This document shows positions 1 through 64,000 of a stretch of 64,000 nucleotides of DNA, in pieces. The position numbers and the translations under genes were made by a program. The DNA comes from Rosellinia necatrix (lineage: Eukaryota > Ascomycota > Sordariomycetes > Xylariales > Xylariaceae), in contig JAGYVD010000006.1 in assembly GCA_021209875.1 (NCBI GenBank), forward strand, positions 1,922,001-1,986,000, read 5' to 3'. The notes beneath the pieces are model-generated. The model worked only from the letters and a program-made list of their open reading frames with translations. It did no database searches and was not told the DNA's origin. Positions within the stretch are counted from its first letter, which is position 1. The number at the start of each line of letters is the position of its first letter.

Positions 1-2067
1 GATAGTCTTGTGCGTGGTTTGGAGATCTATGAGTTCAGCTCGCACAGAAATGAGGTTGGTTTCGACGTTTGCCAGTTTCTTCTCAACTTCTAGGCGTTGC
101 GTCGCGAGCGCAATGTTGGCACTCTTAGCACCGTCCAAATCAGTTATGAGGCCATCGATCGTGGCCTGCTTCTCGGCCTTCTCGGCCTGCCAGGTGGCTC
201 CCTGCTTCTCTGCCTCGTCTCTCGCCTCAGCGATCCCTTTGCCGAGCTCCTCCTGGGCCGTCGCGAGTTGCTTCTCCAGATCTCCTTTGACCGTCTCGCC
301 GGCGTCAATCTTTAGCTGCAACTCTTCGATCTCCACTTTATGAACTTGGATCTGTGTTTCGAGTGACGTTTTGTTGCCTTCAAGCTGTTTCGCTAATTCG
401 TCCTTGGCGCCTTGTAGTTGGTTCTCTAGGTCGTCCTTTGTAACGGCGAACTGCTTCTCTAGATCCTCCTTCTCCGCGTTCAGCTGTGCTCGCACTTCAT
501 CTTTGCCTGCCAGTAGCTGTTTCTCGATATTGTCCTTATCAACCGCGGATAGGCTCTTTTCAAGGTCAACTTTGCTCGCCCTTTCTGAAGCAAGGGTATC
601 CTCGAGGTCCTTCTTGGCCGCTCCTAACTCGGTGATCTGTGCCTGGAAAACTACGATGCTGCCTTCTAGGCCTGTAATCCTCGCCTGGAGTTCTTGGTTT
701 TCAGCAATAGATGCGTCTAGCTCGAGTTGAATCTTCTTCCGCAGCTCCTCGGCAGTCTTCTTCTCCTCCGGGGTGGATTTCTTCTGCTTCTTCAATATGT
801 TGATCTGCATCTGGTTCATCCTAGCCTGTGCCAGCAAGTCATCACGTTCCGTGGTAAGGGTTTTAAGGTTCCCATCGCTGACTGCGACCTTTTCCTCTAG
901 ATCAGTTGTGGCAATAGCTAACTTTGTGATCTGGTGTTGGAGGAGTTCGTCTTGTTCTTGCTGTTTCTGTTCTCTTTCCGAAATGTCCCTTTCAAAGTCT
1001 TCGAGCTTCCTCTCCGCATCGTCACGCGCTCGTCTGAGGTCATCTCGCTCCCTCTCTACATTTGTGAGTACGGATCGTTGCCATTCAAAGCTTTGATGGA
1101 ATTCTTCGAGTTGTTGTCGTTGCTCTTCTAGATCCCGAATTATGATCTCCTTGCTGTTCCGTTCGTGGTGTAATGCCCGTGCGATCTGATTATTCTCGAA
1201 CACCTTCACGTTCAGCTCTTCCGATGCATCGTCAAGTCTCCGGCTGAGGTGTCTCCGTGCGAGCTTAAGATCTTCTGTGTCGCTCTCCAGTCGCTCAAGC
1301 TTATGTACTAAGTCCCGGTTGGGGATTCTAGCCAGCTGCATAGATTGAGATGCTGGCTGCGCTGACTTGTTGGGCACGATCTGGATGTGCACAGTCCTCC
1401 TCCCACTTGTCTGTGAAGGCCTGGTTACTTCAGACCTTGACACTTCCGAAGGTGCACGTGTGCTGCGCGGGCGTGCTCGGACCCGGCTCGAGGTTGTGGG
1501 TAGATGCACAGGCCGAACATGTCTGACCCGCATGGCCGGTCCGCCCCGTTTGTTGAATGCGGAGAATTCTGATGATGCCACACTGGTGGCCTGTGTGTTG
1601 ATGGAGAGCTCCGAGGAACTAGAATTGATGTCTGACCCTGCGTCATATCTGGTATATTCGCTGTCGGAGGCGTAGTAGGATGGCGAATGCACTGGTGAAT
1701 GTGAATGTGAATGTGAATGGGGTGGTAGATGATATGTCTGTACGGGCCTTGGCAGGCGATGAAATCTGGCGGCAAGACGATTCTCGTCAATGTCCAGCTG
1801 GCGATTTGGTGAATTCTTGAGAATGCTCTTTGGTTGTTTCGGTGGTGGGGGGGCAGTGGATGAGGTATCGGTGATATCTGAGGCGGATGAGACGACTGAG
1901 ACTACCGAGGCGGCCGCGGGTGCTCCTAGTCTAGATTTTGACCTTTGCCTAGATGGCACTTCGAGATAGCCAGGATATCCACCAGGCATTGAACCGGGCA
2001 TTGAACCAGGCATTGAAGGTGCCCTCCCCCTCTGCCTCCCTGAGGCTGGGTCCAGATGGCTGTCCAT
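1..2067 (-). CDS. Large coiled-coil protein, N-terminal part (runs off left edge)
   Basis: One uninterrupted minus-strand frame runs from about 2145 to base 1 (689 codons from the ATG at 2067) and continues outside the window. The first ~250 residues are low-complexity and rich in Ser, Pro and Arg: three tandem SMPG repeats, a PPPPKQPKSILK stretch, an alternating His-Ser run and RVRARPRSTR. From about residue 260 to the edge it is charged heptad-type coiled coil rich in Glu, Lys, Gln and Leu (for example EEQRQQLEEFHQS and KDDLENQLQGAKDELAKQLE), with no Pro breaks over more than 300 residues. That pattern suits a cytoskeletal, spindle-pole, septal or golgin-like scaffold, but no named domain is visible and I give no function. 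The start is uncertain: ATG 2067 is the first in frame, while the upstream ATG at 2233 (MPKRR) is in another frame and has no GT donor that could link it. Confidence 0.75.
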   Translation of the reverse strand, partial: MDSHLDPASGRQRGRAPSMPGSMPGSMPGGYPGYLEVPSRQRSKSRLGAPAAASVVSVVSSASDITDTSSTAPPPPKQPKSILKNSPNRQLDIDENRLAARFHRLPRPVQTYHLPPHSHSHSHSPVHSPSYYASDSEYTRYDAGSDINSSSSELSINTQATSVASSEFSAFNKRGGPAMRVRHVRPVHLPTTSSRVRARPRSTRAPSEVSRSEVTRPSQTSGRRTVHIQIVPNKSAQPASQSMQLARIPNRDLVHKLERLESDTEDLKLARRHLSRRLDDASEELNVKVFENNQIARALHHERNSKEIIIRDLEEQRQQLEEFHQSFEWQRSVLTNVERERDDLRRARDDAERKLEDFERDISEREQKQQEQDELLQHQITKLAIATTDLEEKVAVSDGNLKTLTTERDDLLAQARMNQMQINILKKQKKSTPEEKKTAEELRKKIQLELDASIAENQELQARITGLEGSIVVFQAQITELGAAKKDLEDTLASERASKVDLEKSLSAVDKDNIEKQLLAGKDEVRAQLNAEKEDLEKQFAVTKDDLENQLQGAKDELAKQLEGNKTSLETQIQVHKVEIEELQLKIDAGETVKGDLEKQLATAQEELGKGIAEARDEAEKQGATWQAEKAEKQATIDGLITDLDGAKSANIALATQRLEVEKKLANVETNLISVRAELIDLQTTHKTI

Positions 2068-3297
2068 TGGTGATGGTGAGGTGTGATATGAGTTGTTTGC
2101 CGGATTTCGTGTGGGTTTGTGTGAGGCTGTCGTTGTTGTTGATGTTCAGGGTAGATGGTGAGGGGCAATGGATGTCGTGTGATGGTGTTGTTTGGTGTGA
2201 ATAGGAAGGGAAGTTAGTGCGTCTCTTCGGCATCGCGGTGGTTTTGTTCGGGTGGAAGACAGTGTGAAGCGTGTGAACAGTAGTTGTAGCTACTCAGCAG
2301 GCCCAGATGCAGGCAGACGAAAGAGGCTGATGCGCTTCGCTACGTCAAAGGCAGACCGGGGACACGATCAACTCAACGAACAGAAGATACAAAGGTACAT
2401 GGCTGGATGCACGGGGAACACAGGCCCAATGATCCATGAAACAAGAGTTGCTCGTTGGCCGCAACCATGCCTGAGTTGGCAAGGATCTCACTGCGCAGGC
2501 TTTGACGGGTTTGCTGTGCCTGAGTCACTGTGAGGCGGCCAATCACCCGGCGGGTCGAACGTTGGTGGGACGGGGCCGAAATACAGAGACCAAAAGCCGG
2601 GCCAGAGAGCAAATACGCCCGGGTGGGAAGAAAGTGGCCTTTTCTCCCTGGGGCGTACGCTGCCTGGACGCTGGACGCTGGACAGGGAGGGTGTCCCGAC
2701 TTCGCTGGGCGTTGGGCATGAATGCATCCGAACCACGACCCAATTGGCCTCAGTCGGGGGGCCCCATCGGGGCCATTTGCCACTGGCGGCCAAATCAGAG
2801 CACCGAGCAGCTTTTCCAGGCCACTTCTATTTCCACAGTAGGGCGGGAAAACCGTCGGTTGGGCAATCGGATGACGTCGTGCCGCCGCATGCACCTATGA
2901 AGCCGCCCGTTTAGGGGGCATCTGGGGCCAGGAGGCCGGGCGCAGATGACTATGGCCAGGAATGTGCCTCAACCTGAACCACCGAGAACCACCCAAGAAC
3001 CGGCTTTGGGCGTGCATGACTTGCGTGTGATATTGACCTTGATTGCCTCGCTGCCCATTCGTGTAGCCAAATTGTGCCCCCTCTCTGCCATGCCATAGGG
3101 TAGGATAGGGAGCAGCCAGGCGAGACATCGGGACGCACACAAATCAGAGCGAGGCAATTCTGGCACACGAAGGTGTAGATGCGCTGCTCGCCGCCAAGAC
3201 GCGTGGCTGTGCGGTGAAGTGCTGTTGTTCATCTCGCTATCCCACCGTCCAGTGGGTTATTCACTGTCCACCGTTGACTTGCCCACTACTTCCATAC

Positions 3298-3375
3298 TTC
3301 CCATACTTACGTACTTACGTACTTACTTCCTTGCTTGCTCGCTTCCTCGCTTGCTCGCTTCCTCACTCACTCACT
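3298..3375. repeat. Pyrimidine-rich degenerate tandem repeat
   Basis: Repeats of acttacgt, then cttgctcgcttcctcg, then actc units follow one another for about 80 bp. It is simple-sequence DNA with no coding frame. Confidence 0.8.
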
Positions 3376-4496
3376 AGCAAGTGTCCGCCGTCCAACGTCC
3401 GTCTGCCACTCAACATCTGCTAGCCAGTCTAGTCACCAAGTCGGGAGGTGACCAGGTAGGCAGTGAACGCGTCGCTGTTTGTTCGCTTCACCCTTGGGGG
3501 TGGTGGGTGGCCTCTCTCGACGCTATGGCTAGCGTACCTAACAACCTGCCTACCCATACCGTACTTTCTGTCTGCCTGCCTCTCTGCTTGCCGCTGCTTG
3601 CAGAAATTCGCACAGCATGCTTAACCTAGATGAATCTAAGCTCCCTGAGATCCAGCATGATTGGCCGGGTCGCCATGCCAGACACGGCAACTCGCAGGAT
3701 GGCGAGACGGTCGAGTCCGGCCATTTGGAAGGGTGAGCTGGGTGCGGTGGAGTTGGCAAAAGTAGCTAACTCGCGGTGGGATCTCTCACTGTCGCATAAT
3801 AGCGTGTCGGCCGCGACTTTGGTGGGGTTGAGCTCGGACGGCTAACTAGTCCGAGTACCTAAGCTTGGTGGGTGGGGAGGGGGGTTAAGTACAGACTGTG
3901 CAGTAGATAGGTCCACTATGTTGTAGCTTACCACCTGCATGCTTAGATAATTACTGAGGACCTCAACTGCCTGCCTGTGCATGCATATAGGAAGTGCATA
4001 TACATACTTACCTGGCAGGTAAAAATTAGGCAGGTACATACCTACATAACTAGATCGGCGGTAGTAGTGTAGGTAGGTAGGCGTTGGAATTACCTATAAA
4101 CCCTACCTAAACTTGTGTGTGGTCAGTATTATTAGTAAGTAGGTACTTTTTTTCTTCTATAGTCAGCCGTCCAGATCGTCGGGAAAGAGATAGCGATAGC
4201 GTGTACTACGATTCGCCAAGAAACGTGAACCGGTCAATACTTAGGTAACATTGATTTACTAAACTTAGGGTGATAGGTAGCCTATTCTCAATCTCACTCA
4301 CTCACCCACGCACTCCATCTCATTCTGCTCACTCGCATCCTTCAATTTTATCCCGACGCCCTCTGTGCGATGGCTCTTAGGTAAGCTCAGCCACCGCTAG
4401 ATGGGAAGGCTGCGACCGTGCGTAGCATTGCAATCTGCCTGCTGCATCAGCTAGCTGCCCGCCTAAGAACGTACTGTACCTACCTATTACCGACCT

Positions 4497-4543
4497 ACTA
4501 TGCACACTACTATGCACATTACTATGCACAGGACTATGCACAC
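4497..4543. repeat. 12-bp tandem repeat, about four copies
   Basis: The core ctatgcaca recurs four times at 12-bp spacing, with two variable bases between copies. Confidence 0.85.
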
Positions 4544-4844
4544 GACCGAATAGCCACGACCAGTGTAAATTGTCCCCCCGTTGCGCTCGTAATCTGTTGG
4601 AGAGGGCCGGTGTCTCAATGGTCGGCCGGCGCCATCAGGATTCAATCACGTCCGCACTTCTAGCCAACGTCGGCTTATTGGCCGCGCCCGCCAGAGAATA
4701 CGGCCAATGACAGCACCGGCGTCGAGGCCGTTTTCTGGTTGTCCCGTTCCGCCAGCGTCTGCCTAACGCGCTTGAGGTCGATCCGATTGCTTCTCTACCC
4801 CTTCCAGCCCCCTTCCAAGCCGCCTTGGCCCACATGGGCACCTG

Positions 4845-4891
4845 TGGTGCATCGCGGTGCATTACGGTGCATTACGGCGCATTACAGCGCA
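4845..4891. repeat. 10-bp tandem repeat, about four and a half copies
   Basis: ggtgcattac-type units (ggtgcatcgc, ggtgcattac, ggtgcattac, ggcgcattac, agcgcat) stand head to tail with few substitutions. Confidence 0.85.
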
Positions 4892-6804
4892 TGTACGTGC
4901 CCCTGACCATCGAATTCGTGGACTCCTGACAGCACCGCGATGGGGTCGGATGACCGCCTGGACCCCCTCCCCTTCGCTCCTCGACATTTGTACCGGACTG
5001 TCTTCTGTTTGGATTCCCATTTCCAGCCTCCCACCGGCGGAACTCGGTAAGCGTTGAGATTCCCTTTCATTTGTCTCATTTGCCTGTCATTTGCTTGGTC
5101 TGTCTGATTTGTCTGATCCGAATGTTGTGCATCGTCCGTGTGCAGTTCCGCATATGTGGTGTGGTGAGCGCCTTTGTTTACCTGACCCGATTGTCAGGAG
5201 CTCTGGTAGTTAATTCGACAAAACCGGCCTTCTCGTCGGTTTCCATCGAATTTCTTACATGGGAACAAATCGACGGGCACCATACGCCTCCTTCGGTGGG
5301 TCCCCGCGAGCGCGAAATTGTCGTGTTGTCTTTTCCATCTAAATACACGAGCATGTCCAGTCTTTCGCATGTCGGCTCTGCTCGATTCTCTAATTTACAC
5401 GGCTACGGGTTTGGCTACGGGTTTGGCACAGATGACAGGAGCCCACCGTCAGTGATACAGTGTTATTTTGGGAATCGATGAGCTGACATGCTCAACGGCC
5501 AATACGCCAATACAGGCGGCACCCGTCCTATGCAGTCTTAGCTCACCTACGGGACCTACGGCCTTGTCAATTCTACACATCAATCTATCGCTATTCGACG
5601 AGAGCGACCCATTCATAAACAACTACTATATATGGATCGCATGCTTACTCCAAAGCCCCATTGCACTCCGTAGTAGAAGCCGTAGCCCTAACCAGCCGAG
5701 AGCCACACAAGTTGAACTACATGCCTGGGCCCCAAACAACGGGGCAATGCTGCGAAGGCTAAATCAAATGCCATTTACCAAAATGCAGATATGTGTCTCA
5801 TGGAATAGTAAGTTGACCAGGGTGTGGCATACACCACCTCCCGTCCCGGAGTTGTGGCCCCGCGCTAGCATATGGAATATACTTGATCCGCCATTTTCAC
5901 CGCGATTCTTCGCTTCATACACGATAGACTAATTAGTCAGATAGAGAGCGCTCCGTTCCTCGTAGCCGTGCCCCTAAAACAGCTGAAATGAACTCGGTGT
6001 AGCTGGCCATGCAATGCACGCCAATATACCAATATAATCTAGGTCTAGTCCTTCGACCGGGACTCGGCCCACACCCACACACCGCGTCTCCAGAAACCCG
6101 TCGCCGCTATTATCGATTCCACCCCGGAGCCTTCAAGCCTTGACATTGACAGGGTCATTGTGGGCGGCTTTCGTCGACAGCAAGGAATTAACCGTCTTGT
6201 TTGTTCCTTGAGTTTGTCGCACCTTGTTTGTTTGACACGGTCTGCTCCCAAGCGCTCTACCCTCACGGTATTTCCTCTCAGACTCCTCTATCATCACCCC
6301 AGGGCAGACCAGCCGGCGCAAGCCCGAAATCAACCCATACTCTTCGCATCTTCCCCTGTTCACGACAACTAGACGATATCGATGATTGGAGACCACGTGA
6401 GCGCTCTGTGTTGCCCGGTTGCCGTTGATTGGCCGGATCTGGAGCTCGTGTTAGTTGTTCTGCCTCGCCGAGGTGGAACTCAGAGTAACATCTGTTCATC
6501 CCTACGCGGGACATCTGGCACCGGGTGCCTCTAAGGACGACATGATTCACACTATTCGGAAGCATTCGAGCATCGGGTATTCAGCATTCGGACTGAGCTG
6601 GCCCTCGTGTCTTGGAGAAGCGAGGGAGATAACAGTTGGCAGTAACACCGGTTATCTGCGTTGTTCCTCCCTGCAAGGGATACGGACAGGTGATGTGGCC
6701 CGTTTATGTCTCGAGTCACATCCCGTGTATTTGGTTGCTTAGATTCGGTGCGTTGGGTTTTTGTTTTTACTATCTACCTATCTAAAGGTGAGTATGGCTA
6801 TCAA

Positions 6805-7705
6805 TCATTCCACTCCATTACCTGTCGCTCCATTCGTACTCGACGTTGCCTTGAACAACTGTGGAAACGTCCGCCTCAGTTCTTCCAGGTGGCTAATCTG
6901 GTGTTTGGACGCTTTTTCTGCCGGCACAGGAACTCCATCCTCCACAAGATGTGCGCTGTTCCATCCCAGCTTCTCCGCCATGTTGCAGTTGTAGTAGTTG
7001 TCGTCTAATAGCACGGTTAACAGGGTCGACGAGCGTATAGCAGTGGGCTCACTTACCAACGAAATAACAATCCTCCATGTCGTGGGCGCCTGCCTCCATC
7101 ATGGCCTTCGCGAACATCTCCTCTTGCGGCTTACTCACGAATGGGAGCGTGGTGTAGTCGCAATAGGTAAGACCATCGAACATGTGGTCAATACCCATTA
7201 TCTTCACCACTCGTCGAGCATGGTTCACGTATGCGTTGGTGAACAGCCAGAGCTTGACCTTGCTGCGGTCGACGTCTTGCAGTAGGCGGGCCACGTCTAT
7301 CCGCGGGCGGATGAGGTCGTCTAATGGCAGTGCATCGTCGACCTCTGAATTGAAGTGGAGTGGGTCGACGTCGTGAAAACGCATCAACCCGCCGATAGCG
7401 AGACCATACTTCTTATAGTACTTACTATGAAGTTCGACTGCCTCGTCGTGTGGGAGATTGAGGTGCCTTTCAAAGTAGTCGTGTATCAGGTCAGCCATGC
7501 GGTGGTGGACTTTGGCACCTACATAGCGGTTAGTCCTGGATTTGTTCCGTTCGTTCGGAGAAACTTACTTGCGGGATACAAGCAGTTGTCGATATCGCTA
7601 TGAACCTCGTCAGAACCGGTCATAACAGAGCATGCTGTGCTTGGGAGGAGCCGCTTACAAGAAGAACACCTTCTTCGGCGTGGCAGGGTACTCCTCTGGC
7701 GCCAT
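6805..7705 (-). CDS. SDT1/PHM8-type HAD phosphatase (pyrimidine 5'-nucleotidase family)
   Basis: Four exons, 7705-7659, 7597-7569, 7518-7057 and 7004-6805, join in phase to a 245-residue protein. All four HAD motifs are present: motif I DIDNCLYP with nucleophile Asp17 and acid/base Asp19, motif II in LWLFTNAY, motif III Lys in SKPQEEMF, and motif IV FVDDNYYN with the Mg-binding Asp pair. The helical cap between motifs I and II (AKVHHRMADLI, HLNLP, GLAIGGLMRFHDVDPL) is the hallmark of yeast Sdt1 and Phm8, cytosolic enzymes that dephosphorylate UMP/CMP and nicotinamide mononucleotide-type nucleotides, or lysophosphatidate. Exon 2 is only 29 nt and encodes motif I; motif IV is split by intron 3. 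ATG 7705 is the only sensible start because it leads straight into motif I. Family assignment is firm, exact substrate is not. Confidence 0.92.
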
Positions 7706-9344
7706 AGCTTATGTCTCTCAACGGTCGAGCTCGGAAGCGAAGAAGAGCAGACCCCGGTGGGAAGTCGTTCAAATCTAGAACTCAGGTCGAGGTTTTATGG
7801 CGTCTAAAGTATCACGCTGGTACAATACAACAGACACGACAGGATACTGATACAGCCCCCTCATCCGAAGCTTTCACGGAACGGTGCCGCAAGCAAGGTA
7901 TTTATTTACTTTCCTGCTCTAAACAATACCGCAAGGACACCCCGATTATGGCATTTGAGCGTCAATCCTCGTTCTATAATATGCTTGCTCGCCAGCCACA
8001 GGGTATGACGACAACAATCCGTGCGAGCACAGAATGACCCTCTGAGTCGGCATAATGGGCCGGAACGATGTGGCGTTCATCCACGGCAGACGGCTCTCAA
8101 TCTACTGCTGATCATTCGCCTCCCTCGCATGAGACAAGGAAACGAGAGGCAATAGTCTGTATGCAGTGCAAGCTGAGTGATATGCGAGCGGTTTCCCCGA
8201 AAAAACGAGCTCAGCTCAAGTATTGTTCTCATATCCGACAGACCGCTGCAGATCATGCCGCTTCGTCACTGACGTGGTCGTGGATAGGGGCGCCAAACGG
8301 GTCCGTACTCGCCTTTGGCTGAAAGCGATTGGGCTCCGGGCCGAGCCGCAATATAATGGAAGATTTTGCCATATGCAGCTAGGAGTGCCAAGCGAGTGGC
8401 GAGATCTACTAGATCTCCTATGGTATACTCTAGTAGTGTGCCATTGCAGCCACAGGACAATCAATAGTATAAACACGCACTTCCGGTCTCGCTATATGGC
8501 CTGATGCCTGATGCAAACCGACGGTTTGGATTTTTTTTTTGTCGAAACTAGTACGCAACTAATCCAGCCACTGAGGCCATCCAAATTTTGCATACACGGT
8601 GCGACGTGATTTGGTTGGTGACTACCGACTCCAGGAGTATAAACAAGCGTGCATTAGCTTGGATCTGATGCATGGTTTTTGGGGAGCAGTTTTCAGATCT
8701 CACTCACCCACCCATGGTTGACAACTCACCGACTCCATGACGAACGCAACCCGAGCTTTTGGTCAACTATAGATAGAATATAGAATTCACAGGTACAAAC
8801 CCGCACCAAAACTTTTTCCAACTCAATTCGACCCGGGCGTTCGATGCTGAGTCGTAACAGTAACAGAGTTAACGTAGTAGCAACAAGTAACCAATTCCAA
8901 ATTTCAGCGAGTGATTGACACTCAACTGTCGAATCTGCCGTGAAACGTAATAGCTCCTCCCCATGTGCGAGTGCATGAGTTGCCAGTGCCATTTAGCATG
9001 TGCTGCATGCAATTCTGTCATTGGCTTGCGCCCTATGCTTTCTTTTCCGCATTATCCAATTAATCAAACCGGTCTCCATACGACGTATAGCATTCAGCTC
9101 ACCCCATCGGTCATGTACTCCGTACTAGCCTCGTACCCCTGTAGTATTATTATTTTGCGACATCGAGCAGATCAGATATCTAATACTACCGGCGGTAGCG
9201 GTGGCGGTTGTGACACCCGCTCGCGGGCTCGCATAGCTATAAAGCCCTCGAGCAAGGTCTATGGACCTGTCGAGTCTCAGAAATCTATCCCTTCATCCAT
9301 TCTCCTTGCCTTGTCTTGTCGCAACTGTGTATTAGTTGTGCGCA
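7706..9344. other. Divergent promoter region between nucleotidase and P450
   Basis: 1.6 kb separating two divergently transcribed genes. No coding frame with recognisable content. The only clear element is a TATA box near the P450 start, listed separately. Confidence 0.55.
9238..9243 (+). promoter_or_regulatory. Probable TATA box of the P450 gene
   Basis: A TATAAA hexamer lies 107 bp upstream of the P450 ATG at 9345, a usual distance for this genome: several other genes here have a TATA element 80-150 bp before the start codon. Confidence 0.5.
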
Positions 9345-11517
9345 ATGGCGGTGCTCAGTTCCCTGACCGCCCTCTCTTCGGAGCATGGGATCCTTCCCAT
9401 CCTATTTGCTACGGCCCTCGTGGCTTGTACTGTTGTTCTACGGTTCGTTGTGTCCTATACACGGGCTCGCCGCCAGTTCCCCGGCCCGCCAGTGAAAAAT
9501 TGGTTCGTAGGCAACCTTGACCAGACCATGGCCAATGATGTACATGAAAAGGTAGTTCTCAATCACTTTTAGCCAGTACTCGTTCTGTATAGCTAAATCT
9601 CTGTCCAGTGGATCGATTGGAACAGAGAATATGGCCAGATCTTTCAGACTGTGAGTACTCGCTTGTCTTATTGTTTTGGCATGGTCCGAAAACTGACGTT
9701 AGCGGCGAAGTGGAATGGTCTATTCTCCCGTGTGATATATATTGGTGACCCGGCCATAATTGCCGAGATTGCGACCTCGAACTGGCCCAAGTCTGCGGCA
9801 CAGTATGATGGATTCAAGCCCCTTGATGGCGATGCCTTGTTTGTCCAGACCAACCAAGCCAGATGGAAGATGCAGAGCAAGCGTCTGGCGCCTGCTTTCC
9901 AGCCAAATGTCATTCAGTCACAATACCCCTGTCTAGCAAGACACATTGGAGTAGGTCGAAACCCACCAAAAAAAAAAAAAATCTTCTTCGTCACTTCTGC
10001 TGATCTATATACGTCTTAGAATTACACTAGGCAGCTTGATAACGCCGCGGCAACTAATGATGTTATCTGCCTATCGTCGTTGAACATTCTTCTCTCACTT
10101 GATTTCATTGGAGATATTGCATTTGGCACTAGCTTCAATGCAATCAACCAAGGCCCGGATTGCCGCATTGCGCAGCTTCTTGAGATGATCCTTCCCGAAC
10201 TAATGAAGTGCGGCTTATTTCCGCTCAGGGGAAAGATTCCTATTTTTGAGAAGACTAGAATCATGAACAAAGCGATTATTGAATTACGAAACATGGCAAA
10301 AGATGCCGTGAAAGATGCCCGGAAAAACGACGGTGCTGACGATGGCGGCTCGAAAATCAAGCCCGACAAGAAAATCTTTGAAATCCTTGCCTTGTAAGTC
10401 CCCAGGATCGGATAGAACGCGGGTGACCGGGCTAACAGAAAACGAAAAGACAGCGCGAGGCGGATGGAAACTACACATTCAACGCACAGGAGCTTTGTGA
10501 TAACTACGGTACGTTGGCGTCATGTGGAGGAACTAAGAGCATGCCGGGGGCCCCGAACTAACAAGTGTCAAATCCGCCTAGTTGCATTCTTGGTTGCCGG
10601 CGGAGACCCCACTGCGCATACCATGTCGTTCCTAGTCTGGCAAGTTGTGAGTGTTTACCTCCCCGGAGACGGGCACACCGACCGGAAGCGATTGACTAAC
10701 GCACCTGTGCCTTGCAGCTGCGCAACCCGACCATTTTCGAGCAGCTGCGAGCCGAGATCGACGCCTCGATTCCCTATGAGGCGGAGGTTGCCACGCTGGA
10801 GCACGTCAAGCTCCCTTACCTGAACATGGTCCTCAAGGAGACGCTCCGCATGAGCTCGCCCGGGTTTGGGACCTTCCGAACCTGCGCCAAAGACACGACG
10901 GTTGCAGGAGTCACCCTTCCGGCGAACACAACACTCGCGCTCTGGAACCCCGCAGGTGAGTTTCCCGTATTCGGTTAAGCACGTGTCGGCAATGGCACCT
11001 TGCATAAGGAGAAGAGAAGAAAAAAAAAAAAAAAAAAAGAATCAATGGAACATGCTCTCTGACACTTGTCGTTGTTAGTACACCGAGACCCCAGGCTGTG
11101 GGAGGACCCTGACAAGTTCGATCCCGAACGGTGGCGTTCCGGACAGACCAAACTGCGGGGGTCGTATTTCCCTTTCTCGTACGGTCCTCGAAGCTGCACT
11201 GGTACGTTCCCCCTCCCTGTAACGCCCCCCCCTCCCTTCCCGCCACTCTCATGCCGTAGCATACCATCCCCCTCCCTTCCCCCACCTCCTTTTCCCCTTG
11301 TATGTATATATGTATGAGGCCGGCTGCTGACCCAGAGGCGGCCGCCGCCTGTCTAGGACAAGGTCTGGCCATGCTCGAGATGACGCTCACGCTCGCCACG
11401 CTCTTCCGACGGTACGACATCACGCCCGAGCCCGGCTTCGAGCTCGAGTATCTCCCCAGCTTCACGCTGAAGCCGAAGAACGGGTTCCCCATCCGGGTGA
11501 CGCGCCGGAAGAACTAG
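9345..11517 (+). CDS. Cytochrome P450 monooxygenase, membrane-anchored
   Basis: Nine exons (9345-9551, 9609-9650, 9711-9950, 10035-10393, 10450-10508, 10582-10646, 10718-10955, 11079-11201, 11357-11517) give 497 residues, the usual size of a class II microsomal P450. The N-terminus has one hydrophobic helix (about residues 14-37) and then a Pro-rich hinge (FPGPP). The K-helix ExxR motif is KETLR (Glu365, Arg368), the PERF-like element is FDPERW, and the heme loop [10 protein letters not shown] carries the Cys443 thiolate ligand. The I-helix reads AGGDPTAH, with Pro312 where most P450s have the oxygen-activating Thr. Two introns hold long poly-A runs and one a C-rich tract. It should oxidise a lipophilic substrate at the ER. 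No biosynthetic backbone gene is adjacent, so the substrate is unknown. Intron ends at 9711 and 10035 were set by phase and family alignment. Confidence 0.9.
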
Positions 11518-13580
11518 ATAGACGGCGCCACGGGCGTTGAAGAAGGAGAGCAGAGAAGGCGAGGGGAGGGGGAAGGGAGAGGGAGGCGTTTTCGTTTCTT
11601 GCCTCGGGACGCCATCATTGTCGTTCATCACATCATATCATGGCATCGATGGATGGATGGATGAATGGGTGGATGGGCGATGGCGAAATGCTCGAAGGGT
11701 GTTGAACCGGCATGTGGAACCGACGCACGCCGCAGAAGGCGACCTGAACATTCGGTGGTTGTTCAAGACCTGGCCGTGGGACTGGGCGGGCGGCATGGGG
11801 GAAGGACCCCTGTAAAAACGGGGATTGGCCAATCGGAAGCGGAAAAGCAAGATGAATTTTTGAAATACGACAAGGGGGTGCCTGCTAATGCTACTGTAGG
11901 ATCTAGCCGTGGGTGGGGCGCACCGATGTCGCATGCCGCATAGTGTGGGGATATTGACAAAAGGAGACAAGCTAAAAACAAAATAGCAAAGGTGAAAATA
12001 GAACTATTTACTTCGTACCTAGGTTCCCATCATAGTTGACCTCGGAGCATGTAACTAAACTACCTAGCCTCTACAAATACCCGTCCATTTGCGTTGCCCT
12101 ACAGTAGTCTAACTTTTCACCAGAACAGACATGGTGACAGGGAATTACATGGTTCGATAATTCGTTTGAAGTAATGGTCGTCACCACAGCCTGACTCGGA
12201 GCGTATCAGAGCATATAGCAGGTATAATTTTAAGTCGTCGTCAAGGCTTTGCAGCCTACTCTGATGCGTACAGTATTTGATTATAGTTCTGATGTCTCGG
12301 ATCGCGTGGGGTTCTTGACGGTCATCGAGTGTAGAGCCGGCGTTAGTAGGTATTGTGCCATGATAGATTAGCGAATAGTAATGTGGGATCGCAATAGTCC
12401 CACCATTTCCGTCATAGCTCGGTTTCATCCGCGCAGCCCTCTCGATCATCGGTATTCGAAGTGGGGATCCATTTTTTGACGGGCGGGCCTATACGTTTGT
12501 CGGTACGACTTGTGGGGTCATTCAGCAACAAGGTTCAAGGCTCGGTACTAGACCCGGAAAAGCAAGGCGACATACTTAAAGGACTTTAGTCACCAACACT
12601 AGAGACTAGGTACCAGCTGAACACTAGATACTAGATACTATTGTCTTGTTTTTCTCTCAGAATTGATCAAAGCCGGATGCATAGTCGTCGTCGATCGGCT
12701 TCCGCCTTTCCGTGGTTATATTTGAAACCCAAATTATTCTGCCGGCTGCCGGCTGCCGGCTGCCTTGGTGCGCTCGGCAATAACCAATATCTTCGGTGGG
12801 GGTCATACCTGAGACGGCGAAATGATTTGGCTGGCGGGCTGCTGCCAAGTGGACGTGGTGAATGATGGCTATCCATATTTTACATGTTCTTTTTTTTTTT
12901 TACTCGGCTACGGGGGAATTGGAAGAGGCGCCATGAGCTGCTACCCGCGGTTATTTGTGCCATTGGATGGGACAACTGGAGGTGAAGCGTAACGCATCAA
13001 CCTCGGCCCTGCACCCCTCGCGTGCAGGCGCCGATAAATTGGAGGGGCCGAACGGTGGCGGGAATCTTTTCTTTGTGGTATATGTATGCTTATGCAGCAT
13101 GCTCCTTACGTAGAACATGCTCGATCCGAAAGATCACGAGTCCGCTCTGCTTTGTTAGGCGGGGGAGGAGGTTAGCGGGATGGTTTTCAATTGCGTATCT
13201 ATTGCGATGCGTTCTGTTCTATCACATATCTTTTTAAAAAATTCCAAGTCTGTCTAATAAGCAATATTAATTTCATAAGTATAGTTGCCTGCATAACGAA
13301 CCATAGTCGTTCAATCCAAACCTGGCAAAATGGCGTTTTCATGACCCTTCCCTTTCGTAGCTTCCCTCGCTACCAATGTACACAAAAATCACATGCCTTG
13401 CTCCAACCACTGTGACCGTGTTTTCATTCCCGGGCCATTTCCTTTAGTAGTTGCCGCCCTCCGTTATTTGCCCTCATTCAATCAATAGACACCCATCCAC
13501 CAGCCGGCCTAGTTTCCCTTTTGTTGTGTTTTTACAACCTCGCCCACAGTCCCCACCAACCGTCCCAGTAACTCCGTCAT
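11518..13580. other. Convergent intergenic spacer
   Basis: 2 kb between the 3' ends of the P450 and MATE genes. It contains a ggat-type tetranucleotide stretch at about 11647-11687 and a 7-bp tandem repeat at 12740-12764. A 110-codon minus-strand frame at 12117-12449 has no recognisable motif and may be chance. Confidence 0.5.
12740..12764. repeat. 7-bp GC-rich tandem repeat
   Basis: gccggct occurs three times head to tail, followed by a partial copy. Confidence 0.8.
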
Positions 13581-15077
13581 CTAAAAGGTCTTTCGTACAC
13601 GCTCCACGCATTTGTCCCACTTCAGCATCCTGATGTACGTGCATTCGATAATGGCGATGATGACCATACCACATGCCACGCCCGACCAGGCCCCGACGAG
13701 CCCGAGTCTCGGGGGGCCGAGCTCCATCCATATGGCGAGCGGCACGGCGGCAGTGTAGTTCACCACGATCACGATGCACGCGGCGACGGCCTGGCGTCCG
13801 AGGCCGCGCAGCGTGCCGTTGGTGAAGCAGATGAAGGCGTCGATGACCTGGTACAGGCTGACGGCCCCCATGGCGGCCGCCGCGATGCCGTAGACGTCCC
13901 TCGTCGAGTCCTCGAGGAAGAAGCCCAGTATGTAGTCTTGTAAGAAGTAGAGGGCGAGGCAGTCCACGCACCCGATGGCGGTGAACACGATGCAGTACAG
14001 CGTGCTCGCGCGGCGGGCCGTGTCCACCATGCCGGCGCCGATCAGGTATCCGATGCGGGTGCTTATGCCGATGCTCATCGAGAACGGGATGTGCCAGGTG
14101 ACCATGGAGATGGTGACCAGGACGGACTGCGCCGCCAGGTGCCGCGTGCTCAGACGAGACGTGCTGAACGCCACGATCTGAAAAGAGCCCCATTCCGCGA
14201 GGTTGACGATGGACCCGGCGAAAGAGAGCTTGACCATCGGCTTCCAGTTCGCCCACGCGGCTCTCGTGAAGCCACCCCAGCATTGGTGTGACCACCGCCC
14301 GAACGGCGTCATGACGTATACTACTAGCAGAACGGGACGTAGGGTGTTGGTGAAGGCGATTCCCAGGGCGGCACCAGCGAGACCCATGTTCAGCTGGAAG
14401 GCGAAGAACCAACTCGCCAGGGCATTGACCGGGGTACAGATCAGGAGGATGACCATGGCCACCTGGAAGTTCCCCTGCGCCTGGAGGAACCTTTTCAGGG
14501 CCTCGAATGACGCGTACCCGGGTATACCGAGGATGCTGACGCGCAGGAACGTGCCAGCTATGGTGGTGATCCTCTCATGCTTCACAAACATGTAGAGAAT
14601 CGTGGGCGACGCGGCCCAGATGGCGGCAATGGGGACAGATACGATCCCCATCAGGATCAGCATGCGTTGGACCTGCAGACCAACGCCCTTCGGGTTGTTC
14701 GAGCCGTAGGCCTGGGAGCAAAGCGTGTCGAGGGCCGTGGCCATGCCCTCGAAAATCGCAAAACCGACGATGTTCATCATCGTCATGCCCAGGCTGGCCG
14801 CCGCCAGATCGTCCGAGGTCAGGTGCCCGGCGATGAAGGTGACGATGACGGACCATGTGTACTGCAGCAGGTAGGTGGCGACGAGGGGGATCGAATACTG
14901 CAACAGCAACCGAGACTCCGACGTCCAGCGGTAGTGTGTAGGCTGCTCTTCGCCATGGGAGCCCGAGGCCTGCTTGGATGGGTCGGCGAGGAGCGGCGTC
15001 GATTCCGAAGGCGGATCGCGGTGCCCGTGAGGCTTGCCTCCCTCCTGCCCCTCGGGCGATGCCATGGCAAGATGCAT
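13581..15077 (-). CDS. MATE-family multidrug/metabolite transporter
   Basis: A single exon of 498 codons. After a hydrophilic N-terminus with the STPLL motif common in fungal MATE proteins, it shows about twelve hydrophobic segments in two halves. Typical MATE stretches are seen: SIPLVATYLLQY in the first helix, the ALDTLCSQAYGS loop, RFLQAQGN after helix 4-5 and AAQSVLVTISM in the second half. Family members expel organic cations or metabolites in exchange for H+ or Na+ at the plasma or vacuolar membrane; yeast Erc1 is the model. The frame is open to an ATG at 15170, but a TATA-like element at 15171-15176 adjoins that codon, so the start is more likely ATG 15077 or ATG 15065, which has the better context (GCCATGG). 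The gene is GC-rich in third positions, unlike the genes at 20-43 kb. The substrate is unknown. Confidence 0.92.
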   Translation of the reverse strand: MHLAMASPEGQEGGKPHGHRDPPSESTPLLADPSKQASGSHGEEQPTHYRWTSESRLLLQYSIPLVATYLLQYTWSVIVTFIAGHLTSDDLAAASLGMTMMNIVGFAIFEGMATALDTLCSQAYGSNNPKGVGLQVQRMLILMGIVSVPIAAIWAASPTILYMFVKHERITTIAGTFLRVSILGIPGYASFEALKRFLQAQGNFQVAMVILLICTPVNALASWFFAFQLNMGLAGAALGIAFTNTLRPVLLVVYVMTPFGRWSHQCWGGFTRAAWANWKPMVKLSFAGSIVNLAEWGSFQIVAFSTSRLSTRHLAAQSVLVTISMVTWHIPFSMSIGISTRIGYLIGAGMVDTARRASTLYCIVFTAIGCVDCLALYFLQDYILGFFLEDSTRDVYGIAAAAMGAVSLYQVIDAFICFTNGTLRGLGRQAVAACIVIVVNYTAAVPLAIWMELGPPRLGLVGAWSGVACGMVIIAIIECTYIRMLKWDKCVERVRKTF

Positions 15078-15170
15078 GGCCTGACGACTTTGTAACGCTC
15101 GTAGTTCGTCCCTTCGACGGCACTGGTACCAACGAGGAGGGTTAGGCGCCGGGGAGGGAAGAAAACACAC

Positions 15171-15176
15171 TTTATA
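15171..15176 (-). promoter_or_regulatory. Probable TATA box of the MATE gene
   Basis: TATAAA on the minus strand, about 95-110 bp upstream of the preferred start codons at 15077 and 15065. Its position argues against the longer frame starting at 15170. Confidence 0.5.
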
Positions 15177-18100
15177 AGAAGGTTTCGACTCGGCCTGGGT
15201 GGCTGAAGAGACCTACTTATGTGCAACCAAGAGGATGGGATATATGGATGTTTCGGCAGGTATGGCCCAGGGAGAGGAACGCGGTGGGAAAATATTGAAA
15301 TCTTGCCTGTCCGGGGTGCCTCCTCCGGGATAGGGAGATGGATATGGAATGTCAGTATGGGTGTACCGTATACAACCTAGTTGGCCTTGCCACGAGCAGC
15401 CTGGCACCGGCACCACACCTAGTCGGTTGGATTTTCAAGGGTCTCAGACATGCTTGCGCCAATCCCATGCACACCAACGGTAGAGCAGGATGCTGTACAG
15501 TGCTGTCCCCCATGACGGGCTTCACGCTTCCCCCCACAGGCTATACCAATATATGTATGTACTATGTAGCATGCGGATACCCGTGCCCAGGGTATATGAA
15601 TTACATATTAGTTATGTAGCAGCAGGTAGGATCTCTGATCCTGTGCTCTGGTTCCCGTAGGCCGTGATTGGTGGCGGCAGTCGACCGCGATCCATGTCGA
15701 TCCCCAATAGTTCGTCGCCTGCTCTCTGTCATCCTTTTTCATCCCATCATAGCACCGTACGCCCATTGCCTATTCAGCCTCGAGCGCGGTCTCGCACTGT
15801 CCACTAAGTGACTACAGCACTTGGCAGCAGTTCTACCTAATGAATGTAATGAATGCCATATCGGGTGAAGACAATAGACGATGTGGTGCATGTTTGCATG
15901 TTTGTATATTTGAATCATATCCCATATCGGCGAAGATAGCTGCTTTGAGTGCTTGGAGATACCACGGGATCGACTCTGCGTGGACCTCGCGATCGTTGTT
16001 GGGGGGAGACATCCCGGAGAGGCAACAATTGGAGTTGAAATTTGTAAGTAGCCGGCCGTGTTGACAGGTTTGAGAGCCGTCCTCCAGTACATGTGACTCT
16101 ATCGCATGGAATCTAGACCAACGATTCGCCGTCATCGCCTCCTCATCCACATACTCTCTGCCCTAATTTGCCCGTATTTCTCGCAATAACAGTTGCGCGA
16201 TAGGACCGTATTTTTCGGCTTTTCGTTTTTTTTTTTTTTTTTTTGTCCTCCCTGCTACAAGCTGCATATGCTGTAGCCTGCAGGCCGCATGTCGAATTTA
16301 TCTCATACATAGTCTACAATATTCCATGCCTATTGACTGGAAATAAGCTTTTTTTCTCCGATGCAGATCTTTCGTCGAAGTGGGCGAGAATAGACATGCT
16401 AGGCCAATTTGTACTGTAGAAAAGAGGCGGTCTCCATGGAATCAGGTAGGTAGTCACTGAGTACTCGTGCTCGGAGGTACGAGTACTCAGTAAGTAGTTA
16501 GTCACCTACCTAAAATTTCTCCTACTGCTCCCTACCCAACCACCGACCTGCTTACCGAGTGTAGTGCAGTATAAGGGGGTTAGGTATCCGATGCCAGCCA
16601 GCCATTCATTCATGGATGGTGTAGAGGCCCGACAGATCATCTCGCTCCCGACGGTGATCCACTATCACGAACGACCCGATCGGTAATATAGTGTGTTGTA
16701 TATACACAATATAGATGATGTAGATAATATAGATAATATGTAAACCATCAAGGTCCATCAATCAAAAATTGTGATCGAGCTATCGGTTTTTCAGCTCTCG
16801 GGACTTCGCACGATGGGATAGGATGGGATGGTAAGCTGAGAATCGATCCAGGTATAACTCGCCACTATCTAGCCCGAGTAGTACCTGGTCTGTACCCAGG
16901 TAACTATAAAAAGTGGGGCTGCAGGGAGGACCCGGGGGTACAGTGCATTCAAGGGTCTCTCTCTGGGGCCATGGTGCTTCGGGTTAGTGTACTCTGGTCT
17001 GGTCTGCCCCGGTCTCCCTTGTTCTCCCTCCTGTCCCTGTCCTGTCCCTGTCCTGTGGAGCGTGAGTCGCCGAACACCCTGCAGGGATCACTATTGGAGA
17101 ACAGTGTCTAGCCCCATTAACTCTCTCTTTTATCAAGATAGTCGAGCCCAGATCAGCCAGGTCTACTTAACACCAACGAGAAACACACAATGGACCCGAC
17201 CCGTCAACTCGAGCGCGGCAATTCGCTCAATCAGGGTCCCGAGGTCACCAAGCCGTGTAGAAGGGTTTAGAAGGCTCTTGATAACCCAGTACCACGTCCG
17301 GCTCCTCTGGTCAACGGTTGCGCCATGGCACCGATGAGGGCCTTGGTGAGGGGCCCGGATAGGATACCTACTTATGTACTGTATGGAGGCACTTGAGATG
17401 GGTCGCCATCTGATCCGGATCTAGGATAAATCGTCTCATCGCAGTGCTTCCCACCAGGATGACGACAGTGTTTTGTTTGACCCCCGCGGGAAGGGTGACA
17501 CAGAGAGACAGATTTCGGGGAAAGGCAAAAAAAAAAAGGAAAAGAAGAAAGGAAAAAAAGGAAAAGAGATGATTCTCGAGGCGCAAAGTTAATTGTCCAA
17601 GAAAGCTATATTCTGACATACATGGCTTTCGCAGCCCAAGCGGATCGGGATCCTATTAGTCGGCTCTGCACTCAGGCCATTCTGCGCTCAGGTCATATCC
17701 CGACGATATGTAACGGAGTAATTAGCTCTTGGCCATCGCGCCGTACCGTGCTGGCCCACCGCCCAAGTCACGGCCTTTCGGGGGGATCTTCCCGATGCTA
17801 GGGATCAAAATCCGTACGTGTCACAGTCACAGTCACCAGTTCTAATAACGGCATTCACATCCTGTATCCTTTCTGTTCGTCGGTCGGTCGATTCAGGCTA
17901 TAGAACAGCACGAATGCCTACAGAGCAAACGGGCTAGTATGGTGCTCTTTACAGTAGGTCCAGCCAAGTGGACCAGCTGTAGGCAACTTTCTCGTTGTGG
18001 CAAAGGGACAATGCATACGATCGGCTCCAGAGGGGGAGGGTTTTTTCAAAGGAGCTTGGCTGTTGGGAAATGGTGGCTGGATGGTTGGCATTCGACCGAC

Positions 18101-20318
18101 ACAAGCGGGCCAGTCGGTTTATTCGGAGCCTTGTTTAATTACCTAATTCGAAAGAGCTTGGCTGCCCTCTTGCTCTTCACCCAGTCAAATGTCAGAACCT
18201 CAACCGCCAAATTCCCCCGTATGGGCGGCGATGATCCCTACACTACACTGCCTTAGGCCGATCTCGCGTGTAGTGTACATTGCTATATGCATACATATTC
18301 ATGTCCTCCGCTCCCGCCCCATTACCACCCAAGTCCAACTCTTGGTTGTCTACCCGTTTTGTCCTAAAGAGCCCAACTTGGGGATATGGTGCTCAGAAGA
18401 CTAGCATCAAAGCGCACACTAGCGGAATACACGATGAATGGAATTGGTCACGCCACTTTAGATTCCCGATCTACGTAGATATAATCACGGCGAGTATTTC
18501 CAAAACAATGCGGCATTATATAACGCCGCCATGTGCTAGAGGATACCGTGGGTCTCTGCTCTCCAACCCTCCACCAAAATCCCGAGTGCATTGTAGATCA
18601 CTCAGATAGTCTGTGAATTAAGCGCCGGATGCTCTACAGCCCGGTTAGAATCTATATATGTACCTACAGCAATTTTGGTTTAGGCATGGTGGGTAGTCAC
18701 GAGGTTAGAGGAGAAAATCGGTTTGACTAACTTCAGGTAAATGAACTGAATGTTCAAGAGGGTTTCTAAGAGAATAAATGCTCTGTATTGACGGACGTCA
18801 GGTAGGTTGGAGAACCGGGGACGTCACTTGTTGAACCCGCCAATGTGACACTTTACTTCCAAATGGTTGAAGTTTATGAAAGCAGTTGATTTATTTCCCG
18901 GCTACGACCGTTAGTTCCCATAATGATGTCAACATCTACGAAACCGCCTGGGCACATCGGGGATTCACGCCCACTGGATGAGCTTTGGTTTGTAAGCCTC
19001 CGATCCAGCCCGCACGAGGCGCCTACAGTACGACAAACAGAACGTGTCAAGCATCGCAGCTGCGAAAGATGGATCTGATTTGTTACTGCTGACTTGCATG
19101 ACGCAGGCATCTGCGAGCCATATCTATCATACGTACGGTCTCTCTGGCTGACGCAACACGTTTCTTAGGAAAAGGGGGTAGTTGTTTCCCGGAGCGCGTA
19201 TTGGAGCACGTATTTGCTCTCCAATAGGCGTTACACGCCCGCCCCCTCGTCCGGTGCACATTGACTTTCAAGGCGGAGACCCCCATCCCTCCGCTCCATC
19301 CAGGACTCACATGCGACACAACCCACTCACCCGTCCCCGTTATTGCGTGACGCTGTATGCGTACAGGCCCTTGGCTTATCAAGCCACCGCCAACCGCCGT
19401 CCATCGCATTAACAGCATATATCCAGCTCGGTGTTGCGGTCACCGAGTTCTTCAGCCCATCCTGTGCCGAGAACCTGCCAGATTCTTGCCAGCTCGCCAC
19501 CCGCTCGGAATTTGCCCCTATCAATCTTATGGTCACCAGTCTGTGTTTTTCATTCGGTTCCACGTGCTTCTTTTTCAAAACTCCATGTTACCCCTCACCT
19601 TTATTATATAAAACGCAACATAATCTTTTTTTTTTTTTTTTTACTTCCTTTCCCTGTTTCTGAAGGTCTCAAGAGTTCCTCGGATGATTTAGCCTAGATC
19701 CCCCTAGGCTAGCCTTGGGGAGTTAGCATATTTGCGTCAACCCAGAATTCAAGGTCAGGCATGGATAAGGGTCAAAATTAGAATTGTCTAGCAACATATT
19801 ACAGCACACACGGGCGCTTTACGTTACACGCTACCGTTTCCTGTAGTACCATGGTGGCGAGTGGAGGTACATGTGTCATGTGTGTACCATTGACTCCGTA
19901 GAATTACGCGCTCATGTCTCACCCCCCACCGTAGATGCGTCAGAATTCATTTAAGTCTCAATAGATTTTCTTTAATCGCGTTATAGTGAGACTAGGGGAA
20001 GCTGTTCAAAATCATATCGGACAAGTACTTTTATCGAGGGATTGACCACGCCGACCACTATCCGGACTTTTTTGGATTGCTAGTCTAGTAGCACTCGATA
20101 ATTAGGCAACCTTTAAGAACCGTATAGCTCATGGGACGGGTACGTGTGAAGCAAACCCCCATTGTACAGAAAGACCACGAGCCGTAAATCATCAATGGAT
20201 ATGGACGCACTGATTGCTTCGGTTTCTGGCAACGGTCGTTGTAACTTGCGTTTGATCGCCATCCACCAGTCCAGAAAATATCTCCCCTAACGGCCTCGAT
20301 GAGAAGGTCCAGAGAGGC
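15177..20318. other. Long gene-free spacer
   Basis: About 5.1 kb with no supportable gene. It holds homopolymer T runs near 16228 and 19625, an AT-rich tata/gata stretch at about 16680-16745, an A/G-rich stretch near 17524-17570 and the hairpin at 16444-16511. A minus-strand frame of 105 codons at 15833-16150 has no recognised motif. Confidence 0.55.
16444..16511. repeat. Long imperfect inverted repeat (hairpin)
   Basis: A perfect 13-bp inverted repeat, ACTGAGTACTCGT at 16456-16468 against ACGAGTACTCAGT at 16479-16491, encloses a 10-nt loop. An outer 8-bp pair, aggtaggt at 16444-16451 and acctacct at 16504-16511, extends the stem with an asymmetric internal loop. Confidence 0.8.
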
Positions 20319-22668
20319 TCAATTCACATCAATTTTGACCTTCGCTTTCTGTCTCGTTCCATTGGCAATCCAGGAGATATCGAGCGCGGAACCTGAAACT
20401 GTAACCTTGAGTTTGTATGGCTCAAGGCGATATGAAGTACGGCTCCCAACAACCAGTTGATAGTTCTCTATGGGTTGTGAACTTAGTCGCTGATATTCGA
20501 AAATCTTTCGAACATTATCATCAAGTCTTGAGGGAGGACTCATATTATCGCATGCATAAATATGCACGGTGGTGGTACCCAGACCCTGGGCATCGCTATC
20601 CCAGCTTTGGTTATAGTTATAGGTTTTAGTCTGCATGGCCGAAATATTTTCTCCCTAAAGCGATATACTTAGCACATTACATGGTAATAGATTTTAAGCT
20701 CTTACCCGTTTGACAATCCATTCAACTTGGTTGTCAGCAAACCATTCTTCGCAGTGTTTATGCCAAAACCTATCCTCTATTTTGTGAACTCCATGGATAA
20801 ATTTTGTAGAGAAACACCACCCATAGTTAGATCGTGCAATTCGAGATTGCACTAGATTTGATGTATTGCGAGAAGACGAGCTCAATTCGGCTGCACCAGA
20901 GAGTGCTGCACCACGACAAACCGCCGTCCACCTTGGATCCGAGCATAGTTAGCAACAATTTTTCGGACCCGCAGACACATTGCTACTCACGGTTTATCCC
21001 CACGCGCTTGAAGAACACTGATTCGAGGATCTAGTTCTTGTCTCAGGCGCATCAAGATATAAGGAGACCGTCCAAACCCACCCACAAGAATCACAAGCTA
21101 GTCAGCCACCTTTAGTCAGCATACCGAAAGGAACATATGATAGTGAGCAAGAGAAAATAGCCGACGTACCTTAGGGAGTCGCGAGCTTTTTGCCTGAATA
21201 GCGCCAATCTGTCCATTCACCAACTCCATAATTCGTGAAACGATCTTATAAAACACTGGCTGAATTTGATTTCTTTAGGTACAGTTTTTGTTAGCTTTTA
21301 TGCAAGATATCGCAAAACTGGTACGTCTTACGTAGAGAATCGCAACGGAGCTTTCCGCGCACGGTTAGGAAGTTCAACCGTATAGTAATCAGGGTCTCCG
21401 TCAAAAGCTTGCTTGATGCCGTGTTCCCACTAGATATTAGGAAGAGTCAGTTACCAGTCTACCGTGCCATTTCCCATTGTTTGTCACTAAGGGGAAAATA
21501 AAGTATTATACTGCGTCGTATCTTGCCATATTAACGATGCATACCTCATTATTCATCACTTTTCTGATATCAGATCCATTCATCTTGCTCCAAGCTGCCA
21601 TTCCGACTGTCGTCTTCAATAATTTCTCAAATTCATTGTTTAGGAAAGTGCCACCGCACAAATCGCCTTTGCCAAAGAATTAGCATGCTATTGGAATACA
21701 CAGGGATGTTAAACATTACCCTCGCCCTCAACGCATTCAGACATAGAGAGCGGCTCCAGCTTGTCAACTCTGTAACTAATAATATCGCTGACAAGGCCTC
21801 GGAATTAGCACTTAGGATGTTCAAGGGTTGGTATATGACCTACACTGTTCCTCCACCCGCATCGACGACAACGATCGTATCGCTCACCAATAGGTCACCG
21901 CGATTATTAAGCTCAGGCATAGTGGCAATGGCCGCAGCCTCAGGCTCAGAGATAAAGGTAAGAGTTGTCTTCCCGGCAACGCGGGACTTCAATATGCCTG
22001 CAAGGTCTGCGGCTTCGCGCATGCGCTCTCTGGCATAATTGGTCCAGATAGCCGGAACGGTGAGGACAACAAGGAACGGCATCCCATCGATAATATTTTG
22101 TCCCTTCGCATCGTAAATCTGCCCCAGAGCATGGTTCCATAGTACTTTTAGATACTCACCTACCAGCTGGACGGCGGTCACGCCGAGCTTTTGGAGAGAT
22201 TCATTAGCATCGGTAATGTGAGAGCAGTTCTGAAGATGCTTTTGTAAATCTTTGTGGTTGAGTAGAAGCAGTTTGAACCACTCAATAGCCTTGACACTAG
22301 CAGGGACCTTGAAACCCCAGGAGAGCTCTCCATTCTCGTTATAGTACATCTTAGATGGGACTTTCTGACTATCCGAGTTCTTTTTACGGTTGTCCGCAGA
22401 TGTTTGCCAGAGCGAGATAACCTCTGGTTGGCCGGGCGGGGAATTAGTCTTGTGAATGAACCAAGAAACTCCCGAAAATCTAGGTTAATAGTGGTCAGCT
22501 GCGTCTCTATGTCTTTATAGGTAGGCTTAGGGATATAACGCGATAAGTGACGATGAAGCGACCACACTCGAGTCGTCTCCTTGTGATATCAAATAGCCAT
22601 AAGTTAGATGCTTACGTCGTTCCAAAGTCGATTCCTACCACCAACGTGGTATTCACTGGTGGAGGCAT
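20319..22668 (-). CDS. Diverged Hsp70-like ATPase (fungal HSPA12-type family)
   Basis: Nine exons (22668-22616, 22479-21844, 21787-21720, 21666-21545, 21429-21332, 21272-21170, 21097-20991, 20931-20706, 20654-20319) join in phase to 582 residues. Actin/Hsp70-fold nucleotide motifs are clear: phosphate 1 VVGIDFGTTFSGVSW near the N-terminus, FISEPEAAA, phosphate 2 VVVDAGGGTVDIIS, the EGEGDLCGGTFLN motif, and the adenosine motif LVILVGGFGRSPY. No canonical substrate-binding domain or EEVD tail follows; the last ~170 residues are a family-specific tail. Such proteins form large paralogous families in filamentous ascomycetes and are of unknown role. Exon 1 stops inside the phosphate-1 motif and is completed only if intron 1 ends at 22480, which fixes that boundary. 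Every frame is open, so the gene appears intact. It faces away from the orphan gene at 24039. Codon usage is AT-richer than in the flanking secreted-enzyme genes. Confidence 0.88.
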
Positions 22669-24038
22669 TGTAACTCTGTTCGTGTTCAATACCTCACGCA
22701 GCCTTGTCGAGGGTGGATTCGTAGATTTTATGCGTAGGTTAATGTGATGGATGCAATATAGGTGATGGAGGGGACATAAGTGAAGGCAAGTTTGTTGCCA
22801 ACGGGTGGAGGGAAAGCCGATGGGCCAATGCGTAAGTACGTGAACTTTTATGTTAGGAGACAGACATTAGCTACCTGTTTTTAGGTGGAAGTTATGAGTG
22901 GGTAGAGTGTTACTTGTTGCTGCATCTAGCAGGCACGTCGTGCCTGCCTAGTAACCTCCTCTATAGATGGCTGTTTCCTTGTCTAGGTACCTCCCGGAGT
23001 ACCTAGGTGTAAAGTACACGTATGCGAATACATGCGTGGGTACTTACTTGAGCTCTATACTTCCGGTAGATACCTACAGATAGACACGTACTTGTATTAC
23101 GGCCGCCACTACTTACCTGATTGAGACTTTGTGCTTGCCTAGGTACCTACTCAACAACATCACTGGGCACATATTACCTAGGTGGGTGGGAGTAGGGTAA
23201 TAAATAGAGGGTATAAGTAGAAGCAGATACGCAGGGTAGGCGAACACTTGCAATACACCAAGTCGTTTCTACTAGAATATGTACAGTAATTACCTACCTA
23301 GTAGCTACCTAGAGTACTTACTTAACCCGCCTGCCGAGAGTGGGAAGATGGAAAGTTTTCTTTGAAATTGTACTTCGGAACATCGCTAATGCCGCCGGGT
23401 ACCTCGGAGCGGCTTCCAATTGCTCACTTATGCCCAAACATGTATGTAACTACCTATTTAATATTTATAGAAGGCAGGTGCTAAGGGAGGTACTTAGATA
23501 TCTTGGCCACTTCTGGGTAAAGGTGGGTAGACTATCCAGGTGCCTTTCGAAGGCAGGCGTGGGTTGTACAACCGTAGTTGCCTATTTTAATACAGGCACG
23601 TGGATATTCTTCGACAATTATAACCTTCAACTTGAATACAGTACCCAAACCCTGGTCTTACCTATTTCCCAAGCTACCTAGGTATAAGTTGGGCATCTCT
23701 GGTATAGTTTGAAACAGGTAGAGAGCTCATGCTACAACACCAAGAAAAAAACGGTCATCCGCACAGTCGATATTTCAAGTTCCAATACGATCCAGTAACC
23801 TAGTAAGTCCCTAACTGCCTCGTCATTTTCTCTCGTTAGCTACACACGTCATGTCCTCGTTCGCTTCGTATCTTAGTGCTTTATGTTTAATGAATCCTGT
23901 CCCCGGTCCCTGCGAGATCGGACGGATCGTCGGGTAGCCTCATATTCAACCTTGCTGCATTCAGTTAACTAATCGTTGACTAATTTAGTTTTAACTGCCG
24001 TTACTAGGTTTCCATAACCAAAATCTAAGATCGAGACA
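22669..24038. other. Divergent intergenic region rich in acctaggt motifs
   Basis: 1.4 kb between two divergent genes. From about 22900 to 23700 it is crowded with acctacct, acctaggt and tacctac words in both orientations, making many small palindromes; an 8-bp inverted pair is at 22983-22990 and 22999-23006. No coding frame is convincing. Confidence 0.6.
22983..23006. repeat. Short perfect inverted repeat
   Basis: ctaggtac and gtacctag are separated by 8 bp, inside the acctaggt-rich tract. Confidence 0.7.
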
Positions 24039-25397
24039 ATGCAAGACCACCCAACGCCACCCGGAGAGCCAGCACGTGGCGACGATACGCCCACCAACTG
24101 TGCCTCCGACAACCTGGAGTGGTCTGCCGGAGCCCCCCGGCCCGAACACCCCAGCTCTGACATCACGTCGCAGGGTCCGTTTACTACATGCTTGGAACTG
24201 CCTTATCCGAGATATCCTCGGGGCCCCGACGTAAGGACTATCCAACCAACCAACTGGTTTCATTGGGTTTTGCGGCCATGGACCGCTTTTCGGTCAGGGC
24301 CCGAGATTAATCCGGGCGAGCTACTCGTTGCCATTAACCCAGATACCCATGCCATTGTAACACATGAACTTTTAGCACAAGCTCATCGCGATCGTGTTGA
24401 CCTTCGCAATGCCAAGCGTTCTCTAAAGGAAAAGCTGGGAGAATGCGATAAGATTAGAGAGCACTGGCAAGCTGCCGTCAACGAACTAAGCGACCTCAAA
24501 TCCTCGAAGCAGATCTTCATGGTTGACGATGCCGAGATAACTTCTAAGTGGAAGCAATTGCAATACAGCATCAAGAATCTCGCCAGAGCATATCTCAAAG
24601 CCACTATTCCTTCAAAGCAACTAACAGCGGGACAGTCAGAACTACTTGGGTCGGTCAACCCCTTATACCAAGCTTTTATCAGCACCAAGGGCCAGGTACA
24701 CCTGCTATTTCAATCATTAGTATGGATGTACATCCACAGGCGTATCTTCTCAACCCCAACCGTTGTATGGGGAAGAAAAATTCCTGCTGCTATTAACGCC
24801 TCATTTGCGGCCAGAGCTAGTATGTTTTGTAGCTGCACACTAAATACGTTCACATTACTAAGCATCATTCTAGTCCCGGCGAAGGAATACCACGGTTGGC
24901 GCGCGCACACTAACGAGATACTACAAAAGTGTCATGGCATAGATATCGAAACGGAAACTCATCTAAGTCATGATATGTACTCGACAATTGGTCAATTTAT
25001 CCCCCGGGTAATTTTGTCTGACAGCACACACGTCGGAATTATCCAGCGTTCCACGGCGGGCATTATCAACAAATCCATTGAGCTGGCCGTGATCTTCAAT
25101 CAATCGCGATGCGTTTATGAGGTTAAGATGGTAGCCCACGGAGAGCGTTTCAGTCCTAGAACAATGGAGTATAATGAGGAGTACAACACACCCGATGTTG
25201 ACTTGATGATTTCTGCCGGACTCATTAAATATGGAAATTCCAAGGGCGAGGATTACGACCAACGACTTGTTTTGGCCAAGAGCCTTGTCTGCCCTTTCGT
25301 CGCAGACGATGGGAAGAGCCTAGACGAGAAGAGTAGTGGCAGTAGTTGTGACGAGGAAATAGATGAGGAAATGAATGAGGAGATGGATGAAGAATGA
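24039..25397 (+). CDS. Orphan ascomycete protein with coiled coil and acidic tail
   Basis: A 452-codon open frame. The Pro-rich N-terminus (residues 1-70) is followed by a charged helical segment at about 113-155 (HRDRVDLRNAKRSLKEKL), the block DDAEITSKWKQLQYSIKNLA near 163-182 and WGRKIPAAINASFAARA near 244-260. The tail is strongly acidic, made of repeated DEE/NEE units (about 435-452). I know this layout from lineage-expanded hypothetical proteins of ascomycetes; no enzymatic motif is seen and I assign no function. An intron without stops probably lies at 24820-24873: donor gtatgt, a tactaag branch-like site, acceptor ctag, 54 nt. Removing it gives 434 residues and replaces a Cys/Leu-rich stretch that fits the rest poorly. 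It sits between the Hsp70-like gene and the A-T enzyme. Confidence 0.7.
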   Translation: MQDHPTPPGEPARGDDTPTNCASDNLEWSAGAPRPEHPSSDITSQGPFTTCLELPYPRYPRGPDVRTIQPTNWFHWVLRPWTAFRSGPEINPGELLVAINPDTHAIVTHELLAQAHRDRVDLRNAKRSLKEKLGECDKIREHWQAAVNELSDLKSSKQIFMVDDAEITSKWKQLQYSIKNLARAYLKATIPSKQLTAGQSELLGSVNPLYQAFISTKGQVHLLFQSLVWMYIHRRIFSTPTVVWGRKIPAAINASFAARASMFCSCTLNTFTLLSIILVPAKEYHGWRAHTNEILQKCHGIDIETETHLSHDMYSTIGQFIPRVILSDSTHVGIIQRSTAGIINKSIELAVIFNQSRCVYEVKMVAHGERFSPRTMEYNEEYNTPDVDLMISAGLIKYGNSKGEDYDQRLVLAKSLVCPFVADDGKSLDEKSSGSSCDEEIDEEMNEEMDEE

Positions 25398-26213
25398 GAA
25401 CAATTCATCTAACACCAGGTTGTGATACATGGATTACAGTTGTTGATAATTGCCGTTCCCCGCCGGGGGGGGTTGCGTGAGGCTGGAAATTCCAAGAGGA
25501 AACAAAGGGCGTGATTTACGCTGGGGCAGGAAAAGGGGGTGGGAAATCGTCGACACATCTTCGTTAGTGTCAGGTCCAATAATGACCCTGCTAGCTACCA
25601 CTCGACACCTGGGGTGGTTTTAGTACTAGAAATGGGTGTATATAAGGACGTTCGGGACCCCCTTGGGTCTTGAAGGGTTAAGGAATCAATTGTTAACCCT
25701 ATTGAGCCCTAAATACTACCACCACAACCCCCCTACGGCCTAGAACATGCCTATCTATTCACTTCGTGATCCCTACGACTGACAGTTAGTTTGAGTTTTG
25801 TATTCTCTCTGTTCTGCTTTTTTTTTTGGTGTTGTGACGCAGTTACCGCGTCTCTAGGTAGAAATGTATGGGGCCCCCTATAACATTGATATTGGTCTGT
25901 CACCAGATACCTATTAGTCAATATTCCGGCTAAGAACATATCCCTTATATCTGACAAGCATCGGTCAATTGGGTTCATAGAAGCCTTGATTATTGATTCA
26001 CTATAAGGCCATCAAGACATGCGGTTTTGATCAGGGTCGATTGATGAAAAAAAAAATAGGTAGATATAAGAAACATTCAAAGATCATTGACAAAAGTAAT
26101 TAAATTAATCATTGAATTGAAATGTGATACTCTGCGATAGTACTCGTACGAGCTGGCTTACGATAATGAACGCGACTTGTCCATTTAGTGGGAGCCGGCC
26201 AGATTACTCCGTT
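25398..26213. other. Convergent spacer
   Basis: 0.8 kb between the 3' ends of the orphan gene and the A-T gene. It contains a G-rich run near 25462 and a T run near 25820; nothing coding is seen. Confidence 0.55.
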
Positions 26214-28489
26214 TCACTTGGTGACTAGATTTACCAGCTTAGAGATCGAGCGATTCTTGTAGATGGCTTCCTGTCGAATAAGGTCGACCGGCTGTTGCGA
26301 TCTAACGATAAATGCATTGATTGTGGTAAGAAGAGAAGAAACCTGTAGACTGTCCAGGCCGAGCTTGAACAGATCTGCATCATCGGTTAATTCGTCGCCC
26401 AGGGGGGTTTCCGCCAAAGTATCGCGAATCAACTGTCGCAACTGCTGACGTGTTGCGCCATTGGTTTGTGCTGGATGGGTGTCGTTGAAGGCTGGGGTGC
26501 TGCTTGCAACTATCTTTTGCTGCCTAGAATCTGTACTTAGGGCGTCGGCAGGCTGTACGCTTAGATTCGATTCATGCAGCTTATGGGCGGTTTGTTCCAG
26601 GGCAGACCCCAGAATCTGGAGTGTCTCAGCAAGTTTGCGCTCGACAATTGCTTCGATGGCGCGCAGCAGACCGTCAGTCAGAGGCACTTCAGCGCGGTCG
26701 TCGCCGTGAATGACACCATTGATCTTGTTCGGCACAATTGGTGGCACAGACGCCGAGGCCTTGGGTGCTTGATCAAACCGCGCGAGTCGTTGGTAGAGAG
26801 ACTTCCATTCCTGCTCATAGAGTTTGAACACGGCGTGCCGTTGTACTGTGTCTTTGCTGGCTCGGGGGAGAGGCTTCGAAGGATCCGTGAGCATGACAAA
26901 ACCTCTCATTATGCGACCGTGAGCAGGGCAGCCTTGATTGGCTTGCACGATAAGCGGCCAGACTTCATCGAGAAAGACTTTCTCTTCCATTGCGCTATTG
27001 GGATATTCGCGAGGCTCGAGGAGGAGTGATGCTTGGAAGTACCCTTGACCTCCGATGACGGCCGATTTCACAAGAGGATGCGCCTGGATGGTGCTTTCCA
27101 TGGTCGAGGGGTTCAGCTTTTCGGCTGTAGTGAACGAGATGATGTCGTCTGCTCTACCCCTGAAGCGCCACAAACCTTGTTTCAAAGGATGGGGCTCAAA
27201 AAGATCGCCCATCACGTGTTCATTCTTGTCAGGAAACGTGGAGAACACGCCTTGGTGCATCTCAAATCTCTCCTGCTTTACGATTGTCAAGTTTCCAAGA
27301 TCGTCGCGATCATCCTTGAACGTGTGACCAAGGGTGGGGCTCAGAGAGATATACTCCCAGTCCTGGGAGCTGTCCAGAAGCTCGTGGGGAAGAAGTGAGG
27401 TTTCGCAGGATCCCATTAATGTTAAGAGTCGGATTCGCTGGCAAAGAACATCTCCAATGTCTTCCGGCAGCATGCCGCCTCCATACACTACGAACTGTAA
27501 ACCTTGAAGCATTCTGATACAGTAAGTGTCGTTGTTATAGCAGTCAACGACGAGGGACGGCGCCATGAGAGCACCGTAGGAGTTTGAGTACAGGAATATT
27601 TGGCTCGCTAGTTCAGCTGTGAGAGGTATTGGAGGCGGCAACACGCAGGTAACGCCGGCAAATAGGGCAATCCCTACAGTCCAGTTGAGACTGGCAGCGT
27701 GGAACAATGGCAGAGCAAGGAAGACGCGTTTCCCTCGGACGTAGCTGAGGAAGGTTGGCTTGTACCCAAGGGATGGAGCCAGTAGCTGCGCGTCCATACC
27801 ACCATATGAGCCATAGGTAATGTGTACCGGCTTCGGGATTCCGGTGGATCCAGAAGTATGGAGAATACAGAAAGGCTCATTTCTGACTTGCTCATAAGGC
27901 TTCAAGAAGGGGACCACATCGACTGGCTCTTCATCCAAAAAGTACTCGAGGCTGGGTATTCTCACGCTTTCCATCGGCCATCCCGCGAGGATATGACGAG
28001 CAACAGGCATTGGCTCATCAGGGAGAAGCATAATAGAACATCCGGTGCGCTCAACTAGCGAGAGGTGAGCCTCGAGACTATTTCGGTGTGAAGTGAGGAA
28101 AGCCTCCATCGATTCATGTTAACAGTGAACTATCGAGGAAGCGAATAGCGGGAGAGAGCGAAACGTACAATGTGCCCAACTTTCGGGGCAGCCAGAACAA
28201 GAATCAAGTATCGTATGTCAAGCGGTCCGAGATAACAAAAGACACGAGGTCCCTCAGGTCCGAGTGATTTCTGGAGCCAGTGGGCGCATCGATTTATTGC
28301 ATTCGCGGCTTCCTTGTAGTTGATGTCACGAAAGCCATCCTCCATACGATCTGTCTTCGCGATGGACCAGAGCACTCTGCCCGGAGCATCCGCTGCGATC
28401 TCATCAACGAGAACGTGAGGTAGTCGCTGTCCACACCGGGGCGGCGAGTCTCGCCATTGAGGATCAACAGCAATCTCATGAACGGGCAT
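26214..28489 (-). CDS. NRPS-like enzyme with adenylation and thiolation domains only
   Basis: Two exons (28489-28169 and 28103-26214; intron with gtacgt donor and gttaac branch-like site) give 736 residues. The ANL adenylation domain runs from about residue 10 to 530: A3 P-loop LHTSGSTGIPKP (188-199), GGGMLPEDIGD, A7-A8 FRGRADDIISFTTAEKLNP, and an A10-like segment PRASKDTVQRHAVFKLY. In this NRPS-like group A10 usually reads TGKGTVxRK, so the context of the catalytic Lys is altered. After a ~100-residue linker comes a carrier domain with LGLDSLQ, Ser692 being the phosphopantetheine site. The frame then ends 44 residues later, with no reductase or thioesterase domain, unlike the usual A-T-R and A-T-TE enzymes. 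The expected role is activating a carboxylic (perhaps aromatic) acid and loading it on the carrier; release must be done in trans. It shares a divergent promoter with the hydrolase. Confidence 0.9.
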
Positions 28490-28582
28490 GTTGAGTAGAA
28501 TGGTATAGTGAGGTAGAAAATCTGACTTGAATATTTAGTGGACGAGAGCATGGAGTTCAATTTCTGAGTTCAATTTCTGAGC

Positions 28583-28589
28583 TTATATA
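28583..28589 (-). promoter_or_regulatory. Probable TATA box of the A-T gene
   Basis: TATATAA on the minus strand, about 95 bp upstream of the ATG at 28489. Confidence 0.5.
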
Positions 28590-29422
28590 CAGGGTATAGA
28601 TTATACGGACTAGACTCTTGGGGTTAAGTCTCACCCGGCCACGTATAAGGATTATATTGTTTCTCCTGTCGACGGCCAATGATGAGTACTTCACCAAGTA
28701 CCTACCCTTTAGTTCAACATAACACGCAACAACCTCATTCTGGCTCAATGATTCTAAGTAGTTCCATTGCCTCGTCCGTCAAGGAAACAGGCTGCTAATG
28801 ATGAGTGAACTCACTTCTATAGCAGCGTGTTGGCTGATAGGCGATGCCTTCGGCCTTGAGCCACTTCAGCCTGGCCATTGGGTACATGATTTGACCATGA
28901 AGTTGCGAGTCAAGACCTGGTGTTCCCATCAATATCTGGAAAGTATCTAACCAAACTACCACTGGGACTTCGCAGTCGATTCAAGTGTATCTCAATTCCT
29001 GCCATATGTACATAAGTACTGTGCACGGGTACACTCCAACTGGTCCTTTGCTGCGCCGCGAGTGGCCACCACGCTCGACAAAGTTCCAGCAAATAAGTAC
29101 CAATTATTTGTAAAGTTGCTGTTTTTGATGACCCCCAGAAGGCATCAGCCACCAATTATCTTTGCCTTCTTACGCATTGACATATACTCTGACGAGATGC
29201 TGTCCGGCTTTCCGCTCGAGTTGAATATTGCTATGTCGGGCGGAAGCTTGGGCGAGGTAGCCGTACTTACCTTGAAGAACTGGTCACCTGCACCAGATAA
29301 CCTGCTCGCCTGGCATGTGTGGTTGCAATCGTTAGCGACTAGCCTGTTGGCGGCGGCTGATAAGATACCTCGGTACAAACAAGGCGTTCGGTAGAGGGCT
29401 AGACAGCGCACGGATGACACGG

Positions 29423-29482
29423 GAGCCTGCATGAGTAAAGGTAGCCTGCATGAGGAGCCTGCATGAGGAGCCTGCATGAGGA
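29423..29482. repeat. Tandem repeat of a gcctgcatgag core
   Basis: Four copies of agcctgcatgag, two of them in perfect 13-bp register, lie in the A-T/hydrolase intergenic region. Confidence 0.85.
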
Positions 29483-29995
29483 GTCTACCCTGGCCACCCG
29501 TTGGAATATAGTATGTTAATGGGGTTTGAACAAGACGATGCATCTAAATACAACGTAAAATCCGGTGGGCGGAGCGCCACTGCTGCCCGTGCCCTAGGAT
29601 GTAGCACTTCTCACTGTGACACTGAAGAGCTGTGATGGTGTCTACTTGATAACAGGAAACCTAATGATACATGTAGGTCAGAGTGCTCATTGATGGGTAT
29701 CATTCGCATATGGACAATGGTAACCCTAGACGGACCGACCTGTGAAATGTCTGATACCTGCGCCCCCATGCTCCTCCAACAGTACCCATCAACCAGGTGG
29801 TCTGGCGGGAACGAAGGGGTGCTTGTCTGATTCGCGGACGGTAGCTCCAATTGTGATGCATCACTTGGCCCCTCTCGACCTGTATCCAAATCGCATCTTC
29901 TTCACTCGCAAGACTCACATATTTGGCTACAGATATCTCCTTCCATTGCCTGCCGTGTCTCAGTTGCCAAGTTTTCTCCCCTCATCAATTCAAAG

Positions 29996-31013
29996 ATGCC
30001 CTTCGCTTCCTTGCCCTCCCAGCCAGAAGGCCCCGTGGCTTACGAGCTCTTCCAAGGTGACCCAGAAAGTAGCCTCCTCATCGTTTGCCTCAATGGACTT
30101 GGACTCCCCCAAACAGTCTGGAAGCCATCTATCGAGCTGTTTCAGAAGTCAAACGTCTCGCCCAAGCCATGGATTTTGACCTACGACCGCTACGGTCAAG
30201 GCGCGTCACCAAAAGATCCCCGCGCAGACACGGCTGGCAAAGACCCTGGCTATGACCACACGGTAGATGACACGGTAGACGACCTTCATGAGCTGATCGC
30301 TACTGTGACCCCTGATCGTCGCGACCGTCTTGTTCTCGTGAATAACAGCATTGGTGCTCACATCGCCCGCCGATATGCAGCCAGGTAGGTTCATATGGGC
30401 ACACATTCAGTGCCACTAGCTGAACCGTCTTTCCATGATAGATTCCCGAAAATTGTTGAGGGCATTCTGTTCCTCGATTCCAACCCGGGAAATACCGACT
30501 ACGCTGTTATCTGGCCCAACCCGAAAGAGCCTTCCTTCGATCTTGCGTCTATGGCACCTCCTGGTACATCTCTCGAGATCTATGAGGCAGCCTATATGAA
30601 GATGACAACAATATTCTCACCGGATGCGAAGAACAAAGAAGGGTTTGACCGCCGGGGAATTAAGGCTCTCCTTCCCGACCCATCGAAGCCGAAGTTGAAA
30701 GGCTCTAAAACATCCGACAAAGGCCCATGGGTCACCGTGGTTGGTCACGATGTTGACCAGTTCTCCAAGGAGGAGTGGGAGATGATGAAAGTCCCCATTG
30801 GCATGGCGGCAATGTACACACAGCCGTAAGCCACATCGATGCCCCCCCTAAGTTTGCAATCGACTACTAACTTGATGAAGGATGTGGATCAAGTACAACG
30901 AGGGGCTCGCCCAATTGACTGACCCCGATAGATCCAAGGGCCCCGTGATCGCGCCCGAGTGTGGTCATTTTGTCCAAAAGGATAACCCCCCCCCTTCGTG
31001 GCCGAGCAGCTAG
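29996..31013 (+). CDS. Alpha/beta hydrolase with a probable 3' frameshift
   Basis: Exons 29996-30384, 30442-30825 and 30881-31013 give 301 residues. The fold is recognisable from the LNGLGLPQTVW oxyanion region, the TYDRYGQG strand and turn, and the nucleophile elbow VNNSIGAHIA with Ser118 (NxSxG, Asn in place of the first Gly of GxSxG). His lies in PECGHFVQKD near the C-terminus. Just after it a run of nine C's (30986-30994) puts the frame on an early TAG at 31011-31013. One extra C would continue into FVAEQLVDLVEKVESSK and a TGA at 31046-31048, an ending with the amphipathic helix expected of the family. So the copy carries either a true one-base deletion or a homopolymer sequencing error; both catalytic residues lie upstream of it. 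It could hydrolyse the thioester made by the neighbouring A-T enzyme, which lacks a release domain, but that is inference. Confidence 0.8.
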
Positions 31014-31048
31014 TTGATCTTGTCGAGAAGGTTGAGAGCTCGAAATGA

Positions 31049-32614
31049 CGCCGTATGAAACGATGGATAGCTGGAAAGTTACGTTCGTGCTTGGTGTTTC
31101 AATGATGAGTTACCCTTTGTAGTACCTGGGAAGGAAGTGTGATTGGAGTAGATTAGTCTCCTTGTTCGACAAACTAGGCTTGAAATTGACTAGAATACAT
31201 TGAACTCACAAACTGATCCGAGTGTATCTTCTGTCAACATCATACCGGTATGTGTCCAACCACCCATGCGTGGCGCCACGTGTGCAAAAGGAGTGCTACA
31301 GTCAGTTACTTCAGCCAACCATTCTTCTGTTACGATCCTACGTACTACGAGTGGTACATCTATTTCTCTTCTTTACTCTATAATAACTAATGTCACCTGA
31401 TAGCTCACTGGCTTACTAGATTATTACGATCTAAGATAACTTACTTATTTCTTATGTCTATATAACCTTTAGATATCTTCTGTATCTAGCCATTCTTTTA
31501 GTTTAATTTTTTAGTTATTAACTTACCTACATTAATACACTTATTAACTAACTACTGTTTAGACTTTTATCTTTATGCAGTAGTAGGAGTCCTTAAAAAC
31601 CTCCCTAACAAACACTTGTCACTGTCCTACTATTACCTGCAAATAAAGACCTCTTTACGTACTAACTCTACCTCTCAGGTGATGTAGAGCAGGTTCGTTA
31701 CATCTTCACAACTCCCTAGTTATTGTGCGCTTCGTTAGAAGCAAGATATCTCACAAGGCGTAGGTAATCTTAGGCTGCGGAGACCGCCATTTAGAGAAGG
31801 CTGGCTCAGAAACGTAGTGGATGGGTAAGTGTAGGTATTCACATGCATGTAATCCATGTCTATATGTGCCCTTTGAGATCCCTGGTGGGAAACTCAGTCC
31901 TGCCGTTTGCCTACGCAGCCAACATGCATACAATATTGATGCATGTTGTTGAAGATACAGGTGGTCACAAGCAAGTCCTTTTGGGAGGCACCCGCTATGG
32001 CGTCAGATTTTCGGCAAAGTCCGACATGAAGCCGTCGTCCAATCGGGCATTTCATTGCCCATCACTAAAATAGAAGCACGCCTCCACTGAAGCATAGCCT
32101 TGTGTCGTCTACTGGTGTATACATACACCGGGGATGTTGGATAGCTGCAGCTGGGGATTCTAAGCGACTGATACATCTGTTATATAACCATCACACCTCA
32201 CCTCTTTTGGCACGCCACTGTTTCGGTGCAGTGAAACCCTACGTCGTTGTAATTCCGCCCCCTTTTTGCAACTGCAACTCTAACCTGTTTTGGGCTTCCA
32301 TCCATGGCCGTGGTCGAAAATCGAAGTCATGTTGTTCGCCTAATAGTACCCAAATATATTAATAGTAACAAGTGGTGATGTTCTTTTCTCACGTGTGAGT
32401 AAATGCATTGTATTTTGGTGTAGTAGAAGAGGGTGTTGGAAAGCGACTCAACATCACTACCTTGCCCGACCTGCCCAGATGATCAAACAATAGCATAAAT
32501 ATGACAATTCCGCTATTCTTAACCTGTCAATTGCCTACAGAAGCTGATTTTGCTCACCCTGCACTAGTATTTGCCCGATTCTCCCTTTCAGCGTGATCTA
32601 CAAACTAGGCCACC
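31049..32614. other. Spacer with an AT-rich island
   Basis: 1.5 kb with no gene. From about 31380 to 31700 the base composition becomes very AT-rich with many TA steps, unlike its flanks, which may be a decayed repeat. The rest is unremarkable; a cataaat element at 32494-32500 could be the TATA-like site of the next gene. Confidence 0.5.
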
Positions 32615-33865
32615 ATGGCATCAAAAGGTCTCCCCCCAGCATCCGGGGATATCAATATTGGCTGGAAACTTGAAGTGGGCACAACAGTCACGTTCTTGGC
32701 TGCCACCATCGTGGTGGCGCTTCGTTATTTCACACGTTGGAAGTACTCACGAAGGGGTTGGGATGACTACCTCATAATCTTTGCCTTGGTAAGTCTTCGG
32801 ATTTCTGGGAAGGCCTCCCCTTTGTCATCGCTCACTGTTTTCCAACAGGCTCTGGCCTTTGTAGCCACAGTCGTCGATTTTATTGCCGTGAATAAGGGTC
32901 TGGGTCGACACTTGTACTACTTGTCATATCAGCAAGCGGTGGACCAACAATTTTACAGCCTTCTTGCACAGGTATTCTGTGTGCATTCCCTCAGCTTCGC
33001 CAAGATATCCATCACAGTCTCGTATATGAGGGTGTTGCGAGGATCAGGAAGTCGATGCCACGAGATTGTATTGTGGATTGTTGGTCTCTCGGTCTTGGTT
33101 GTGAATACGATCGTTATCATCACATTTTATGCTGCCTGCAATCCAACTGAAAAGTCATGGAACCCCATTGTTAAGGGAACCTGTTGGTCCATTCACAAGA
33201 AGCTTGCTTTCTTTATCCTTCAAGGAGGCAAGTCTTGACCTTTCATCGTGCTTGCGTCGTGCTTTACTAATCCATATTAGTCTATTCGGCCCTCACAGAT
33301 TTCTTCTTGGCGCTGTATCCTTTCTTCTTTCTCTCAAAGCTCCAGCTGAAGTGGAAGGCCAAGGCTTTGGTGTTTGTCCTGATGGGACTCGGTGCAGTGT
33401 GAGTACCCTTGTTATGCTTCGCTTGCAATGTTTTCAGTCTTCTAATGGTGCGATAGAACTGGCATATTTGCCGTCATTAGAACAGTAGAGACAGGCACTC
33501 AGCTTCGCCTTCCACCTAATACGCCACCGGATGTTTCTTTTAGTACTGTCCTGGGACTGACATGGTCAGGCTTAGAGCGAAACATTGCTATATTGATTGG
33601 AAGTATCCCTGCCCTGAACCCCGTTGTCGCGCCCATTGGCAAGTTCTTAAGATCTGTTGGATCGGGATCGCGGCTTAGATCTGCAAAGTCACAGTCTCTT
33701 CAGCTCTCTGACGTTCCGCGACACTCGAAGCATACGAACAGCTCAGAGAAGCGCAGCAAATCATCAAATGGGAGCCAGAAGAGCAGCGATCGTGTTGGTT
33801 ACACTAGTGATGAGTGTATTCTACCTTTTGAGGTACAGAGAAGAATCGCTCAAGGCGAGGTATGA
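32615..33865 (+). CDS. Fungal rhodopsin-like seven-helix membrane protein
   Basis: Exons 32615-32788, 32849-33227, 33281-33398 and 33457-33865 give 359 residues. Seven hydrophobic segments occupy roughly residues 15-265, followed by a polar Ser/Lys-rich cytosolic tail. The motif WDDYLIIFAL after the second basic loop, together with NKGLGRHL and ATWNP-like EKSWNP elements, marks the fungal rhodopsin-domain family (integral membrane proteins akin to PTH11-type receptors). Members are often found next to secondary-metabolite genes, but their ligands are mostly unknown. Intron 2 has a GC donor (gcaagt at 33228), required to stay in frame. The last exon may instead splice at 33857 (gtatga) to a short terminal exon after 33907, which would change only the last few residues. 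Start chosen at the ATG with context CACCATGG. Confidence 0.85.
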
Positions 33866-34407
33866 ATAGTTCAAGTACTGAACTCCTACAGCTAGACACT
33901 AATTAGAGACTTGAATGAAGGAGGGCACATCAGTGGTGTGCAGCCGGAGCGGGATTACGAGAAAGGAAGTCTGACTCCTGATTGCCTTGCTACGACGTAG
34001 ATTTCACACTTGTTACAAACTGCGAATCTGTCATAGTGGTGATTATTTATAGCTTTTATTCATGGCAGCCCGCCTTAATTGATATTCATTGTGGACGAAA
34101 GCAATTCGCATATCTAGACGAACGAATACGTGACAGATGAGGATACCCCTTGATATTTCCCACGGACCTTGATACCCCTATGTTCCCTAATCTCATCATG
34201 GAGCCTACGGCGCCTTCGTAATTGTATAGAATTGTCACTCACTAGGTGCGCCCTTGAAAGTGGCAAAAATTCTACGCCGCAGGGGTGGCATTGTAAGTAT
34301 TAATATGTTCATTAGGCTTCCTCAGGGAGAATGTTATAGGTACTTCAACGAAACTACCGAACCACAACTCTCAACTTGAATGGCTATTCAAACACATCCA
34401 TATTACT
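33866..34407. other. Convergent spacer
   Basis: 0.5 kb between the membrane-protein and PLP-enzyme 3' ends; nothing coding is seen. Confidence 0.55.
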
Positions 34408-35869
34408 TCACTTTCTTTCCCCAGCCATGTATGCACCGTACGCCTTTTGTAGGCGCTCCATCGCCACGTCAAGCCTTTTTGGGGCTACAGAGAAGGAAAC
34501 TCGCATCCAGCCGTTGAAGTCAGAAGGCATATGATAGTCCGCAGCAGAGAATAACAGGACACCTTTGGACTGATAAAATGCCACGGCTTCCCTCTCATCC
34601 TCCCGTGTCTGGCAATACGGCGCTAGACGTGCAAGCACAAATGTCGTGGCTTGGCAAGGCAGGTAAACAATTGAATTCGCATCAAAAAAGTTTTTGAGGC
34701 GCTCGTATGACTTCGCTAGCCGTGATGAATTCAGCTGTACGATAGAGTGAAGCTTAGGGGAAGTCAGTAAAGCCCGCCCAAGTACTATCGAGATGTTTGA
34801 TACGCCTGTATGCGCAACAAGAGCGATAGAGTCTCTTAAGCCCTTATTTCGTGTGACAACACAACCCTATAAGATAGTGGTGAGTATTGTTATAGTACAC
34901 ACTTGTTCTGAGGTATACCTACTAGGCGTGCTCCAGTAGCACCAAGATCTTTGCTTATGCTCCAGATGACATGGATTCTCTCCGGGTCGCAACCATAAGC
35001 AGCAGGATCGATGGCCAGGGCGGAAGTGAAGTTCCTAGAGCCCCGGAGATCCTCGCATCCCAGTTCGCTTAGTCCAAATACCTCATCCGAAATCAGGTGA
35101 AGGTCACGGCGCTGGCAGAACTGCATCAGTTCGACCAGGCACTCTTTGCTGTAACATCGACCCAATGGGTTGTGGGGGTTGGTCACCACCACCATTTTCA
35201 CGGGAACAGATGACTCCTGAAGCCCACGTTCAAGTATCGTTACCATTGTCGGACCAAACACATCGTCAAGACTGTTCACGCCGACTGGGATGGTGACAAT
35301 TCCCGTATGCATGGTGAGGAAGACCTCATATGCCCCTATACGACAGTCAGAGAAGCCCAATTGTATTAAAGGCTTCTAAAGCGGTAGCCCTGATAGTAGA
35401 GGTTACTCGTGCCTGTGTGGTAAGGGCATGGCACTAGTACACCCTCTCCTGGGTCGCAGATACCCCACGCTACTCCGTCAAGCGATCCCGCAGCCCCCGT
35501 TGTCAAGACAATGTTTTTATTTTCAATTGCCTTGAAGGGAGAGAAGTACGAGTTGAAAAGCGAAGACAGCGCAGTGGGGAGTTTTGCTTCACCCCAGAAC
35601 CCGTGAGGCCAATTAAGCTCCTGAATTCGATGGATCGTCGTGTTAGTAAGAACTCGCGTTAAGGTCAGTGCTGGAAACCTTACCTTCTCTGTGAGATCAC
35701 TTGCAGCTGCCTCACGAAAGATCTCAAGAACCTCTGGGCGTATGGTGTAGTTCTCAGCGAACGACAGATCAATCCAGTCATTGTCGTCAATTACCTCAGT
35801 CAAAGAGATAGGAAGGTGCCCGACATAGGTCTGCACGTTCCGTGCGCCTCGTTGTGATAGGGCTGCCAT
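34408..35869 (-). CDS. ACC-synthase-like PLP-dependent aminotransferase (class I/II)
   Basis: Exons 35869-35684, 35620-35407, 35335-34923 and 34866-34408 give about 423 residues, the normal size for a fold-type I 1-aminocyclopropane-1-carboxylate synthase-like protein. Visible family elements are IDLSFAEN, the LTTGAAGSLDG cofactor-binding strand, VVTNPHNPLGR, ISDEVF with the PLP-contacting Asp, and WSISKD whose Lys262 should form the Schiff base. C-terminal MRVSFS supplies the carboxylate-binding Arg. Fungal members rarely make ACC itself; many act on amino acids by transamination or beta/gamma-elimination in metabolite clusters. The start is ATG 35869 with context GAAATGG. Intron 2 is the least certain boundary: the gtaacc donor at 35406 keeps phase, but a GC donor at 35411 aligns slightly better with the family. 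The neighbouring UbiA gene is divergent across 1.4 kb. Confidence 0.87.
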
Positions 35870-35972
35870 TTCGAGTATAGGATTGAAAAGACAAAAGTGT
35901 AGCAGTTGACGGGGCAATCAAAAGAGTCTCGTGTGGGCGGTAAATACTCAACCGAGTCTTAATCTACGGGTC

Positions 35973-35978
35973 ATTATA
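35973..35978 (-). promoter_or_regulatory. Probable TATA box of the PLP-enzyme gene
   Basis: TATAAT on the minus strand about 105 bp upstream of ATG 35869. Confidence 0.45.
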
Positions 35979-37195
35979 GCCCCTTTTACTACCTAGCTTG
36001 AATTGATCCGGGAGTGTTAAGAATTGAGACAAGGTCACGTGGAGCTTTCGCGAGAGGGCAGATCTCGAGACACCATCTGGCGTCCTATTCCGTCGTCATT
36101 GCTACGCCGATTGTTGTTGCAGTTTTGCAGACATGGAACAATCCCTGAACCGAGCGTGGTAATGCATATCTTCGCTTGTCATCTTGGCCGCTAGAAAGCC
36201 AACGCTGCTCGAGCACAGAACAAGATGCTGCTGCCGGCACCCTCCAGACCATGTGTGGATAGCATATCCGGTTTCATCGCTGTCTAGCGAGAATGGATGG
36301 CTTGTTTAGCTGTTACCCTCGGTGATGAACTCGTATTGACCACTTCGCCTAGAGACATGGCGCCCCAGCTTCGGTGGGAAAGCATGATGTTAGGTGAACT
36401 TGGTTACTATGCGTCAAACCAAGGTTACATTACGCGCCAATATCGCAACATCGCCCCAAAACTATTGCAACATTATTTGTGTTACCGGAGATGGCGAGTT
36501 TGCCCATGGTGTGTCATGTCGAGGCTGACTATTCCCCACATCAAGGCAACGTCGGATAAGCGACCTGCAAGTCCTCCATACGACCTGTTGGTACATCATT
36601 CGGCCCTTTGTCCCAAGGTCGGCGGGCCCTGCATAATGCAATGCTTCCCAATTTTTTGATTGGGCTTGGACAAGGCCTGGGATTCCGACCGTCTTCTCGC
36701 TACCGCCCGACTTTTATCGCGATAGGATGGCGAACGATGAAGACAGCTCAGGCTTGCTACGACGAGTAGATGACAGAGGTGGATTTTTGTAGCTGCGAGG
36801 GTCAGTGGAGACGACGTTTCTAAGTTCAGGAGAAAAGGTTGCACTTTGTTAGTGTCAGTGAGAAATATGTACTCTAGGTAACTATCAAAACCATCACCTC
36901 GCTAGTGGGGACGGTGAGAATTCGCAACAAGTAGCTTGCTTGCAAAAATTTATTCTTACTGATCTTCTAACACAGAGCCAGTCGCTACTTCATAGTCACT
37001 CGAACGCAGTTTCAACCAAGAAGAGAGCTCCAATTCTGCACATATGACCTAACAATTGTCGGGGCAACAGCTCGAGAGTAATTAGTCGTTGCTAGGCTGT
37101 CCACCATCTACTTAAGCAGCGCAATAACCCGTCGGTTTTTTGTATCTCGTTACGTCCGTCTCAGGCACGCCGGATTCAATACCATGTAAAACGTT

Positions 37196-37203
37196 TATAA
37201 AAA
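37196..37203 (+). promoter_or_regulatory. Probable TATA box of the UbiA gene
   Basis: TATAAAAA ends 81 bp before the ATG at 37285. Confidence 0.55.
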
Positions 37204-37284
37204 GGAGTCTTTCGCCTTATTCTATTAAAATTTGTGATTCGCATTGCTCTATCACTTCACCCCACTTCATCCTCGACCTAAGCC

Positions 37285-38370
37285 ATGGCCTCGAAGACCT
37301 CAATCGCCCCAGCTGCGGCTCAATGGCATTCATTTCTTCCGCCGCTGGCATTGCCATATTTACAGCTGATGCGCCTCGACCGTCCCAATGGCTACTGGTA
37401 CTTCTGGTACCCTCACGTATTCGGAACTCTATGGGCAGCTATACAACAAGGCTCCCCACCCTTGAAGCTGATATACATTAATGCTATTCTCTCCGTGGGG
37501 GTTCTTGTCATGCGTGGGGCAACATGCACCTGGAACGACATTGTCGATGTCGATTTTGACCGAAAAGTGTCCCGATGCCGTAACCGGCCGCTTGCTCGCG
37601 GGGCAGTCTCACGCACGAGGGCAATCCTCTTTACTGGGGTGCAAACATTGGCATCCACGGCAGCCTTGTTGGCGCTCCCACCGCTATGCATGGTATACGC
37701 ACTGCCCGCGATTGTCGGGTGGCTCTGCTACCCACTGGCGAAAAGAGTCACGTACTATCCTCAAGTAGTTCTGGGGTTCCCAATGGCCTGGGGCATATAT
37801 ATGGGAGCTGCATCAATGGGGGCTGACCCACTCCATCTGGAACCCCTCCTTAACACTCTGGGCAATCTGGCCCATGCCGGATCCATGGAGAGCCTGCAGC
37901 TCACTCCAATTCTCACCGCACTCCAAGAGAGCCGCGTCGACTGGCCTATCGCGTTCTTCTATATCGCCAACGTGATATGGACCCTCCTTTACGAGCTGAT
38001 CTACTCGCATCAGGACGCTGCCGAGGACACTGCGGCGGGCGTCAAGAACCTAGTCCTACTATACACCAATCTCGAAGCAAAAACCCCTGAGCAGCGCTTC
38101 GGCACCATGCCGCTCCTGGTCCGGCTAGCTGCAGCGCAAGTATTTTTCATAGCTGCGGCGGGGACTTCAAGCGGCCTTGGTCTTGCCTACATACTGCTCG
38201 ATATCGCGGGGACATCGGCGGCATTGGCGATCATGCTGAGTCGCGTGAGGCTGAGCGATCCCGACTCTTGTGCGTGGTGGTTTGGGGTGGGTAACGCGAA
38301 ATACGCCGGCCCCGCAATGACAGTAGGGCTGATAGTAGAGTATACTGTCAGGGCCTTTCTACAGAGGTGA
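37285..38370 (+). CDS. UbiA-family aromatic prenyltransferase (integral membrane)
   Basis: An intronless gene of 361 residues with about eight or nine hydrophobic helices. The family's two Asp-rich Mg-diphosphate motifs are intact: NDIVDVDFD at residues 84-92 and YSHQDAAED at 240-248, followed by GVKN. The N-terminal block LMRLDRPNGYWYFWYPHVFGTLWAA corresponds to the conserved 'RxDKPxG' start of 4-hydroxybenzoate polyprenyltransferases. These enzymes attach a prenyl chain to an aromatic ring within a membrane. COQ2 of ubiquinone synthesis is the housekeeping member, but fungal clusters for meroterpenoids and prenylated aromatics use paralogs of this length. About 40 extra residues lie between helices at 178-219. 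No mitochondrial targeting presequence is obvious, and the gene neighbours an A-T enzyme, so a specialised-metabolism role is more likely than ubiquinone synthesis (inference). Start context AGCCATGG. Confidence 0.93.
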   Translation: MASKTSIAPAAAQWHSFLPPLALPYLQLMRLDRPNGYWYFWYPHVFGTLWAAIQQGSPPLKLIYINAILSVGVLVMRGATCTWNDIVDVDFDRKVSRCRNRPLARGAVSRTRAILFTGVQTLASTAALLALPPLCMVYALPAIVGWLCYPLAKRVTYYPQVVLGFPMAWGIYMGAASMGADPLHLEPLLNTLGNLAHAGSMESLQLTPILTALQESRVDWPIAFFYIANVIWTLLYELIYSHQDAAEDTAAGVKNLVLLYTNLEAKTPEQRFGTMPLLVRLAAAQVFFIAAAGTSSGLGLAYILLDIAGTSAALAIMLSRVRLSDPDSCAWWFGVGNAKYAGPAMTVGLIVEYTVRAFLQR

Positions 38371-41019
38371 CGGAAAGTCGGTCTGGACGTATCATGTACA
38401 CGTATGTAGGTAGCATAGGTTGGAACTCTGGGTGCTTTGAGGTTCGCTGCCTTTCTTCAGCGTAGGATCGCTGGTCGACTACTCGCCAGAGTTTCTTCGG
38501 CAAGTATGTATGCAAGTAACAATTTGCGTTCCGATGTATGTAGTAGGCAGAGAGTTGGTAGCCTTATCAGAGATTTATATGTGTGGCACATCATCGATAC
38601 TCGCAGAGATCTCCGTCCATTGACGTCGATTCGCATTTCCAATATGCAGATTCTCTACGGGAAAGAAGCGGGACAGGCCGACTGTGCCGTTGACCAACAT
38701 TCGGTCCACCTGCCTCAAACTGACCGGCTGATGAGTCGGTAATTATAGCCCTCTACAATGAAAAGTCCTGGTAAAGAGTCCCGTGCAGATGGGTGCGCGT
38801 TGCAGATGTGGGGTGAACGGTTAGTCAGTGACATTATTTGGAGTATGATAGTAGATGCGGAATGAGCGGCTGCCGAGCTTTGGTGCATTCTGCATCTAAG
38901 CCTCGTTGGAAGTTCCCGTCGACATGCGCCACTTTGAGGCACCTTAGTCTTCCCATGCCAACACAGAAGGGCTGGGCGCCAGCCTCGAACTTGTTGGACT
39001 GAGTCTGCTGCGCTGAAACGAGAGGAGGTCACCTCCGCCATTACCGCACCAGCGTTGAGCGGCTATGTGTGGACATAGTATACCAGCCACGCCCTTGAAA
39101 ATGCCGCACTTAGGAAATAGCAGATAAATATCTACGGCCAGAAGCAGAGCTGACGAAGCATTATATGATGGGTGACAGGGGAAAACACATGCCACTTGAG
39201 GTCTGACGACTGATTACGGTTACTGCCCCAAAAAGCCTTCGCGACTTCTTGTCTAGAAGGAAGTCACAGAGCGATCTTTGATATGATCTTGATGACTAAA
39301 CAGATGCTCACTAACCCCTCCTGTCACGGCGCATGTGTCGTTTTGTTAAATAACATGTCTGTGAAAGGTGTCTCGTTGGACATATACTGGTCTGTCTGGT
39401 ATGCTAGCATTCGGACTAGTAGCTGCACACGTTACAAACCATTAAAGATACCATGCCCTTACAGACATTGCGCAGAGCCCTCTCATCAACATAAAGTCCA
39501 TAACCTACAGAATAAGACTTGCACGGCGGTATATCGAGTATCACTTCTAAGGGACCACGTAGTGTGCATGTCAGCATTAGAACAGGTTATCCATTCCCAG
39601 CACTAAGTGCATCGCACTAGATAAAAACGGCTTCGAGGATCATATCAAACGCTGCACAACTTTATAGTCTACTAATCTACGCTCGTTAAATCAGGGCGAC
39701 GCGGCTGTTCGCTATGAACAATATCTGAACTCCATACCAGCAGTAAGTCAAGAGGTTGGGTTGAACTCTGCTTCGAATGATGGGACGCAGCTTTACTAAA
39801 GTATATGGTCGATTACCAGACCCTGTGATACGGTGCCTTTGATGTCACGGTTGACTTTTCGCTATATCATATATCTTCACCTCCATGTAAGCTTCTGCCC
39901 CATTTGTCTCTCACATAATTCAGCGACTGCAAATCATCAGACTCACTTCAAAGCGTTGAGAACCACGAAAACTTCAATGTAGGTATGATGATTTTGATCG
40001 GGCGGAGGTTCGTGAAAGACAAAAATTAATTTGTGTTTCAGCATCATCAATGGGTATCATCATAGGTCATTTGTAGGGTTCTTTTGGAGTATCCAGGTCA
40101 TTTTGCTTAGCCCTTATTTCCTCTGTCATGAGAAGGTCGGCGATAAGGTCAATATAAAATTCTTTAATCTTAACAACTTCTAAAATCTTAGATTTATAAT
40201 AGTATAAGCGCTAGGCGTAACATATAAACTTTGTCAAGATTCTGGTTTTTGGTATAACTAAAACAGGCAGACGTACAAAGCCGCGGCGGATCGGAGTAAT
40301 GAATCTAAGAACATAATTACAAGGCAGAAGTAGTGATAATTCTTGGTGTCTATATAAATAATTACTAGTTCTGACAATAGTTAAACAGAAACTTGTTCTA
40401 AGACATACAAAACAAAAATGCAGAGCCAGGCTATAGCGATCTTAACGCCAACACTAGATGTCCTTCTACTCTATAATAAAATCTCAAACATTGTATCTAA
40501 GGGCTCTAGAACTAGCCTCTATACAGATATATCAGCTTGCTATATGAGTTAATATTGATAGACCGAGGGACTTTAACTAGGCGCTGACGACTAGGTCAGC
40601 CATAGCATTGGTAGATCAAAAAGACCAATGCGATAAATTTAAATAATGACTAAGACATATAGCGTCTCGAGCGACGCGTACAGGTAGCAGCTTGCTCCTT
40701 GACATTAAAATAGAATAATAGAGAGATTTTTTCAATAGCTGGTTGAAGAGGGGAATTTTTCTCATTAGACATGTAGATTCTATTTGTAAAATGACCTTGC
40801 GCTCGAAGGTAGTCGACTTGTTTAAAATACTTGGTTTGGTTAAGTTCTAGTTGGGGCTGGCCGAGCGTTTTAAGAAGACCTTTTAGTTTTGTACGAAGAC
40901 CTGCTCTTTTTTTCGAATCGATTGTTGTTTTAATAGCATTCCGAAGCTCGATTATGCCTTTCCGGTTTTCAAATTAAAGTTCCTCCTCAGGGCTGATGTT
41001 GACAAGAGCATTTGTATCT
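38371..41019. other. Spacer, AT-rich in its right half
   Basis: 2.6 kb between the 3' ends of the UbiA and DUF3435 genes. The right half, from about 39900, is AT-rich with short TA and A/T runs and no open frame, like decayed repeat DNA. No element boundaries were found. Confidence 0.5.
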
Positions 41020-42602
41020 CTACCTAATAAAAATGTCACAGAGTCTCGTGAAAAGCTGGCTATAATCTCCTGCGTTTGCTTTAAATGCCAATTGCGTTAG
41101 ATCGGCGCGTACGCGGAACGACTGATAACTCGATTCGAACACGTGGGTGGTATAAGACAAAACATAGTTGCGTAAGGCATCAGAAAGTACACCTGAGAGA
41201 GATCATTATTACTAAAAATCTTAGCAGATAGAAAGGGGGGGCCGGAGTGTAGTAGGAACGTACTATCTAGATTAGTCCCTGTACCTACTCGAAGGCTGTA
41301 GAGCCGTGCCTCCTCGCGGAAACCGCTGACCAAGAGAACACGGTGCCAAAGGTCGTTAAGCGTTTTATACGACATGGGGAAGATCTTTTTTTTTTTGAGC
41401 ATATCCGCCTTCCAAGGAAGAGGTACAAGATCTACATGCTCTAGATTAGGCTGGTCGAATATTTGATCAACAGTCGTGAAGCCGGCGTTAAAGCTGTTGG
41501 TTTGAACCCCTCGCGTAAGGATCAGGCAACCGAGGCAAAACGTGCAGTTTGGTATAAGAGTAATGGAAAATCCAATGCGAGCGCGGCTAGTTTTCGCCGT
41601 TTCTTTGATTTTGTTCCTCTCGATGCTTATCGACACGACGATCTGGGTCCTGGCCGGGTCGGTCGGATCACGCACCACTGCCACTTGAAATTGGGAAAAT
41701 GTCAGGCCTAACAGCAAACCACCAGTGGCAGCTAATAGAAGGATAGCGTGAAAAGATGCTCTAGTCTCGGGTTTGCAAGGTATATCGTTCGCTCTTGACC
41801 ACAGAGTTTGGAGGATCACGCCTACATCAGTGCCTGTCATGGCAATCTTCTGATAGGCCGGATTAGTATCCAGGCCGATTTCAACGGTGAGTTCGGTGAA
41901 TATCCACTGCGTAACGAAAATTACGTTAGCGATGATACACAGAGAACAAAAGCCACTTAGTTCGCTCTGTTATCAAACTAAAATCGCATTAGACATACCT
42001 TGACTATGAGATAAGCAGGGCCTTCTCGACTGCCCTCTTCTTTGCTGATCCACCTCAGCCTCCACACGTCCGCTTGGGCGGGATCCTTTCTTCTCTGGCC
42101 TTTCATCACCCCATGGTCTACAGAGGCCACAAGCCTTCGCCAGACCTCGGTCAGGCTGAAAGCCGAGTTTAAGGTCCGTTCATAAACATACTCTCGGGCG
42201 TCGAGTACGGGCCGTTTCTGAACCGATAGGTCGACGTAGGTACGGAGGAATGATCTGAAAGGCGCCTGGGCTTCGGAGTTTTGAGGGCATAAAACGAAGT
42301 CGAGCCATGGTTTTTGAACATCGACTTCAATATCGGCACAATGTCTATAGCAAAGTTTGTTAGCATCTCTATCAAGATAACCAGTTGTAACAAAAAGGAC
42401 GGGGCGAAACCTACTGAGTCCAACGCCCCCAGAGCCGATCTCGTTCTATTAGAGTCTCGTCGGCCACAAAAGGCTTATCTTCAATAGGCCGCTCAACATA
42501 CTCTTGGAAGTGCTTCTGGGCTATCGCTCTGCTTTCCTCACGAGAGGGCAAGGCCGTGAAATGCTGCTTGGAGGGCACGTGCTCAATATAGCCGGTCGTC
42601 AT
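41020..42602 (-). CDS. DUF3435/FluG-domain protein, recombinase-like but catalytically degenerate
   Basis: Exons 42602-42415, 42344-41999, 41906-41264 and 41192-41020 join in phase to 449 residues. The sequence follows the DUF3435 (FluG-domain) family, which includes the tyrosine recombinases ('captains') of Starship elements. Seen in order: RDRLWGRWTQHCADIEVDVQ, the WRLRWISKEEGSREGPAY block, LLLAATGG, ERNKIKETAKTSRARIGF, the basic-box RLYSLRVGTG (Arg384) and the C-terminal YTTHVFESSYQS with Tyr415. Two catalytic positions look lost: box I, usually TGxRPG, reads ATGGLLLGLT without Arg, and the box His (GHTT in relatives) is Tyr406. The frame is otherwise open, so it may be expressed but is unlikely to recombine DNA. 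The N-terminus is uncertain: an open frame extends upstream of ATG 42602. It is transcribed leftward, toward the metabolite genes. Confidence 0.82.
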
Positions 42603-43720
42603 CTTTAGCGACGCCCTCGGCGGCACGAGCGAAGGATCAGCTGGTGGGCCTAGGGTGTTCCACGAAGGGGGTGAAGGAGGGGGGGGGTGGCCTAAGTAGA
42701 AGCGGCATCGTTCGGCGCAGGAGGAACAGCATGACCCGGCGGCTCTACGGTTCCGTTTCCTTCGATACGATGCGCCGGTGGAGTCAACCTGCCGATGGCA
42801 AAACGGAGGCCCGGCGGCTACGAGGTAGACCGCACCGCCACGACCCGCATGATGAGTCAGCTCAGGCTCTCGAACTGAGTTCCTAATATTGCTTCATCTA
42901 GCTACTTTCGACTGGCCACTTCCACAGGTTGCCAGTTTAGTTGCCATTCACGGTAAATTTGATATCTGTTAACAGAACAACAGAAATATCCTGAATATCT
43001 ACATCCTAAACAATAGTTTTATTATATACTCTTGAATCGCACTCATCTCTCTACAATGCCAGTCCTGAGAGAGAATGGCCGGCAGTTACGAGCACCATTA
43101 CTACCCCCCCTTCTCATTATCATCCGGCCATCTCAGCTTTTACAAATTTGATTTTATAACAAATCTAAACACGAACAGTAAAACTTATCTTCCTAGTCGG
43201 ACCCTCGCGAAATACGTCCAGCCAAACGAAAAAGCACAGCAAAAGCAACTCAGTCATCCGGATGTAAACCCCCAGAAGCCACTGGACATCGGTGATTCCG
43301 ATGTAGCGAAGACCCGCGGCTACGATATCCACCCGAATATAAAAACCCCACGAAATTCGGAGTAGTGTCCAGACCCTGCTAAACTATGCCAAAGCCGTGT
43401 AGTCTGGCGGCGGCAGCGAAGCGGACGAATGGGATGATTCCGGGGACGACACCAATGATCCGCATCATTACCGTTGCGGCAACGATGAGTAATGATGCCA
43501 ATGAGGAAAGTCGCGATCACGGCGGTAATAGCGACGACCCTTCCGAAATTATATATCTTGACAATTCCCATCTCGATTCATGTGATTTACGGAGGGAGAA
43601 TATATCACGCACGCCAAGAGCGACTTCAGAGCAAGTGTATCTATTGACGATATTATTATGTATTATCATTTATCTGGCGACGCATAGATCTCCGCCCCAC
43701 ATCATCCCCCTCCCTTCGCT
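42603..43720. other. Spacer between two minus-strand genes
   Basis: 1.1 kb. The first ~300 bp upstream of the DUF3435 start are GC-rich with a C run near 42680 and may hold its missing 5' coding part. Nothing else is supportable. Confidence 0.45.
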
Positions 43721-45056
43721 CTACGCGCCCCCGGCAGGCCCGCCGACCCAGCTCGGGTTGAGGCGGAGGACGACCTCGCGCTCCTTGTAGAGGCCGTCGA
43801 CGAGGCGGTTGAGCCAGGTGGCCATGCGCAGGGCGGCCTTGGCGACCTGGATCTCGACGATGGGGAAGGCGCCCTCGGCGTAGCCGCTGGTGGCGACGTC
43901 GGTGCCGTTGAAGGCCTGCGAGTACACGTAGTCGCACGTCCACTCGTTGGTGTCGCGGGCCCAGGCGAGCGCGCACGCGCCCGGCCGGCCCGGGTCGGCG
44001 CACGACAGCCACTCGGCCGTGGGGGTGAAGAAGTCGTCCCGCCGGATGCGCGACACCACGTTCTTGAAGAACGGCTGCAGCGTGTCGTTCTTGAACGAGG
44101 TCACGCCCGCGAGCTTGTAGATGATGGCGCCGTCCCAGACCTGGGAAATCGACGGCGGGAAACAGCCCCAAATGGTCAGCTCCGTGATCCTTTTTATCTA
44201 TCACCCCGTGGATGAAGTAGGTTGCGTGTCTGGGTAGGGAAGACGGTGGGGGGGGGTAGCAACAAACCGAGTGCAAGTTCGTGGTAGCGCCGGCAAAGGT
44301 GACGGGAAAGAAGTTGCCGCCTGCTGCGAGGCCGCTGACGTGCAGCGGCTGGGCCATGTCGCCGTGGAAGTGGGCGACGAACTTGACGGCATTGGCGCAG
44401 GTGGCGTTCTCGCCGTGGCGAATCTTGCCGGCCTTGGCTTCTCGGATACAGCCCTTCAAGATCTGGGTCTGGTTGGTGAGGGCACTGACGATGCTCCCCT
44501 TCAACGTGTTATCCCGGTTAGGGTACACTGTGCTTCTCGGTCAGCTATTTCCCCATTTCTTTGTATGAAGTCGGCGAGAGATCTCCTCATGAGCATGTAG
44601 GCTCCCCTTCAGATCGAAGGATTCGGAATATGGCAACGCCACTCCAACGGTGGCGCCGACGGGGCACGACAGGCCGCTTAGGCTCGCTGACTCACCGTTG
44701 CAAAAGACCGGCGGGTTGTCGGCCGGGTCGATATAGTGCCATGTCTCAGTATAGGCGCCTTCGGGGGTCTTCCGGTAACCATCGGCCCAAGCCCCGATTA
44801 GCCCCAGACTGCCTTTGTACTCGGGTTCCAGGAGCTGCTTCAGGATGATGCGCGTCAAGGGTGTCAGGAATTCTTCGGCGGCGTAGGCAATTTGCTGGTG
44901 TACTATTTTGTGAACGAGACGTGTTAGCGAGGGCCGGCCACATTATCATCGAGTCTAACTGGATCGGATCGGACGATGTCCCTCACCATCAGTGTTCCAG
45001 GCGAGAGCCGGAGCGGCGAAGATGCCAGCCACGGCTGCGATTTGAAAGGCTCGCAT
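43721..45056 (-). CDS. Secreted S1/P1-type zinc nuclease
   Basis: Exons 45056-44987, 44902-44696, 44527-44268 and 44140-43721 give 318 residues. A signal peptide (MRAFQIAAVAGIFAAPALA) is followed directly by Trp20, the N-terminal zinc ligand of mature S1/P1 nucleases. The other ligands follow family spacing: His25 in VHQQIA, Asp in IGAWAD, His in WHYID, HFHGDMAQPLH supplying two His and one Asp, and NLHSVWD supplying His and Asp. The trinuclear zinc site is therefore complete. These enzymes degrade single-stranded DNA, RNA and 3'-nucleotides outside the cell, for phosphate and nitrogen scavenging. The final exon is very GC-rich. Intron 2, 168 nt, is longer than usual here and could also be read through partly; the spliced form matches the family. 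Confidence 0.92.
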
Positions 45057-48000
45057 GGCGAATTCTGTCGTGCCGCAGCGACCAATGCAATCAGTCGGGT
45101 GGCGATGACGCTAGAATGGGGCGCCAATTGAAGCCGGACGGGGAGGAGGCGGAGTGAGAAGGCGCGACGGACGGTAACCGAAGAGACTGGGGACGACGTC
45201 TCTATTATTATATGCGGCTCAATCCATCGTGGCGATTCCCCATGCCGGCACCCATGGCAGCCAGCCAACGGCGAGCTCTTATCGTCGCACGCGACTTATA
45301 CAAGTACATGCTCCATACAAGTAGGTAGGTATCTCTGAGCGGGGCCCCCGGTGCCCATCAGCAAGCAGGCTATCGAATCAGATAAGCGGATGTGTCCCTG
45401 AAGAAGAAGTTCGGTGATGGACTCACGCGTGCCGGTCTGCCATCGCGATGGGGTTGTAAGATTAGCTGAAGACTTGACCTGACTATTCCGGCTAGTCCCG
45501 CCTCTGACCTACCCCAATCCCAGCAGTGGGGAACGCCGAACTGCCAATTGCAACCCTCCAATCCTCTCATGCCTCGTGGAGGCGTGCATATGTTAAGTTT
45601 GTATGTAGTGTACACTACATACTGCAGATGCACCGCTACTGTACTTCCTGTCGGTCCCAAACCCCCGGGTCGCCGCCTTTTCCACCGATCGGATGCCGAA
45701 CTTAGCCAATAGCCATCAAAAGGAAGTTGCAGTCGTCTTCGGGACATTGCTTATTATACGTACGCCCAACCCAGCTTTACCGTTTTACCGTTGGCATCTG
45801 GCCAATCATCATCTATCCAGACCACAACATGAGCATCGCTCCGGTTACAAACTCGGAATGTCAACTTGTTATTATGAAGCTTCTAGAGAGACATTCACCA
45901 CCAAAATGTCATGTTAATGTATACCTCGCAGACGCTAAAGTGTTTATAGTCAGCCAGAGAGGGTTGCCCCCCTCCTCTCCAGGCCCCTCTCCTCTCCCGG
46001 CCCCCAAACGGAGTTCAGTTCAATATGCCGATGTATTCGGATCCGCCGAAAGTGTGCAGTATAGTTCTGTAGCAGAAAGTACCTTCATGCACCAATTATC
46101 TCAGGCGCATAATCAATAGTGCGGTACGGTTTTCCAGTTTTCTCCCACTCGCCAATTGGTGCTAATCGCCATATATCCTCTGAGGGCATACTCTCAGCTG
46201 TTTGCGCATGAGAGCAGTTAGGGGCTAGCATCCATTGCCAAACGAGAACATATGTATTTTCATCCTATATCAAAACCTTCGAGAAATTGCTCGAGAGACG
46301 CACTGTGGACATATATGCATACAAAAAGAGTACCGCGACTATGCCGTCGCACCCTACGAATACTAACCAATCTTCTAACATCTCCTTCGCGAAGGTATCA
46401 AGCACAAATTCGAACGGCGCTTTCTACTCTTACCGCCATTGAGCATCTGCGCCAGCGTTAACCTCGCCCACAGGTTTAGTGAAGCCTCTGGGGGGAGGGG
46501 TTGGCATCTAAGTCATCTTAATCATCGTTGATGTCGATTTCATCGTGGGAAATACTGATTACCAGTCCAAATCCTATTTCCGGCTCATTATTTAACCTTA
46601 CGATACCACTTTGTCTAAGATCTCTCAACATCAGGACAAGATCCAGCTCGCCGAGGCGTGTGTCGCACTCAACATACGCGACCCATACGATCCTAGTAAA
46701 TTGGTTCACGATAGCTTTGAGAACGTTACCGGGAGTGTACTAGGTGTTCATGCTCTCTCTTCTGTAAAAATTAGTCGCGACATTCGGGGTCGGACTTCGC
46801 TGGGGATGGGAAATGTCTCGAGACAATGTTAAATATGTCTTCCCGCTCCCCAAGCTTCATAAAATCTACACGATGGAGATTTTCGTGCGAACCCATTCGT
46901 CGAAAACCTTATCCCCTAACTGCTTAATCTTTGATTCCTCGATACCTACATAGAGTATATCGTTATCCTAGGCCGCGATTATGCAGAGAGATTTCCTATG
47001 CGGGTAGCTGCCCAGGCTTCGAAAATGCATTGAGCGCTAAGTAGGAAGGGTTAGCAGTAGCCCCATGAAATTTGAAGTCAGTGTTTCCCCCAAAATATTC
47101 GCATAGATGTTGAGTGATGTCCTCGGTACTTTTAAACAGACCTTCAAGTGAGTCATGGCCGCTGGTCATATCCGTAACGGGATTGATGAGGATAAAGGCA
47201 GCCTCGGTGATAATAGCTATAGGTACAAACAGCCAATACCCCTGTGCGATATTGCTGAGCCTTTGCAACTATATCATCGTGGACTGAAACGCTCCCTGAG
47301 CCTTTACACCGCGACTTTTTAAGTTACAACAATTCAGATTCGCGCTGCTTAATTCAGGTATCGGGGTCGACTCTTACTTATACTCTCATTTTATATGGTT
47401 CTGCTATAGACTTCTTTCTGTACTTCTAATATTTGGTACTGCCTCTTCTTAGAGCTCTTAGAGCGGCGGCATCGGCCCAGATCGCCCGTCTTCGTTTTTT
47501 GACAATGCTGACTAAGTACGCAACATATTGCTCGAGAATTTAACATCTTAGCACCCCGTTTAAGGCTTGTTGTCTATGGACATGCGCGATAGACAGGCTT
47601 GGTATATATATAGTCAATCATAGAGGAATTGGGTGAAGTTCAATGTGGACAATAACCAACACTGCATGCAGTGGCGATAAACCTCAACGTTAAGCCCCCG
47701 AACCCGGAAAAGCCCAAGACCTGACCCGGACGTGATGAAGCGCCCGTTTTCCCTATCTTTCCCATCATCCCGCTTAATGATTCCCACCCTTTGCTGGGAT
47801 CTTGCAGTTGCAAAAGTATGTGCATGCGTAATAGCATAGTTGCCATACATAGAAGCGACCGCACCAGGTCGCGCCACGCGGGGTCTTTGGTGTACCAACA
47901 ATGCAATATATATCTAGCTACCTAACTTATATAGGCATATAGTCTAATAGGTAGCTACTCCTAGCATATAAAGGATGGCTCACTTACACATAGACAACAA

Positions 48001-48686
48001 GGCTCTTATTTGCCACCATGGCGGGAGCAGAACAGTTCTGGGTGTCCAACAAGTGCCTCAGCTTGCCCGGGTACTGCGGGATAGTGGATATGTTCTCGGA
48101 ATGCTCCCGGGGGGACTATAGAAGTCTCGAACGTGGCTTACTAATTCCTTGGATTCGTAGATCGGCGGCGGAGCATCTGGTTCTGGCTATCCAACATGGC
48201 AGGCGAACGGTCCAAAGTGTGTGCTCTACCCTGACCTGGAAGTAGACAGACATACTGATAATTCAATAGTGGAGAGGTGCAAGCCGGATATACGAAGGAA
48301 ACATTTTTGCCGAGACACTTGGCTGATCTAGGCCGATGATAAATGACCCGGTGCGGACCCAGCAAGGGATGCCCCCAGCCAGTCGTTTGCACACAGCACA
48401 GAGCACTGACGTGACGGAGTGCATTATCGGGGTGTGAGCTGAATGCTAATCTCTCGAAAAGGTCATGACGAGACATGGCTGACCGGGGTATATATCAATA
48501 GCATGCTGTTGTACCCCGCACGGAGTTAGGGTAGTTACCTACACCATCGAGCTCGCTAGGTGTTGCCGGCGATGGCGGAGCCACAACAATACCGTTCCCT
48601 ATATAGGTCCCACGAGAAGACTTGTCATGCCTACGCTACTCCGAGACGGAGACAGCTAACCGAGAATCACCTTCCACCCACTCAGT
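45057..48686. other. Spacer with possible decayed coding remnants
   Basis: 3.6 kb. A minus-strand frame at 46996-47268 (90 codons) and frames on both strands at 46518-46832 have protein-like composition but no family motif and no convincing splicing partners; they may be relics of one disrupted gene. The rest is unremarkable. Confidence 0.4.
48600..48607 (+). promoter_or_regulatory. Probable TATA box of the monooxygenase gene
   Basis: TATATAGG lies about 80 bp upstream of ATG 48687. Confidence 0.5.
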
Positions 48687-50537
48687 ATGGACCTTGACAC
48701 GGATATCATCATCATCGGGGCCGGCATGTCCGGCCTTGGTCTCGCCGTTCAGCTTGTACGGCAGTATGGACACCGGAATTTCGAATTAATCGAGAAATCG
48801 GATCATGTCGGGGGCACGTGGTGGACGAACTCGTACCCCGGATGCGGCGTGGATGTACGGCCATTTTTCGCCGCAGCCCGAAACATTCAAAGATCATAGT
48901 TCTAATCCGTTTGCAGATCATTGCACACTTTTACTCGTATTCTTTCGCTTTGAATCCGAACTGGTCTCGTAAATATCCGCTGCAGCCCGAAATTATCGAA
49001 TACATCCAGAACGTGGCGGCCAAATATGACATCGAGAAGCACACGAGATTCCAATCGGTTGTGACATCAGCCGACTGGGAAGAGTCTTCTGGGACCTGGC
49101 TAGTCTCCATTAAAGACTTGAAAACATTAGAAACGTATGAACGGCGGTGTAAGATTCTTATTTCTGCCGTCGGAATCCTTTCCATACCCAATAAATGCGA
49201 CATCCCCGGGGTAGCATCCTTCAAGGGCCCAATGTTCCACACGTCAGAATGGGATCATTCTTTTGATTGGAAGGACAAGGAGGTAGTTGTGATTGGTTCG
49301 TGATTGGTTCCCTATGTATCAATCGATATGCAAATGAAGCTGATGGTAAAATAGGAAACGGATGCAGCGCAACCCAAGTGGTTCCTGCTGTAAGCCAAAG
49401 CCCTAACGCAGCGAAGAAAGTCACCCAGTTTGCTCGTTCGGCGCAATGGGTGCTTGAGCGCCCGAACCCAGAGTACTCGAGCCTTTTCAAGTGGACGATG
49501 AGATGGGTGCCTTTGGCCATGCGCTCATACCGCCTCATGCAGAACTACTACACAGAGTGGGATTTCAAGAGTTTCCCTAGCGAGAGCGGAGCGCCCATTC
49601 GAAAGATGTACCAGGATTACCAGGGCGGTTACATTCAAAGAACATCTCCGGAGAAATACCATGAATTCCTCCTCCCCAAGTCGGAAATTGGCTGCAAGCG
49701 TCGGGTCATGGACACGGATTATCTCGAGTGTCTGCATCGCGACAATGTTGAACTGATTTACAAGGACCCCATCGAGGAGATTGTTGAGGATGGAGTACGC
49801 ACAAAGGCTGGCAGGGTTATAGAAGCGGATGCGATCATCCTCGCGAATGGGTTCGAGATTCAAAGGCCACTATTGACCCTCAACATACACGGCGAGGGAG
49901 GCGCCACTATTGCAGATCACGTAAGTGACCCCCAGGACCTAGTGCGGATTACGTATCATTGACGAAATCTGGCCATCAGTGGGATGAATTCAGCGATGGG
50001 TCGGCCTCCGCCTACTTCGGGACCTGTCTCTCGGGATTCCCCAATTTCTTCATAATGATGGGCCCCAATACCGCCAGCGGCCACGGCTCGGTGATATACA
50101 CAACCGAGTGCCAGATCGGTTTCGCCCTCCGCGTCATCAAGCCCATCCTGAATGCGCTGAGGGCCCAAAGGTCGATGCTACCGGTGATCGGGAAGAAGGC
50201 AGACATAGTCAAGGTGACACCAGACGCCGAGCAGGTCGACATCGACACCGTTCAGGATAGATTGAAGGGCTTGGTCTGGTCATCTGGGTGCACCTCGTGG
50301 GCGTTGGACCCCCGGACGGGGCGGAATATCACCATGTACCCCGACTTCCAGTACAAATACTGGCTCAGGAGCATATTCGTTGCCTGGCGCGATTTCGAGT
50401 TCTCGACGTCGAAGCCAGCGGCTGCCGTCCTAGCGTCAAAGTCACTTGGCGTCGGGAGTTTGTTTACTATTTCGACCGGTATCGCTGTAGTCGCATATCT
50501 TGCGCATCAACGGCTCCCATTTGGTCGGTTACATTGA
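48687..50537 (+). CDS. Flavin-dependent Baeyer-Villiger-type monooxygenase
   Basis: Exons 48687-48854, 48917-49295, 49355-49920 and 49980-50537 give 556 residues. The FAD-binding Rossmann motif GAGMSG is at residues 11-16, the VGGTWWTNSYPGCGVD block follows, and the Baeyer-Villiger fingerprint FKGPMFHTSEWD is at 158-169 (FxGxxxHxxxW, here ending in D). The NADPH-binding motif is GNGCSA at 183-188, followed by the late LANGFE element. A hydrophobic segment (LFTISTGIAVVAYLAH) near the C-terminus may anchor it to a membrane, as in several fungal relatives. It should insert oxygen next to a ketone or oxygenate a soft nucleophile using NADPH and O2. The substrate is unknown. There is no adjacent backbone synthase; the A-T/UbiA locus lies 10 kb to the left across the nuclease and DUF3435 genes. 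Confidence 0.91.
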
Positions 50538-53020
50538 GGCAGGACCTGCAAGAGCAGATAACGGCACGGTTCCGGTTATGATGTAAAGGTTGTACAACTA
50601 AATATACCGAAAACAGGAGTGAAAGGGAGATGCTTCAACTATTAGATGCGATCCAACGCGCCCACTCATTCCCCATCCAAGGTGTCGTCGAGCCTCAGGC
50701 GTCAAATAAATCCGCCCCCCGGCGGCAAGATGATGATGACGATGAAGGCAACTTATTGAGGCTGTGAAGAACGAGCTCGTTTCTAGTATATTTTAACGCC
50801 GACCTTGTGGCGCGGAGTTCTCGGCACAAGCCGGCCGGCTCGGAAGGGGCTCGTATTAGCGCCAATGCTACAGCATACGCGGACCCCTTTTGAGTCGGAA
50901 GCAGGAGGAAGCGTGAAGAAAACGAGGGTGGGTGGGACGAAGATTAGATGTTGGAAACCCGCCTCCATATAGAACTACGCCTCAGATCCTGGAGTTATTG
51001 AATAACAGGAGCATCAGCGATTGGCGTTTCGTGGAAATTATTTTATCCTGGAGCACTGGCTTCGAAGATAGTTACCTGACATAGTTGCTCCGTTGATGCA
51101 CGATCTATCTAGCAAGGTTCAGGGAGAGAGCCGGAAGAGCACTAGATAATTATTCCCGAAATAGGGGACCGGTCATAGGCTCGTATTCCTTCATACTAGT
51201 GTATGTTGAATTGTTCGGAGCTGTTTCGTTTCGAGTTTCAACATGTAAGCTTTTGTGTTATGGCCTGTAGGTATTTCCTTGACCCAGTCAATCACATGTG
51301 TAATCTCCGAACGTACAGCGGGTGTGAGCCGGGTTATTGTTGAGAGCTGATCCTGTAAGTATCACTGGTCGCCTATGAGAGCGCCTGTACAGCATGTCGA
51401 CCCAATAATACCCGCGAACGCACCTTGTAACGCGATTGGTCGTCTGTTCGCTTCTTTCTATGAGGGCACGGAATGTTCCGCTTCGTGAATATTGAGGAGA
51501 AGAAAGATGCCGATAACTTCCCCCCCAAAGCTTGAATCGATAACAATATATTCCTATCAGCCCCAGACTGCGTGTCTATGAATCTGGAGTCGTAACGTAT
51601 GATATAAACTAAATTTTACAGCAGCGCTGATAATTCACAAGGATGATAATTTACACAGAGGCCAATTTTAGACCCAATTTGTCACTCTGTAAACAATCAT
51701 GATCGTATATGAGATGCGGTAAATTACATCCATGTAAACAATGAAAATCCTCGGATTTCGACAGCGCTTAACCGGTTCTTCCGCCTATTATAGTCAACGT
51801 CGTGTCGTAATGGCGTATCGACCAACCAATTTGGAGCGATCTCCAACCTCCACGCAGGGGATGAAACGGGTTTCAAACCCTTGCTAGTCGCTGACAGCGA
51901 GGAACCTCAAAGCCAAATCACAACTACAGTTGGGTCTCTGGTTAGTTATGGCGTAGTGTGCACAAGTACTCGGCCGACACGAGTGGACGCCACATTGGAT
52001 GATGCGTCGTCTGTCGAGCCCGCCCTCACTTGTCAATTGGGCATTCATCAACCCAAACGTGTCTTGTCTACGTAACTAGAATTCTGAACCTTCTTCCGGA
52101 TTGGAAATCGAAGGAAGATGTTGAATTTCAAACAGGAGGAGATGGTTCTACAGTAATCATCCAGGAGAGATGCCACCCCTGAATTATAACATGACATGGT
52201 ACATACATAACATAGTGTAATAAATAACATATGTCCGCTATGGGCCGATCGGGAGATCAGTCTAGGCGTGAGGGCGATGACGAAGCCACCCCCTCCTCAC
52301 TGTAACTCTGCCACAACATAGCACGTTTCAATTCGACTTGAGACGCCTTCTTATTCTCGCTTACGTTCCCTGGTCCGGTCCCTGGGGCCGCCCCGGATTA
52401 TCACTTGATCTTTCTCCTTGGCTAGGCTTGGAAAAAGCTTAACGAAAGCTTGTCACAGCTCGATCCTCCTGCATTAGGCAAGTGGATCGACCGAACGCCT
52501 CGAACGCATGGGATTCGCGCCCAAGCCGACTTCCTCCAATCATCCTGCTCCTATTCCCAGGTTTGGACCCTTTGCTGATCGTCGCATTGTCGAGGAGATG
52601 GCGCGACGGCGCGACGAAGCGATAGAGCATGGGCTCAGTTAGGAGCGAATGGTTGTGAATCGGCCATGGGGAGGGAGGGAGACTGGAGGCTGATCCCGAG
52701 GCCCCCCTTACTCGCAAGATTTTGGTATATATACCGGACCTCAACTCATCTCTTATCATTAACTTCTTCTTGGCATGCCTTTTCTTGTTTCTTTTCTCTT
52801 ATTCTGAGGCTGGCCGTTTATCTTTCCAATTCTCTTCCATTTCCTGGGTATCACCACGTTTCGTTTCTTGTACATTTCTCGAGTACCTCACCCGGGGAAC
52901 CCTTAGACCTACCCGGGCTTGATACTCGTCTTCCGTTCTTCACTGCCTGGCGTGGTACCTTTCACCTCTTTTTTCTTTTCCGTTCCTTCAGCCTTATTAC
53001 ATCAAGCGCTACTAGCCATC
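50538..53020. other. Spacer and protease promoter
   Basis: 2.5 kb with no supportable gene. It contains a gatgatgatgacgatga stretch near 50733. The right 400 bp are pyrimidine-rich and probably the leader of the protease mRNA. Confidence 0.5.
52726..52733 (+). promoter_or_regulatory. Possible TATA box of the aspartic protease gene
   Basis: TATATATA precedes a pyrimidine-rich leader. It is about 290 bp upstream of ATG 53021, farther than for other genes here, implying a long 5' UTR. Confidence 0.4.
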
Positions 53021-54549
53021 ATGCATTCCTTAAGGAGTATCCTATTCCTCGCCTATGGCCTGTTGGCACTGGTGGCCGCCTCGCCGACCGGTATCGTCCA
53101 AAAGCGAGGGGTCTACAAGGTCGAGCGGGTGCGGAACCCTAACCCGATCCCAAGAAACGGGCCTCGCTCGCTTCTTAAAACACTCCGAAAATACCGCATG
53201 CCTGTTCCGGCCTCGCTTCTCAACGCTGCCGAAAAACAGGAAGAGCTCATCTCCAAGAGAGAGCCCAGGAGGCAGAAGGGGATGGGCAATGGGGTGAACG
53301 CTGGAGGGTTTACCGCCGCCGCTCAGGACGGCGGTAGGGGTGGCCGCAACCGAGAGAAGGGGAAAGGGAGGGGCAAGGGCAAAGGCGGCGCTGGCGCTGG
53401 TGGTGCGACCGCTCCGCAAGAGACGGCCACAGCGAACACGAATGGCACGGGTCTTGTAGTGAACGTCCCCGAAGCGAACGACGTCGAATATCTATCGCCC
53501 GTCAACATCGGCGGACAAGTTGTGAATCTCGATTTCGACACCGGTTCGTCCGATCTCTGGGTGTTCAACACGCAACTGAGCGCGGCCGCCACGCAGGGTC
53601 ATGCGCTCTACGACCCGTCGAGCTCCGCCACGTTTCAGCTCATAGGGAACGCCCAGTTCCAGATCAGCTACGGCGACGGCTCCGGCGCCGAGGGGATCGT
53701 GGGCACGGACGTCGTGAACATCGGAGGCGCGGAAGTCAAGGCACAGGCCGTCGAGCTGGCCACGGCCGTAACCCAATCCTTCGTCGACGACGTCGCCACG
53801 GACGGGCTGCTCGGCCTGGCCTTCGGCACCATCAACACCGTGCAGCCGCAGCAGCAGAAGACCTTCTTCGAGAACGTCATGCCGGATCTAGCGGAGCCCC
53901 TGTTCACGGCAGACATGCGGGCGGGGGCGAACGGAGCGTACGAGTTCGGCCGCATCGACACGACCAAGTTCACGGGCGATATGACCTTCGTCGACATCGA
54001 CAACTCTCAGGGATTCTGGCAGTTCACCAGTGATAAGTTCGCGGTCGACGGCGGAGCCGCGCAGACATCGGTCGCCGGCAACCAGGCCATCGCTGACACG
54101 GGCACTACGCTGCTCCTCGCCGATTCCGCCATCGCCGATGCGTACTATGCGAAAGTCGATGGCGCGCAGAACGACCAGCAGCAGGGTGGCTTCACCATTC
54201 CTTGCAATGCGAAGCTGCCCGACCTGCAGCTTGCGGTCGGCGACGCTATGGCTACGGTAAAGGGCTCTAACCTCAACTTCGCCCCTGTCGATGCGACTGG
54301 CCAAAGTAAGTGAAGTGACATTTGCTGCTATGTCTCCCCCAGCCTGCGCTCGTGTCCCTCTCCCTTGTTCACGGTTTAATAACCTACGATACGTTAAGTG
54401 AGCTAACGCGATACACCACAGCTTGCTTCGGTGGTCTCCAGGCTGGTCAATCAGGCGGCTTGCAGATTTACGGCGATATCTTCTTCAAGAGCAACTTCGT
54501 CGTATTCAACGGTGGAAACAACACACTCGGTTTCGCGGAGCATGTTTGA
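53021..54549 (+). CDS. Secreted pepsin-like aspartic protease (family A1)
   Basis: Exons 53021-54305 and 54422-54549 give 470 residues. A signal peptide (about 1-20, ending VAAS) precedes a basic propeptide. The catalytic domain starts near residue 145 and has both active-site triads, DTGSS (Asp173) and DTGTT (Asp359), and the flap Tyr217 in ISYGDGSG. Glycine-rich GGLQ and GDIFFKSNFVVF at the end match the penicillopepsin/aspergillopepsin group. Unusual is the stretch at about 104-128, between propeptide and mature enzyme: a run of Gly, Arg and Lys (GRGGRNREKGKGRGKGKGG) then GAGAGG. It offers many Kex2-like or autolytic cleavage sites or an electrostatic tether. Like other secreted proteases it probably acts at acid pH on external protein. 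The longer frame from 52919 starts at a non-ATG codon and is rejected. Confidence 0.93.
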
Positions 54550-55652
54550 TTTATATATCTGGAACATGTTAGACAGCCCTTCTCCCATTACGTACTCGAT
54601 AGACCCTAGGGGTGCCCATAGACACTGTAGATCAATTGATCAGTAAGGAACGTTATTACTGTCCCAAGACTGGTGATGTTCAATAGCAAATGATCCCTAA
54701 CTAGGTTCCTGCTCCTTGCATCCCTACGTATCTGATATTTTATCATGAGTTCCTTGAATGATATTTCTTTTTTTTTATTCCTCGATGGATCTATAAATGT
54801 CTAGGGAAGGGCGACTAGCTTGATGTAGTCCATCACCTTCCCTCGACCGTCACGTTTAACATATCGCTTTAATGATTGCGAGTCATATAGCTACCAATAA
54901 ATATTCGTAGCGGATTGGGTAGAACGAATTCATGATGGATAAATATTATGAAATTTCCCTTAGAAGTGGTACGAAGGAGCCACAATCAGGGTATGATATA
55001 TGATGGGATGTAAGCGAAGTTTCGTATCCAGATAAAGCAGGTCTCAAGATCATAAAAGGGGCTTTATAAATCCCATGTACAAATAAGCTTGGACCGGGGA
55101 TGTTGAGGGAAATACATACCGTGGTAATGAATATATCATAATTATATTATCAAGTGGCCGGATGTTGTCAATCTCAATACTCGATGGCCTACGGCTGTTC
55201 CACGTAGGTAGTGACCAGGGCTAGGGCCGTAACGTCAAAAAAGAGAAGAGAACAGCTACAAGCCGCGATTGGTTTCTCTTTTTATACTATACGTAGCAAA
55301 ACAATAAAAATAAAAATAAAACGTTAGTAATAAGTTAGGGCTGCGCAGCGGGGAAGAACACAGGGCTGATAGACAGATCTTGCTGGACGGGATGAGATGA
55401 GGATCCAGTTGCGCTCCGCATTAAGAACTCTGGGAAGCAGCTTGCGCATGTCAGTGGCGTCCACGCAAAAGGAAGTTAAATGAAGTCACGCCATGTAGTG
55501 AGTGATAGTGTAGGATTCCAAAAGCTGGTGTTTGGCAAATATGTGCGGGTAGAAGAGAATATATACATGAGGTATATCACACCAAGCCAATCCGAAGCGA
55601 GAGTGAGTAGATAGCAAAGTGCATCCCATCCCATCCCACTCCATCCGACCGC

Positions 55653-55685
55653 CCATCCATCCATCCATCCATCCATCCATCCATT
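55653..55685. repeat. (CCAT)n microsatellite
   Basis: About eight uninterrupted ccat units. Confidence 0.9.
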
Positions 55686-55820
55686 CACCCATCCCTGCCT
55701 AAACGAAGCGAGCGTAAAACGTTTTCCCTTCGAAATCCCATACCCGTTGTGCGCCCCGCGGATGCAACCAGTCCACACCCACAAGAGCGTCTAACTCCTT
55801 GTCATGCTTGTCGCATCTCC

Positions 55821-55873
55821 AAAAAATAAACAAACAAATAAACAAACAAACAATCAATCAATCAATCAATCAA
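55821..55873. repeat. Compound (AAAC)n-(AATC)n microsatellite
   Basis: An aaataaac/aaac tract passes directly into an aatc tract of five to six units. Confidence 0.9.
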
Positions 55874-56080
55874 ATCCTCGCGGCCAAAACAAGTTAACAA
55901 CCGATCAAATATCGACGAGGGTAGTCTTCAGGATGGAGCGCCCGTCCCCGATCCCAAGTGACCACGGGGGTTTCCCGTCCGGTCAGAAAAAGATCCCGCT
56001 TCTCCCCTTCCCGGAGGGGGAGGGTTTCGACTTTGGCGCGTGCGCGTGCGCGTTTGCGTTCGCGTTCGCGTTCGGGCGTT

Positions 56081-57582
<1,502 letters not shown>

Positions 57583-57685
57583 GGTGTCTTAGCTCTCGGG
57601 ACGATCGAGGTAGTCGGGAGACGAAGCGTTGATGGGAGAAGGCTTGACTTGGGCGGGAAGTAAGGGACATCAGCGAGCTCATGGA

Positions 57686-57695
57686 TATATATATA
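57686..57695 (-). promoter_or_regulatory. Probable TATA box of the chitinase gene
   Basis: A TATATATATA run about 105 bp upstream of the chitinase ATG at 57582. Confidence 0.55.
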
Positions 57696-57939
57696 CTCCT
57701 GCTGAGCTCCTATCCCATCTCCCCAAGCGGTATAACGGACTATTCACGTGGTTGGGGAGGTGGGTGAGACATGGCATGTACGGGCATGTACGGCCTAGCG
57801 ATGGAATGTTGGATCTGGGTTCTGGTAATGGCGACACCAGAGCCGGAGCCAGGCGCCGCCATCCACAGGATCGCTGGATCCAAGGTAGCAACGTTGCCAG
57901 CACCCATGTCAGCGCCCGTTCGTGCGAGCAGTCAGTCAG

Positions 57940-58033
57940 TCAGTACCTACATACCCGTCGACACAGTCAGTACAGTAGTCAGTACAGTAGTCGGTACAGT
58001 AGTGTAGTCGATACAGTAGTCGGTACAGTAGTG
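57940..58033. repeat. Degenerate cagtacagtagt tandem array
   Basis: cagtcagt units, then about six degenerate copies of cagtacagtagt/cggtacagtagt, roughly 360-450 bp upstream of the chitinase start. Confidence 0.85.
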
Positions 58034-58047
58034 GTGTAGTATTGTAG

Positions 58048-58048
58048 C

Positions 58049-58084
<36 letters not shown>
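58048..58084. repeat. (CAG/TAG)n trinucleotide microsatellite
   Basis: Twelve nearly perfect tag units directly to the right of the preceding array. Confidence 0.9.
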
Positions 58085-58085
<1 letters not shown>

Positions 58086-59496
58086 TAGGCTCGTGGGTAG
58101 GGGAGGTTCATCCTCCAATCTCCAATCCCGCCAACCCGACTTCTCCATCGGCACTGGCGGCCTGAGCTGCGGCGGTAAAGCGAGGCCCTCATCGTCGAGG
58201 CGCGTCCGTCCATGGCAGGCCGTGAGGGCCGCCGCCGGCGCTCGTGGTCCTCCTAGTCCGCAGACGGAAGGTGGGCATCCTCAGCGTGTCTCGCATGCGT
58301 GGACTTGGACGGCTCGGCAGATGGGACAGCCTACTCGCTGCTCAGGGGGGAAGCCCGCGGGCACGGCCAATCAGGGCCCAGGCCTTCCAACTGCGCGCTG
58401 TCGCATGCGATGCTCACGCGAAAACGCCCTACCTATAGTAGGGGGCCACCGGCTTCTGGCAAGGTTGCATCGAACCCTCATCTCCGACCCTCCCACCAAC
58501 CACACCATCATTTGACTGTTTCTGGGTCTTGCGCCAACTATCACCTTGCACCGTCATCTGAGGAAAACAGGTTAATTACAAGGTAACCGGGTAAACCTTT
58601 AGGGGTCTCTGGTGTCGTGCGCGCACGCAGATCCGACATCTTGGTCTGAATCTTTCGTTACGCTCCTGCTTTGTTTTTGTTTTGATTTGTTTTTGTTTTT
58701 ATTTTTTATTTTTTATTTTCAATTATTATTATTCCTTTTGTCCATGCAAATGGCAACTCGGACACTGGCGGTGACGACAAGGGACCATGTTCACAAATAT
58801 CGCCACCACTCTGAAGATATGTAAATGTGCTGTAGTTATCCCGCCGGAGTAGTGTAGAACGCAGCAACAGAAAAAAAAATAACTTAAAAAAAACAAAAAT
58901 GCAGATCAGATGATTGAACCGCCGACCCGGAATTTGCATTAGTGTTTTACAGCGCTCGTTAGCCCGTCGAAACTGCTCCACACCCAGAGGCAAGCCGTAG
59001 TTAGGTATCTCTCCCAATCTCCATCCCCCGCATCCTCACCACTAGTCTCAGTGGCTGTTTTTAGTCTGGGCCATCCCCAGTTCGATAACGTATTTCCTCT
59101 TTCGGCCTATTTCCCGGCGCGGCCAATGAGCTGACGTCTGGGCAAGGTGAGGTTGTTGCGCCCAAGGAAGGTCACGCATCCGAGTTTAGATAGTAGTATA
59201 TCCATCCCATCATTTACACAAATGTAGCCCGTCGGAAGAGAGCAAGCAACCCCCCCCCCTCCTCCGCTCGAGTTAATCCATCGTGGTCAACTCCGGGTTG
59301 CATCCAACATCGCGCTTCGTTTTGCAACGTTACCGGGTCCGATAAGGGGGAAGCCCACGCAACCCAAGCCGCAGAAACGCTCCTCGAGCCGGGGGTCCGT
59401 GATAGAGCGTGATAGAGCGGTGATAGAAACGTCGTGAGGTGCATGATCCAACGGCTTAGGGCATAGCAGCAACGTCCGAAGCAGAGAAACAACATC

Positions 59497-59516
59497 GTGT
59501 GTGTGTGTGTGTGTGT
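59497..59516. repeat. (GT)10 microsatellite
   Basis: Ten uninterrupted gt units. Confidence 0.95.
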
Positions 59517-62500
59517 TCATTTGGAGTCCGGAGGGCCGGTGAGAGCGCGACGTAGTATCGCCTCATGCCCGAGGAGCCTGGCCGACAGATCCTCACTCAC
59601 TTACTCACTCACTCATCGTGGCAACCTCACGATGCCCCCAGCTCCTAATCGGGTAGAGCTCGAGGGCTCATGGCATGAATTGCCATCTCGCGTCTCTGTG
59701 CCCTAAAGGCAGGCAGCTAAGGTCATTCCGCTCTAACCTAGCTCGTTGAAGGGCAATCGGCCCGAAGCCGGATCTGACATTGACGGAGAGCTGGGAGGTG
59801 CTCGGTAGTGTGCCGGATGAGCGCTGGGACGGGGGCAAGGTCCCACGCTCTAGACCGCTGATAAGCTGGGGAGGGCTAGAGCATATCGAGATGAGCCCTG
59901 GTGTTTGGCTTCCAATGTTGGATGGCACTGTCTTAGATGCTAGACAAGTAGAATAGGGGCGACGGGCCGCGAACGCACCGCCAGAGACAAGAAGCGGTAG
60001 CCTAGACTAGAGCGTTAACTAGTTGCGCTTACATAACCTGGAGAGCTTGGGACCGGGCAAACTCGACATGATGATATGAGACACATTGTAGGGCGAAGCT
60101 AATATGAGGCTCTTGAAGGGGATTGACAGATCGGCCACGCGTGTTGCGTTCCGAAGCGTGGGTTGTCCCCGATAAAGCCCCTTGCTTGTTTGGATGGCAC
60201 ACAGATTTAGATTGCCCTGCCACCCTATGCCGCAGGGGTACCGTCCACACCGTCATGGTACCTACAGCAGCAGGCACCTACAGTAGCAGTAGCAGGCACC
60301 CATGCTGTCTATATCAGACCCCCCTAACCGGGAATAGCAGTTGAGGCGAGGAGGGGGATTAGTTATACTACGGTGGTGCATTGGTGGATGTTGGCACGCA
60401 AGGATCGAACTGATGCCCAGAGCGGATGGTATTGAAACGCGATCAGAGTATAAGATAGGCACTCCAGAAATAGGGGGAAGAGACGACGCTGAGAAAGGGG
60501 ATCGGCAGCCCCATTGCTGCTTAAGGCAGGTCAGGGGCTCGTGAGCTTGGGCCACGTGCCATTTATACCTGTCATTCCGTCGTGAGGTCAACCATTCCGC
60601 AAAGCTCTCTTCCCGTCACATTCCAGGTAGCTATATTGCCCTGGGCAGATACCGGTCAGGGGACAGGGGGTCAGTATCCTGAACCAGTCTATATTCATCT
60701 GTTAATTTTCTCCGAACCCGGGACATTTTCAAGCGATAATCTCCAAGACCATGGATGTCTCAAAATCTACAAGGCATCGAGCGTCGTTTATTCTCTTGGG
60801 ATTGCGGCCCCTGTCATAAATCCCCAGATAGTTGTACAACCAAGTCTTATCTGATCCATTCACGATCACACCAGACTTGGTATCCCCCTTGTCTGATGTA
60901 ACATATGGTGCCTATTGTCTTTCATTATGGCCTACAGTTGTAAATAGATGGGGTAGACCTCGGCAAGATGCACCCCTCATCCTTACATGTAATGCTTTTA
61001 CACTTCTTGAGATGGCCCCTTCATCCGCGCGTACGGGGCCTCATCTTCCTATTTCCACGAGTCATCGTCAACGATGGTCCACGAGACACATCTTTGGTAT
61101 CAGTACTCAGGGCATATATTGCCAACTTTTCCGTCCTCTCTTCCTCTCCGTTGCAACTACACTCTTGTCCACTGCGTGCTAACAGGTTTATATTCAGAAT
61201 GCTACTCAGGAAAACGACTTGAGACCGCATATGAAAGAGTGCTGTTCGCATAGATGTCCCCCGATCCCCAAGGGAGCCCCGGAACTGGCCTTCCCCTTTC
61301 CTTCGGGCGGACCCTCCTTGCTGCTCCGGGGTGAGACACCCAAGCCGACCGGGAAAAGGGACGGGCGCGGAATGATTACCTTCACTGTCTTTGATCACGA
61401 GATCTCTGATGGTCATCAAAAAACCAGTTTGGTGGAATGGCCGGCATTTTGCGATATACTTTGATGCGGTAAGTAATACTCCGATACTGAGCGACGGATC
61501 CGTGTACCCGGGACATGCTATCCCATCACTATAGTCCGAAACCCGGAAGGAGGAAATAGTGAAACCCAAGATTCGGATAGTCTATATGGCCTGGGAAAGG
61601 TTGAAAAATCTTTCGACAGCCCTGTGCTGCTAGGGGCCTCAGTTACCTATTTCCATGTGATGCTCTCACATATCGTCTTATGCGGCTCACCTCGGATACC
61701 GAACATGGCATTTACCTACTCTGCTCTGCGAAGGCAACAGCATTCAACTTCATACCAACCCTAGCGCACAACACAAGGTGTATTGATGCAGAGTGTGCGA
61801 CTGGGCCAACAGATTAATACCAACACATATCTCGGAATAGTTTAGGTATAATTCTGTCTCATGACTTCTTATTAACCACTTGTATTGCGTGTCTGCTTTA
61901 TAGCGTCATGCTACAAGGTAGACCCAAACAGGTTAACCATCTTACTATTCCACTTCAGGGACATGCATTCGCGCAATGCATCATGATCTTACCTTACCCA
62001 TAATACCGAGAGTGCTCGAATACCGACGCGGCTCAATAACTATGACTTGGACCCTTCCGTGTGACATCTATTACCTATTTTTCTGCATTACAGCGTTTCC
62101 TTGCAATACATTCTCATACTTTCGAAAACCCCGTATTATGTACGAGGGGTAGCAGAACGTCATGGCTACAATCGAGGGGAGCGCATGGCAAGAAGATAAG
62201 TCCTACCTGATACTGGAGCTTACCAAAGAGCTTGGCGTCCGGCGTATGACCCCATTCTCGATCGGCCCGGAGGCGGTGGCGGTATGTATTACACTGTTCG
62301 TCTTTCTTCGATCAAGTGCCGTCAACTCGCAAAGGAACTGCATTATCTGATGCGAAGTTGAACGTCTAAAAATTCCTCCTCGCTTATTCGCACTACGCAC
62401 TTGCACCGTCAAGTATCCATGACTTATCTATACCAACAGCAACTCGAAAACTTAGCTCCTCTAATACACATCTGGATCCGCAGGCTTGGCCCTAACGTCA

Positions 62501-63040
62501 GTTGCTTCGCTCACCAAGTCAGCCGTGTGAATCCCGGAGTTAATGCTAGCGGAGAGAGGAGTATCACAAACTGTGCACACGACGCTCAACAGTTCGTATC
62601 TTCAGGCCTGGAAAGGATAAGTTGATTCAGCGTAACTTACGTCATCCAAGTGAATGCATGGAACATATTTTGCCGCGTGGAGATGGTGTCGATTACATAT
62701 GTATGTTGGCGGTATGTTGGATTTTATTTGGGATCGGACTGCCGGGGGACCTGTTTGTCTACCTCTCGGCCCGCTCCGCTTCTATGGTGGTCCCTCGCAT
62801 GACGGATCGACACCTTGCACATCTTGATCAGCACTTAGCAGAGATATTATCCACTAATGTTAGTTAATCCGCCTAGTGAACTAGCGTCTTGTGATCACCG
62901 GAATAATCCTGTGGTTCATTCACATGAGGATTACTAGCTCCTCTTTAATGCATGCTCACAGCACCCGTTGACCTAACCTTAGGGTATTTGGGCGTCAATC
63001 AAATTCACAAATGTCCACCCTTGATGCCTCAATACTAGGT

Positions 63041-63063
63041 GGGGGGGAGAGAGAGAGAGAGGG
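63041..63063. repeat. G run followed by (GA)n
   Basis: Seven to eight G, then about seven ga units. Confidence 0.85.
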
Positions 63064-64000
63064 AAAATCCGGGTAAGGGTCATATATATGCAATAGCATG
63101 GGACCAGCGAAGACTTGCCTAATAACAACAGCAGAGATGTAAGATGGCCTCCTCAAGTTGTAATCTCATGATGGGCTTAATTAGTGGCGCATGATTCGCA
63201 TGAAATCGGGACTTTCAGGCATCGGCGCACAACCCTCTCTCTCTCGTTATCGCGCCATTTCCCCAAGATGCCGTCTGACTCGGCCGATGATGTTTTGAGT
63301 TGAATGTTCTGTCAGAGACGCGAGGGGAGCTGACGCAAGCTCCGCGGGGTAAATGAGTGAGCCAGGCCAGAGGCGAGGTGAGGCAGGCAAGCAGGCAGGC
63401 ATGGGCGATGGCGCCGGACGAACTCCGAGTCGGAAGAGCCAATGATAAGGGTTGAGCTGAGCCCGGGCGATTTGAAACTCGTCGGTGCCCCTTCGTGCAT
63501 CTTGGCCCGGTTCGTTGCCGTGGACATACATACACGCGCCCATTACATAGTGTGTAGTGTAGGGCGCCTCTGGGCGCCATGGTTGATCATCTCTGGAACC
63601 TGAGATTGTTGGGTCCAACATGTGGGCTAGGACTTCTCCGACGTTGGGCCGTGGTCGGAGCAGAGGAGAGCAGGGCAGAGCAGAACGCGATGCGATTATG
63701 GCATCCTATCCTCTGGCTGTGATGGCGAAAGGGGGGATGATAAGGCAAAGCGGATGGTGGCGAACACGTCGTGGGAAGACGGTGCGGCGCTCGCATACAT
63801 AACATATACATACCTAGTTTCGCCCGTGCTTCTTTCTATCTAGTGGCTCTTTTTTTTTTTTTTTTAAACGTGCGCAGCAGTGGTCCCTGTGCCAGTCACG
63901 GGGATGAACGTGGTGCACTTACATGGCTTGGATTTCCATGGTCGCCGGTCGGACTCATCGGACAGGGCTTTGCTGCTTGGAAATGATTTTCAATTTGAGC

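What the first reader, a model, noticed from the sequence alone, without database searches (positions are those of the whole stretch)
26214..38370. Candidate small metabolite locus: A-T enzyme, hydrolase, rhodopsin-like protein, ACC-synthase-like enzyme and UbiA prenyltransferase
Five adjacent genes in 12 kb combine acid activation (A-T), hydrolysis or release, PLP chemistry on an amino acid and aromatic prenylation, with a membrane receptor-like protein. Two gaps are divergent promoters. No PKS, full NRPS or terpene synthase is present, so standard cluster callers could miss it. A possible logic: an aromatic or amino-derived acid is activated on the carrier, released by the hydrolase in trans and prenylated by the UbiA enzyme. 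Known prenylated-aromatic fungal pathways pair UbiA enzymes with NRPS-like carboxylic acid reductases; this locus would be a variant with the reductase missing and an ACC-synthase-like enzyme added. Joint function is inference.
Basis: partly seen in the sequence, partly recalled or inferred. Interest (0 to 1): 0.75.

Follow-up and report, generated by a model that had tools for sequence, protein, structure and literature searches.

The report
Conserved fungal prenyl-aryl acid gene cluster
Five neighbouring fungal genes form a small, apparently uncharacterised metabolite cluster, conserved in distant fungi, that probably makes a prenylated aromatic acid derivative in an unusual way: the usual reducing part is missing and an amino-acid-type enzyme sits in the cluster instead.

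Summary
The five genes are real and at the stated coordinates. They are a conserved cluster, not chance neighbours: homologues of the A-T enzyme, UbiA and the PLP enzyme share a contig in seven relatives across Xylariales and Helotiales, with near-consecutive locus tags where tags are shown. The Botrytis cinerea UbiA homologue is Bcin17g00020; published RNA-seq calls Bcin17g00010, -20, -40 and -50 (NRPS-like) most likely co-regulated on a minichromosome. The nearest PKS match on the contig is about 0.8 Mb away. The genome holds three other UbiA/NRPS-like pairs whose NRPS-like genes reach into the reductase domain (one by Pfam, two by tblastn); the window locus lacks it and carries the PLP enzyme, and the reductase-less A-T form is conserved. 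It is not a carboxylic acid reductase and not a genuine ACC synthase (the key Gln and two Tyr are replaced). The 21 closest PLP homologues share an unusual His68/His130/Phe220 set. Most likely a 4-hydroxybenzoate-like acid is prenylated, loaded on the A-T carrier and resolved in trans instead of being reduced; that chemistry is inferred. The hydrolase tail is frame-disturbed and hydrolase orthologues were not traced. New variant of a known kind.

The parts
26214..28489 (-). A-T (adenylation-thiolation) NRPS-like enzyme, 736 aa; exons 28489-28169 and 28103-26214, 65-nt intron; no reductase or thioesterase domain
   Evidence: the 14 best homologues are 733-756 aa
28490..29995 (.). 1.5-kb divergent promoter gap between the A-T and hydrolase genes
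   Evidence: no motif shared by the promoters beyond shuffled expectation
29996..31013 (+). alpha/beta hydrolase (Abhydrolase_6), 301 aa as read; exons 29996-30384, 30442-30825, 30881-31013; C-terminal frame disturbed at a C run
   Evidence: one in-genome paralogue, 44% identical
32615..33865 (+). Fung_rhodopsin (PF20684) integral membrane protein, 359 aa; exons 32615-32788, 32849-33227, 33281-33398, 33457-33865 (second intron GC-AG)
   Evidence: 46% identical over 160 columns to the rhodopsin half of a fused rhodopsin-PLP protein of Aspergillus saccharolyticus
34408..35869 (-). PLP enzyme, aminotransferase class I/II, ACC-synthase-like fold ('GliI-like' in other records), 423 aa; exons 35869-35684, 35620-35407, 35335-34923, 34866-34408
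35870..37284 (.). 1.4-kb divergent promoter gap between the PLP and UbiA genes
37285..38370 (+). UbiA prenyltransferase, 361 aa, single exon; both Asp-rich motifs kept

Best explanation
This is a conserved biosynthetic cluster of filamentous ascomycetes for a prenylated aryl-acid derivative. UbiA C-prenylates a 4-hydroxybenzoate-like acid from primary metabolism. The A-T enzyme adenylates the (prenylated) aryl acid and holds it as a carrier thioester. Because the reductase domain of the related CAR enzymes is absent, the thioester is resolved in trans: by the PLP enzyme, which supplies an amino-acid-derived partner, and/or by the alpha/beta hydrolase acting as acyl-transferring or releasing enzyme. 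The rhodopsin-like protein is a membrane accessory. Shown: gene content, domain architecture, conserved co-localisation of A-T, UbiA and PLP, absence of a detected nearby PKS. Reported by others: likely co-regulation of the Botrytis genes. Inferred: substrate, order of steps and the trans release.
For: Co-localisation: of 18 listed UbiA homologues with at least 59% identity on contigs over 25 kb, 7 have both A-T and PLP homologues on a contig of the same length, 2 A-T only, 2 PLP only, 7 neither. Locus tags agree: Botrytis aclada EAE96_007259 PLP, 007260 UbiA, 007263 A-T; Chlorociboria B7494_g7399 A-T, g7402 UbiA, g7403 PLP; Hypoxylon CI-4A 22829 UbiA, 22832 A-T; Sclerotinia nivalis 005847 A-T, 005850 UbiA. 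Likely co-regulation of Bcin17g00010/20/40/50 (PMC9861337, section 3.4 read); Bcin17g00020 is the UbiA homologue. In this genome 4 of 13 UbiA loci, the window's included, lie within 10 kb of an A-T relative (expected 0.10; 0 of 20000 draws). Phosphopantetheine Ser in 115 of 120 A-T homologues. Aryl-acid activation: the His of the FHAA motif stands where amino-acid-activating enzymes have an Asp (recalled) in 116 of 120, and the four best fold matches of homologue P0121 are complexes of the salicylate/benzoate-activating enzyme CahJ. UbiA: best NCBIfam model is 4-hydroxybenzoate octaprenyltransferase, 192 bits, below its 275 cut-off.
Against: Hydrolase orthologues in relatives were not searched; only the two-gene gap between A-T and UbiA tags suits hydrolase plus rhodopsin. 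Seven of 18 UbiA homologues show no partner in the lists. A-T/PLP pairs on Aspergillus contigs (A. tamarii 314743, A. pseudonomiae 1064673) have no UbiA among the listed hits, so UbiA is not obligatory for the A-T/PLP pair (lists cut at 120 rows). In Xylaria nigripes the PLP model on the UbiA contig (P0273) looks eroded or mis-modelled. No shared promoter motif. The in-genome hydrolase tail is disturbed. No substrate was tested. The uniform null ignores clustering of secondary-metabolism genes. A-domain fold matches below the first four also include non-aryl enzymes.
Confidence: 0.45

Rival explanations
1. A-T, PLP and rhodopsin-like genes are an older core module acting on a substrate that is not prenylated; UbiA is a late recruit that decorates the finished product in Xylariales and Helotiales.
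For: A-T and PLP homologues share contigs in Aspergillus tamarii and A. pseudonomiae with no listed UbiA there; a fused rhodopsin-PLP model in A. saccharolyticus.
Against: The 21 closest PLP homologues, which include eight of the nine that share a contig length with a UbiA hit (the ninth, P0273, is eroded), have their own signature (His68 21 of 21, His130 21 of 21, Phe220 20 of 20 aligned), while the 11 next ones (P0262-P0272) have Trp at 130 in 11 of 11, so PLP differs where UbiA is present. This may be one evolutionary event.
Confidence: 0.25
2. The PLP enzyme is a carbon-sulfur lyase and the pathway introduces or removes sulfur.
For: N217, D245 and K285 of Arabidopsis ACS7, tied to its C-beta-S lyase activity (PMC8580319, passages read), correspond to N189, D217, K262 and are kept in 20 of 21, 20 of 20 aligned and 21 of 21 of the closest rows; homologues are named GliI-like.
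Against: Those residues are common to nearly all rows of the wider family; none of the 15 flanking ORF pieces scanned with Pfam was a glutathione transferase or other sulfur gene, though not every flanking ORF was scanned; His130 is rare outside this clade.
Confidence: 0.12
3. A split terphenyl/furanone-type pathway: the PLP enzyme makes an arylpyruvate, A-T plus a trans hydrolase dimerise it, UbiA prenylates (logic like terrequinone).
For: Gene functions parallel A-T-TE, aminotransferase and prenyltransferase clusters of Hypoxylaceae (PMC8403587, passages read).
Against: A-T groups with A-T-R enzymes: the only longer architecture among the 120 listed hits is A-T-R (9 rows), and no listed row carries a Pfam thioesterase domain; the hydrolase has no Pfam Thioesterase match. 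The search admitted proteins up to 1.75 times the query length only.
Confidence: 0.1
4. The PLP enzyme is a true ACC synthase giving ACC or ethylene.
For: Best sequence and fold matches are plant ACC synthases.
Against: Gln98 of ACS7, needed for ACC-synthase activity, is His in 21 of 21 closest rows; the Tyr of the QDYHG motif is Phe and the second Tyr of the PYY motif is His.
Confidence: 0.03
5. The locus is decaying in this strain and makes nothing.
For: Hydrolase tail disturbed; flanks hold a repeat and a degenerate DUF3435 gene; a related cluster has an eroded or mis-modelled PLP gene (P0273).
Against: The other four genes have open, spliceable frames; the catalytic residues checked in A-T, PLP and UbiA are conserved; the disturbance lies in a homopolymer where assembly errors are common (recalled).
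Confidence: 0.1

Closest known systems
Vibralactone-type pathway: UbiA (VibP1/VibP2) plus carboxylic acid reductase (BvCAR) on 4-hydroxybenzoate (PMC10257657, passages read)
   Same: UbiA prenyltransferase and an NRPS-like acid-activating enzyme, no PKS; 4-hydroxybenzoate a plausible acceptor
   Different: No reductase domain here; a PLP enzyme, a hydrolase and a rhodopsin-like protein instead of aldehyde reductase and FAD monooxygenase
Asperpentyn (aty) cluster: phenylalanine ammonia-lyase, UbiA AtyB, P450 AtyI and others (PMC12356543, passages read)
   Same: UbiA transfer of a C5 prenyl group to p-hydroxybenzoate without a PKS
   Different: aty uses P450, FAD monooxygenase, cupin and SDR; no NRPS-like A-T or PLP enzyme is named in the passages read
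Botrytis cinerea minichromosome 17 genes Bcin17g00010-00050 (PMC9861337, section 3.4 read)
   Same: Bcin17g00020 is the UbiA homologue; tag order PLP, UbiA, x, x, A-T in Botrytis aclada matches the five positions (inferred); likely co-regulated NRPS-like gene
   Different: Product unknown; located on an accessory minichromosome; Bcin17g00030 is not among the co-regulated genes named
In-genome paralogous locus C1:640-650 kb: A-T-R, rhodopsin-like, P450, UbiA
   Same: NRPS-like enzyme, rhodopsin-family protein and UbiA within 10 kb, no PKS match near
   Different: Has the reductase domain and a P450; no match to the window's PLP, hydrolase or rhodopsin-like protein at E 1e-4

Membership tests
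UbiA aromatic prenyltransferases | Two Asp-rich motifs (NDxxDxxxD and DxxxD) in a UbiA fold | tested here: met
   N84, D85, D88, D92 and D244, D248 invariant in 19 of 19 aligned rows; PF01040 132 bits
UbiA aromatic prenyltransferases | Prenyl transfer to 4-hydroxybenzoate or a similar acid | not testable with these tools
   Needs an assay; best NCBIfam model is the 4-hydroxybenzoate enzyme but below its cut-off
Fungal carboxylic acid reductases (A-T-R) | Adenylation and carrier domains with intact Ser | tested here: met
Fungal carboxylic acid reductases (A-T-R) | C-terminal NAD-binding reductase domain (PF07993) | tested here: not met
   Absent in the window protein and in 111 of 120 listed homologues, of which 33 exceed 700 aa and none 800 aa; many of the rest are short or partial models
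A-T-TE enzymes (terphenyl/furanone synthases) | C-terminal thioesterase domain | tested here: not met
   Protein ends after the carrier domain
ACC synthase | Fold and PLP-binding Lys | tested here: met
   Top 12 PDB fold matches are ACC synthases, TM (query) 0.77-0.82, for homologue P0242; K262 in 21 of 21
ACC synthase | Gln98 of the second N-terminal motif, required for ACC formation | tested here: not met
   His68 in 21 of 21 closest rows (alignment, requirement read)
ACC synthase | Tyr residues of the QDYHG and PYY motifs | tested here: not met
   Phe70 and His130 in 21 of 21
GliI-type C-S lyase of epidithiodiketopiperazine clusters | C-S lyase activity | not tested
   Name only, from other records; N, D and K of the lyase mechanism kept
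Biosynthetic gene cluster | Co-localisation conserved in distant taxa | tested here: met
   7 of 18 with all three genes, 11 of 18 with at least one partner; hydrolase not tested, rhodopsin-like only through one fused model
Biosynthetic gene cluster | Co-expression | tested here: inconclusive
   Not measured in this fungus; reported as most likely co-regulated for the Botrytis genes
Starship mobile element cargo | Intact DUF3435 captain gene at one end | tested here: not met
   Only a 290-aa piece with 34 bits at 41.1-42.0 kb; two neighbouring frames gave no Pfam match; element ends not sought

The most novel reading that the evidence does not exclude
The PLP enzyme is a carrier-protein-dependent condensing enzyme that replaces the reductase domain in trans: an amino-acid carbanion on PLP attacks the prenyl-aryl thioester held by A-T, giving an aryl aminoketone. 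The switch from Trp/Tyr to His at the residue expected to stack on PLP (His130) is seen in the UbiA-linked clade, and His there is typical of alpha-oxoamine synthases (recalled). It would be an aminoketone-forming release in trans from a fungal A-T didomain.
Probability: 0.13. Interest if true: 0.75.

Novelty: new variant of a known kind. Interest (0 to 1): 0.5.

Why it matters
It joins three loose ends. First, an A-T didomain family without a release domain that is conserved across Xylariales and Helotiales, with Aspergillus and lichen relatives. Second, a PLP subfamily with a distinctive active-site set. Third, a likely co-regulated gene group on an accessory Botrytis cinerea minichromosome whose genes were described in print as having little or no similarity to genes of other organisms, but for which homologous clusters exist in Xylariales. 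The prediction, a prenylated aryl acid handed to an amino-acid-derived partner, can be tested with a handful of genes. The same genome offers a reductase-containing sister locus as a natural comparison.

Tried and rejected
Horizontal transfer between Xylariales and Helotiales: not shown. In the careful A-T tree the four Helotiales rows do not form a clade, but holding them together is not rejected (p-AU 0.208; 0.232 for Xylariales plus window). UbiA identity between the two orders (69-81% in 16 pairs) is hardly higher than for Coq2 (65-79% in 12 pairs, other species).

Shared promoter motifs among the three upstream regions: none beyond shuffled expectation.

Linkage of the hydrolase paralogue to UbiA: the paralogue (C9:378.9 kb) lies about 15 kb from a UbiA gene, but that UbiA is Coq2 (71% to Daldinia Coq2), so I treat it as chance.

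Starship cargo: a DUF3435 piece lies next to the cluster, but it is a fragment; the adjoining stretch 41990-42892 gives ten further partial matches in the genome. Rejected as an explanation for now.

True ACC synthase and A-T-TE readings: see rivals. Rhodopsin half of the Cudoniella fused protein P0290: not an orthologue (22%).

Literature: 10 searches (one search was on ACC synthase residues, one search returned nothing). In their listings and the passages I opened I saw no product or pathway for this cluster. Searches cover open-licence PMC only, and most listed papers were not opened.
Full report
What is there. The window lies in a 49.1-Mb, 12-contig fungal genome (contig C4, 1.922-1.986 Mb). 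The best named homologues are mostly Xylariales (orders looked up for four species, recalled for the others). Five genes occupy 26214-38370: A-T (-), alpha/beta hydrolase (+), rhodopsin-like protein (+), PLP enzyme (-), UbiA (+). Gene models have short introns with standard ends, one of them GC-AG. Both divergent gaps exist, 1.5 and 1.4 kb. The nearest ketoacyl-synthase match detected on the contig ends about 0.78 Mb from the window. In the flanks, the 15 ORF pieces I scanned included an HSP70-like piece, a 459-aa ORF without a Pfam match, a DUF3435 piece, a HAD-like hydrolase, an S1/P1 nuclease, an FMO-like monooxygenase, an aspartyl protease, a GH18 protein and a MATE transporter.

Is it a cluster? 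Three homology searches give separate lists with contig lengths and locus tags. I took the 18 UbiA hits with at least 59% identity on contigs over 25 kb. Seven have both an A-T and a PLP homologue on a contig of identical length (Annulohypoxylon bovei, Hypoxylon CI-4A, Hypoxylon FL1150, Camillea tinctor, Botrytis cinerea, Botrytis aclada, Chlorociboria). Two have A-T only (Sclerotinia nivalis and one unnamed), two PLP only (the record named Lasiodiplodia mahajangana, and Xylaria nigripes), and seven have neither in the lists. Equal contig length, with equal species name where given, is the basis; the lists are cut at 120 rows. The Xylaria nigripes PLP model (P0273) resembles the cluster type but looks eroded or mis-modelled. 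Tags: Botrytis aclada EAE96_007259 (PLP), 007260 (UbiA), 007263 (A-T); Chlorociboria B7494_g7399 (A-T), g7402 (UbiA), g7403 (PLP); Hypoxylon CI-4A 22829 (UbiA), 22832 (A-T); Sclerotinia nivalis 005847 (A-T), 005850 (UbiA). Two tags thus lie between A-T and UbiA in each of these four. The window has three genes there (hydrolase, rhodopsin-like, PLP); in Botrytis aclada and Chlorociboria PLP lies on the far side of UbiA.

Co-expression. The B. cinerea UbiA homologue is BCIN_17g00020. [quoted passage not shown] The five positions match the B. aclada tag order PLP, UbiA, x, x, A-T. I did not see the sequences of 00010, 00030, 00040 or 00050 under those names, so that match is inferred.

Role of the rhodopsin-like protein. 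It is 46% identical over 160 columns to the N-terminal part of a rhodopsin-PLP fused model of Aspergillus saccharolyticus, against 22% for the Cudoniella fused model. In this genome 7 of 13 UbiA loci, the window's included, have a Fung_rhodopsin match within 10 kb (expected 0.61; 0 of 20000 random draws), and 4 of 13 have an NRPS-like relative of A-T within 10 kb (expected 0.10; 0 of 20000). The null is uniform and ignores secondary-metabolism hot spots. Matches used: 13 UbiA loci over the cut-off, 113 merged rhodopsin loci from 129 of 150 listed rows, 16 NRPS-like loci.

In-genome comparators. Three further UbiA/NRPS-like pairs were fetched. C1:640-650 kb holds an A-T-R enzyme with the reductase domain by Pfam, a rhodopsin-family protein, a P450 and UbiA. 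At C1:6.90-6.91 Mb and C4:2.65-2.66 Mb the NRPS-like genes align with the A-T-R homologue P0222 into its reductase part (tblastn); a P450 and an alpha/beta hydrolase lie near the first and an FAD-binding protein near the second. None of the three regions matched the window's PLP, hydrolase or rhodopsin-like protein at E 1e-4. So the window locus differs by lacking the reductase and having the PLP enzyme.

A-T family. Of 120 listed homologues, 9 carry the reductase domain PF07993 (1025-1103 aa); of the other 111, 33 exceed 700 aa and none 800 aa. The quick tree puts the A-T rows apart from three A-T-R rows with SH-aLRT 100, with a long-branch warning for one A-T-R row. The carrier Ser is present in 115 of 120 and the FHAA His in 116 of 120. 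A model of homologue P0121 (mean pLDDT 77, poor in the A-T linker) matches CahJ with salicylate or benzoate ligands in the first four places, with benzoate-CoA ligase and EntE-EntB among the top 50, besides MenE, acetyl-CoA synthetase, PltF and luciferase. This favours an aryl or alkyl acid over an alpha-amino acid; it is not proof.

PLP enzyme. Sequence and fold point to ACC synthase as nearest solved relative (model of homologue P0242, mean pLDDT 90). The paper on ACS7 (PMC8580319, passages read) makes Gln98 and two N-terminal motifs necessary for ACC synthesis and ties N217, D245 and K285 to catalysis. In the 21 closest homologues, position 68 (Gln98) is His in 21 of 21, position 70 is Phe in 21 of 21, position 130 (second Tyr of PYY) is His in 21 of 21, and position 220 (Tyr of DEIY) is Phe in 20 of 20 aligned; N, D and K are kept in 20 of 21, 20 of 20 aligned and 21 of 21. 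The 11 next homologues (P0262-P0272) have Trp at 130 and Phe at 220 in 11 of 11; one of them has Gln at 68. The eroded P0273 is gapped at 68 and 130. The remaining 87 have Trp 55, Tyr 26, His 1 (P0298, a fragment 65% identical to the window protein), Ala 1 and 4 gaps at 130, and Tyr 74, Phe 10, His 2 and 1 gap at 220; Gln at 68 occurs in 5. So the UbiA-linked clade has its own active site.

UbiA. Both Asp motifs are invariant in 19 of 19 rows. It is a distinct subfamily: about 40% to the in-genome CAR-locus UbiA and 35% to Coq2. Three fungal pathways without a PKS use UbiA on 4-hydroxybenzoate (PMC10257657, PMC12356543, PMC11574748; passages read).

Mechanism. Prenylation of a 4-hydroxybenzoate-like acid, adenylation and thioester formation on A-T, then resolution in trans with the PLP enzyme and/or the hydrolase. 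The Aspergillus A-T/PLP pairs lack a listed UbiA, which keeps the rival alive that UbiA is a late addition.

Hydrolase caution. The frame leaves homology within a C run after the catalytic-His region, while the in-genome paralogue keeps a longer tail. Whether the hydrolase is part of the conserved core was not tested in relatives.

Verdict. A real, conserved, apparently undescribed small biosynthetic locus: a reductase-less variant of the known UbiA/NRPS-like kind, with a PLP enzyme of unusual active site. Novelty claims rest on ten searches of open-licence papers only.

Noticed in passing
window 25568-25787: A 220-bp interspersed repeat just downstream of the A-T gene, with 39 further matches at 89-96% identity listed in the genome, a lower bound.
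   Followed up: partly
window 41100-42893 (-): Degenerate DUF3435 (Starship-captain family, recalled) piece beside the cluster; the adjoining stretch 41990-42892 gives ten further partial matches at 65-88% identity.
   Followed up: partly
whole genome, 13 UbiA loci: Seven of 13 UbiA genes lie within 10 kb of a fungal rhodopsin-like (PF20684) match, far above a uniform expectation of 0.61; the reason is unknown.
   Followed up: partly
G000 C1:640001-650000 (locus L011): Compact classic locus: A-T-R carboxylic acid reductase type enzyme, rhodopsin-family protein, P450 and UbiA, no PKS match near.
   Followed up: partly
homologues P0265, P0268, P0270, P0271 (Aspergillus): The PLP gene models carry an extra C-terminal PF00903 (VOC/glyoxalase-like) domain, suggesting a different partner enzyme in Aspergillus.
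   Followed up: no
homologue P0273 (Xylaria nigripes): Cluster-type PLP model with scrambled or missing stretches on the same-length contig as a UbiA homologue; eroded copy or bad model.
   Followed up: partly
window 21843-22484 (-): HSP70-like ATPase fragment (21 bits, just over the cut-off).
   Followed up: no
record named Lasiodiplodia mahajangana (P0002, P0257): Groups with the window rows and Xylariales in the UbiA and PLP trees although the name is recalled as Botryosphaeriales; possibly a misnamed record.
   Followed up: no
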